This document shows positions 1 to 42,110 of a stretch of 42,110 nucleotides of DNA, in pieces. Under the pieces are notes generated by a model. It had not been told where the DNA came from. It did not search any database and saw nothing but the letters and a program-made list of their open reading frames with translations. The stretch is from Bacilli bacterium (GTDB lineage Bacteria > Bacillota_I > Bacilli_A > RF39 > UBA660), in NCBI GenBank assembly GCA_017477845.1, contig JAFUTR010000002.1, positions 1-42,110 of the forward strand, read 5' to 3'. Each line of letters begins with the position of its first letter. Position 1 is the stretch's first letter. The position numbers and the translations under genes were made by a program.

Positions 1-2144
1 AATACGAATATAATAATGGTACAACTACTACAACAAAAACATTTAATGATGGAAGTCAGTTAATTACAAAAAGAGACGATAAAACAGGAAAAATAGTATC
101 GCAAAAGACGGTAGTTGATGGTAAAACAACAAGTGAATCACGAGGATATTCATCATCAATGGATGGTGGAGGACCGGAGTTAACAGATAATGTATTAAAA
201 GCAGCAAGGGAACGAGTAGCGAAACAAGATACAGCAAATTATGGTATTGCTTTACAAGCTAAAGTTGATGAAAGAAGAGCAAATGGTGATACTACAAGTG
301 TTGTGGATATTGAAAAGGAATTAATTAAAGAAATACGTAGTGGTAAAACTCTTGAAGAAGTGACAAGGACTGCAACAGCATCAACAAGTGCTATTAGGAA
401 TGCTGAAAGAAATCAAGCAATTGATGAATATATGAGAATACATCCTGAATCTACTGTAGAACAAGCTGGTAAAATTATTGATGAGAACTTATTTTATTCT
501 GATAAATCATATAATGATCAACATAATGTGTTTTTTAGAACTAATGAAGATGGATCTATTCAATATACTTTTAAGGATGAAGATGGAAATATAGTTAGAG
601 GCGAAGGATCGTTTTTTGAAGAGTATGTAGATAGCTTAACTGATGAAGAAAAAGAATATTATAATCTTTCAAAAAACTTGCTAAATAATAATGATGCAAA
701 AAATTATACAGGAAAAAATGCTATAAGAGAAAAAAATCCTGAAATTGATAAATGGAACAAGATATTAAGTGGTAGTAATTTAAAAAGTGCTAAAGAATGG
801 CAATCAAATTTAGAAAATATAGATAAAGCTGTATCAGCAGGAAAACTTCAAACATCATACTGGCAAGGTTTGGCAAAAAAAGCGGGAGTTGATGCTTTTG
901 AAGACATTGAGCAAGAGTTAAAAGACTTAAAAAATGACTGTGAAAATGCATTAGTATTAGCAGCAGAAAAAGCTGATGAATTAAAAACTGTTTCAAAAGA
1001 ATTAATAGATATTGATGATCAATTGAATTCTTTAAAAGATACAATGAATAGTTTACTATCTGAGCTATCTAGTTTACCGCCAAGACCAAAACCAGATTAC
1101 GAAGAATGGGATGATGAAAAAGGTCATCATATAGCTGGACCAACAAATTATTGGGAAATTCTACAATGGGACAATAACAAAAAACGTCTAGATAAAGCTA
1201 TTGCAGAAAATAAAAAAGCACAAGATGATTTAAATGCACAAGCAAAAGAAAAAATAAATAGAAAGAATGAATTAGTTTCTTTCTGTAAAAAATATAGTAA
1301 TCTAATTAAATTAGCATCTGTTTCTCAAACAAAAGAAAGAACTTCTCCAAACGGACCTCCAGACGATGATGATTCTGATGGTGAACAAAAAACAGAACCT
1401 AAAACAGAAGCACCTACTGTACCTAATCTTGAAGATACAACAGAAAGTCAATTACAAATATATGAACAATTAACAACAGAACAACTAGAGTTAATTGCAA
1501 ATGCCCTTCAAGAATTTGCTAATACCAATAATTTAACTGTAGATTCATTATTACTAGATGAAGCAAATAGTGAAAAATTAGTTGAATTACTGCTAGCAAT
1601 TGATGGAATACCAAAAGACTTAAAAATATTAATTGAGCAAGGTGACAGAGTAGCAACTCAAAGCTTATTAAATAGTATATTTACTGGTGAAAGAAATAAT
1701 ATTGTTGGACTTAATGAAAGTGCAGTAGATACACTTCATACTTACTTAAATGATGTAGCAGTATCAAGAGGATTAACATTAGAACAATTAGTAAATGACA
1801 GCAATAACCATGAAGTATTAAGGGCATCTCTACAAGGATATAATGATGTATCAAAGGAGTTTAAAGGATTAACAAGTGCTGCAATAAGAGATGAAGTAAT
1901 AGCAGTTAATGATGGAAATGGAATAGATTCACTAAGCGAGGGACAAGTTTCAATAGTAAGAGATTACACATCTAATTTAGCAAAAAGAGAAAATATGACA
2001 GTAGAAGATTATTATGGATCTAATACTATAGAAAATGACTTTACAGCACTTTCCAAATCATCAATATTAATGAATAACTTAAGTCATTATAGTTCCGGAA
2101 AATTAAGTGAAACATTAACTAAGTTATTAACAAGAAATAATTGA
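1..2144 (+). CDS. Large WXG-module protein, probable T7SS cargo (5' end outside window)
   Basis: The frame is open from base 3 to the TGA at 2142-2144, so the true start lies upstream and the internal ATG at 159 should not be taken as the start. Counting from that ATG, an internal WXG module (Y-W-Q-G, W at about residue 235) is followed by helical, coiled-coil-rich sequence to about residue 385, an acidic/Pro linker (about 395-430), and a C-terminal domain of about 220 residues made of three ~70-residue repeats. The WXG module, coiled coil and C-terminal domain are shared with the protein at 3600-5999. There is no signal peptide in the visible part. WXG modules are known from T7SS substrates; secretion of this protein is inferred. 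The conserved C terminus does not look like a variable toxin domain. The function is unknown. Confidence 0.75.
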   Translation, partial: YEYNNGTTTTTKTFNDGSQLITKRDDKTGKIVSQKTVVDGKTTSESRGYSSSMDGGGPELTDNVLKAARERVAKQDTANYGIALQAKVDERRANGDTTSVVDIEKELIKEIRSGKTLEEVTRTATASTSAIRNAERNQAIDEYMRIHPESTVEQAGKIIDENLFYSDKSYNDQHNVFFRTNEDGSIQYTFKDEDGNIVRGEGSFFEEYVDSLTDEEKEYYNLSKNLLNNNDAKNYTGKNAIREKNPEIDKWNKILSGSNLKSAKEWQSNLENIDKAVSAGKLQTSYWQGLAKKAGVDAFEDIEQELKDLKNDCENALVLAAEKADELKTVSKELIDIDDQLNSLKDTMNSLLSELSSLPPRPKPDYEEWDDEKGHHIAGPTNYWEILQWDNNKKRLDKAIAENKKAQDDLNAQAKEKINRKNELVSFCKKYSNLIKLASVSQTKERTSPNGPPDDDDSDGEQKTEPKTEAPTVPNLEDTTESQLQIYEQLTTEQLELIANALQEFANTNNLTVDSLLLDEANSEKLVELLLAIDGIPKDLKILIEQGDRVATQSLLNSIFTGERNNIVGLNESAVDTLHTYLNDVAVSRGLTLEQLVNDSNNHEVLRASLQGYNDVSKEFKGLTSAAIRDEVIAVNDGNGIDSLSEGQVSIVRDYTSNLAKRENMTVEDYYGSNTIENDFTALSKSSILMNNLSHYSSGKLSETLTKLLTRNN

Positions 2145-2160
2145 TAAAAAAATAAAAAAA

Positions 2161-2189
2161 GATACTTTTTGAAAAAAAGTGTCTTTTTT
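2161..2189 (+). terminator. Intrinsic terminator after the first WXG-module gene
   Basis: A 10-bp stem (2161-2170 with 2174-2183, one G-T pair) with a 3-nt loop is followed by a T-run at 2184-2189. It separates the upstream gene from the four-gene cluster starting at 2281. Confidence 0.8.
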
Positions 2190-2210
2190 GCTTATAATAA
2201 TTTATTTTTA

Positions 2211-2239
2211 TTTCAAAATATAGAAAAAAATGTTATAAT
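2211..2239 (+). promoter_or_regulatory. Probable sigma-A promoter of the WXG cluster
   Basis: A perfect -10 TATAAT (2234-2239) lies 17 nt downstream of a weak -35 TTTCAA (2211-2216). It follows a terminator and precedes the ATG at 2281 by about 40 nt, as expected for the first gene of an operon. Confidence 0.5.
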
Positions 2240-2280
2240 CGTGTTAAGAGTAGAAAAAGTAGAAAAGAAAGAGTGATAGT

Positions 2281-2964
2281 ATGGATGAAAAAGATGTATT
2301 ACAATTTAACAATTATGAACTTCAAGATATAAGTTCTTATCTAAGAAGAACATCAACTAATTCAGATAGTTTGCATCAAGAAAGTAAACAAAAATTTGAC
2401 CCAATAGTGGCAAAACATTTATTTGAAGAAGGAATGAAAATAATAAATGATAAAATTCAAAATTTATCAGATAAATTAAGCAGTACTGAGAAGGTTATTC
2501 TAAGTAACGCTGACTCTATGGCAAATCTTGAATCCCTATTAAAAAATGAAGCTAGCAAAATAGAAATTCCTAAAGGATTTGAAACTAATAATACAGTTAC
2601 GGATAAGTCATTTACAGCTAATATTTATAGCAAAGTTGACGGAAGAAGTGTAAATGATGGAAATCTAAATGTAATTGATGAGACACAAGCTGAAAGCATT
2701 ATATCAAGAAATGGAAACCTAAAAGATATAACAAAAGATACTGAGCTTGATACTAAAAATCTAGATGAATTTAGAAATAACAGAGTAGAACTTGATGATA
2801 TAACAAGTGATAAAGAACAAGAAACACAGGATTTAAACTTTAGAAATGTTGTAGATGAAACAACTCTAAATAATATAAATGACGGAAATGAAACAGTTTT
2901 AACTGATCAAGAAATGAATTCAAGAATACAAAAGCAAGAACTTGAAGATATAAGAGGTGAATGA
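2281..2964 (+). CDS. Unknown helical protein of the WXG cluster
   Basis: This 227-residue acidic soluble protein is not recognised. Residues about 35-100 are predicted helical with heptad-like spacing, as in ESAT-6-type partners, but there is no W-x-G turn. The C-terminal half (about 105-227) is Asn/Asp/Glu-rich and probably disordered, with several loosely repeated L-x-D-I-T-like segments and a final L-E-D-I. There is no signal peptide or membrane segment. It is the first gene of a tight group: its stop is 1 nt before the start of the WXG100 gene at 2966, and the ATG follows an AGAAAGAGTG-type ribosome site. Position suggests a T7SS-associated chaperone or partner of the WXG proteins; this is inference only. 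Confidence 0.6.
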   Translation: MDEKDVLQFNNYELQDISSYLRRTSTNSDSLHQESKQKFDPIVAKHLFEEGMKIINDKIQNLSDKLSSTEKVILSNADSMANLESLLKNEASKIEIPKGFETNNTVTDKSFTANIYSKVDGRSVNDGNLNVIDETQAESIISRNGNLKDITKDTELDTKNLDEFRNNRVELDDITSDKEQETQDLNFRNVVDETTLNNINDGNETVLTDQEMNSRIQKQELEDIRGE

Positions 2965-2965
2965 T

Positions 2966-3265
2966 ATGAGGATGAGAGTTAATCACGAAATGCTTAATGA
3001 TGTAATAAAAGTCAGTTTAGCAGATTATCAAGCACTATTTAAAGAAATAGAAGATATGGAAAAGGAAATAAATAATTTAAAGAATATCTGGCAAGGAGAA
3101 GAAGCAGCAATATTCTATACAAGAATTGATAATTATTTAGGAAATCTAAAGTCAATACCAGAGACATACAATACTTTTGCTAAATTTATGACAAGAGCAA
3201 ACAAGTTATATAAAGAAGCAGACAATAATTTTGCAGATGATATTAATAAGGTAAGGAATAGTTGA
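2966..3265 (+). CDS. WXG100-family small secreted protein
   Basis: This 99-residue all-helical protein has the W-Q-G turn (I-W-Q-G-E-E) in the middle of the chain, between two predicted helices, the size and layout of the WXG100/EsxA family exported by type VII secretion as helical-hairpin dimers. The ATG at 2966 is chosen over an in-frame GTG at 2957 because AGAGGTG (2953-2959) is well spaced for the ATG. The next gene begins 2 nt after the stop, so the two are probably cotranslated. With the WXG100 protein at 3268 it may form a heterodimer, as paired Esx proteins do; the pairing is inferred from adjacency. Confidence 0.8.
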   Translation: MRMRVNHEMLNDVIKVSLADYQALFKEIEDMEKEINNLKNIWQGEEAAIFYTRIDNYLGNLKSIPETYNTFAKFMTRANKLYKEADNNFADDINKVRNS

Positions 3266-3267
3266 TT

Positions 3268-3588
3268 ATGATAAAGATAACGAGTAGTAGTGATTTTGAA
3301 AATATAATTGCAAATATGGAAAAACATTTTAATAACGTTAATCAAATTTTTCAAAGAGAAGATAAAAATATGGAAAGAATAAACCAAACAGAAGTTTGGG
3401 CAGGGGAAACTCAAGAAGTAGTTTACAATAAATATCAAGAATTAAAAGAAAACTACAATCCTATTTTAAATTCTTTACAAACATATATTAATTTTATGAA
3501 ACAAACAGTTAGTGATTATAAAGAACTAGAAGGAAAAATAAGTTCAGATGCAGATAATAATGCAAATGAATTAGATGTTAATAGTTAG
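3268..3588 (+). CDS. WXG100-family small secreted protein (second copy)
   Basis: This 106-residue helical protein has V-W-A-G-E-T at its centre, the W-x-G turn of WXG100 proteins. It is only distantly similar to the neighbour at 2966, consistent with two different partners of a heterodimer. The ATG at 3268 is preferred; a TTG six bases upstream is possible but lies too close to the AAGGA at 3253-3257. The C-terminal tail is polar and acidic. The gene lies 2 nt after the preceding stop and 11 nt before the large WXG-module gene, in one transcription unit. Confidence 0.8.
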   Translation: MIKITSSSDFENIIANMEKHFNNVNQIFQREDKNMERINQTEVWAGETQEVVYNKYQELKENYNPILNSLQTYINFMKQTVSDYKELEGKISSDADNNANELDVNS

Positions 3589-3599
3589 GTGGTGATGAT

Positions 3600-5999
3600 A
3601 TGGCAGAAACAGGCTATGTCTTTAAGCAAACATTTAAAGATAAAAGTGGCAAAGAATATTCTACTGAAGAAGGATATACACTTAATACTCCACTATTTGG
3701 TGGAGCAACAGCAACTTCTATTGATGGAAATAGTAAAATAGAAGTTGATGAAAATTCTATTAAGTATTCAGTTATAATATATGGGCAAGAATATAAAGCT
3801 GGTGATGAAGTAATTGTTAATAATTCTCTTACTGGAGGAAAACCAAGAAAATATACTATAGTTAAAGTAGAAAATAACAATTTTAGAATATCTGACAATG
3901 AAGGATATAATCAAGATGTTTATGACAATATGGATAAAAGTGAATATTGGAACCCAAGTGTATTTAGTGCCCCTGAAACAAGTGATGATAAAAAACATCA
4001 AGAAGGAGCAGGTCAAGAACAATCACCGGGAGCAAATGGAGCTGGAGATCCACCACCAGGTGGAGAAGGTAATGGAGATAATTCTGAAACAGGAGATGAA
4101 GGAAATAAACAACAAGGGCAAGAAGAATCAACAGTACCAAATGGAGCCTCAGGAACTACTCAAGGAGAAACTCAATCTGATACTCAAGATGGCACTGCTG
4201 AAAATAAAACATGGAATATAGACTTCAAAAATGAAGCATATAATGGCTTTGTTAATCAAGTAACTCAAAAGTTCAAAAGTCAAGAAGAAGCAATACAAAA
4301 ATTAACTGAAGCTGCTAAATCTGGGGAAAAAGGAATGAGCGAATTCCTAAGAGATAATGATATTAATCCACAAACTTTTTCAGAGGCTATCGACAAATAT
4401 TATAGTAGTATAGAACAAGCAGCATCAATAACATGGCCAGAAGGATTTGGAATCCCACAACCAGATGAAATTAAAAATATTATAAATGATATTAATAGTG
4501 TTCCTGAAAATCCTACATTAGATATTTCAAAAATTGAATTAAATAAAACTAAAAATGGCTTTAAAGAAATACATTATGAATATTCAGGCCTTGGAACAGG
4601 GAATGAAAAGAAAAGCCAAGAGTTTAGCGAAAATGCCAAGACAGTACTTGATAGCGTTGATAAAATAACATCAATGCTTAATGATAGTAGCACAATATGG
4701 AAAGGTACTGGAAAGAAAGAAGCAGAAGCATTTGCTGAAGAATTAAAAAACGAAGCAAGTGAATTATCAACAGCAGTTGAATTATTAAAAAAAGTAGCAG
4801 AAAATGTTGATTTAATGGCTAAACTTTCAAAAGAAATGATGGAAGAGCAAGCATTACAAGAGTTTTATGAACAAAAAGAAATAGAAACAGAACAAGCAAT
4901 TGCAGCACTTGGATCACCACCAGAAGAAACAATAACTTACTATGATTCAAAAGCACAAGAAAGGAAATCATATACAAATCCAGCTTATTCTGCGTACATG
5001 GCAACAAAACGTGCTCTTGAAGCTAAAAGAGATAAATTTATAGCCGAAAAAGAAAAACACAAGGCTTTAGCTATACAAAAAGATGAAGAAATAATAAAAT
5101 ATGAAAAAGCCATCGAAACTGTTCAAAATGCAGTTAAAAAAGTTAACGATGCGAATAAGGGAAAGAAATCTACTAACAATAATAATAACAATAATTATGG
5201 TGGTGGAAGAAATAATAGTGGGGGCAGCTCTGGTTCTGGTGGCAGTGGAAATAATGAGAACAAAACTACACCACAAACTGAAGTGCCTAAAGAAGATACA
5301 ACACAAAGACAAATGGAGTACTACAAGAGCTTATCATTTGAACAACTTGGACTTATTTCTGAATATTTAGCAAAACTTGCTGAAACAAATAAGATTACAG
5401 TTGAAACATTATTAACCGATAAGAACTATTCTGGAATACTTGCTTCTACTTTAGGAAGTATAGAGTATCTTCCTTCTGAACTAGTAAAACTAATAAATGA
5501 AGGAGATGTAGCAGCAACACAAGCACTTGTTTATGACATATTTACAGGTGAAAAACCAGAAGTAGTTGCACTAAATGATTATACTAAGAGCTCACTTTAC
5601 ACATATCTAACTGGAGTAGCAGAAGATAATAAAACAGAATTAAGCAGTCTTATTACAAATGAACAATACGACAAAGTAATAAAATCATCATTATCTAGTT
5701 ATGGAAACGTTGTTACAACACTAGCTGGATTAAATGATACAGCAATAACAGAAAAAGTAACTGATGTATATGATGGAAATAACATAGAGCAATTAGATGA
5801 TGGAGAAGTAAACATTATAAGAGATTATACTGAAATAATGGCAATAAAGAATGATACTTCAGCTGATGAATATCTTGCAAATAAAAATCTTCCTAATGAT
5901 TATAAAGATTTAGGAAAAACTTCAGTATTTGCAAATACAGTTAAAGATTTTAGCTTTGATAAAATGAAGTCAGTACTATTATCATTATTCACATCATAA
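3600..5999 (+). CDS. Large WXG-module protein, probable T7SS cargo
   Basis: This 799-residue protein has no signal peptide. In order: a beta-rich N-terminal domain (about 1-120), a low-complexity Gly/Pro/Glu/Gln linker (about 130-200), helical sequence, an internal WXG module (I-W-K-G, W367), a long coiled coil (about 375-515), an Asn/Gly/Ser-rich spacer (about 520-550) and a C-terminal domain (about 570-799) of three ~70-residue repeats. The last three parts match the gene at 1-2144, so the two are paralogues with different N termini. AGGTGGTGAT precedes the ATG. It is last in the cluster with the two WXG100 genes. Known T7SS cargo proteins sit next to their small WXG partners in this way; export and role are inferred. 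Confidence 0.75.
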   Translation: MAETGYVFKQTFKDKSGKEYSTEEGYTLNTPLFGGATATSIDGNSKIEVDENSIKYSVIIYGQEYKAGDEVIVNNSLTGGKPRKYTIVKVENNNFRISDNEGYNQDVYDNMDKSEYWNPSVFSAPETSDDKKHQEGAGQEQSPGANGAGDPPPGGEGNGDNSETGDEGNKQQGQEESTVPNGASGTTQGETQSDTQDGTAENKTWNIDFKNEAYNGFVNQVTQKFKSQEEAIQKLTEAAKSGEKGMSEFLRDNDINPQTFSEAIDKYYSSIEQAASITWPEGFGIPQPDEIKNIINDINSVPENPTLDISKIELNKTKNGFKEIHYEYSGLGTGNEKKSQEFSENAKTVLDSVDKITSMLNDSSTIWKGTGKKEAEAFAEELKNEASELSTAVELLKKVAENVDLMAKLSKEMMEEQALQEFYEQKEIETEQAIAALGSPPEETITYYDSKAQERKSYTNPAYSAYMATKRALEAKRDKFIAEKEKHKALAIQKDEEIIKYEKAIETVQNAVKKVNDANKGKKSTNNNNNNNYGGGRNNSGGSSGSGGSGNNENKTTPQTEVPKEDTTQRQMEYYKSLSFEQLGLISEYLAKLAETNKITVETLLTDKNYSGILASTLGSIEYLPSELVKLINEGDVAATQALVYDIFTGEKPEVVALNDYTKSSLYTYLTGVAEDNKTELSSLITNEQYDKVIKSSLSSYGNVVTTLAGLNDTAITEKVTDVYDGNNIEQLDDGEVNIIRDYTEIMAIKNDTSADEYLANKNLPNDYKDLGKTSVFANTVKDFSFDKMKSVLLSLFTS

Positions 6000-6004
6000 A
6001 AAAT

Positions 6005-6040
6005 AAAAGTTATCTACTAACAATGTGGATAACTTTTTTT
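6005..6040 (+). terminator. Intrinsic terminator of the WXG cluster
   Basis: A 10-bp stem (6005-6014 with 6028-6037) and a 13-nt loop are followed by a T-rich tail to 6040, directly after the stop at 5999. Confidence 0.75.
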
Positions 6041-6082
6041 ATACAATTCATACAATATTAATGTGTAATTTTTTTTAATTTC

Positions 6083-6111
6083 TTGACATTATAAGTCTAA
6101 GAGAGTAATAT
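6083..6111 (+). promoter_or_regulatory. Sigma-A promoter of the ABC exporter operon
   Basis: A consensus TTGACA (6083-6088), 17-nt spacer and TAATAT (6106-6111) lie 35 nt before the ATG at 6147. No MarR-type regulator gene, often found beside such exporters, lies nearby. Confidence 0.75.
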
Positions 6112-6146
6112 GTTAATAGTTTTTTGTAAAAAAGAAAGGATTAACT

Positions 6147-7907
6147 ATGATAAAAGTATTAAAGAATTTGACTAAAAAAGATATATATATGATTATATTT
6201 TGCTTTTTACTTATGGTTTCACAAGTATACTTAGAACTAAAAATCCCTGAATTTATGAGTAAAATAACAAGACTTGTACAAACAGGTAGTGGAACAATTG
6301 GTGAAATATTAGAGCAAGGTGGCTATATGTTACTATGTTCACTTCTTAGTTTAGCTACTGCTGTAATAATAGGGTATTTTGCATCTATTTTATCATCATC
6401 ATTATCACTTAAATTAAGAAGCAAAATTTTTAATAAAGTTGAAAGTTTTGGAATGGAAGAAATAAAGAAGTTTTCTACAAGTAGTTTAATAACAAGGACA
6501 ACAAATGATGTAACACAAATAGAAATGACTATTGCTATGGGACTTCAGATGATGATTAAAGCACCGATAATGGCAATATGGGCTGTTACTAAAATCCTTA
6601 ATAAAAGTATCGAGTGGAGTATGCTAACAGGTCTTGGAGTAGTTATTCTACTTATAACAATAACAATAATAATGATAATTGTAATACCAAGATTTGAACG
6701 CGTTCAAAAATTAACTGATAAAGTTAATGGAGTAACAAGTGAAAACTTAAATGGGATAAGAGTAATACATGCATTTAATGCTGAAGAATTTCAAGAAAAT
6801 AGATTTGATGAAGTAAATACAAATCTTACAAAAACTCAAATGTTTAATCAAAGAATGTTTTCAATAATGAGTCCTGTTATGATGCTTGTAAATCATTCCT
6901 TGACATTAGGAATATACTTTGTTGGAGCATATTTAATTAGCGAAGCTGGACTATTAAACAAAATAACTTTATTTAGCGATATGGTAGTATTTAGCAGTTA
7001 TGGAATGCAAGTTATAATGTCATTCTTGATGCTTGCAATGATTTTTATGATGATACCAAGAGCCCAAATTTCTGCAAAACGTATAAATGAAGTATTAGAT
7101 GAAGATAATTCAATTAAAGATGGAGATTTTGATGGTGAAACAGAAGAAAAAGGAACAATAGAATTTAAGAATGTATCATTTAAATATCCAGATGCAGATG
7201 AAAAAATAATTGATAATATAAGTTTTTCTGTTAATAAAGGTGAAACAGTTGCTTTTATAGGATCAACTGGAAGTGGTAAAAGTACTTTAATAAATTTGAT
7301 ACCAAGATTTTATGATGTAACAGAAGGAGAAATACTAATTGATGGAATAAACATAAAAGATTACAAACAAACTTGTCTTCATAATAAAATAGGGTATATT
7401 CCACAAAAAGCTGTTATGTTTACAGGAACCGTAAAAGAAAACATAACATATGGAGATAATGGGAAGAAAAAACCAACTGATAAAGAAGTAGAAAAAGCAA
7501 TTGAAATAGCACAAGCCAAAGATTTTGTTAAAAAAATGGATGGAGTATTAGATGCTCATATTGCTCGTGGCGGAACAAATATCTCTGGAGGACAAAAACA
7601 AAGATTAGCTATAGCAAGAGCAATTGCAAGAAATCCCGAAATATATATATTTGATGACTCATTTTCAGCACTTGATTATAAAACAGATTTAACTCTTAGA
7701 AAAGAATTAAAAAAATATACAAAGGATTCAACTAATTTGATAGTTGCTCAAAGAATAGGAACAATAGTTAATGCCGATAAAATAGTGGTTCTCGATAAAG
7801 GAAAATGTGTAGGAATTGGTACCCACAAAGAACTTCTTAAAAACTGTGAGATATACAAAGAAATTGCTTTATCTCAGTTATCAAAGGAGGAGTTAGAAAA
7901 TGCCTAG
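6147..7907 (+). CDS. ABC exporter half-transporter with degenerate catalytic site
   Basis: This 586-residue protein has six predicted membrane helices (about 15-310) followed by an ATPase domain. Walker A (G-S-T-G-S-G-K-S-T) starts near residue 372, the Q-loop reads G-Y-I-P-Q, and the signature reads I-S-G-G-Q. The Walker B segment ends in two aspartates where the catalytic Glu is expected, and the switch His is Gln (V-A-Q-R). This pattern is typical of one subunit of heterodimeric exporters such as TM287/288 or BmrCD, where one ATP site is non-hydrolytic. The partner gene overlaps by 8 nt. The likely role is export of a drug, lipid or peptide; the substrate cannot be read from the sequence. 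Confidence 0.9.
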   Translation: MIKVLKNLTKKDIYMIIFCFLLMVSQVYLELKIPEFMSKITRLVQTGSGTIGEILEQGGYMLLCSLLSLATAVIIGYFASILSSSLSLKLRSKIFNKVESFGMEEIKKFSTSSLITRTTNDVTQIEMTIAMGLQMMIKAPIMAIWAVTKILNKSIEWSMLTGLGVVILLITITIIMIIVIPRFERVQKLTDKVNGVTSENLNGIRVIHAFNAEEFQENRFDEVNTNLTKTQMFNQRMFSIMSPVMMLVNHSLTLGIYFVGAYLISEAGLLNKITLFSDMVVFSSYGMQVIMSFLMLAMIFMMIPRAQISAKRINEVLDEDNSIKDGDFDGETEEKGTIEFKNVSFKYPDADEKIIDNISFSVNKGETVAFIGSTGSGKSTLINLIPRFYDVTEGEILIDGINIKDYKQTCLHNKIGYIPQKAVMFTGTVKENITYGDNGKKKPTDKEVEKAIEIAQAKDFVKKMDGVLDAHIARGGTNISGGQKQRLAIARAIARNPEIYIFDDSFSALDYKTDLTLRKELKKYTKDSTNLIVAQRIGTIVNADKIVVLDKGKCVGIGTHKELLKNCEIYKEIALSQLSKEELENA

Positions 7908-9876
7908 ACCAAGAGGAGTACCAGAAAAATCAAAAGATTTTACAGGTGCAATTAAAAGATTATTTAAAAGTTTAGATAAATGGAGATATTTAGTAATAAT
8001 GTCCTTGATAATTGCGATAATTTCAGCAATTCTAGGTCTAATAACTCCAAATCAGTTATCAAATTTAACTGATACTATTTCTGAAGGTATTAAGCCTCAA
8101 ATGAATGAAAAAATAATTACTGAAATAATGACAAGTGAAGAAATATCTGAAGAAGATAAGATGTCATTCATGGAATCATTAAAGAAATTAGAAGAAAACT
8201 CAAAAGAAGATAATAAAAATGAAAAAAATGAAGAAAACTACGATAAATCATTAACTATACTTAGTGAATTACCAAAAAGTATACAAGATAAGATATCTCC
8301 TAAAATGGATTTAGAGAAAATAACAACAGTGGCATTTATCTTATTGATGTTACATGTAGTAAGTGCTTTATTAAATTTTGTTCAATCTTTTACTATGACA
8401 ACTGTATCTAATAATTTCGCTAAAAGCTTAAGAAGTAATATAAGTATTAAAATAAATAAATTACCTTTGAAGTTTTTTGATACACATGAAACAGGAGATG
8501 TATTATCACGAATTACTAATGATGTTGATCAAATAGCTCAAAACTTAAATCAATCACTTGCTACATTAGTTACAAGTTTTACTCTTCTTATTGGATCAAC
8601 CATCATGATGTTTATAACAAACTATATAATGGCAATTACTGCAATACTTGCAAGTGTAATTGGATTTTCACTAATGGCCGTGATACTATCAAAAAGTCAA
8701 AAATATTTTACTGCAAGACAAAAAGAACTTGGAAAAATGAATGGACATATAGAAGAAGTTTATTCAGGACATAATGTAATAAAGGCTTATAATGCTACAA
8801 ATTATGTAACAGAAGAATTTGATGATTTAAATGAAAAACTATATACATGTAATAGAAAAAGTCAATTCTTATCAGGATTAATGGGACCTATAATGGGATT
8901 TGTTGGAAATCTTGGTTATGTTGCAGTATGTATAGTAGGAGCAATATTAACTACTAATAATATAATTACTTTTGGAGTTATAGTAGCATTTATGATTTAT
9001 GTTAGGATGTTTACAAATCCACTTTCTCAAATAGCACAAGCTATGACTTCATTACAATCAACTGCAGCAGCAAGTGAAAGAGTATTTGAATTCCTTGATG
9101 AAAAAGAAATGCCAATTGAAAAAACAAATAAAAAACTAATTAGAGAAAAAGTTAAAGGTAACATTGAATTCAAAAATGTTAAATTTGGTTACAATGATGA
9201 TAAAACAATTATTAAGAATTTCAGTGCCAAAGCAAAACCTGGACAAAAAATTGCTATAGTTGGACCAACTGGTGCAGGAAAAACTACAATGGTAAATCTA
9301 TTAATGAAGTTTTATGATATTAAAGATGGAGAAATACTAATAGATGGTATATCAACCAAAGATTTAACAAGAGAAAACATCCATGATTTATTTATCATGG
9401 TTCTTCAAGATACTTGGCTTTTTGAAGGAACAGTAAGAGATAATTTAAACTTTAATAGTAAGGTTAGCGATGAAACTATATGGGATGCATGTTCAACTGT
9501 TGGTGTTGATCACTTCATAAAAACGCTACCTGGACAATTAGATGCAAAAATTGATAATAGTGATTCAATTAGTCAAGGACAAAAACAACTTTTAACTATT
9601 GCAAGAGGTATGATAAAAGATGCACCTTTCTTAATTCTTGATGAAGCCACATCAAGTGTAGACACAAGGACTGAAGAATTAGTTCAAAAAGCTATGGACA
9701 AATTAACAATAGGTAGAACATCATTTATTATTGCACATAGACTATCAACTATTAAAAATGCAAACTTAATACTTGTTATGAATGAAGGAAATATTATTGA
9801 GCAAGGAACACATGACGAATTAATGAAAAAAAATGGCTTTTATGCTGATTTATATAATTCACAATTTAAAAAATAA
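7900..9876 (+). CDS. ABC exporter half-transporter, catalytically intact partner
   Basis: This 658-residue protein starts M-P-R-P-R-G, common among these subunits, with AAAGGAGG well placed before the overlapping ATG. Six membrane helices are followed by an ATPase domain with Walker A G-P-T-G-A-G-K-T-T (near residue 455), Q-loop V-L-Q-D, Walker B L-I-L-D-E and an intact switch His (I-I-A-H-R). The signature is altered to I-S-Q-G-Q; it would face the degenerate Walker motifs of the partner. A charged insert of about 75 residues (about 60-135) separates helices 1 and 2 and should lie outside the cell; it makes the protein longer than the usual ~580-600 residues. It works as a heterodimer with the product of 6147-7907. 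Confidence 0.9.
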   Translation: MPRPRGVPEKSKDFTGAIKRLFKSLDKWRYLVIMSLIIAIISAILGLITPNQLSNLTDTISEGIKPQMNEKIITEIMTSEEISEEDKMSFMESLKKLEENSKEDNKNEKNEENYDKSLTILSELPKSIQDKISPKMDLEKITTVAFILLMLHVVSALLNFVQSFTMTTVSNNFAKSLRSNISIKINKLPLKFFDTHETGDVLSRITNDVDQIAQNLNQSLATLVTSFTLLIGSTIMMFITNYIMAITAILASVIGFSLMAVILSKSQKYFTARQKELGKMNGHIEEVYSGHNVIKAYNATNYVTEEFDDLNEKLYTCNRKSQFLSGLMGPIMGFVGNLGYVAVCIVGAILTTNNIITFGVIVAFMIYVRMFTNPLSQIAQAMTSLQSTAAASERVFEFLDEKEMPIEKTNKKLIREKVKGNIEFKNVKFGYNDDKTIIKNFSAKAKPGQKIAIVGPTGAGKTTMVNLLMKFYDIKDGEILIDGISTKDLTRENIHDLFIMVLQDTWLFEGTVRDNLNFNSKVSDETIWDACSTVGVDHFIKTLPGQLDAKIDNSDSISQGQKQLLTIARGMIKDAPFLILDEATSSVDTRTEELVQKAMDKLTIGRTSFIIAHRLSTIKNANLILVMNEGNIIEQGTHDELMKKNGFYADLYNSQFKK

Positions 9877-9885
9877 TTAAGATTT

Positions 9886-9914
9886 AGAAATAGTTTTTTA
9901 TACTATTTCTTTTT
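9886..9914 (+). terminator. Intrinsic terminator of the ABC exporter operon
   Basis: A 9-bp stem (9886-9894 with 9902-9910) and a 7-nt T-rich loop are followed by TTTT. Confidence 0.75.
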
Positions 9915-9958
9915 CTATATACCCATGTTAAAATAATAACTGAAAGGTAGGAAATGGT

Positions 9959-10816
9959 ATGAGGTGTTGGAAGTGTGGAAATGAAATCTCTGATAACAGT
10001 CAAGTATGTGGAGAAAAAATAAATAGTAGTTTAGAAAATGAATTATTAAAAGGACCTGTTTTAAGAGTACAACAAACACATACTCAAATGAATGAAATTA
10101 AAAAAAACAAGATAGAACCACAAAACTTACCTGCAACAGTACAAAATAATATCATTAATCCTACACCACTACCACTACAACCACATAAACAAGACGTAAA
10201 AGAATTAAACAATAATCAAGAAGTTAACATCAAAAATTCGATTAAACAAACTTCAAATATGCAAAATAATGAACCACCAGTAAATAATAACACATTAACT
10301 AAATCTTATACTGATGAATATAAACCACAAAACAAAGGAGATGGAAAAACTTTCGGAATATTTTTACTAATAATTATTGCACTTTTTGCAGGACATTTCT
10401 TTTTAACAAATAATTCAAATAATGAAGAGAAAAAAGAATTGATTGGTACAGTTACAAAAAACAAAAATGAAAATGAAATAGCATGCACAAAAACTAATGA
10501 AAAAGTAATTATAAAATATGAAAATGAAAAAGTACTTAGAATTAGTTCTGAAGTAAAAATAGAAAAAGAAGTAGAAGATATAACTAAAAAAATGTATAAT
10601 GAATTAAATGATGAATATGGAGGAGTTATTTATTATGTAAAAGAAGATGAGGATATATTAGATTTAACATTTGATTTTGAAAATTTTAAAATAAAAGATT
10701 ATTTAAATAATAAAGATAATAAAATAGAAATAATTAATTATAGTAATGAAAATGATATTATAAAAAAAGATAAAGTATTAGAATATTATAAAAATAAAGA
10801 ATTTAATTGTGAATAG
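9959..10816 (+). CDS. Zinc-ribbon membrane protein with incomplete metal site
   Basis: This 285-residue protein begins with a zinc-ribbon-like segment (C-W-K-C-G-N-E), but the second knuckle reads V-C-G-E-K and lacks the expected second C-x-x-C, leaving three cysteines. A long Asn/Gln/Pro-rich linker (about 25-125) leads to one membrane helix (about 133-152) and an extracellular domain of about 130 residues. That domain resembles the one in the next gene and the YehR/DUF1307 type of lipoprotein domain in pattern (Y-G-G followed by alternating strands); this is a resemblance, not a firm match. AAAGGTAGG lies 7 nt before the ATG. The stop is 10 nt before the next gene. The function is unknown; the topology is cytoplasmic ribbon, outside domain. 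Confidence 0.65.
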   Translation: MRCWKCGNEISDNSQVCGEKINSSLENELLKGPVLRVQQTHTQMNEIKKNKIEPQNLPATVQNNIINPTPLPLQPHKQDVKELNNNQEVNIKNSIKQTSNMQNNEPPVNNNTLTKSYTDEYKPQNKGDGKTFGIFLLIIIALFAGHFFLTNNSNNEEKKELIGTVTKNKNENEIACTKTNEKVIIKYENEKVLRISSEVKIEKEVEDITKKMYNELNDEYGGVIYYVKEDEDILDLTFDFENFKIKDYLNNKDNKIEIINYSNENDIIKKDKVLEYYKNKEFNCE

Positions 10817-10826
10817 GAGAATTATT

Positions 10827-11552
10827 ATGAAATGTCCAAATTGTGGAAAAGAATTTAATGAAAAAGTAAAATTTTGCGATGAATGTGGAGAAAAAATAGA
10901 AAAAGAAGAATACAATTTAGAAGAAGATGAGACAGTAAATGAAATAGAAGAATATGAAGAAGATGATAAAGAACAATTCATTGAAGAAAAAAACAAAAAA
11001 AAGAACAAAGGTTTAATTATCACAATTATTATATTAATAGTAATAATTTTTCTATTAGTTGGATTTGGTATTTGGTATTTTGTAATTAGTGGTGATAGTA
11101 AAAAGGAAACTAAAAAAGATGATGTAGAAAAAAATGAAATTATCCAAAAGGAAAAAGAGGGAACTGTTGAGTGTAGATTCAGCAATGATTATGATGATTA
11201 TATAATTGAATCTACATACAAATATCAATACAAAGGAAAGTACTCTACAGTAGTAAATAGTCAGGAAATAGTTACATCAAATAATAATGATACATTGGAT
11301 TACTTTAAAACTACTTTAGAAAAACAATATAAGGATGTTAAAGATAAATATGGTGGATATACTTATGAAATAAAAAAAGAATCAAATAATAAGATTGTTT
11401 CAACAGTATCTATTGACTATAGCAAGATGGATCTAGACAAATTTTTAGAAGATGAACCATCATTTGCATATTATTTAGAAGACGGAAAAATATTAAGTGA
11501 AAGATTAAAAGCAATGTACATAAGTATTGGAGCAACATGTGAAGAATACTAA
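10827..11552 (+). CDS. Zinc-ribbon membrane protein, DUF1307-like outer domain
   Basis: This 241-residue paralogue of the preceding gene has an intact N-terminal zinc ribbon (two C-x-x-C-G knuckles in residues 3-23), a Glu-rich linker, one membrane helix (about 66-90) and an extracellular domain containing Y-G-G-Y-T-Y and V-S-I-D-Y-S-K-M, a pattern like the YehR/DUF1307 lipoproteins. The ATG at 10827 is chosen because AGGAGA (10815-10820) is spaced for it; an upstream GTG at 10809 overlaps the previous gene and has no site. The two genes form a short operon. Proteins with a zinc ribbon plus a single helix are common in this group of bacteria and mostly unassigned. Confidence 0.7.
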   Translation: MKCPNCGKEFNEKVKFCDECGEKIEKEEYNLEEDETVNEIEEYEEDDKEQFIEEKNKKKNKGLIITIIILIVIIFLLVGFGIWYFVISGDSKKETKKDDVEKNEIIQKEKEGTVECRFSNDYDDYIIESTYKYQYKGKYSTVVNSQEIVTSNNNDTLDYFKTTLEKQYKDVKDKYGGYTYEIKKESNNKIVSTVSIDYSKMDLDKFLEDEPSFAYYLEDGKILSERLKAMYISIGATCEEY

Positions 11553-11579
11553 AAGAGTTGTTTAGTCAATTCTTTTTTT
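11553..11579 (+). terminator. Intrinsic terminator of the zinc-ribbon operon
   Basis: An 8-bp stem (11553-11560 with 11567-11574) and a 6-nt loop are followed by a T-run directly after the stop. Confidence 0.75.
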
Positions 11580-11611
11580 ATGAAAAAAATAAAAACAAGT
11601 CATTTTAGTCT

Positions 11612-11640
11612 TTAACTTATAAATAATTATATGTTATAAT
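11612..11640 (+). promoter_or_regulatory. Sigma-A promoter of the AAA+ gene
   Basis: TTAACT (11612-11617), a 17-nt spacer and a perfect TATAAT (11635-11640) lie 25 nt before the ATG; TAGGAGG lies between them. Confidence 0.65.
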
Positions 11641-11665
11641 AATTTAAGATAGGAGGCTTTCACGT

Positions 11666-14587
11666 ATGGATAATGATTTAACTAAATTTGAGACAAACTT
11701 TAGTGTACTAGATCGTTATGGAACTGATGTAACAAAAGAAGAATACATCACAAATCCAGCAATAGGACGTGAACAGCAACTTAAAGATGTTATTTTAATA
11801 CTTCTAACTCCTGAAAAATCTGCAATCTTAATTGGAGAACCTGGTGTAGGTAAAACAGCAATTGTTGAAGGAATAGCTTATAAAATACAAAAAGGTGATG
11901 TGCCTCCTGCACTTCAAGGATATACAATAATTAATATTAAAACAGCCTCTCTTTTAGGAACAATGCCTAATGGAGAAAGCAAAGTTCAAAAAATGATAGA
12001 TGAATTAAAAACAAAAGAAAAAGTAATTCTATTTATTGATGAAATACACATGTTAATAGGAGCAACTGAAACTTCATCAGTTGACTTTGCTAATATTTTT
12101 AAAGAAGGACTAGGACGAGGAAGTATTAAAGTGGTCGGAGCAACAACTAGCAAAGAATATGAAACATATATTTTGCGTGATAAAGCTTTTAATAGACGTT
12201 TTCAAAAAGTTGAAGTCCCAGAACCCACAAGAGAAGAAACAATAAAAATAATGATGGGATCATATCCTAAGTTTGAAAAACAAGTAGGAAGGAAACTAAA
12301 GTACACTTCTTTCATTAAGGAAAGAATAATGACTTTTTTAGTAGATATTACTAGTAAATATAAAAGATATTATGGACTTGGTTCAATGTATCCAGATGTA
12401 TCATTAACTCTATTAAAGCAAGCATTTTCTTATACTGTTTTTGATGATAGACCATATGTTGATATATTTGATATAAGAAAAGCGATAGAAAACTCAAAAA
12501 ATATATATCCTGACGTTATAAAAAAAGGGCTTGAAGAATTTGATGTAACATTTAAAGATTTAATGCTTGAGGAAAAAGGTGAAAAGCCTATCGAGGAATG
12601 GAGAAAAGATGATACATTAACAAGACAAGAACTTGAACAAAAAAATGAAAACGTTAATCAAACAACTCCAACTGCAAACATTTCAACTAATTCAACATAT
12701 GAAGTTAATAATAATAATAAAACTGTTCATTCAGTAATTGATGTTAATAATTATGAAATATCAAAGTTAAAATCAAAACCAGATATAATAAAAGGTGAAA
12801 GAGAAAAAAATGTAAGACCAGTAAAATCAATTCTAGTAACATCAAAGAAATTATCTAAATTTGGTACCATAAATGTATCAACTGGTATTAAAGAAAAATT
12901 AAACAAGTCTAAAAATGCAAAAAAAATGGATGATTTTCTTTTATCTGATAATATTGGAGTTTTAACGAAGAAAAAAGATAATGGACCAATTATTCCAAAA
13001 AGAGGAATAATGACAGAAGAATTAAAGAAAGATGTAAGTGATAGTTTCCTTCTTGAAAGACCAATTTCAAGTACACTTGATGAATTTAAAGAAGAACAAG
13101 AAGAAAACTACTTTAAGTATAGAACTGAAAATTCAAAAGGAATTAATCGAAATGAGGGAAAGCGTATGTGGGATGAAAATAGAAAACCAGAAAGAATTGA
13201 TATAAGTGCTCAAAATTTTGATAAATATAATAATTTTTTTAGTCAGGGCATGAACAATCAGGAAGAGGAAGAAAATAGAAGAAGAATAGATATGTTAATG
13301 GGAAATGGGAATAATGGGCAAACACCAACTCCACAATCTGTACCTATGAACAATCAAATGGGAGGATATAATCCACAAGTAAATAATCAAATGACGCCTA
13401 TGAACAATCAAATGGGAGGATATAATCCGCAAGTAAATAATCAAATGATGCCTATGAACAATCAAATGGGAGGATATAATCCGCAAGTAAATAATCAAAT
13501 GACACCTATGAACAATCAAATGGGAGGATATAATCCGCAAGTAAATAATCAAATGACGCCTATGAACAATCAAATGGGAGGATATAATCCACAAATAAAT
13601 AATCAAATGATGCCAATTAACAATCAAATGGGAATGGTAAATCAATCAAATAATGGATATAATCCTGCAAACGAGTTTGGTAATAACAATTCATTTGGAG
13701 TATCAAACAATACAGGTGGCGAAACATTATTTGGAGCACCAATGTATGGAAGCAGTGAAGATGATGACCAATTTAAAAATATCCCAGATATATATGGGCT
13801 TGATAAGGCAGAATCAAACTATCATATGATGAAGAATGGAGAAAATGGTCAATTCTTTGGAAATAATAATGAACCAAATCCAATGAATAAAACACAAGAC
13901 TTAATGTTTGGAGCACCAATGTATAGTAATACTTCAAATATTAATCAAAATGATAATAATTTACCAAATAGCTCTGTAGATGTATTTGGACAATTAATTA
14001 GTGAAACAAGTGAAAACATGAGAATTAAAAATGGTAAGATAGTTGATGAGTTTCCAACTTTTGATAAAATAAACAATTTATCAAATATAAAATCTGTAAT
14101 AAGCGACGTTAGAGATACTACTAATAATTCAAATAATGATAATAATGTATTAAATCAAAATAATGATTCAAATAAAATTGAAGCATCTAGTGAAATGTAT
14201 GGAAATATTGCAGAAAATATGGGAGCAATACAAAATCAAAATCCACAAAATGATGAGAAGAAATGGACTTTTATAGGACAAGATGATCAATATACTAATT
14301 CTAACGTTTCTACTTTCAAAAATAATATCTTAGAAGATGCTAAAAAAGAAGATAACACAATCTCACCAATGACAAATAATACACTTCCAACAAGCAATAA
14401 AGATTATTATGAAGATATGAAATCAGGAGATTTTGTTAACTTAACTGAATTAAATAGTGGAAAAATAAAAGAAGAAGATACAAACAAATACATGGGAGTT
14501 CAACTATCAGAGAATAAACCACAATTTGATTTAAATTTAGAAACTAACAAAGAAGAAGAAAAAGATTTTGATGATTTCTTTGAATAA
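11666..14587 (+). CDS. Single-domain Clp-type AAA+ ATPase with long low-complexity tail
   Basis: Residues about 25-290 of this 973-residue protein form one AAA+ module like the first ATPase domain of ClpA/B/C: Walker A G-E-P-G-V-G-K-T (near 57), Walker B L-F-I-D-E-I-H (near 125), sensor 1 V-G-A-T-T-S and an N-R-R-F arginine finger (near 176). The Clp N-domain, the middle domain and the second AAA+ domain are absent. The other ~680 residues are Asn/Gln/Met-rich and probably disordered. They hold five 18-residue repeats (561-650, unit starting M-N-N-Q-M-G-G-Y), two F-G-A-P-M-Y motifs and an acidic end F-D-D-F-F-E. It is a single gene with its own promoter. An unfoldase or secretion-related ATPase is plausible; no partner is shown. 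Confidence 0.8.
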   Translation: MDNDLTKFETNFSVLDRYGTDVTKEEYITNPAIGREQQLKDVILILLTPEKSAILIGEPGVGKTAIVEGIAYKIQKGDVPPALQGYTIINIKTASLLGTMPNGESKVQKMIDELKTKEKVILFIDEIHMLIGATETSSVDFANIFKEGLGRGSIKVVGATTSKEYETYILRDKAFNRRFQKVEVPEPTREETIKIMMGSYPKFEKQVGRKLKYTSFIKERIMTFLVDITSKYKRYYGLGSMYPDVSLTLLKQAFSYTVFDDRPYVDIFDIRKAIENSKNIYPDVIKKGLEEFDVTFKDLMLEEKGEKPIEEWRKDDTLTRQELEQKNENVNQTTPTANISTNSTYEVNNNNKTVHSVIDVNNYEISKLKSKPDIIKGEREKNVRPVKSILVTSKKLSKFGTINVSTGIKEKLNKSKNAKKMDDFLLSDNIGVLTKKKDNGPIIPKRGIMTEELKKDVSDSFLLERPISSTLDEFKEEQEENYFKYRTENSKGINRNEGKRMWDENRKPERIDISAQNFDKYNNFFSQGMNNQEEEENRRRIDMLMGNGNNGQTPTPQSVPMNNQMGGYNPQVNNQMTPMNNQMGGYNPQVNNQMMPMNNQMGGYNPQVNNQMTPMNNQMGGYNPQVNNQMTPMNNQMGGYNPQINNQMMPINNQMGMVNQSNNGYNPANEFGNNNSFGVSNNTGGETLFGAPMYGSSEDDDQFKNIPDIYGLDKAESNYHMMKNGENGQFFGNNNEPNPMNKTQDLMFGAPMYSNTSNINQNDNNLPNSSVDVFGQLISETSENMRIKNGKIVDEFPTFDKINNLSNIKSVISDVRDTTNNSNNDNNVLNQNNDSNKIEASSEMYGNIAENMGAIQNQNPQNDEKKWTFIGQDDQYTNSNVSTFKNNILEDAKKEDNTISPMTNNTLPTSNKDYYEDMKSGDFVNLTELNSGKIKEEDTNKYMGVQLSENKPQFDLNLETNKEEEKDFDDFFE
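13346..13634 (+). repeat. 54-bp tandem repeat inside the AAA+ gene
   Basis: Five near-identical 54-bp units start at 13346, 13400, 13454, 13508 and 13562, with a partial sixth from 13616. Each encodes 18 residues beginning M-N-N-Q-M-G-G-Y. Because the unit is a multiple of three, gain or loss of copies would keep the frame. Differences between units are single bases. Confidence 0.95.
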
Positions 14588-14590
14588 AAT

Positions 14591-14620
14591 AAGAAAGTTT
14601 AATATTTAAACTTTCTTTTC
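14591..14620. terminator. Bidirectional terminator between convergent genes
   Basis: A perfect 12-bp inverted repeat (14591-14602 with 14606-14617) with a 3-nt loop lies between the AAA+ gene and cotJC. T-rich sequence follows on the plus strand and A-rich sequence precedes it, so it can serve both. It overlaps the last codons of cotJC. Confidence 0.85.
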
Positions 14621-15166
14621 TTTTGAATATATTTCTGCAAGTTCTTTGAATCTGTTAAAATGAACTATTTCTCTTTGTCTTAACCATAAAAGTGGCCCAA
14701 TTACATCTTCGTCTTCTGTTAAATCTATTAGATTTTCATATACAGCTCTTGCTTTTTGTTCGGCAGCCATATCTTCATATAAATCTGCAATAGGATCACC
14801 AGTAGTAGCAAAGTATGTTACAGTAAAAGGAACACCATTGGAATCAGTCGGATATAATGCTCTATTATGTTCAGCATAATGACTTCCTAATCCAACTTGT
14901 TCAAGTTCTTCAATAGTAGCATCTTTGACTAATTGATATATCATAGTAGAAATCATTTCAATATGTGCAAATTCTTCTGTTGCTATATCTGTAAGAAGAG
15001 CTTTACCTCTATTATCTGGCATTGTATATCTTTGATTTAGATAGCGAAGAGCAGCTCCTAATTCTCCGTTTGATCCACCATATTGTGTAACTAGATATTT
15101 TGCCATTTTCAAATCTTTTTTCTTAATGTTAATAGGATATTGTAATTTTTTTTGATATTGCCACAT
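14606..15166 (-). CDS. cotJC: CotJC, manganese-catalase-type spore coat protein
   Basis: This 186-residue protein is close to the usual ~189 residues of CotJC. It is a ferritin-like helical bundle of the manganese catalase family with the expected di-metal ligands visible: the Glu of G-E-L-G-A, the Glu/His of T-E-E-F-A-H-I-E, a Glu in A-A-E-Q-K and the Glu/His of R-E-I-V-H-F. In Bacillus it is a coat component made in the mother cell. It is the second gene of a minus-strand pair: its ATG is 1 nt after the stop of the CotJAB gene, and GGGAGGT overlaps the end of that gene. Its presence hints at, but does not prove, sporulation. Confidence 0.92.
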   Translation of the reverse strand: MWQYQKKLQYPINIKKKDLKMAKYLVTQYGGSNGELGAALRYLNQRYTMPDNRGKALLTDIATEEFAHIEMISTMIYQLVKDATIEELEQVGLGSHYAEHNRALYPTDSNGVPFTVTYFATTGDPIADLYEDMAAEQKARAVYENLIDLTEDEDVIGPLLWLRQREIVHFNRFKELAEIYSKEKKV

Positions 15167-15167
15167 G

Positions 15168-15581
15168 TTATTCTACCTCCCAAGGGAAATTTGTATTTAC
15201 CCAACTAAAAGGTATTTGATTTTTGATACTGTTGTTATTAATTGGCCCATATTTTTCTTGATAAGTATTTAATAAGTCATTATATGTACTTTGATAATTT
15301 GAATATAAATTTAATGCTTGCTCATTATTAGGATAAACATCTAGATATAAATTTAATTCATGCATAGCAAAACATATTTGATTAATGTTAAAAAGAAGTT
15401 CTTCTTTATCAGAATTTATTTTTATTGTACTTGGTTTATAGTTTTTATATTCACTATATAAATTTTTAAATAAGTTGCCTTTTAAATAGCCTTCATATGA
15501 ACCAAACAAACTATCTATATTATTTGGGCTCATAGGCATATTATAATTATTAAAAGGCTCATAATAGTTGTAATTCATCAT
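15168..15581 (-). CDS. cotJB: CotJA-CotJB fusion, spore-coat-type protein
   Basis: This 137-residue protein is longer than ordinary CotJB (~85-90). Residues about 50-137 are CotJB: the M-H-E-L-N-L-Y-L-D segment, the E-K-Y-G-P motif and the C-terminal W-V-N...P-W-E end. The N-terminal ~50 residues carry G-Y-L-K-G-N-L-F-K-N-L-Y followed by Y-K-N-Y-K-P, resembling the C-terminal part of CotJA, so the gene looks like a CotJA remnant fused to CotJB. Two adjacent ATGs are possible (15581 or 15578); GAGGAGG is very close and better spaced for the second. It is followed by cotJC with 1 nt between, preserving the usual A-B-C order. Confidence 0.85.
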   Translation of the reverse strand: MMNYNYYEPFNNYNMPMSPNNIDSLFGSYEGYLKGNLFKNLYSEYKNYKPSTIKINSDKEELLFNINQICFAMHELNLYLDVYPNNEQALNLYSNYQSTYNDLLNTYQEKYGPINNNSIKNQIPFSWVNTNFPWEVE

Positions 15582-15664
15582 TTCCTCCTCAATTTAATCT
15601 ATGATAGATAACTATATTAGTTTGGGTAAATGTCTTAGTTTAATATCGTTTTATAAAAAAATAC

Positions 15665-15693
15665 TTGATATTTTAAATAAATATTGTTAAAAT
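15665..15693 (+). promoter_or_regulatory. Promoter of tRNA-His
   Basis: TTGATA (15665-15670), a 17-nt spacer and TAAAAT (15688-15693) preceded by TGT (extended -10) lie about 30 nt before the tRNA. The rest of the gap from 15582 shows no coding sequence. Confidence 0.7.
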
Positions 15694-15724
15694 AAAGTAG
15701 TCTTTTAAAGATGTAATTAGAAAT

Positions 15725-15801
15725 GGCGGAATTGGTGAAGTGGTTAACACGCCGGATTGTGGCTCCGGTATGCATGAGTTCGATCCTCATATTTCGCCCC
15801 A
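15725..15801 (+). tRNA. tRNA-His (GTG)
   Basis: The cloverleaf folds by eye: acceptor G-C-G-G-A-A-T (15726-15732) pairs with 15791-15797, the anticodon stem CCGGA/TCCGG encloses a loop with GTG, and the T arm is ATGAG/CTCAT with TTCGATC in the loop. The extra G at 15725 faces C73, the identity element of tRNA-His. CCA is encoded at 15799-15801. The 3' end overlaps a 29-bp repeat found again at 18410. Confidence 0.95.
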
Positions 15802-15823
15802 CTGTGATATAAAAGGAACTTGA
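15795..15823 (+). repeat. Left direct repeat (attL-like) at the tRNA-His end
   Basis: These 29 bp cover the last 7 nt of tRNA-His and the start of its terminator, and recur exactly at 18410-18438. The copies are in the same orientation 2,615 bp apart. Repeats that include a tRNA 3' end are the usual mark of site-specific integration. Confidence 0.85.
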
Positions 15824-15838
15824 AAAAAGTTCCTTTTT
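15811..15838 (+). terminator. Terminator of tRNA-His
   Basis: An 11-bp stem (15811-15821 with 15827-15837) and a 5-nt loop end in a T-run, 10 nt after the CCA. Confidence 0.85.
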
Positions 15839-15882
15839 ATGTTATTATGTATGTAGCAAGAAATCTTGCATAAAATAAAAAT

Positions 15883-15968
15883 GGGAACATTCAGTTTGAC
15901 ACTGTTGAATGTCTACCCAATTATTATGAGTTTGACACTATTCTAATGCGAATGAGTGTCATTTTTTT
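15883..15968 (+). ncRNA. Candidate antisense antitoxin RNA of the toxin-like locus
   Basis: A plus-strand hairpin at 15933-15961 followed by seven Ts (15962-15968) forms an intrinsic terminator with no gene before it, so a short plus-strand RNA should end there. Such an RNA would be antisense to the 3' part of the toxin mRNA, the arrangement of several type I antitoxins. Only a weak -10 (TAAAAT, 15871-15876) is seen upstream, so the 5' end is a guess. Confidence 0.35.
15933..15968 (+). terminator. Plus-strand terminator within the toxin-like locus
   Basis: Stem TGACACT (15933-15939) with AGTGTCA (15955-15961), extended by ATTC/GAAT inside, is followed by a 7-T run. It overlaps the stop codon of the minus-strand ORF. 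Confidence 0.7.
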
Positions 15969-16051
15969 ATTACTAAAACCAGTAAGGTTAAGAGTAGTAA
16001 AATGAGTGATATGTAGCGAAGCAACTTAATGTTGTATTCACGTTTTTTCAT
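15959..16051 (-). CDS. Small hydrophobic peptide, type-I-toxin-like
   Basis: This 30-residue peptide begins M-K-K-R-E-Y-N-I-K, has one membrane helix rich in Leu/Ile/Val and ends V-I-K-K. A strong AGGAGG (plus 16061-16066) lies 9 nt before the ATG, and a near-consensus promoter lies further up at 16146-16118. Positive ends around one helix, short length, a structured leader and an opposing terminator on the other strand are features shared by type I toxin loci (TxpA, BsrG, Hok and others), but the peptide itself is not a family I recognise. The function is inferred; it could instead be a short membrane peptide of another kind. Confidence 0.6.
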   Translation of the reverse strand: MKKREYNIKLLRYISLILLLLTLLVLVIKK

Positions 16052-16117
16052 TCTCTCAAACCTCCTCTCTTTGTTGGATTGGAGGTAGACACTCAACAAC
16101 TAAATGTTCCTAAAATC

Positions 16118-16146
16118 AATGTAGCATATAAACATACATGTGTCAA
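16118..16146 (-). promoter_or_regulatory. Strong promoter of the toxin-like ORF
   Basis: Read on the minus strand: TTGACA (16146-16141), a 17-nt spacer and TACATT (16123-16118) with a TGC extended -10. The start point should fall near 16111, exactly at the outer end of the right inverted repeat. Confidence 0.75.
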
Positions 16147-16174
16147 TCGAACAATTTAATCTTTCTTTTTCTAT

Positions 16175-17050
16175 TTATTTTTTTTTGCAAACATCAATAA
16201 CAAATTCACAAAATGTTAAAGATGAATTCAATACCAACAAAGCATGATGTCTATCAATATTAATTCTGCTTAATGAACCATGTGAATCACTATAATTATT
16301 TCTCATTTCAGATACTGATTGAACGATTGTTTCTAATCCACCTAATAGTTTTTTAATTCTAATATCAGCGGTATTATCCAAACTCATATTATATAATTCT
16401 TTATATTGCTTATAAAGATCTATTAAATTACCATTATCTTTTGGATTTACTCCCTTATTACTTATTAACTCTATCAATACATCTTCCATCATTGTTCTTG
16501 ATTTAGTAATTACATTATCATAATTACCATTATTTAATTCTTCTAAGGCTTTATTATGTAATTTATGAACATATTCATTATTTATTTCTTCTATATTTTC
16601 TACTTCTATTACTGGTTCTTCATCTCTTTTTTTATAAATAATCTTATAATTAGAAACTACACTTAATTCATAGCCATCAATGTATAGAATAGTATTTATT
16701 TTTTGAATCACTTTCCAAAAAATATCAAAGTAGAATTCTTCCATCTCTCCAATATCATTAAATTCTGATAAAATATCACGAAAGTTATCCTTGCTAAATA
16801 TATAAGTTAGGAAATCATTTAATTTATGATTTTTAATAATATAGTCTAATAGTTTTTCATAAAATTGCCATCTTGAAAGTTTACCTAAACTATAGTTTAT
16901 ACTGCAACCAAATTTCTTTGCCAACTTAAATATTTCAGGACCTGATATTTTAGGCATTCCATTTGAAAATAAACCATATGTGCTTTTAATATCTTCATCA
17001 CCAATAAGAATATTTATTATTTTCCTATTTTTTAACAAATCATAGTTCAT
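16175..17050 (-). CDS. Abi_C-domain protein, candidate HEPN-type phage defence protein
   Basis: In this 291-residue protein the C-terminal ~125 residues match the abortive-infection C-terminal (Abi_C) pattern: helix with K-S-R-T-M-M-E-D (about 181-188), then L-L-G-G-L-E-T-I-V-Q and M-R-N-N-Y-S-D-S-H-G, ending with a hydrophobic helix. R250-x6-H257 fits the HEPN R-x4-6-H ribonuclease motif. The N-terminal half has I-S-G-P-E-I and S-R-W, seen in other Abi_C proteins as I recall. No signal or membrane segment is present. GGAGGT precedes the ATG. It is divergent from the gene at 17156 within the tRNA-His island. A likely role is infection-triggered growth arrest by RNA cleavage; this is inferred. 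Confidence 0.75.
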   Translation of the reverse strand: MNYDLLKNRKIINILIGDEDIKSTYGLFSNGMPKISGPEIFKLAKKFGCSINYSLGKLSRWQFYEKLLDYIIKNHKLNDFLTYIFSKDNFRDILSEFNDIGEMEEFYFDIFWKVIQKINTILYIDGYELSVVSNYKIIYKKRDEEPVIEVENIEEINNEYVHKLHNKALEELNNGNYDNVITKSRTMMEDVLIELISNKGVNPKDNGNLIDLYKQYKELYNMSLDNTADIRIKKLLGGLETIVQSVSEMRNNYSDSHGSLSRINIDRHHALLVLNSSLTFCEFVIDVCKKK

Positions 17051-17102
17051 ATAAATACCTCCTAATAGCTATTATTTTATCATAAAAAAATAAGTAATCA
17101 TC

Positions 17103-17130
17103 TTAATTATACAAAAAAATATGTTAGAAT
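17103..17130 (+). promoter_or_regulatory. Promoter of the second island gene
   Basis: TAGAAT (17125-17130) with a TGT extended -10 and a weak TTAATT (17103-17108) at 16 nt. The 8-bp inverted repeat TAAGTAAT (17091-17098) / ATTACTTA (17132-17139) flanks it and could bind a regulator controlling both divergent genes. Confidence 0.5.
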
Positions 17131-17155
17131 AATTACTTAGAAAGAAGGTGTCACT

Positions 17156-18346
17156 GTGGAAGAAAAAAAAGATAGTGAAAAGAATAATTTACCATCCGTT
17201 ATTAAGCTCCCAAACATGGAGTCACCTATTAAAAGTCTTAAAATTATAGAAAATCCATTAAATAATCTTTCTTCTTCATTTACAATTTCAAAGCAATTAA
17301 GTGAAACAATTAAAAAATTACCTATAATCGATGATATATACCCTAAATTAAAAATTACAAACACATTATCTTCTATCATTGAAGAACAAAAGAAATTATT
17401 CTTAAATCCTAGTTTTATCAATTCAATTACTAATCCCCTAATAAATCAAAGTAGTCCACTTATGGATACAATGAAAAGAATAGCGGAAATGCAAAGAAAT
17501 ATGATAAATACTATAATGGAAAAGATTAACATATCTCCTTTCTTTGAAGGTTTATCTAAAACTATTGAAGAAGCTAGAAAAAATCCTCATAGTTTTTTAA
17601 GTTGGTATAATTATTACGAGAGATTAAGCGATTATTTTTGGGTTTATCCATATGATATGAAACCAGAACAGTTGCATCAAATACTCGAAACCGTAACTTC
17701 TGAAAAAGAATTTGATAAATATATGTCACATTATTTTTCAAAAAAGAAGATTAAAGAATTATTATCTATCATAAAGAATAAAATTTCAAAGAAGCACAAG
17801 AGAATGATTGGTCAAATTGAAAAAGCTTATGACATGAAATTATATGCTCTAGCTAACAATAATCTTATGAGTATAATTGATGACTTATTATCATTTTACC
17901 TTTATAACAAAGGATGTACCTATCGAAGTGGAATATTTGAACCAATTGTAAAAGAATTTAAAAAGGAACGTGGAGATATAGACGACAGTGTTCTTGTTAT
18001 ACTAATGGTTAACAGCTATATTAATAAACTCTACGATTCTATAGACTTTAATATCATAAAAATAGATACACATAAAAAGTCTAGAAGGGGAATGTCCGCA
18101 CATGGTAAATTCACGTCAAACGAAAGATCAGATTTTATAATGCTCATTAATACTATATATCATTTACTATTAGTCCAAGAAATATTAAAAAAATATAGAG
18201 GCAGAATATTTAGAAAAGGAAAAGTCTTTTACATTCCTAAAGGGAAAGAATATATAGCCATGAAGGAAGAAGTAGATAAAGAGATAGAAAAAAAGAAAAA
18301 ACAATTAGTAAAACAGAGTGATGTTTCTTCAATAGATATTGACTAA
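17156..18346 (+). CDS. Unknown helical protein with R-x4-H motif, paired with Abi_C gene
   Basis: This 396-residue soluble, mostly helical protein belongs to no family I can name. It starts with GTG at 17156 (GAAGGTG 5 nt before it). The C-terminal part contains a helix pattern (about 220-240, A-N-N-N-L-M-S-I-I-D-D-L-L) followed by R311-G-M-S-A-H316-G, which fits the HEPN R-x4-6-H motif and resembles the R...H-G end of Abi_C-type proteins. A Lys-rich helix follows (about 375-390). The N-terminal ~110 residues look poorly ordered. It is the divergent neighbour of the Abi_C protein inside the same 29-bp-repeat island. Possible roles: second ribonuclease, sensor or antidote. All are inferences. 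Confidence 0.6.
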   Translation: MEEKKDSEKNNLPSVIKLPNMESPIKSLKIIENPLNNLSSSFTISKQLSETIKKLPIIDDIYPKLKITNTLSSIIEEQKKLFLNPSFINSITNPLINQSSPLMDTMKRIAEMQRNMINTIMEKINISPFFEGLSKTIEEARKNPHSFLSWYNYYERLSDYFWVYPYDMKPEQLHQILETVTSEKEFDKYMSHYFSKKKIKELLSIIKNKISKKHKRMIGQIEKAYDMKLYALANNNLMSIIDDLLSFYLYNKGCTYRSGIFEPIVKEFKKERGDIDDSVLVILMVNSYINKLYDSIDFNIIKIDTHKKSRRGMSAHGKFTSNERSDFIMLINTIYHLLLVQEILKKYRGRIFRKGKVFYIPKGKEYIAMKEEVDKEIEKKKKQLVKQSDVSSIDID

Positions 18347-18409
18347 TATGTTGTTAATAAATTATAATTAATTTACAAAGAAGAACTACTTCGTAACTTG
18401 TATAGTTAA

Positions 18410-18438
18410 CGCCCCACTGTGATATAAAAGGAACTTGA
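18410..18438 (+). repeat. Right direct repeat (attR-like)
   Basis: This is an exact 29-bp copy of 15795-15823, including 7 nt of the tRNA-His 3' end. No other tRNA sequence precedes it, so it is not a decayed second tRNA gene. Confidence 0.85.
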
Positions 18439-18453
18439 TGAAGTTCTTTTTTT
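18428..18453 (+). terminator. Terminator after the island, copied with the repeat
   Basis: A 9-bp stem (18428-18436 with 18441-18449, one G-T pair) and a GATG loop run into seven Ts. Its left arm is part of the duplicated repeat, so the gene at 17156 is ended by a relative of the tRNA-His terminator. Confidence 0.75.
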
Positions 18454-18529
18454 GTTATTTAATAAAAAATACAAAAATAGTTTTCCCACATATATTTTTA
18501 ATGTATAATAATATATATTTGAGGTTATT

Positions 18530-18928
18530 ATGTTACATATTACTAAATTGATGATACAAAAATATAATATAAATGATATTGATTTTATGGGATATTTTAT
18601 TAATGAAGATAATGCAAGTTATCATCATTTAATAATTCCAAAGAGAAATGGTGGCCCTAAAACAATCAGTAATGGTGCTATTTTAAATAAAGAAACATCT
18701 CATTCTTATTTACATTTAATCGAAAAGAAAGATTATGAAGTTTTTTATGATTTAACGCGGGAAATGATAAAAGAAAATAAACTAGGAAAAATTGACATGG
18801 AAATATTAAAAAGAATTGATGATATTTTAAATTATTTTGAAAAAGAACACTCACAAGATACTAATTTTAATGGGGAAATGTTAATAAGAGAAGATTATAT
18901 TAAGAGATTATTAAAAGAAAGAAGATAG
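18530..18928 (+). CDS. Small HNH-like protein of unknown role
   Basis: This 132-residue protein has Y-H-H-L-I-I-P-K-R-N-G-G, then S-N-G-A-I-L-N and H-S-Y-L-H, giving the H...N...H order of an HNH-type beta-beta-alpha-metal fold; the zinc-binding C-x-x-C pairs of many HNH proteins are absent. A helical C-terminal third follows. GAGG lies 5 nt before the ATG, and TATAAT (18504-18509) upstream suggests its own promoter. It lies just outside the tRNA-His island and upstream of rlmN. Nuclease activity is only suggested by the motif; this may be a conserved RNA- or DNA-binding relative. Confidence 0.55.
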   Translation: MLHITKLMIQKYNINDIDFMGYFINEDNASYHHLIIPKRNGGPKTISNGAILNKETSHSYLHLIEKKDYEVFYDLTREMIKENKLGKIDMEILKRIDDILNYFEKEHSQDTNFNGEMLIREDYIKRLLKERR

Positions 18929-18960
18929 TTGTAAATATTTGTAAATTATCTTCTTTTATT
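18918..18960 (+). terminator. Terminator overlapping the end of the HNH-like gene
   Basis: A 10-bp stem (18918-18927 with 18947-18956) with a 19-nt AT-rich loop is followed by TTATT. The left arm contains the last codons of the gene. Confidence 0.55.
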
Positions 18961-18982
18961 AGTGTTAAACAACATTAAGTGT

Positions 18983-18988
18983 TATAAT
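18983..18988 (+). promoter_or_regulatory. Extended -10 promoter of the rlmN-prpC-pknB operon
   Basis: A perfect TATAAT preceded by TGT (extended -10), 23 nt before the rlmN ATG; the -35 region is poor. Confidence 0.5.
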
Positions 18989-19011
18989 AATGTTATTAGT
19001 GGAAGTGTAAT

Positions 19012-20034
19012 ATGAGAAACATTTATGATTTAACAATTGAAGAATTAGAAGATTATTTTTTAAGTATTAATGAAAAAAAGTTTAAAGCTATTCAATTATA
19101 CTCATGGTTATATGACAAAAAGATAACTACTTTTGATGAAATGAGTGATATGAAAAAGATAGTTATTGAAAGATTAAAAGAAGATTTTTCACTTAATAAT
19201 TTAAAAATAATTAAAGTTGAAAGAGATAAACTTGTAAACAAATATCTATTTGAGCTTTCTGATGGATCTTTAGTAGAAAGTGTCTTAATGCGACATGATT
19301 ATGGTACAAGTATATGTGTATCAAGTCAAGTTGGATGTAATATGGGATGCAAATTCTGCGAAAGCGGAAGATTAAAAAAAGTAAGAAATCTAGAATCATA
19401 TGAAATGGTACTTCAAATATTAGAAGTAGAAAATGATATCCAAAAGAAAATAACCCATGTTGTTATAATGGGAATTGGTGAGCCTTTTGACAATTATCAA
19501 AATGTAACAGACTTTATAAGAATTATAAATCATCCAAAGGGACTTAGTATAGGAAGTAGGCATATCACTGTTTCGACATCGGGTATCGTCCCAAAGATAC
19601 TAGAGTTTAGCACATTCCCATATCAAGTTAACCTTGCAATCAGCTTACATGCACCAAACGACAAAATAAGAAATGAAATAATGCCAATCAACAAAGTATA
19701 CAAGATAAAAGATATAATGGATGCTTTAAAAATATATTATCAAAAAACAAATAGGAGAATTACATTTGAATATATTATGCTTGATGGAATTAATGATAAA
19801 GATGAAGATGCTCAAGAATTATGTAATCTTTTAAAATGGTCAAATTGCTATGTTAATCTTATACCATATAATGAAACTAATAATATTCAATATAAAAGAA
19901 GTAAAAACGATAGAATTTTAAAATTTTATGATATAATAAAGAAGAATAATATAGGCGTAACTATAAGAAAAGAATTTGGAAGTAATATAAGTGCCGCCTG
20001 TGGACAACTTAGAAGCAAGAAGGAGGAACTATGA
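19012..20034 (+). CDS. rlmN: RlmN, dual-specificity rRNA/tRNA adenine-C2 methyltransferase
   Basis: This 340-residue radical SAM enzyme methylates C2 of A2503 in 23S rRNA (and A37 of some tRNAs). The cluster-binding C-x3-C-x2-C is C109, C113, C116; the methyl-carrying C-terminal cysteine is C330 in A-A-C-G-Q-L. G-I-G-E-P and S-L-H-A are also family motifs. After the third cysteine it reads E-S-G instead of the common A-T-G, followed by R-N-L. Cfr is an alternative name for relatives, but overall pattern and position before prpC fit RlmN, as in Bacillus subtilis. The stop overlaps the prpC start (ATGA). Confidence 0.9.
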   Translation: MRNIYDLTIEELEDYFLSINEKKFKAIQLYSWLYDKKITTFDEMSDMKKIVIERLKEDFSLNNLKIIKVERDKLVNKYLFELSDGSLVESVLMRHDYGTSICVSSQVGCNMGCKFCESGRLKKVRNLESYEMVLQILEVENDIQKKITHVVIMGIGEPFDNYQNVTDFIRIINHPKGLSIGSRHITVSTSGIVPKILEFSTFPYQVNLAISLHAPNDKIRNEIMPINKVYKIKDIMDALKIYYQKTNRRITFEYIMLDGINDKDEDAQELCNLLKWSNCYVNLIPYNETNNIQYKRSKNDRILKFYDIIKKNNIGVTIRKEFGSNISAACGQLRSKKEEL

Positions 20035-20771
20035 AAACATTTTATTTAACAGATTCTGGTAAAGTAAGATCACATAATGAAGATAGTGTAATTATTACTA
20101 AGAATCAAAGTGGTGATTACTTAATGGCTGTAGCAGATGGAATGGGAGGACATTCCGCTGGAGAAATTGCATCAAGTATCGTAGTTAGTCATATTAGTAA
20201 ATGTTTTAACGAGTCATTTTGTAATATGGAAAAATCCAAAGCTGTAAATTGGATGAGAGAAATGGCAAAAGAAGTCAATGATTTAATATTTGACTATGCA
20301 AAGGATCACCCTGAAAGCAAGGGAATGGGAACAACACTTGTAATGGCATTAGTAACTAATGATTATGTTTTAATAGGAAATATTGGCGATTCATCAGGTT
20401 TTGTACTTAAAGACTCTAAACTTCATAAAGTAACATACGACCATACTTTAGTTAATTTATTAATTAAAGCAGGAGAACTAACTGAAGAAGAAGCCAAAGA
20501 TCATCCTAAGAAAAATGTATTAATGAAGGCACTGGGAGCTAATAATCCAATAGATATAGATATATTTGATTGTGATATGGATATATCCTCTGTTTTACTA
20601 TGTAGCGATGGATTAACATCAATGTTAGATGTTGAACAAATTGAAAAAGTACTTCTTAGTGAATCAGAAATTGAAGACAAAGTTATTAAACTAATTAGAA
20701 AAAGTAACAATCGTGGGGGCAATGATAATATTTCAATAGCGTACTTAGAATTTACAGAAAGTGGTGATTAG
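20031..20771 (+). CDS. prpC: PrpC, PP2C-type Ser/Thr protein phosphatase
   Basis: This 246-residue cytoplasmic phosphatase reverses phosphorylation by the PASTA kinase next door. PP2C motifs occur in order: R-S-H-N-E-D-S, V-A-D-G-M-G-G-H, G-M-G-T-T-L, N-I-G-D-S, C-S-D-G-L-T and G-G-N-D-N-I-S, with the metal-binding Asp residues in place. GGAGG lies inside the end of rlmN, and the ATG overlaps its stop by 4 nt. Its own stop is 2 nt before the kinase start, so the pair is translationally coupled. Confidence 0.95.
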   Translation: MKTFYLTDSGKVRSHNEDSVIITKNQSGDYLMAVADGMGGHSAGEIASSIVVSHISKCFNESFCNMEKSKAVNWMREMAKEVNDLIFDYAKDHPESKGMGTTLVMALVTNDYVLIGNIGDSSGFVLKDSKLHKVTYDHTLVNLLIKAGELTEEEAKDHPKKNVLMKALGANNPIDIDIFDCDMDISSVLLCSDGLTSMLDVEQIEKVLLSESEIEDKVIKLIRKSNNRGGNDNISIAYLEFTESGD

Positions 20772-20773
20772 CG

Positions 20774-22570
20774 TTGTTTACAAAGGGGCAAATGATTAAT
20801 GATCGATACGAGATTATAAAAAGTATTGGCGAAGGTGGTATGGCTAATGTTTATTTAGCAAAAGACACTTTTTTAGATAGAAAAGTAGCTGTTAAGGTAT
20901 TAAGAGGAGACCTTGCAACTGATGAAAAATTTATAAGAAGATTTCAAAGAGAAGCATATGCAGCATCTACTTTATCACACCCTAATATCGTTGAAATGTA
21001 TGATGTAGGAGAAGATAATGGAACATACTATATCGTAATGGAATATATTGAAGGAAGAACATTAAAACAATTATTAAAAAAACGTGGTAGTCTAACAGCA
21101 CCAGAAGTAGTTGATATAATGCTTCAATTAACAGATGGAATTGCACATGCTCATGATATGTATATAATTCATAGAGACTTAAAACCACAAAATATAATGA
21201 TTTCAGATGATGGTAAGATAAAAATAACAGATTTTGGAATAGCAATGGCACTAAACTCTACTCAATTAACACAAACAAATTCCGTAATGGGTTCAGTTCA
21301 TTATTTGCCTCCAGAACAGGCTAGTGGAAAAGGAGCTACAACGAAATCTGATATCTACTCTATGGGTATTATGTTATTTGAACTACTTACAGGAAAACTT
21401 CCTTTTAAAGGAGAAAATGCAGTTGAAATAGCACTTAAACATTTAAAAGATGAAATACCTAGTGTCAAGAAGATTAATTCTAATATTCCACAAAGCCTTG
21501 AAAATATTATTCTAAAATCTACTGCTAAAAATCCTAAAAATAGATATGATGATGTTAAGGAAATGTATAATGATTTAAAAGTATGTTTGAATGAGGAAAA
21601 TTTAAATCAAGACCCTTATGTATACAAGTATCCTGAACATGTAACAGAAGAAGATACAAATTTAAAAGAAGTAGATGAAGATAAAGAAAAAAAAGAGGAA
21701 GAAAAACCAGTGGCAAAGAAAATTGATGAAAAGAATGATAAAAAGAAAAAGAGAAGTATTTCTTCTATAATTATTGTTTTCTTGGTTTTAGTATTATTAG
21801 GAGGAATAGGAGCTATTTTTGTAATACTATATCCAACTTTCAAGAAAAGCGATAATGTTAAAATACCAGATGTTACAGGTCTTTCTGTATCAGAAGCAGA
21901 AAAAGTATTAACAGGTAAAGGTTTTATAGTAACTGATGAAACAAAAAAAGAAGCAAGTGACAAATTTGAAAAAGGAGATGTAGTAGGAACTGATCCTGCA
22001 ATTGGTAGAAGTAGAGCCAAAGGAACTAAAATAACAATAATAGAGTCACTTGGAAAAAATGATACATATAGAATAGAAAACTATGTTGGTAAAAATTATC
22101 TACAAGTTCAAACAGAACTTGAAAAAGTATACAAAATGAAAGTAGTAATTGAAAAAAAAGAAGTAGATATTACAGAAGATATGGATTTACAACTAATAAT
22201 TGATCAAGATTTAAAACCTGGAGAAGAAGTAATTATTTCTGAAGATAATCCACAAACTATAACATTATATATACCAGATGCTTATGAACAATATCCAGAC
22301 TTTGTAGCAGATGGATGGACAATTAGTGAAGTACAAGATTTCGCTGAAAAATATGAATTATCACTTGAAATAAGAGAAATGGAAAGTGATGAATATCCAG
22401 AAGGAACAATTATTAAACAATCAAGAACTGGAAAAATAGTAAATGGAGCAAGTTTAGTAATAACTATTACAAAACTTCCAAAAGAACCGGAAAAAGAAGA
22501 TACTGGAGAAAATACTGGAGATAATATAGAGTTAACTACAGATGAAAATGAAAATAAAGATAATCAATAA
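20774..22570 (+). CDS. pknB: PASTA-domain Ser/Thr protein kinase (PknB/PrkC/IreK type)
   Basis: This 598-residue membrane kinase senses cell-wall material and controls growth and wall synthesis. The kinase domain (about 12-275) has G-E-G-G-M-A-N-V, the ATP Lys in V-A-V-K-V-L, H-R-D-L-K-P-Q-N, D-F-G and P-P-E. A Lys-rich juxtamembrane stretch, one membrane helix (about 331-351) and three extracellular PASTA repeats (about 358-570) follow; the second is the most diverged. The tail is acidic. The start is TTG, chosen because homologues begin M-x-x-G-x-x-I-x-x-R-Y and GGTGAT lies just before it. IreB, the usual substrate type, is at 27436. Confidence 0.95.
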   Translation: MFTKGQMINDRYEIIKSIGEGGMANVYLAKDTFLDRKVAVKVLRGDLATDEKFIRRFQREAYAASTLSHPNIVEMYDVGEDNGTYYIVMEYIEGRTLKQLLKKRGSLTAPEVVDIMLQLTDGIAHAHDMYIIHRDLKPQNIMISDDGKIKITDFGIAMALNSTQLTQTNSVMGSVHYLPPEQASGKGATTKSDIYSMGIMLFELLTGKLPFKGENAVEIALKHLKDEIPSVKKINSNIPQSLENIILKSTAKNPKNRYDDVKEMYNDLKVCLNEENLNQDPYVYKYPEHVTEEDTNLKEVDEDKEKKEEEKPVAKKIDEKNDKKKKRSISSIIIVFLVLVLLGGIGAIFVILYPTFKKSDNVKIPDVTGLSVSEAEKVLTGKGFIVTDETKKEASDKFEKGDVVGTDPAIGRSRAKGTKITIIESLGKNDTYRIENYVGKNYLQVQTELEKVYKMKVVIEKKEVDITEDMDLQLIIDQDLKPGEEVIISEDNPQTITLYIPDAYEQYPDFVADGWTISEVQDFAEKYELSLEIREMESDEYPEGTIIKQSRTGKIVNGASLVITITKLPKEPEKEDTGENTGDNIELTTDENENKDNQ

Positions 22571-22581
22571 TTAGGAGGGTT

Positions 22582-23424
22582 ATGAAAGGGCAAATTGTTA
22601 AAATAATAAGTAATTTATATTATGTTAATTGTAATGGAGAAATATATATATGTCACTCAAGAGGAAACTTTAGAAATAAAAAAATAACTCCAGTTGTAGG
22701 TGACTATTGTAATATAAATGAAAAAGACAATTATATATTGGAGATACTTCCTAGAAAGAATTTTCTAATTCGCCCTTTAGTAGCTAATATTGATCAAGGT
22801 CTAATTGTAACAAGCTTAAAAACACCTGATTTTAGCACGAATCTTTTAGATAAATTAATACTCATAATGGAACTTAATAAAATCAAGCCTATAATATGTA
22901 TTACAAAAGAAGATTTAATTACTCGTACTGAAAAAGACGAAATAAGAAAAATCATGGATTATTATGAAAAAATAGGTTATAAAGTTCTATATAATTATGA
23001 AGTTGACGAAATAAAAACAATTTTTAAAGAGAAAACGACTGTATTCACAGGACAAACAGGAGCAGGTAAATCAAGTTTATTTAACAAACTAGATAGTAAT
23101 CTTAATTTTGATGTAGGAGAAGTATCAGAAGCTTTAGGAAGAGGAAGACATACAACTAGATATGTTGAACTAGTCTCTCTTTTTGGAGGTAAATTAGTCG
23201 ATACTCCTGGTTTTTCAAGTATTGATTTATCAGTTTATACAAAGGAACAAATGAAAGATGCTTTTATTGAGTTCAAGAACTATGAATGTAAATATAAAGA
23301 CTGCATGCACAACAATGAAAGTGAAAATGAATGTGCAATAAAAAAAGCAGTTATAGATAATAAAATACTCAAATCAAGATATCAAAATTACATAAAATTT
23401 TTAAATAATGACAATAATAACTAG
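22582..23424 (+). CDS. rsgA: RsgA, small ribosomal subunit assembly GTPase
   Basis: This 280-residue circularly permuted GTPase acts late in 30S maturation. An N-terminal OB-like domain (about 1-65) precedes the G domain in permuted order: T-K-E-D (G4), then G-Q-T-G-A-G-K-S-S (G1, from about 157), R-G-R-H-T-T (G2) and D-T-P-G-F (G3). The C-terminal zinc site is visible as C-x5-C-x-H and a later Cys (about 250-270). It lies 11 nt after pknB with TTAGGAGG before the ATG; the pknB-rsgA-rpe order is the common Firmicutes order. Confidence 0.95.
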   Translation: MKGQIVKIISNLYYVNCNGEIYICHSRGNFRNKKITPVVGDYCNINEKDNYILEILPRKNFLIRPLVANIDQGLIVTSLKTPDFSTNLLDKLILIMELNKIKPIICITKEDLITRTEKDEIRKIMDYYEKIGYKVLYNYEVDEIKTIFKEKTTVFTGQTGAGKSSLFNKLDSNLNFDVGEVSEALGRGRHTTRYVELVSLFGGKLVDTPGFSSIDLSVYTKEQMKDAFIEFKNYECKYKDCMHNNESENECAIKKAVIDNKILKSRYQNYIKFLNNDNNN

Positions 23425-23435
23425 AAGGAGGGTTT

Positions 23436-24116
23436 ATGGAAAAGAAAATATCAGTATCTTTCTTAAGCAGTAAAGATGAACAAAAAGACATATTAAAAAT
23501 AAATAGAACAAGTGCTGATTATATTCATGTTGATGTAATGGATGGCAGATTTGTTAAGAAAAAACATAAACCATACAAAATGCTTTATAAAATGAGTAAT
23601 GCAGTAACAAAAAGACTAGATGTACATTTAATGGAAAAGAATCCTTTAAAAAACATAAATTACTTTGCTGCACTTAATACAGAATATATAACTGTACATG
23701 TTGAACTTGAAAAAGTTGATAAATACTTAGATTTAATAAAAGAATATGGTATAAAATGTGGGCTTGCAATTAATCCAGATACAGATGTATCAATTTTACT
23801 TCCATATCTTTCTAAAATTGATATGGTATTAATAATGAGTGTATTCCCAGGAAAAGGTGGACAAGAATTCATAGATGACACAATTAAAAAAATCTTAAAA
23901 GTTAAAAAGATGATTGTATCAAAAAAAGTAAAAGTAAAAATAAGCGTTGATGGTGGAGTAAATGATGAAGTGGCAAAACGTCTTGATTTTGCTGACATCA
24001 TTGTATCAGGAAGCTATATAACAAATAGTGATAATTTTGAAGAAAAAATAAATATTTTAAGAGAAAATGCAAGCAAGAAAAAAATAGAAAAAAAGAAAGA
24101 AACTGAAATAATCTAA
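23436..24116 (+). CDS. rpe: Ribulose-phosphate 3-epimerase
   Basis: This 226-residue TIM barrel interconverts ribulose-5-phosphate and xylulose-5-phosphate in the pentose phosphate pathway. Metal and active-site motifs are present: H-V-D-V-M-D-G (about 31-37), D-V-H-L-M, V-F-P-G-K-G-G-Q and V-D-G-G. The first loop is unusual: S-F-L-S-S in place of S-I-L-A-A-D, and the usual F-V-P-N after MDG is F-V-K-K, so the enzyme is diverged. The Lys/Glu-rich tail adds about 10 residues. GAAGGAGGG precedes the ATG, 11 nt after rsgA. Another sugar-phosphate epimerase is a less likely alternative. Confidence 0.88.
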   Translation: MEKKISVSFLSSKDEQKDILKINRTSADYIHVDVMDGRFVKKKHKPYKMLYKMSNAVTKRLDVHLMEKNPLKNINYFAALNTEYITVHVELEKVDKYLDLIKEYGIKCGLAINPDTDVSILLPYLSKIDMVLIMSVFPGKGGQEFIDDTIKKILKVKKMIVSKKVKVKISVDGGVNDEVAKRLDFADIIVSGSYITNSDNFEEKINILRENASKKKIEKKKETEII

Positions 24117-24130
24117 ATAACAGTTTCTTT
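24096..24130 (+). terminator. Terminator of the rlmN-rpe operon
   Basis: A 10-bp stem (24096-24105 with 24121-24130) with a 15-nt loop that holds the rpe stop codon; TTA-TTT follows. Confidence 0.6.
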
Positions 24131-24182
24131 TTATTTACTTCTTTTTTATTAAAACAATAATATACTTTATTAGGAGGAAAAA

Positions 24183-24416
24183 ATGAGACTTTCAGATTTA
24201 CAAAACAAATATATAGTAAACATTAATGATGGCAAAAACATAGGAAATATAATTGATGTAAAAATAGATGAAAGAAATGGCTCAATTCTTTCTTTGGTAA
24301 TTGAACCTAATAAGAATTTTTTTTCTTTCTCTAAAGGTAAAATAGACACAGAAATAAATTGGAATTCAATAGAAAAAATAGGAGAAGATGTTATTTTAGT
24401 AAATATTACTTTATAA
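24183..24416 (+). CDS. ylmC: YlmC/YmxH-family PRC-barrel protein
   Basis: This 77-residue protein starts M-R-L-S-D-L-Q-N-K-Y-I-V-N and continues G-N-I-I-D-V-K-I-D, the pattern of the YlmC/YmxH family, a small PRC-barrel fold listed among sporulation-associated proteins in Firmicutes. The exact biochemical role is not known. TTAGGAGG lies 6 nt before the ATG. It stands alone between the rpe terminator and lspA; with the cotJ genes it is the second sporulation-type hint in this window. Confidence 0.85.
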   Translation: MRLSDLQNKYIVNINDGKNIGNIIDVKIDERNGSILSLVIEPNKNFFSFSKGKIDTEINWNSIEKIGEDVILVNITL

Positions 24417-24456
24417 TATTTTTTTTCTTTGATAAAATAATTTTGGTGATAATTAT

Positions 24457-24924
24457 ATGAAGAAAAAAATATTCATTATTGCAATAATCTCTTTTTTAAT
24501 AGATCAAATTTCTAAAATAATTGTTTCTAATATTTTTTCCTTGAATGAGACAAGAACAGTTATTAAGTCTTTCTTTTCTCTAACTTATATTCAAAATACA
24601 GGAGCAGCATGGGGAATGTTTGAAGGAAAAACGATATTATTAGCAATTATTAGTTTGATTTTTCTTTATTTTTTTGTAAAATACATAATTGAACTTAAAT
24701 CTGTTAACAAACTTAGTATGGTATCTTTGGGATTAATTCTAGGCGGTATAGTAGGAAATCTTTTTGATAGAATAGTAAATAACTATGTAATAGATTTCTT
24801 AAGTTTTAAAATATTTTCATATAACTTTCCAGTATTTAATTTAGCAGATACTTTTATAGTAGTAGGAATTATATTAATAATAGTTGAAACATTTATAGAA
24901 GGTGATAAACATGTTAGCAAATAA
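24457..24924 (+). CDS. lspA: LspA, lipoprotein signal peptidase
   Basis: This 155-residue membrane aspartyl protease removes signal peptides from diacylglyceryl prolipoproteins. Four membrane helices and the family motifs are visible: N-T-G-A-A-W-G, N-L-F-D-R and F-N-L-A-D-T-F. The catalytic pair is D113 (V-I-D-F) and D131 (L-A-D-T). GGTGAT precedes the ATG. The rluD start lies inside its last codons, the classic lspA-rluD pair. Confidence 0.95.
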   Translation: MKKKIFIIAIISFLIDQISKIIVSNIFSLNETRTVIKSFFSLTYIQNTGAAWGMFEGKTILLAIISLIFLYFFVKYIIELKSVNKLSMVSLGLILGGIVGNLFDRIVNNYVIDFLSFKIFSYNFPVFNLADTFIVVGIILIIVETFIEGDKHVSK

Positions 24925-25801
24925 AGATAATATTAGAATAGACCAGTATTTAAAAGATGAACTTGATATTTCGAGAAGTAAAGTTCAAAAACTAATAAAA
25001 GAAGAAAAAATATTAGTAAATAAAAAGGTAGTTAATCAAAGTTATATGATTAAATTAAATGATGAAATAGAAGTTTTGCAAGACTTAGATTACACGATAG
25101 ATGTAACGCCAGAAGACATTCCACTAGATATTTTATATGAAGATGATTATCTTTTAATAGTTAATAAAAAAAGTGGAATGGTAGTGCATCCAGCAGCGGG
25201 GAATTATTCACATACTCTTGTAAATGCACTTTTATATAGATTTAATCTTAGCCATAAAGATAATATAAGACCTGGAATAGTTCATAGGATAGATAAAGAC
25301 ACATCAGGTGTGTTAGTAGTAGCAAAAGACGATAAGACTCATGATTTACTCAGTGAAATGATTAAAGAAAAAAAAGTAGAAAGAATCTATATTGCCCTCG
25401 TTGAAGGAATCATTATGCATGATACAGGAGATATAGATGCACCAATTGGTAGAGATACTGTAAATAGACAAAAAATGATGGTAACTGATGTAAACTCGAA
25501 AGATGCTTTCACACATTTTAGAGTATTAAAAAGATATAAAAAAGAAAATAAAACTTTAATTGAATGTAAACTAAAAACAGGAAGAACTCACCAAATAAGA
25601 GTACATATGGAGTATATAGGCCATCCTATCTATAATGATCCAGTTTATGGAAAAGGAAAGAATAAAACACCATTTGGACAGTTTCTTCACTCTAAAAGCA
25701 TTGAATTTATTCATCCAATAACAAATGAACATATAAAAAGGGAAGCACCTCTTCCCAAAGAGTTTCAAGACTATCTTGATAAACTTGATTCAACTATTTA
25801 A
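24911..25801 (+). CDS. rluD: RluD-family 23S rRNA pseudouridine synthase
   Basis: This 296-residue enzyme has an N-terminal S4 RNA-binding domain (about 8-55) and a pseudouridine synthase domain with the catalytic motif H-R-I-D-K-D-T-S-G (D128) and the G-R-T-H-Q-I-R-V-H segment. The ATG at 24911 is preferred to an in-frame GTG at 24902 because AAGGTGAT lies immediately before it. It overlaps lspA by 14 nt. The precise uridines modified (RluD type or a YlyB-like variant) cannot be settled here. It converges with the minus-strand gene at 25790 with a 12-nt overlap. Confidence 0.92.
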   Translation: MLANKDNIRIDQYLKDELDISRSKVQKLIKEEKILVNKKVVNQSYMIKLNDEIEVLQDLDYTIDVTPEDIPLDILYEDDYLLIVNKKSGMVVHPAAGNYSHTLVNALLYRFNLSHKDNIRPGIVHRIDKDTSGVLVVAKDDKTHDLLSEMIKEKKVERIYIALVEGIIMHDTGDIDAPIGRDTVNRQKMMVTDVNSKDAFTHFRVLKRYKKENKTLIECKLKTGRTHQIRVHMEYIGHPIYNDPVYGKGKNKTPFGQFLHSKSIEFIHPITNEHIKREAPLPKEFQDYLDKLDSTI

Positions 25802-26173
25802 AAATAAAATTAAAGTAGACAAAAGTGTTAATATGAAATTCCATATAATAAGTGGAACTAGTAAATTAGCACTTTTTTTATTGGTATATATTTCTTCATT
25901 AAGATGAAGAATAAAAATAAATTCAAGTAGCTTTATTGAAAATATCATAAAAGGAGAAACAACAATAAACAAAAAAATATTATATAATACTTCTAAAATA
26001 ATATTTATAGAAATAATAAAATAAGTTTTCCTACTTTTATTTTTAAAACTTGATATCGACAAAATAGTCAAAATAATTATAATAAAATTACTTAAGAAAT
26101 ATATATTTTCTTTAAACATAAAGATAGGTGTATAAAATCTATATTTAAATGTGGAAAAAATTACATAATTCAC
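25790..26173 (-). CDS. Divergent TspO/MBR-like membrane protein
   Basis: This 127-residue protein is very hydrophobic, with about four membrane helices. It starts with GTG (AGAGGTG 7 nt before). The order of motifs recalls TspO: F-Y-T-P near the start where TspO has T-P-P, a long helix, and the C-terminal N-L-L-V-P-L-I-I-W then L-S-T-L-I-L-F-L-N, like the L-L-x-P-Y-x-x-W and final L-N of TspO. The Trp-rich character is lost (one Trp) and the chain is shorter than the usual ~155, missing most of helix 1. It could be a degenerate TspO or an unrelated small membrane protein. It is divergent from the rhomboid gene. Confidence 0.5.
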   Translation of the reverse strand: MNYVIFSTFKYRFYTPIFMFKENIYFLSNFIIIILTILSISSFKNKSRKTYFIISINIILEVLYNIFLFIVVSPFMIFSIKLLEFIFILHLNEEIYTNKKSANLLVPLIIWNFILTLLSTLILFLNS

Positions 26174-26239
26174 TAATTTTCACCTCTTTATTAATTTTAT
26201 GTTATAATATATAATGATATTATTGAAAGGAGTGGTATT

Positions 26240-27385
26240 GTGCCTGAACAAATGGATAGAAAAAACATTTTAGCAATGAAGCTTCTTCATTATTTTATTA
26301 CTGAGAAGAATTATAATCCTATTATTCTTCAAGGTGCTGAAAATGAAATATGGCTTGAAAATATGGATAGTGATTATAAAATCGTGAGAATTGTTTCAAA
26401 TCACATTATAAATGATGAACAACTAAATTTTGATTTGTTTAAAACAAAACATGTAGTAAGAAAAATTAAAAGAAAGACTTTTTCACTAACAATGAATGTT
26501 TTATCAATATTTACAGATCTTGATGAAGATGTAAAATTACAAGATGAGAAAAATATGAATTTCATTTCTTTATATGATGAACAAGATCTTTCTAAATACA
26601 AATATATTTATGAAACATTCCCTGATATTTCAAAGAAAATGAAGTTTTCAGAGGAAGGATTTCAATTATTTATGAAAATAACTACTGATATAAATAGAAA
26701 AAATAAAGAGGATGCTATTAAAGTAGATGAAGTGTTTAAAAAGAAAATACCATATATTACTTATGGATTAATTCTAATAAATGTCATAATTTATATTTTA
26801 ATGTATTTGATGAACTACGAAAGATATTTTATTGAAAATTATTCTGTTTGGGGCTATGGAATAATTAAAAATGGTGAATTTTATAGACTTATTACTGGTG
26901 CATTTTTACATGGTGATATATTCCATCTATTATTTAATATGTATGCTTTATTTGTAATAGGCTCTCAAATTGAAAGCTTTATGGGAAAAGCAAAATACCT
27001 AGTAATTTACTTTTTTAGTGCAATTGTTGGAAGTTTATTCTCAATTGTATTAAACAATAATATCTCAATAGGAGCATCAGGAGCAATTTTTGGACTTTTA
27101 GGTTCCCTTCTATATTTTGGATATCATTATCGAGTATATCTAGGTGGAGTTATAAAAAGTCAAATACTTCCACTTATAATAATAAATTTAGCTATTGGAT
27201 TCCTAGGTGAAAACATAGATAATTTTGCCCATATTGGAGGGCTAGTTGGAGGAATACTAATAACTATGGCTATTGGAGTAAAGTATAAGAGTACAATATC
27301 AGAAAGAATAAATGGAACAATAGTTTCTGCACTTTTAGTAGGATTCTTAGTTTTTATGGCTTTAAACTATGTTAATTTTAGTTGA
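26240..27385 (+). CDS. Rhomboid-family intramembrane serine protease (GluP-like)
   Basis: This 381-residue protein has a cytoplasmic N-terminal domain (about 1-170) followed by a six- to seven-helix rhomboid core. H-G-D-I-F-H-L-L-F-N provides the H-x3-H-x3-N motif, the nucleophile is S280 in G-A-S-G-A, and the catalytic His is H331 in F-A-H-I-G-G. Size and N-terminal extension resemble Bacillus GluP/YqgP, which cleaves membrane proteins. The start is GTG at 26240 behind AAAGGAGTGG. TATAAT at 26203-26208 is the likely -10. Confidence 0.92.
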   Translation: MPEQMDRKNILAMKLLHYFITEKNYNPIILQGAENEIWLENMDSDYKIVRIVSNHIINDEQLNFDLFKTKHVVRKIKRKTFSLTMNVLSIFTDLDEDVKLQDEKNMNFISLYDEQDLSKYKYIYETFPDISKKMKFSEEGFQLFMKITTDINRKNKEDAIKVDEVFKKKIPYITYGLILINVIIYILMYLMNYERYFIENYSVWGYGIIKNGEFYRLITGAFLHGDIFHLLFNMYALFVIGSQIESFMGKAKYLVIYFFSAIVGSLFSIVLNNNISIGASGAIFGLLGSLLYFGYHYRVYLGGVIKSQILPLIIINLAIGFLGENIDNFAHIGGLVGGILITMAIGVKYKSTISERINGTIVSALLVGFLVFMALNYVNFS

Positions 27386-27410
27386 TAAGTTATAAAAAAA
27401 ATGATAAACT
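27382..27410 (+). promoter_or_regulatory. Promoter of the ireB-ruvX-yrzB operon
   Basis: TTGATA (27382-27387), a 17-nt spacer and TAAACT (27405-27410) with a TGA extended -10 lie 25 nt before the ireB ATG; the -35 overlaps the rhomboid stop. Confidence 0.6.
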
Positions 27411-27435
27411 TAATTCGTAAGTAAAGGTGAGAAAT

Positions 27436-27693
27436 ATGAGTGAAGAAGAAGAGAAAACATCATTATATTCATTAGATGATTTTGAAGAAACACTTGTTAA
27501 AACGACTCTTAAAGAAGTTTGTATTGCTTTAAAAGAAAAGGGGTATAATGAGATAAACCAATTAGTGGGATATATAATGAGCGGAGATCCAGGATATATA
27601 TCATCTCACAATGATGCAAGAGAAAAAATATCTAGCATTGAAAGAAGTACTATTATTGAAGTTCTATTACGAAATTATATAAACAAACTATGA
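27436..27693 (+). CDS. ireB: IreB/ReoM-family regulatory phosphoprotein
   Basis: This 85-residue UPF0297 protein has Y-N-E-I-N-Q-L-V-G-Y and S-G-D-P-G-Y-I-S-S-H-x-x-A-R, the family signature. The N-terminal E-K-T-S-L-Y carries T8, matching the Thr phosphorylated by PASTA kinases in Enterococcus IreB and Listeria ReoM, where it controls ClpCP-dependent turnover of MurA. The ATG at 27436 follows AAAGGTGA; a GTG at 27427 is rejected. It overlaps ruvX by 4 nt. The kinase and phosphatase genes are about 7 kb upstream. Confidence 0.93.
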   Translation: MSEEEEKTSLYSLDDFEETLVKTTLKEVCIALKEKGYNEINQLVGYIMSGDPGYISSHNDAREKISSIERSTIIEVLLRNYINKL

Positions 27694-28112
27694 GATATAT
27701 TGGACTAGATTTAGGAAGCAAGACACTAGGAGTTAGTTTATCTGATCCAAGTGGATTAATTGCTTCCAGTTATACAATCATTAGACATAATGAAGAATAT
27801 GAAAGATTAATAGAAGATGTCAAAAAAATAGTAGAAGAAAAAGAAGTGAAGAAGATAGTATTAGGTCTTCCTAAAAATATGAATGGGACAATTGGACCTA
27901 AGGGTGAACTTTCATATAAATTTAAAGAAAAATTAGAAGAAAAATTAAAAATTGAAGTTATTTTAGAAGATGAAAGACTATCTACAAAAGAAGCAACAAA
28001 TTTACTTATAAAAAATGATACATCAAGGAAAAAAAGGAAAAATGTTATTGATAGCGTTGCAGCTACAATAATACTACAATCTTATTTAGATAAAAGAAAG
28101 AAGGAGAATTAA
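27690..28112 (+). CDS. ruvX: RuvX/YqgF, RNase H-fold pre-16S rRNA nuclease
   Basis: This 140-residue protein is of the usual size for YqgF/RuvX, annotated as a putative Holliday junction resolvase and shown in E. coli to act in 16S rRNA 5'-end processing. Motifs: G-L-D-L-G-S-K-T-L-G-V near the start, L-G-L-P-K-N-M-N-G and D-E-R-L-S-T, with acidic residues for metal binding, and D-S-V-A-A near the end. The start overlaps the ireB stop (ATGA) and the stop abuts the next start. Confidence 0.95.
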   Translation: MRYIGLDLGSKTLGVSLSDPSGLIASSYTIIRHNEEYERLIEDVKKIVEEKEVKKIVLGLPKNMNGTIGPKGELSYKFKEKLEEKLKIEVILEDERLSTKEATNLLIKNDTSRKKRKNVIDSVAATIILQSYLDKRKKEN

Positions 28113-28433
28113 ATGAACGAAGAGAAAAAACTAGAAAATACATTTAAAATAATTAACGATAACGGTGAAGAGGTTATGTGTGATGTTTTATTCACATTTG
28201 ACTCAGAAGAAACAAAAAAAAGCTATATAGTTTATACTGATAACTCAAAAGATGAAGAAGGAAACATTCAAGTTTTTGCCTCAATTTATGATCCTAATAA
28301 AGAAGACCAAAAATTAGAAGCAATTAAAACAGAAGAAGAATGGAAAGTAATTGAAACTATTTTAAATACTTTACAAGAAGAAATTAAAAAGAAAATTGAT
28401 AGTGCTGCAGTAGAGGAAAATAACGAGCAATAG
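28113..28433 (+). CDS. yrzB: YrzB-family DUF1292 protein
   Basis: This 106-residue acidic protein matches UPF0473/DUF1292: F-D-S-E-E-T-K-K-S-Y-I-V-Y-T-D and F-A-S-I-Y-D-P are the recognisable core, followed by a Trp in E-E-W and a helical end. The function is unknown; it is almost always third after ireB and ruvX in Firmicutes, as here. AAGGAG lies just before the ATG inside the ruvX end. Confidence 0.9.
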   Translation: MNEEKKLENTFKIINDNGEEVMCDVLFTFDSEETKKSYIVYTDNSKDEEGNIQVFASIYDPNKEDQKLEAIKTEEEWKVIETILNTLQEEIKKKIDSAAVEENNEQ

Positions 28434-28444
28434 AGCTCGTTATT
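28419..28444 (+). other. Perfect hairpin between yrzB and mltG
   Basis: A 10-bp perfect inverted repeat (28419-28428 with 28435-28444) with a 6-nt loop containing the yrzB stop codon. It lacks a clear T-run, and no Shine-Dalgarno sequence stands between it and the mltG ATG at 28455. It could be a partial terminator, an RNA-processing site or a translational switch. Confidence 0.7.
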
Positions 28445-28454
28445 ATTAAATAAT

Positions 28455-29558
28455 ATGAAAAAATTTAGAAATATCGCTATTATTTTACTTGTTTTAATAG
28501 CATCAGCTATAATTGCACTTGGAATTTGTTATAAAGTTAATTTAAGAGCAGTTGACAAAAACGATACTACTTTAATAGAAGTGGTAATAGAAGAAGGATC
28601 AAGTATCAAAAAAATAGGTGAAATATTAAAAGAAAAAGATTTAATAAGAAGCAGTACTTTTTTTAATATTTATACTAAACTATTTAATGTTGGGCCATTA
28701 AAAGCAACAAGATATGAACTATCTAAAAGCATGGACTTTGAAACAATAATAGAGACACTTGAAAAAGGTAATTCATACAATGATAGTCAAATATCACTAA
28801 CTTTTAAAGAAGGAATTTCTATGCGTGATATTGCAAATACTATAAGTGAAAACACTAATAACTCATATGAAGATGTAATAAAAATCTCTAATGATTTAGA
28901 ATACATTGATGAGTTAATAGATAAATATTGGTTTATAACAGATGATATTAAAAACGATGATTTATATTATAAATTAGAAGGGTATATATTTCCTGATACA
29001 TATTTTTATAAAAATAAAGATGTTACAGTAAAAGAGATATTTAACAAAATGATTGAAGAAATGGCAAATATCTTAAATCCTTTAAAAGATGATATATTAA
29101 AAAGTGACCTATCAGTTCATGAAATATTAACTCTTGCAAGTATCGTTCAAAAAGAGTCTCCTAATAATAATGAATATAGAAAGAATATTGCTAGTGTTTT
29201 TCTAAATAGAATAGATAGAAAAATGAACTTAGGAAGTGACGTTACAACTTATTATGCACTCAAGATAGATAATGCAAAAAAATACATTGATGAAAAATGT
29301 GGAGGGAAAAATTGTATTGACTACAATTATAAAAGCCCATATAATACACGCTTATCTAGTGGAATGAGTGGAAAACTACCACCTGGACCAATTGGAACAG
29401 TTTCAAAAGAAGCAATAGAATCAGCTGTCAATCCAAGTAAAACAGATTATATTTACTTTTTAGCAAATATTAAAACAGGTGAGACTTTCTTTTTTGAAAA
29501 CTATAACGACTTCTTAAAGAAAAAGTCTAATTTACAAAGTGTAAATGGTGGACTATAA
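28455..29558 (+). CDS. mltG: MltG, endolytic murein transglycosylase
   Basis: This 367-residue protein has an N-terminal membrane anchor (about 5-27) and an extracellular YceG domain. Catalytic Glu is E234 in V-Q-K-E-S; L-G-S-D-V-T-T-Y-Y and P-Y-N-T-R-L-S-S-G are family motifs, with L-P-P-G-P-I-G following. It cuts nascent peptidoglycan strands near the membrane and sets glycan length. An insertion with two Cys (K-C-G-G-K-N-C) lies between these motifs. The ATG has no Shine-Dalgarno sequence, unlike its neighbours. It lies between yrzB and trmR as in Bacillus subtilis (yrrL). Confidence 0.92.
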   Translation: MKKFRNIAIILLVLIASAIIALGICYKVNLRAVDKNDTTLIEVVIEEGSSIKKIGEILKEKDLIRSSTFFNIYTKLFNVGPLKATRYELSKSMDFETIIETLEKGNSYNDSQISLTFKEGISMRDIANTISENTNNSYEDVIKISNDLEYIDELIDKYWFITDDIKNDDLYYKLEGYIFPDTYFYKNKDVTVKEIFNKMIEEMANILNPLKDDILKSDLSVHEILTLASIVQKESPNNNEYRKNIASVFLNRIDRKMNLGSDVTTYYALKIDNAKKYIDEKCGGKNCIDYNYKSPYNTRLSSGMSGKLPPGPIGTVSKEAIESAVNPSKTDYIYFLANIKTGETFFFENYNDFLKKKSNLQSVNGGL

Positions 29559-29575
29559 AAAGAAAAGAGATTATT

Positions 29576-30172
29576 ATGTCAAATTATACAATGATAAAAG
29601 AAATAAAAGAATATGCTAGAATAAATGATGTCCCTATAATGCAAGATGAAGGAATTGATTTCTTAACAACTTTCATATTAAAAAATCAAACAACTAGAGT
29701 TCTTGAAGTAGGAACAGCAATAGGCTATTCTGCGATAATGATGGCACTTGCTCATCCAAAATTAAAAGTTGTAACAATAGAGCGTGATGAACAACGTTAC
29801 TTAGAAGCATTAAAAAATGTTAAAAAGTTTGGACTTGAAGATAGAATAACTCTATTATTTAAAGATGCCTTGGATGTAAACCTTCATGAAAAATTTGATT
29901 TAATATTTTTAGATGGTGCAAAAGGACAAAATATAAACTTTTTCGAACATTTTGAAAGAAATCTTGATGAAGGTGGATATATAATAACTGATAATATTTC
30001 TTTTCATGGATATGTAGAAAAAGATGAAAGTGAAATAAAAAGTAGAAACTTAAGAGGACTTGTTAGAAAAATAAAAGCATATATAGAATACTTAAAAACA
30101 AATCCTAATTATATAACAACTTTTTATGATAAAGGTGACGGAATATCAGTTACTCAAAGAAAAGAAGGATGA
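29576..30172 (+). CDS. trmR: TrmR-type O-methyltransferase for tRNA uridine-34
   Basis: This 198-residue class I SAM methyltransferase has the SAM motif V-L-E-V-G-T-A-I-G-Y-S and the metal-binding L-D-G-A-K and T-D-N-I segments. Position after mltG and before two U32 genes matches Bacillus yrrM (TrmR), which methylates 5-hydroxyuridine at tRNA position 34 to mo5U. The Shine-Dalgarno sequence is weak (AAGAAAAGAG). The U32 proteins next to it make the hydroxylated substrate, so the three form one pathway. Confidence 0.9.
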   Translation: MSNYTMIKEIKEYARINDVPIMQDEGIDFLTTFILKNQTTRVLEVGTAIGYSAIMMALAHPKLKVVTIERDEQRYLEALKNVKKFGLEDRITLLFKDALDVNLHEKFDLIFLDGAKGQNINFFEHFERNLDEGGYIITDNISFHGYVEKDESEIKSRNLRGLVRKIKAYIEYLKTNPNYITTFYDKGDGISVTQRKEG

Positions 30173-30174
30173 TT

Positions 30175-31029
30175 ATGAAAATTACTGTTATAACAAATAA
30201 CATTAATAATATTAACAAATATAAAAAAATAGGGGCAGAAGCCTTTATTTTTGGCTTAAAAAACTTTTCAAGTGGCTATAATAATGAATTAACTTTAGAA
30301 AGTATTAAAAAACTAAGAAAAGAATATGATGGAGAGTTATTTATTGCAATAAACAAAAATATCTTTAATAGTGAATTAGTATCATTAGAAGAAGCACTAA
30401 TTGAGCTTGATAGAATAAAAATAGATGGGATTTTATTCTATGATATGGCTATATTATCATTAAAAAGAAAACTAAAACTAAGTGTTCCTTTGGTATGGAA
30501 TCAAACTCATATGGTTACAAATTATAATACTTGTAATTATTACTATGAAAAAGGATGTGAATTTGGAGTACTAGCTGGAGAAATAACACTTGATGAGGTT
30601 AATGAAATAAAAGCTAAAACTAATATGAAACTATTCTTAAATGTTTTTGGTTATCCTATAATGGGATACACTAGAAGACATTTATTAAATAACTTCTTTA
30701 AGTCTATAAAAAAAGAAAAAGAAAAAAATATTTATACAATAAAAAATAATAATGAAGATTATATAGTAACAGAAGAAGAAAATGGAAACGCTTTATATTA
30801 TGGAAAACTATTAAATGGAAGTGTGATAATACCTGATACTTCTGTTGATTATGTAATATTAAATGATAACTTAATAGACCAAGAACTATTTAAGAAATCA
30901 CTAAACTTATTTAAAAAATTAATAGATACAAAAGATAAAAAATATATCGAAGAAATAGATAAACTTGCAGGAACAAATAGAGGTTTCTTTTTTAAGAAAA
31001 CTATTTATAAGGTGAAGAAAAATGGATAG
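30175..31029 (+). CDS. trhP1: U32-family protein, TrhP1-like (tRNA hydroxylation)
   Basis: This 284-residue protein is the short, Cys-poor U32 member found in front of the long one. V-W-N-Q-T-H-M-V-T-N-Y-N and L-F-L-N-V-F-G-Y-P are typical of this group. The ATG at 30175 is preferred (AAGGA at 30165-30169); an ATG at 30169 overlaps the trmR stop. It overlaps the next U32 gene by 8 nt. By position it corresponds to Bacillus yrrN (TrhP1), working with TrhP2 in prephenate-dependent 5-hydroxyuridine formation in tRNA; the assignment rests on synteny and overall family. Confidence 0.82.
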   Translation: MKITVITNNINNINKYKKIGAEAFIFGLKNFSSGYNNELTLESIKKLRKEYDGELFIAINKNIFNSELVSLEEALIELDRIKIDGILFYDMAILSLKRKLKLSVPLVWNQTHMVTNYNTCNYYYEKGCEFGVLAGEITLDEVNEIKAKTNMKLFLNVFGYPIMGYTRRHLLNNFFKSIKKEKEKNIYTIKNNNEDYIVTEEENGNALYYGKLLNGSVIIPDTSVDYVILNDNLIDQELFKKSLNLFKKLIDTKDKKYIEEIDKLAGTNRGFFFKKTIYKVKKNG

Positions 31030-32203
31030 ACGTGTTGAACTTTTAGCACCTAGTGGTGATTTAGAAAGGTTAAAGATTTCTTTATTATATGGTGCTGATG
31101 CTGTATATATTGGAGGGCAAGAATATAGTTTAAGAGCAAATGCTAATAACTTTTCAATAGAAGAAATTAAAGAAGCTTGTGATTTTGCCCATAAATTAAA
31201 CAAAAAAGTATATTTAACTTTGAACATAGTTTTTCATAATGAAGACTTGGATAATGTTTATTCATTTATAAAAGAAGTAGTAGACGCTGGAATTGATGCT
31301 TTTATTGTAAGTGATCCATTTATTATTAAATATATAAAAGAGAATTTTAATGTTGAAGTACACTTAAGTACTCAAGGATCTACTACAAATAAAGAAAGTG
31401 TTAAATATTGGAAGGATGAAGGTGTAGATCGAGTTGTATTAGCACGAGAAGTATCTATAAAAGAAATAAAAGAAATATATGATGAAACAAAAATAGATTT
31501 AGAAGTATTTATTCATGGAGCAATGTGCACTTTCTATAGTGGTAGATGTACTCTTTCTAATTATTTTACAAATAGAGATTCCAATAGAGGTGGCTGTGCA
31601 CAGATATGCAGATTTGCATTCGATATAGAAGATAGCAAAACAAAATTTACTATGGCAACAAAAGATTTAAATATGGCAAGTATACTTGATAAATTAATAA
31701 GTGCCCAAGTAAAATCTCTTAAAGTAGAAGGAAGAATGAGATCTCCTTATTATCTTGCAACTGTTTTATCTTCATATAGAAAATTAATAGATGCATATTA
31801 TAATAATACACTCACAGAAGAGTTAATAAATAAACAAGAAAAAATACTATCAAGAGTTGCTAATCGTGAAACTAGTACTCATTATTACTTAAAAGAAGCA
31901 GATTATACTGACCAATATTACACAGGAAGACAAGAACTATCTAATCAAGACTTTTTAGCACTTGTACTTGATTATGATGAAAAAGAAAAAATTGCAACTC
32001 TTACTGAGAGAAATTATTTTAAAGTTGGAGATGAAGTAGAAATATTTACACCTAGTGGAGAAACATTCTCTTTTAAAGTAGATAATTTATTTGATGAATT
32101 TATGAACCCAATTGATGTAGCAAGACATCCAGAAGAAATATTAAAAATGAAAATAGATTATCCTATATGTAAAGATTCAATGATGAGAGTAAAGGTGAAG
32201 TAA
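31022..32203 (+). CDS. trhP2: U32-family protein TrhP2 (tRNA uridine-34 hydroxylation)
   Basis: This 393-residue protein has the N-terminal L-L-A-P-S-G-D-L-E-R and the U32 signature E-V-F-I-H-G-A-M-C, then G-R-C-x-L-S and R-G-G-C-A-Q-I-C-R, whose cysteines can hold an iron-sulfur cluster. K-V-E-G-R-M-R-S follows. A C-terminal beta domain (about 310-393) completes it. Although called peptidases, these proteins (Bacillus YrrO, E. coli TrhP) act in 5-hydroxyuridine formation in tRNA. It overlaps trhP1 and is joined to the HD gene by a 1-nt overlap. Confidence 0.92.
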   Translation: MDRRVELLAPSGDLERLKISLLYGADAVYIGGQEYSLRANANNFSIEEIKEACDFAHKLNKKVYLTLNIVFHNEDLDNVYSFIKEVVDAGIDAFIVSDPFIIKYIKENFNVEVHLSTQGSTTNKESVKYWKDEGVDRVVLAREVSIKEIKEIYDETKIDLEVFIHGAMCTFYSGRCTLSNYFTNRDSNRGGCAQICRFAFDIEDSKTKFTMATKDLNMASILDKLISAQVKSLKVEGRMRSPYYLATVLSSYRKLIDAYYNNTLTEELINKQEKILSRVANRETSTHYYLKEADYTDQYYTGRQELSNQDFLALVLDYDEKEKIATLTERNYFKVGDEVEIFTPSGETFSFKVDNLFDEFMNPIDVARHPEEILKMKIDYPICKDSMMRVKVK

Positions 32204-33324
32204 TGGATATATTAAAGACTATTGAAAAAAATTTAATTGAAAAAGAAAACAATTTAGAAAAATTTGCTACTAAAAGTAGTGATGCAGAAAGACTTTTTCC
32301 TAAAAAAGAAGATTTACGCCCTTCATTTTTTCATGATACTGACACTATAATTCATAGCAGAGCATATACTCGTTATATGGATAAGACTCAAGTGTTTTCT
32401 TTTGAAAATAATGATCATATAACTAAAAGAATGGTACATGTCCAATTAGTTAGTAAAATTGCAAGAACAATTGGGAGATTCTTAAATTTAAATGAAGATT
32501 TAATTGAAGCAATTGGATTAGGACATGATATTGGACATACCCCACTAGGTCATACTGGTGAAAAAATATTGAATGAAATATCAATGAAAGAGTTAAATAT
32601 TCCTTTTATGCATAATTTACAAAGTGTACGAAATTTTATGTATATATCAAATAATGGAAAAGGAGATAATTTAACAATACAAGTTCTTGATGGAATGATG
32701 TGTCATAATGGAGAAGTATTAGAAAAAGAATATATTCCAGTAAAAAAGACTAAAGAAGAGTTTCTAAATGACTTTGAAAACTCATGTAAGAGCCAGTTGT
32801 ATGCCAATAAAATAAGACCAATGACTCTTGAGGGATGTATAGTAAGAATATCAGATATTATTGCCTACATTGGGCGTGATATAGAAGATGCTATTATGTT
32901 AGATGTTATCAAAAGAGAAGATATACCTGAGAAAATTGTAAAAGTACTTGGAAATAACAATAAGGAAATTGTAAATAACATTGTTTTAGATATAGTCAAA
33001 AATAGTTATGGAAAAAATAAAATAGTACTTAGTGACGAAGTTTATTCTGCTATCAACAACCTATTAAAATTTAATTATAAAAATATCTATGATAATGCGA
33101 ATACTAGAAGTGAATTGGCATATTATAAAGAAAGTTTTAATAAACTTTATTATACTCTTTTAAATGATTTAAATGAAAATAAAGAAAAAAGTAAAATTTA
33201 TAAATTATATTTAAAGAATATGGATATTAATTACCTAAATAACACAAATAATAAACAAATAGTAATAGATTTTATAGCAGGAATGACTGATGATTTCTTT
33301 ATTTCTCAATTAAAAGAGTGTTAA
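32203..33324 (+). CDS. HD-domain deoxynucleoside triphosphohydrolase (dGTPase-like)
   Basis: This 373-residue protein has the dGTPase layout: R-A-Y-T-R-Y-M-D-K-T-Q-V near the start, H79 in V-H-V-Q-L, the H108-D109 pair in G-L-G-H-D-I-G-H-T-P and D218 in R-I-S-D-I-I. These are the four metal ligands. Such enzymes split dNTPs to nucleoside and triphosphate and can limit phage DNA synthesis or balance pools. AAAGGTGAAG lies at the end of trhP2, and the ATG overlaps its stop. It occupies the place of udk (uridine kinase) in the Bacillus order. Confidence 0.85.
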   Translation: MDILKTIEKNLIEKENNLEKFATKSSDAERLFPKKEDLRPSFFHDTDTIIHSRAYTRYMDKTQVFSFENNDHITKRMVHVQLVSKIARTIGRFLNLNEDLIEAIGLGHDIGHTPLGHTGEKILNEISMKELNIPFMHNLQSVRNFMYISNNGKGDNLTIQVLDGMMCHNGEVLEKEYIPVKKTKEEFLNDFENSCKSQLYANKIRPMTLEGCIVRISDIIAYIGRDIEDAIMLDVIKREDIPEKIVKVLGNNNKEIVNNIVLDIVKNSYGKNKIVLSDEVYSAINNLLKFNYKNIYDNANTRSELAYYKESFNKLYYTLLNDLNENKEKSKIYKLYLKNMDINYLNNTNNKQIVIDFIAGMTDDFFISQLKEC

Positions 33325-33334
33325 CTAATTATAG

Positions 33335-33363
33335 TTGACAGAAATAGTTTTTTGTGGTAATAT
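33335..33363 (+). promoter_or_regulatory. Strong promoter of greA
   Basis: Consensus TTGACA (33335-33340), a 17-nt spacer and TAATAT (33358-33363) with a TGG extended -10, 29 nt before the greA ATG. It starts just after the HD gene stop. Confidence 0.8.
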
Positions 33364-33392
33364 TATGTCTATTGAAAAAGAGGTGTTGTCAC

Positions 33393-33860
33393 ATGAAAGA
33401 AAAAAAGACATTACTAACAAAAGAAGGACTTAAAGAACTTCAAGATGAATTAGATGAATTGATAAATGTTAAGCGCCCAGCCAATTTAAAAGCTATTAAA
33501 GAAGCAAGAGCTTTAGGAGATTTATCAGAAAATGCAGACTACGATGCTGCAAAAAATGATCAAGCTGAATTAGAAGGAAGAATAAAGAAAATAGAAAAAA
33601 TGCTAGAAAACTACGAAATCATTGAAAAAAAATCAACAGATGTAGTAGGACTTGGATCAACTGTTAATATTAAATATATCGATGATGATGAAGAAGATGA
33701 ATATAAAATAGTTGGAAGTCAAGAAGCAGATCCATTTATGAGCAAGATTTCAAATGAATCTCCAATTGCAAAAGCACTTTTAAATAGAAAAGTTGGAGAT
33801 ATAGTTGAAGTTGAAAGCCCAAATGGAGTTTATAAAATAGAAATAACTGAAATTAAATAG
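33393..33860 (+). CDS. greA: GreA, transcript cleavage factor
   Basis: This 155-residue protein has an N-terminal coiled-coil with L-G-D-L-S-E-N-A-D-Y-D-A-A-K, whose acidic tip enters the RNA polymerase channel to rescue backtracked complexes, and a C-terminal FKBP-like domain (about 80-155). The ATG at 33393 follows AAAGAGGTG; an in-frame ATG at 33354 would add 13 Cys-rich residues overlapping the promoter and is rejected. Its own strong promoter and terminator make it a single-gene unit. Confidence 0.95.
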   Translation: MKEKKTLLTKEGLKELQDELDELINVKRPANLKAIKEARALGDLSENADYDAAKNDQAELEGRIKKIEKMLENYEIIEKKSTDVVGLGSTVNIKYIDDDEEDEYKIVGSQEADPFMSKISNESPIAKALLNRKVGDIVEVESPNGVYKIEITEIK

Positions 33861-33880
33861 CTCTTTGCTATTTTTTTCTT
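33855..33880 (+). terminator. Terminator of greA
   Basis: A 7-bp stem (33855-33861 with 33867-33873) and a 5-nt loop lead into a long T-run; the left arm includes the stop codon. Confidence 0.8.
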
Positions 33881-33907
33881 GTTTAAAATAAATTGATAGT
33901 ATATAAT
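33879..33907 (+). promoter_or_regulatory. Promoter of tig
   Basis: TTGTTT (33879-33884), a 17-nt spacer and TATAAT (33902-33907); the ATG is 24 nt further on. Confidence 0.65.
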
Positions 33908-33930
33908 ATAGAAGAAATGTGGAGGTATTT

Positions 33931-35190
33931 ATGGCAAATAAAAAGAATACTCATGAAGTAGTAATTAAAATAGAAGGAAAAGAATGGACAGATGCTCTTG
34001 ATGTTGCATTTAAAGAAAAAGTAAAAACTGCAGAAGTAGCAGGATTTAGAAAAGGAAAAGTTCCAAGAGATATATATGAAAAAAAATTTGGAAAAGAAAG
34101 TTTATATTTAAGAGCAAGTGATGAAGTAGTTAACACTGCATATCAAAAAGCTTTAGATGAATCTAAACTAGTTCCAGTTGTGCAACCTAGTGTTGATATA
34201 AAAGATGTTGATGATAAAAAAATAGAATTTACATTCAAAATTATTACTAAACCTGAAGTAACTGTAAAAAAATATAAAGGATTAAAAGTTAAACCAGAAA
34301 AAGTTGAAGTTAAAAAAGAAGAAATAGAACATGAACTAGGTCATATTCTTGAAAGATACACTGAAACAAAATCAAAAGAAGGAAAAGTTGAAAAAGGAAA
34401 TATAGCAGTAATTGATTTTGAAGGATTTAAAGATGGAAAAGCATTTGATGGTGGAAAAAGTGAAAACTACGAACTTGAAATAGGAAGTAATACATTTATT
34501 CCAGGATTTGAAGAGCAAATAATTGGAATGAAATTAAATGAAGAAAAAGATATCAATGTAACATTTCCTAAAGATTATCATGCTGAAGATCTTAAAGGAA
34601 AAGATGTTATATTCAAAGTAAAAGTAAATGATATAAAAGAAAAGCTTGAAAGAAAGTTTGATAAAGAATTATTTGAAGACCTTGGCATTGAAGGTGTTGA
34701 TTCTAAAGAAAAATTAGAAAAACATATCGAAGAAGAGATAAAAGAAGCAAAAGAAATGGAAGCAGAAAATGTCTATGTAGAAAAATTACTTGAAGCTGTT
34801 TCTAAAAATGTAGAAGTTGATATTCCAGAAGAAATGGTTGAAGAAGAAATAGATAGAATGCTTAATAGATATGAAGAACAATTAAAAATGCAAGGAATTA
34901 ACTTAGAAATGTATTATGCATTTACTAAAACACAAGAAAAAGATTTAAGAGCACAAATGGAAAAAGAAGCATATAGTCATGTACTATATAGATTAATGCT
35001 TGAAGAAATTCTTGGACTTGAAAAAGTTGAAGTAAAAGACGATGAAGTAGAAAAAGAAGTTGATGAAATGGCTAAAAAGTATCAAATGAAAAAGAATGAT
35101 TTCTTAAATGCATTTGGTGGAAAAGATATGGTTAAGTATGACCTTGAAATAAGAAAAGTAATAGAACTTCTTAAAGAATATAATAAATAA
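33931..35190 (+). CDS. tig: Trigger factor, ribosome-bound chaperone
   Basis: This 419-residue protein is of normal family length. The ribosome-docking loop reads G-F-R-K-G-K-V-P-R (about 34-42). The FKBP-type prolyl isomerase domain (about 148-235) has V-I-D-F-E-G-F and I-P-G-F-E-E-Q-I-I-G-M. A long helical C-terminal domain forms the cradle. The ATG at 33931 follows TGGAGG; a GTG at 33919 is rejected. In many bacteria tig precedes clpX, but here it stands alone before an unknown membrane protein. Confidence 0.95.
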   Translation: MANKKNTHEVVIKIEGKEWTDALDVAFKEKVKTAEVAGFRKGKVPRDIYEKKFGKESLYLRASDEVVNTAYQKALDESKLVPVVQPSVDIKDVDDKKIEFTFKIITKPEVTVKKYKGLKVKPEKVEVKKEEIEHELGHILERYTETKSKEGKVEKGNIAVIDFEGFKDGKAFDGGKSENYELEIGSNTFIPGFEEQIIGMKLNEEKDINVTFPKDYHAEDLKGKDVIFKVKVNDIKEKLERKFDKELFEDLGIEGVDSKEKLEKHIEEEIKEAKEMEAENVYVEKLLEAVSKNVEVDIPEEMVEEEIDRMLNRYEEQLKMQGINLEMYYAFTKTQEKDLRAQMEKEAYSHVLYRLMLEEILGLEKVEVKDDEVEKEVDEMAKKYQMKKNDFLNAFGGKDMVKYDLEIRKVIELLKEYNK

Positions 35191-35196
35191 AAAAAT

Positions 35197-35240
35197 AGTG
35201 TCTAATTTCAAAAATGAAATTGGACACTTTATTATTTATA
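35197..35240 (+). terminator. Terminator of tig
   Basis: A 14-bp stem (35197-35210 with 35215-35228, one G-T pair) with an AAAA loop is followed by T-rich sequence. Confidence 0.85.
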
Positions 35241-35291
35241 GATTTTTTTTCTAATATATGATATATTATTTCTAGAATAGAGGGAATAATT

Positions 35292-35963
35292 ATGGATGAA
35301 AAAAAAGAAGAAGTAAAAGTTGAAGATAATAAGGGAAAAGGAAAAGAAAAGAAGCCAAAAAAAGAAAAAAAGATTTTACCTGATTTTGATAAAATAGATG
35401 TTACAGTAGCAACAGAAGATGAAATAATAAGAAGTGGAATTAAGAAAGTAACTAAAACGGATATTATTTGTTATTTTGTAATAGCAATTACCATTATTTT
35501 AATGATTCTCCCTTTTGGATTAAGAATACTTATTCCAAAACCAATAACAGAAATAGAGATGGATATTGCTTATGTAGAATTAAAGTGCTATAGAACAATA
35601 ATAAAAGAAGGAAATGAGCTATCATCATCAATAATAATCAATTATCGAGATGGTTCAAATGAAAAAGCAACTATTAACTTTACATACAAGAGGTCAAATG
35701 ATGATTACACATTTGATGATATAGAAGAACTAGATACTATTAATCATAAAGGATTAACAAAAGAAGAAAATGAAAATAAAGTAACTTATACATTGGATTT
35801 TGAAAACAATATGGACTTAAAAAACATTGATGAACTAAGAAAATATTCAGGAAATTTAGGAGTAGAAGAACAAACGTTAAGAGGAATTAATTATTCATGC
35901 ATCTCAGATTCTGAAACAAAGAAGGAGCTAGTATATGTTGATACCAGAAAAAAAGTTGAATAA
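35292..35963 (+). CDS. Unknown single-pass membrane protein
   Basis: This 223-residue protein is not recognised. A Lys/Glu-rich cytoplasmic segment (about 1-55) precedes one membrane helix (about 57-80) and an extracellular domain of about 140 residues with two cysteines (C-Y-R-T near 98 and S-C-I-S near 206). The outer domain is strand-rich and in style resembles the outer domains of the zinc-ribbon proteins at 9959-11552, but no direct match can be claimed. A ribosome site AGAGGGAA precedes the ATG. The gene overlaps the phosphohexomutase start by 29 nt, so the two are likely cotranscribed. Confidence 0.7.
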   Translation: MDEKKEEVKVEDNKGKGKEKKPKKEKKILPDFDKIDVTVATEDEIIRSGIKKVTKTDIICYFVIAITIILMILPFGLRILIPKPITEIEMDIAYVELKCYRTIIKEGNELSSSIIINYRDGSNEKATINFTYKRSNDDYTFDDIEELDTINHKGLTKEENENKVTYTLDFENNMDLKNIDELRKYSGNLGVEEQTLRGINYSCISDSETKKELVYVDTRKKVE

Positions 35964-37311
35964 ATATATTTTTAGAGGATATGATATAAGAGGAGTATAC
36001 CCAACTGATTTAAACAAAGAAGTAGCAAATATCATTGGTAAAAGTTTTGGAACATATGTAAGAAGACTAGGTCACATGACTGCAGTTGTTGGACGTGATA
36101 ATAGATATTCGTCAGATGAACTTGCAGAATCACTAATAGATGGAATACTATCAACAGGTGTAAATGTAATAGATTTAGGACTTGTTACAACTCCAATGTA
36201 CTATTATGCTTGTATCAAATTAAACAATCCAACAGGAATAATGGTAACAGCAAGTCATAATCCAAAAGATGATAATGGATTCAAATTTGCTTTTGATGAA
36301 AGAGGAAATGCTCGTGGAGAGATGATAGAAGAATTTAGAGATTTTACTTTTCAAGGAGATTTTGATTCAGGAGAAGGAAAATTATCTTTTTATAACATAA
36401 GAGAAGAATATTTAGAATTGTTCAAAAAATCATTAGATTTTGGAAATAGACGTGTAAAAGTTGTTATAGATTTAGGAAATGGAACAACATCATGTATAGC
36501 AGAAGAACTATATAAAATGTTTCCAATCGACGTTGATGTTTTATTTGGAGATAGTGACCCATCTTTTCCTAATCATCACCCAGATCCATGTGTTGAAAAA
36601 AATCTTGAAGCTTTGAAAAAAAGAGTATTAGAAACGAATGCTGACCTTGGAATTGGCTTTGATGGTGATGGAGATAGACTAGGAGTAGTGGATGAATTAG
36701 GTAATTACGTAGCAACCGATAAGTATATGATAATAATCATTAGAGATATTATTAATAAAGTAGCAAAGAAAGAATTCTTATATGACGTTAAATGCTCCAA
36801 ATCACTAACAGATGAAATAGAAAAACTAGGAGCAAAAGGAATATGTTATAGAACAGGAAACTCTTATACAAAGGCTAAAGTAAAAGATGACAACCTTCCA
36901 TTTGGAGGAGAGTTATCTGGACATGTTTATTTTAATGACAAATGGCCTTGCTTTGATTCAGGACTTTATGCTGGACTAAGATTATTAGAAATTTTATCTA
37001 AAACAAATAAGAAAACTAGTGAATTACTTGAAGGAATTAATAAATACTATTCAACCGAAGAGTTAAAGTTCCCATCCAGTGATGATAAGAAATTTGGAAT
37101 AGTTGATAAAATAAAGGAATATTGTAAAAATAATAATTATAATATAAATGATATAGATGGAGTAAGAGTAACATTCGATTATGGATGGGCACTTGTAAGA
37201 TGTAGTAATACAGGACCTAACATAACAGCAAGATTTGAAGCTAATTCTAAAGAAAAATTAGAAGAGTTACAACAAGAATTTATTGGACAAATCAATAAAT
37301 ATAATGTATAA
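35935..37311 (+). CDS. Phosphomannomutase/phosphoglucomutase
   Basis: This 458-residue alpha-D-phosphohexomutase interconverts hexose 6- and 1-phosphates for surface sugar synthesis. The four family motifs are clear: phosphoserine loop T-A-S-H-N-P (near 105-110), metal loop D-G-D-G-D-R (near 244), sugar-binding G-G-E-L-S-G-H and phosphate-binding C-S-N-T-G-P-N-I. It starts F-R-G-Y-D-I-R-G close to the N terminus. GAAGGAG precedes the ATG within the upstream gene. Bifunctional PMM/PGM of the ManB/AlgC type is most likely; substrate preference cannot be read. Confidence 0.92.
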   Translation: MLIPEKKLNKYIFRGYDIRGVYPTDLNKEVANIIGKSFGTYVRRLGHMTAVVGRDNRYSSDELAESLIDGILSTGVNVIDLGLVTTPMYYYACIKLNNPTGIMVTASHNPKDDNGFKFAFDERGNARGEMIEEFRDFTFQGDFDSGEGKLSFYNIREEYLELFKKSLDFGNRRVKVVIDLGNGTTSCIAEELYKMFPIDVDVLFGDSDPSFPNHHPDPCVEKNLEALKKRVLETNADLGIGFDGDGDRLGVVDELGNYVATDKYMIIIIRDIINKVAKKEFLYDVKCSKSLTDEIEKLGAKGICYRTGNSYTKAKVKDDNLPFGGELSGHVYFNDKWPCFDSGLYAGLRLLEILSKTNKKTSELLEGINKYYSTEELKFPSSDDKKFGIVDKIKEYCKNNNYNINDIDGVRVTFDYGWALVRCSNTGPNITARFEANSKEKLEELQQEFIGQINKYNV

Positions 37312-37337
37312 TATATTGTCAAATGGGGATGATGGTT

Positions 37338-37703
37338 ATGAATAAGACAACATATGAACTAATAAAGTATTATGATGAAGTTAGTAAAGATAATATTAGA
37401 AATGATGAAGAAGTAATTGAGTTTACTGATGAATTATATAAAAAAATAACTAAAGTAAGCAACTTTAAGTTTAATGAAAAAATTATATATAAGATACTTC
37501 ATCCAGTAAAGACTTTAAAAAATAATAATGAATATAGTAGATTAAAAAAAATTGAGAACAATTTTAATAATCTTGTAGAAAAAAATGTAATGTATTTTAA
37601 CAATGATGAGTTTGCTGATTTGGATAAAGATTTAAATGAAACTGCAAAATATTTAAAACCAAATGCAGTAAAAAAATATATTAAATCAATTTCATTAAAA
37701 TAA
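37338..37703 (+). CDS. Small helical protein of unknown function
   Basis: This 121-residue soluble, basic, helical protein with many Asn and Lys is not recognised. It has no Cys, no signal peptide and no membrane helix. The ATG at 37338 is chosen because GGGGAT lies 7 nt before it; in-frame ATGs at 37323-37331 have no site. TATAAT-like sequence at the end of the upstream gene could be its promoter. It is followed by a good terminator, so it closes this transcription unit. Confidence 0.6.
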   Translation: MNKTTYELIKYYDEVSKDNIRNDEEVIEFTDELYKKITKVSNFKFNEKIIYKILHPVKTLKNNNEYSRLKKIENNFNNLVEKNVMYFNNDEFADLDKDLNETAKYLKPNAVKKYIKSISLK

Positions 37704-37713
37704 AAAATATTTT

Positions 37714-37745
37714 CTGACTTTAATTATTTTAAAGTCAGTTTTTTA
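37714..37745 (+). terminator. Terminator before yebC
   Basis: A perfect 10-bp stem (37714-37723 with 37729-37738) and a 5-nt loop are followed by six Ts. Confidence 0.85.
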
Positions 37746-37807
37746 TTATTTAATAAATAAAAAATAGAATAAACTAAAAAATAATGTACTAAGAACATTT
37801 TTTTTGT

Positions 37808-37813
37808 TATACT
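37808..37813 (+). promoter_or_regulatory. Extended -10 promoter of yebC-gpsA
   Basis: TATACT preceded by TGT (extended -10), 30 nt before the yebC ATG; the -35 is poor. Confidence 0.5.
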
Positions 37814-37842
37814 AATCTTGTGAAAAAAAGGAAGGTGCAAAT

Positions 37843-38562
37843 ATGAGTGGACATTCAAAATGGGCAACAATTCATAGAAAAAAAGGTGAATTAGATGCAC
37901 AACGTGGGAAAATATTTCAAAAAATAGCAAAAGAAATATATATAGCAGCAAAAGGAACTAATGGAGATCCTGATGCAAATCCAAGCCTTCGTGCAGTTAT
38001 TGAAAAAGCAAGAAGCAATAATATGCCAAAAGACAATATTGAAAAAGCTATTGAAAAAGCTGTAGGAGGAGCTGGTGGAGAAGATTATGAATCAATAAGA
38101 TATGAAGGATATGCAAGTGGTGGAGTAGCACTTATGATTGACTGTTTGACAGATAACAGAAATAGGACAGCTATGCTTGTACGAAGCACCCTTACTAAAA
38201 AAGGTGGAAATTTAGGAACTGACGGAAGTGTATCTTATTTATTTGAAAGAAAAGGAGTCATTGTAATTGATAAGAGTATAGATGAAGATACAGTTATGAT
38301 GACATCATTAGATAGTGGTGCTATTGACGTTGTAGTAAATGATGATTCATATGAAATATATACAACTACAGAAGATTTCTTAAAAGTAAAAGATGCTTTA
38401 GAACAAATTGGAGTAAAAGAATTTATCACAAGTGAAATTACTTTTGTTCCAAATAATTATATTGAACTTGACGAAGAAACAAGTGAAAAAGTAATTGAAC
38501 TAGTAGAAATGCTTGAAGATATAGATGATGTACAAAATGTATATCATAATTTAAGTGTATAG
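37843..38562 (+). CDS. yebC: YebC/TACO1-family protein
   Basis: This 239-residue protein begins M-S-G-H-S-K-W-A-T-I-H-R-K-K, the family signature, and continues N-M-P-K-D-N-I-E-K-A-I and Y-E-G-Y-A-S-G-G-V-A. Members are described as DNA-binding regulators (PmpR) and, more recently, as translation factors that help ribosomes through difficult motifs; which applies here is not known. AAGGAAGGTG precedes the ATG. gpsA follows after 7 nt. Confidence 0.95.
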   Translation: MSGHSKWATIHRKKGELDAQRGKIFQKIAKEIYIAAKGTNGDPDANPSLRAVIEKARSNNMPKDNIEKAIEKAVGGAGGEDYESIRYEGYASGGVALMIDCLTDNRNRTAMLVRSTLTKKGGNLGTDGSVSYLFERKGVIVIDKSIDEDTVMMTSLDSGAIDVVVNDDSYEIYTTTEDFLKVKDALEQIGVKEFITSEITFVPNNYIELDEETSEKVIELVEMLEDIDDVQNVYHNLSV

Positions 38563-38569
38563 GTGATTT

Positions 38570-39547
38570 ATGAATATAGCAATTATTGGAACAGGAGCAT
38601 ATGGAATAGCACTAGCATTAATGTTTCATAAAAATAACAATAAAATTAGTATGTGGACTAAATTTGAGGAAGAAAAAGAAAGAATTATAAATGAAAGAGA
38701 AAACAAAAAAGTTCTTCCTGGAGTAAAAATCCCAGATGATATTACTATATCAAATGATATTGAAGAAACAATTAAAGATAAAGAATTAATTGTAATTGCA
38801 GTTCCTGCAGGTTTTGTTGATGATGTAAGTTTTGAAATAGGGAAATATTATCAAGATAATCAATATGTATTACTTGCTAGTAAAGGAATTGAAAGAAATA
38901 GTTGCCTTTTTGTAGGAGATATTTTTAAACGTCATGTAAAAACGAAAAAATATGGGGTTATTTCAGGACCATCTTTTGCAGTTGACATGGTAACTAATTG
39001 TCCAATTGGTTTAACTATGGCAAGTGGAAATAAAAAAACAAGATTAGTTGTAAGAAAAGCATTAGAAAGTGACTCAATAAAGATAAGAGAATCAAGAGAT
39101 GTTATAGGAGTAGAAATCTGTGGATCAATAAAAAATGTAATTGCAATAGCAGCAGGAATGCTTGATGGAATGGGTTATCCTGAATCAACTCAGGCAATGT
39201 TTATAGTAGAGTCACTACATGATATAAAAGAATTGATAAGTAAACTTGGTGGAGATAGAAAAACAATATTATCTTATGCAGGATTTGGAGATTTACTTTT
39301 AACTGCAACAAGTAAAAAATCAAGAAACTTTTCATACGGAAGACTTTTAGGATCAAAAGCTCCAAAAAGTGAAGTAGAAGCATATGTATCTACAACAACA
39401 ATAGAAGGATTATATACAATCCAATCAATATATAAATTATTAAAAAATAAAAGAGTTAGAATTCCAATTATTAATTTAATTTATGATATCATTGAAGGAA
39501 AAAAGAAAGTAGATTCATTACCAGAATTTCTTATTAATAAAAAATAA
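38570..39547 (+). CDS. gpsA: GpsA, NAD(P)-dependent glycerol-3-phosphate dehydrogenase
   Basis: This 325-residue enzyme makes sn-glycerol-3-phosphate from dihydroxyacetone phosphate for phospholipids. The N-terminal Rossmann motif is G-T-G-A-Y-G; S-K-G-I-E, S-G-P-S-F-A, the catalytic Lys in S-I-K-N-V-I-A and G-F-G-D-L-L-L-T-A-T follow in family order. C-G-S replaces the usual A-L-G before K-N, and the R-N-F-S-Y-G-R segment is slightly changed, so it is diverged but complete. TAGGTGATTT precedes the ATG. Confidence 0.93.
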   Translation: MNIAIIGTGAYGIALALMFHKNNNKISMWTKFEEEKERIINERENKKVLPGVKIPDDITISNDIEETIKDKELIVIAVPAGFVDDVSFEIGKYYQDNQYVLLASKGIERNSCLFVGDIFKRHVKTKKYGVISGPSFAVDMVTNCPIGLTMASGNKKTRLVVRKALESDSIKIRESRDVIGVEICGSIKNVIAIAAGMLDGMGYPESTQAMFIVESLHDIKELISKLGGDRKTILSYAGFGDLLLTATSKKSRNFSYGRLLGSKAPKSEVEAYVSTTTIEGLYTIQSIYKLLKNKRVRIPIINLIYDIIEGKKKVDSLPEFLINKK

Positions 39548-39620
39548 TTTATTTTACGTGAATTAAAAAAGTAAATTCAAGTTTAAAAAGAAAAAGATGT
39601 AAGACTAAAGCACATAAAAT

Positions 39621-39647
39621 AGATGTTCGAAATAGAACATCTTTTTA
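39621..39647 (+). terminator. Terminator after gpsA
   Basis: A perfect 8-bp stem (39621-39628 with 39635-39642) with a 6-nt loop is followed by TTTT. The 70 bases between gpsA and this hairpin show no gene. Confidence 0.8.
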
Positions 39648-39670
39648 TATTATATTTTTGAATTATTTTG

Positions 39671-39700
39671 TTGTATAAAATGCCTATTTAATGCTATTAT
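39671..39700 (+). promoter_or_regulatory. Promoter of the surface-protein gene
   Basis: TTGTAT (39671-39676), an 18-nt spacer and TATTAT (39695-39700) with a TGC extended -10; AGAAGGGAG and the ATG at 39739 follow. Confidence 0.55.
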
Positions 39701-39738
39701 TATATTATAAAATAATCTAATGATAGAAGGGAGTATTT

Positions 39739-42110
39739 ATGAATAAAAGCATAAAAAGAAAATATAAACAAATGATGCTTCTTTTACTTATGATATTTAT
39801 TCCTTTTATAAGCATTGGTTATTCTGCTTTATCTACTCTTTAAATATTAATAGCGATGTTTTAATTCCTGGAATACCCACTTTATATAACGTTCTAGCTC
39901 ATGAAGCAAGTATTGGAACGTATGCAAAAGAATATACTGGTGCTCATCAAGATAGTATGGCAGGAGTGGGAGATAAAGCAATATATCATTGGTATGCACC
40001 TACTGGTAGTGGAAATACATTAACAAATGAAATACTTGATAAAAATAATGTAATTTTTGCTAATCAATGTTGGCAGATAATAAGAACAACAGACACAGGA
40101 GGAGTAAAATTACTTTATAATGGTGAAGCAGTTAATAATCAATGTTTATCTTCAAGGACTATTCATAAGGTGCCAGATGGGGCGAATGGATCTACAAAGA
40201 ACTTAAATGGAGATTATATCTATGGAACGAGTTACACTTATGATAAAACAAATAGTACATTTACATTAACTGGAATAAAGACTACAGTAAGATGGAGTGA
40301 TTCTACTTATAAGACTATATTAGGAAAATATACATGTGCCACAGCAAATGATACTTGTACAACACTATATCAAGTAAATGGATATAGTAGTTCAACTACT
40401 GCATATACATCAAGTTTTACAGTTAAAAATGTTTATCATAAATCTATAGGTTGGAGCCCTTTTAATGCAAATTCTCACTCTCTTGCCATGGTGGGATACA
40501 TGTATAATGATGTATATAATAATTTGCTTTATGCAAGTACCACAACTCAAAATTTTACAACTACTCAAACATTATTTTTTAATACTTCAATGGCCACAAC
40601 ATATAAATATTCAAAAGCAATAAACTTTACAGGAAGTACATATGAACTAATAGATCCAATACTTGGAAGTGAAATACCAGAAACAGATTATAGTGGATAT
40701 TACACATTTAGAAGTGCAACAACAGTATCAGGAACAGACCCATATTATATAGTAGGATTAAACAGTGTAACAAGTTACTATTATGTAAGATTATCAACTA
40801 AAAAACAGAAAAGTGATTTTGATATAATGATAGGAGATTCTATTACTGATAATGGAAATAATACTTATACTATAAATAATCCAACAAGAATATCAGTAGA
40901 TGATTGGTTCACAAATTATGCTAATTATTTAAATAAATATACATGTGGGGATTTAACTACGACATGCACAAGTCCAAGATATTTAACCACTACAACAAGA
41001 ACATATTATACATATTTAAATGCAAGTGAAAAGATATTAATTGCAAAAGGAAGGAATGGAACAAATCTAACAGATACACTTACATTAGGAAAAGATGAAT
41101 TAATAGGTAATAGAGCAAATTATAGTGATTATAAGTATACATGTGGTGATACCAGCAATACATGTACAGAAACAAACTTAAGAATGATAACAGCATATAA
41201 TGCAACAGGATATAAATATGTTCCAAATCACTATTGGGGAAGTAGTGTAACATGGGATGGAACAAATTATACGCTTGTAGATCCAATAGAAATAGAAAAT
41301 TATAACAATACGACAAACTTATCAACACATCATTATATGTGTGTAGATAATGGATTAAAAGTATGTTCACAAGTTGGATATGTATATTATTTATTTGGAA
41401 CAACAATGTATTACATACTACTTGAAAATGGGAAAGAAGTAGATGATGCATTAAATGAAATGTTATATAATGATGATGTAAATAAATATAATTCTACAAT
41501 TAAAGGTAGTATTGATGCGTGGTACGAGATGAATATGCTTCCATATGATGAATATTTAGAAGATACAATATTTTGCAATGATAGAAATATAATCAATGCA
41601 GAAACAAATGGATGGAATCCAAATAGCGGGGATCTTTCAACTACTATAAATTTTAAGGAAAGTACAAATACAACAAATTTAAGCTGTTCAAATATTACGG
41701 ATCGATTTAGTGTGAGTAATAATAAAGCAAAGTTAACATATAAAGTAGGATTAATGAGTGCACCAGAGATGCGATTGCTTGAAAATAATAATTTGAGGAC
41801 TACTGGTGACAATTATTGGGAAATATCTCCATTGTATTTTACCAGTATGTCACATAATGCAATTGTATATTATTCTGGCAACCAGATGCCTGATGTAAGC
41901 CTTACCGTAAGTGTTCGCCCAGCAGTTTCATTAGCGCCCAATATAGAATACGTTTCAGGTGACGGAAGTATGGCTAATCCATATATTGTAGATGCTCCAC
42001 CTATTAATGTATCTAATGCAAGTTATGCTTATGGAGATCCTGAAAACTCTACTACGACTACTGATTACACAACTCTTAATAAAACAGTATTTATGAGACT
42101 TAAAGATGGA
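39739..42110 (+). pseudogene. Large secreted surface protein, frameshifted in its signal peptide, 3' end outside window
   Basis: An ATG at 39739 behind AGAAGGGAG opens a 34-codon frame ending at TAA 39841: K-R-K-Y-K then a hydrophobic stretch and I-G-Y-S-A-L-S-T, a signal peptide. From 39843 another frame is open for 756 codons to the window end without a stop or a good start, continuing L-N-I-N-S-D-V where homologues, as I recall, follow on from S-T. A single base lost near 39835 would explain this. The body is Thr/Tyr/Asn-rich with four Cys-pair segments (C-x6-7-C), W-Y-E-M-N and Y-L-E-D-T...C-N-D-R motifs, and V-R-P-A-V-S-L then S-G-D-G-S near the end, the style of DUF6273-like surface proteins of gut Firmicutes. 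Sequencing error, true decay or recoding are all possible. Confidence 0.75.

Follow-up and report, generated by a model that had tools for sequence, protein, structure and literature searches.

The window analysed here, 42,110 nucleotides in length, is one contig (C6) of a 1.56-Mb genome assembled in 61 contigs, and copies of the gene discussed below are named by their contigs. Near its 3' end, on the forward strand, an open reading frame at 39739-39843 comprises 34 codons and a TAA at 39841-39843; its 34-residue product, MNKSIKRKYKQMMLLLLMIFIPFISIGYSALSTL, was judged by eye to be a signal peptide, and its start, ATG 39739, has AGAAGGGAG immediately 5' of it. The 5' neighbour on the same strand is gpsA (38570-39547, assigned by Pfam). 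A second forward-strand frame, taken to be the body module of a secreted protein, runs for 757 codons without a stop from 39840 to 42110 and off the contig; it is stop-free from 39768 onwards, or 781 codons. The body occupies register 0, one back from the signal peptide, which occupies register 1. These features agree with the sequence-only reading of the window, which had placed the end of the signal peptide at TAA 39841 and had described a long frame that is open to the window end and lacks a start codon with a ribosome site. The earliest ATG, GTG or TTG in the body frame is ATG 39957, with CATCAAGATAGT 5' of it, in which no ribosome site could be seen by eye; a second upstream start in the long frame, which that reading had named as evidence to the contrary, is thus absent. 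An internal restart at ATG 39957 was rejected because no ribosome site was seen and because its product would be without a signal peptide.

The nature of the break becomes clear by comparison with paralogues in the same genome. Over 190 alignment columns, the window's leader plus signal-peptide DNA has 93.1-96.3% identity to that of C56, C11, C13 and C14. In alignments of the copies, each of these four has one base more than the window at the frame-loss site (39830-39845, forward strand), and all four stay in one frame through it, reading G-Y-S-A-L-(S/T)-T-T-L-N-I-N and continuing directly into the body. Because four paralogues this similar run in frame and are each one base longer, the frame break in the window is not a matter of chance. 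The sequence-only reading was right that one base is missing relative to homologues, but the base that it chose, a T, is not the one indicated by the alignment, and the paralogues read S/T-T-T-L-N-I rather than the S-T-S-L-N-I it had expected. A 401-bp region round the site has full-length matches in C56 (80%) and in C11, C13 and C14 (78%), while only its later part is found in C54, C35 and C39; 74 bases of it match C58, and three short pieces occur elsewhere. C58, whose signal peptide is related but diverged (54% across those 190 columns), is likewise in frame.

The body module is present in ten copies in this genome (C6, C39, C54, C56, C35, C11, C14, C16, C58 and C13), three of which are visibly broken: C6 by the frameshift, C56 by an in-frame TAA, and C16, which is split into pieces of 162 and 180 aa. 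C39 seems to be cut at its 5' side by the start of its contig, and its 5' end was left out of this judgement. The TAA of C56, a copy that also has the 3' repeat described below, falls late in the body (L041:3638-3640). On the 5' side of C56 (L041:199-1461) are two small ORFs of 207 and 201 aa, in which a signal-like N-terminus is followed by a GALSSTLNV / AALSTTLNI motif; neither gave a Pfam match at E 0.1.

Beyond this genome, a profile search from the body alignment recovered 65 loci in other metagenome-assembled genomes (MAGs), and a contig scan with a single body sequence as the query recovered none. By their record titles, 27 of the 65 are from the gut of goats, sheep, roe deer or yaks, 22 are RUG or hRUG isolates, which we take to be rumen genomes, and 16 are other metagenome bins. 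Most are titled Bacilli, Erysipelotrichaceae, Bacillales or Firmicutes, with one Clostridia and one 'uncultured bacterium'. The family is known otherwise mostly from Bacilli MAGs of the ruminant gut, and the source bacterium is probably also from an animal gut. A body match was seen in 7 of 12 genomes of the same genus, the present one included, at no more than 57% identity outside our own genome. When the leader was scanned against IMG/VR, a scan from which very near records may be omitted, there were no matches. The N-terminal region could be followed in 62 of the 65 loci, giving 69 copies, a few of which may be counted twice where loci overlap on one contig. By a simple hydrophobicity test, 62 of the 69 show a start and a hydrophobic stretch that share the frame of the body, and inspection by eye adds L133 to these; three are truncated at an edge, and in three (L089, L090 and L093) signal peptide and body no longer share a frame. 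These three losses, found in two MAGs (RUG12568 and RUG12586), appear by eye to be larger internal deletions in the linker domain, at positions other than that of the window; the deletion in L090 may fall between short direct repeats. With 62 or 63 of 69 copies in frame and three losses located elsewhere, fusion of signal peptide and body is the rule in this family, and decay recurs.

An intact body behind a stopped signal peptide could also be read through. The sequence-only reading had raised recoding at C-TTT-AAA, and programmed -1 frameshifting, or a bypass of the stop, would join signal peptide and body; a shift at the last codon would yield a fusion product close to the expected length, and the body is intact. 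However, the codons of CTTTAAA (39838-39844) are in register 2, out of register with both the signal peptide and the body, and no strict X XXY YYZ slippery heptamer is present in the signal-peptide frame over 39739-39843. The predicted RNA fold of 39826-39946 has z = +0.50, with 133 of 200 shuffled sequences folding at least as well, so that no notable stimulatory structure is indicated there by the fold score, a test that covers structures other than pseudoknots. Our search for recoding consisted of strict heptamers and RNA folding, and on both counts, together with the register, recoding at C-TTT-AAA was rejected. No shift at all is required in the four paralogues that have this leader, and we regard a programmed event here as highly improbable. 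We suggest that a register check and a look at intact paralogues settle suspected slippery sites of this kind fast.

Phase variation by slippage at a short repeat was also considered, since in phase-variable surface genes the switch commonly lies between signal peptide and body, and the position of the break fits that arrangement. The repeat that defines such a switch, one of the readings proposed from the sequence, is lacking at the site: the longest homopolymer within 39826-39850 is three bases and none exceeds five in 39739-39868, no tandem array was found in 39600-40000 at score 30, and there is no direct repeat of at least 8 bases in 39800-39880. No weight was given to a pair of weak palindromes (82%, AT-rich) that overlap each other at 39834-39853. 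A slippage switch was rejected for these reasons, and its probability appears negligible.

A further explanation is that the cells carry an in-frame gene and that the base was lost in assembly or consensus calling, for example when reads from near-identical 5' cassettes, belonging to different paralogues or strains, were merged. The site lies inside a cassette that has four relatives of 93-96% identity, the contig ends in a repeat, and C6 and C14 are only one base apart over 33 signal-peptide codons, which makes a merging of reads conceivable. The manner in which the contigs overlap speaks against an error of this kind. There are 122 contig tips, 8 of them with N, and among the rest 48 pairs have an exact common end of at least 20 bases; the common end is exactly 141 bases in 21 pairs, 136 to 140 in 26 and 34 in one, and never longer than 141. 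Tip-to-tip overlaps likewise measure exactly 141 in six cases and are shorter otherwise. Overlaps that reach 141 and never go beyond it point to a de Bruijn assembly of short reads with k = 141, the largest default k of the short-read assembler MEGAHIT. Short-read data seldom contain single-base indel errors outside homopolymers, and with no homopolymer longer than three at the site such an error is unlikely. As an additional, weaker control, Pfam was run on 38 of the window's 51 listed ORFs (leaving out the body and nested or opposite-strand ORFs); 27 matched at the thresholds applied, no profile was split over two neighbouring ORFs, and the 11 without a match are uninformative. Moreover, in the 190 columns compared the window differs from each of the four paralogues, although a mixture of several would still be compatible with this. 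We therefore consider an artefact unlikely and infer that the allele is real in the cells, although a consensus error or a minority allele would also be compatible with the sequence.

The gene continues beyond the window, as it is the contig and not the body that ends at 42110. The last 141 bases (41970-42110, forward strand) are the same as the end of C56 and, by exact end matches, lead into two further contigs, C34 and C50: one 141-base sequence forms the end of both C6 and C56, another forms the start (reversed) of both C34 and C50, and the tips overlap by 109. This would correspond to an exact repeat of 173 bp (141 + 141 - 109), within which the window ends and through which two upstream contigs appear to be joined to two downstream ones. 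C6 and C56 are identical in these 141 bases, yet have only 76% identity over 2486 aligned columns. Beside the repeat, C50 carries lysS and C34 carries obg. A gene with a lysS N-terminus follows gpsA in four of nine same-genus loci, judged by eye, and other genes do so in the remaining five within the stretch covered. Since gpsA precedes the broken gene here and gpsA-lysS order is seen elsewhere, C6 would be continued in C50, and the rest of the gene most likely lies on that contig, before lysS. The open frame on C50 has 121 codons, 36 of which overlap C6, and the further 85 would bring the body to about 842 codons. Elsewhere in the window, on the minus strand, are a gene with an abortive-infection C-terminal domain (Abi_C; 16175-17050) and CotJB with a manganese-catalase-like neighbour, presumably CotJC-like (14606-15581).

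The condition of the body bears on the age of the break. In 757 codons, 380 of the 6813 possible single changes would create a stop, and the lack of any stop limits the body to at most about 54 substitutions, or 2.4% neutral divergence, at the 95% level, given equal odds for all changes and no selection. Because the body is stop-free over its 757 codons, the change of frame is recent. The dN/dS of the body against other copies (C39, 0.25; C54, 0.28; C56, 0.22; C35, 0.47) describes mostly the time before the frame was lost. Codons unique to one of four copies were split between synonymous and non-synonymous as 37/34 in C6, 18/4 in C39, 10/15 in C54 and 36/42 in C56, and the unique codons of C6 show no excess of change over those of C56. 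An intact body is, however, equally to be expected of a silent copy that can be reversibly restored.

That possibility leads to the 5' cassette, which comprises the promoter/leader, ribosome site, signal peptide and first mature residues and is common to the window (39661-39893, forward strand, delimited by blastn) and the four paralogues. Counted from the ATG, the blastn matches span -78 to +154 in C13 (93.6%), -75 to +154 in C14 (93.1%) and -118 to +154 in C11 (90.9%), and the match to C56 extends beyond the cassette into the body. The segment that C6 and C56 have in common with C11, C13 and C14 thus covers at least about -75 to +151 round the ATG, at 91-94% identity. Even third positions are conserved: over 33 signal-peptide codons, 29-33 are identical in the four pairs that include C6 and 28-33 in all ten pairs, and C6 differs from C14 by a single base. 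In the bodies, by contrast, third positions differ at 39% between C6 and C56 and at 51-53% between either of these and C11 and C14. As the first 0.7 kb of the bodies of C11, C13 and C14 agree at 90-92%, these three count as one, and it is three body groups, not five, that are contrasted here. In all, five copies carry a near-identical leader-signal-peptide cassette of 230 bp on bodies of three strongly diverged groups. Such a mosaic means that the 5' end has either recombined or evolved in concert.

One could go further and suppose that the broken gene is a silent member of a recombining surface repertoire, in which 5' cassettes are swapped and a broken copy is re-activated by gene conversion from an intact one. 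The near identity of leader and signal peptide, down to third positions, in C6, C56 and C11/C13/C14 on bodies that differ there by 39-53% is what this would predict, as are the common 141-base ends of C6 and C56 despite their 76% identity and the fact that copies are broken at different places. The broken copies would then be a silent reservoir, whose homogenised promoter-leader-signal-peptide cassette and common 3' segments would allow gene conversion to switch bodies on or off; if true, this would be a surface-variation system in commensal gut-type Bacilli. C11, C13 and C14 are, however, complete ORFs, each with its own cassette, and therefore give no sign of a single expression site; their bodies form one group; and concerted evolution of a useful leader would give the same pattern. 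We therefore hold re-activation of the broken copy to be improbable, and a working reservoir of this kind seems to us equally doubtful.

We favour ordinary recent damage to the gene as the most likely explanation, ahead of a switch or of an unconventional readout of the gene. A recent one-base change right after the signal peptide, just ahead of the stop, would have inactivated one member of a multi-copy family whose proteins are large, modular and secreted: translation would begin at ATG 39739, the signal peptide would be made, and termination at 39841 would leave the exported protein absent. We infer that the body protein is not present in the cells. A recent inactivating one-base frameshift in a member of a recombining family, whether as a young pseudogene or as a null allele carried by the sampled strain, is thus in our view the probable state of this locus. 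Recent damage had been among the explanations put forward from the sequence, and it is borne out by the four in-frame paralogues, the undecayed body and the two other visibly broken copies. By itself, the broken gene is one more recently inactivated copy. We believe that the part deserving study is the 5' cassette on divergent modular bodies, which suggests recombination among the surface genes of gut-type Bacilli.

The protein is most aptly described as modular and as secreted or located at the surface, a prediction drawn from its sequence and that of its relatives. Among the titles and opening parts of abstracts surveyed, no title treating this family was found. An AlphaFold2 model of the body, built with 17 sequences, has a mean pLDDT of 78.0 and a pTM of 0.66; compared with the PDB, it had no neighbour at E 0.001 (104 matches at E up to 10, the best at 0.034), and the body profile found none among PDB sequences at E 0.01. 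In the paralogues, the same module stands alongside VWA domains (C39 and C35), Listeria-Bacteroides repeats (C58), DUF285/PARCEL repeats (C11, PF03382; C14, TIGR02167) and a BsaA-type SipW-dependent N-terminus (C54).

Several known groups of proteins can be compared with it. DUF6273 proteins are similar in that PF19789 is matched at E 0.01 by 3 of the 17 aligned relatives, with a best E of 1.3e-05; the window body, in contrast, has neither that match nor any other in Pfam at E 0.01 and so falls outside the group by this measure. The SipW-dependent (BsaA family) biofilm matrix proteins have a parallel in C54, where the body module is preceded by an N-terminus that matches TIGR04090 (79.7 bits; cut-off, 60), whereas the window body, in the part up to the contig end, has no NCBIfam match at E 0.1. 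Surface proteins with PARCEL repeats (DUF285) are described for Mycoplasma and Listeria in PMC2996958; such repeats are carried by C14 and C11, which have the 5' cassette in common with the window and a body that has diverged, while the window copy up to the contig end does not match them. As in antigenic variation by gene conversion, homologous cassettes (91-94%, about 230 bp or more) and 141-base ends are found on divergent copies, but the single expression site with silent copies that marks those systems is not seen, C11, C13 and C14 being complete. As in a pseudogene, the frame is disrupted relative to intact homologues, all four cassette paralogues being in frame, and no rescuing alternative start or recoding signal was found among starts, slippery heptamers and folds. 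From the frameshift pseudogenes familiar in paralogous surface-protein families of bacteria, the present case, which concerns one genome of the species, differs in no point of principle: a single base has been lost in one paralogue with in-frame relatives in the same genome, and other copies are broken in other ways.
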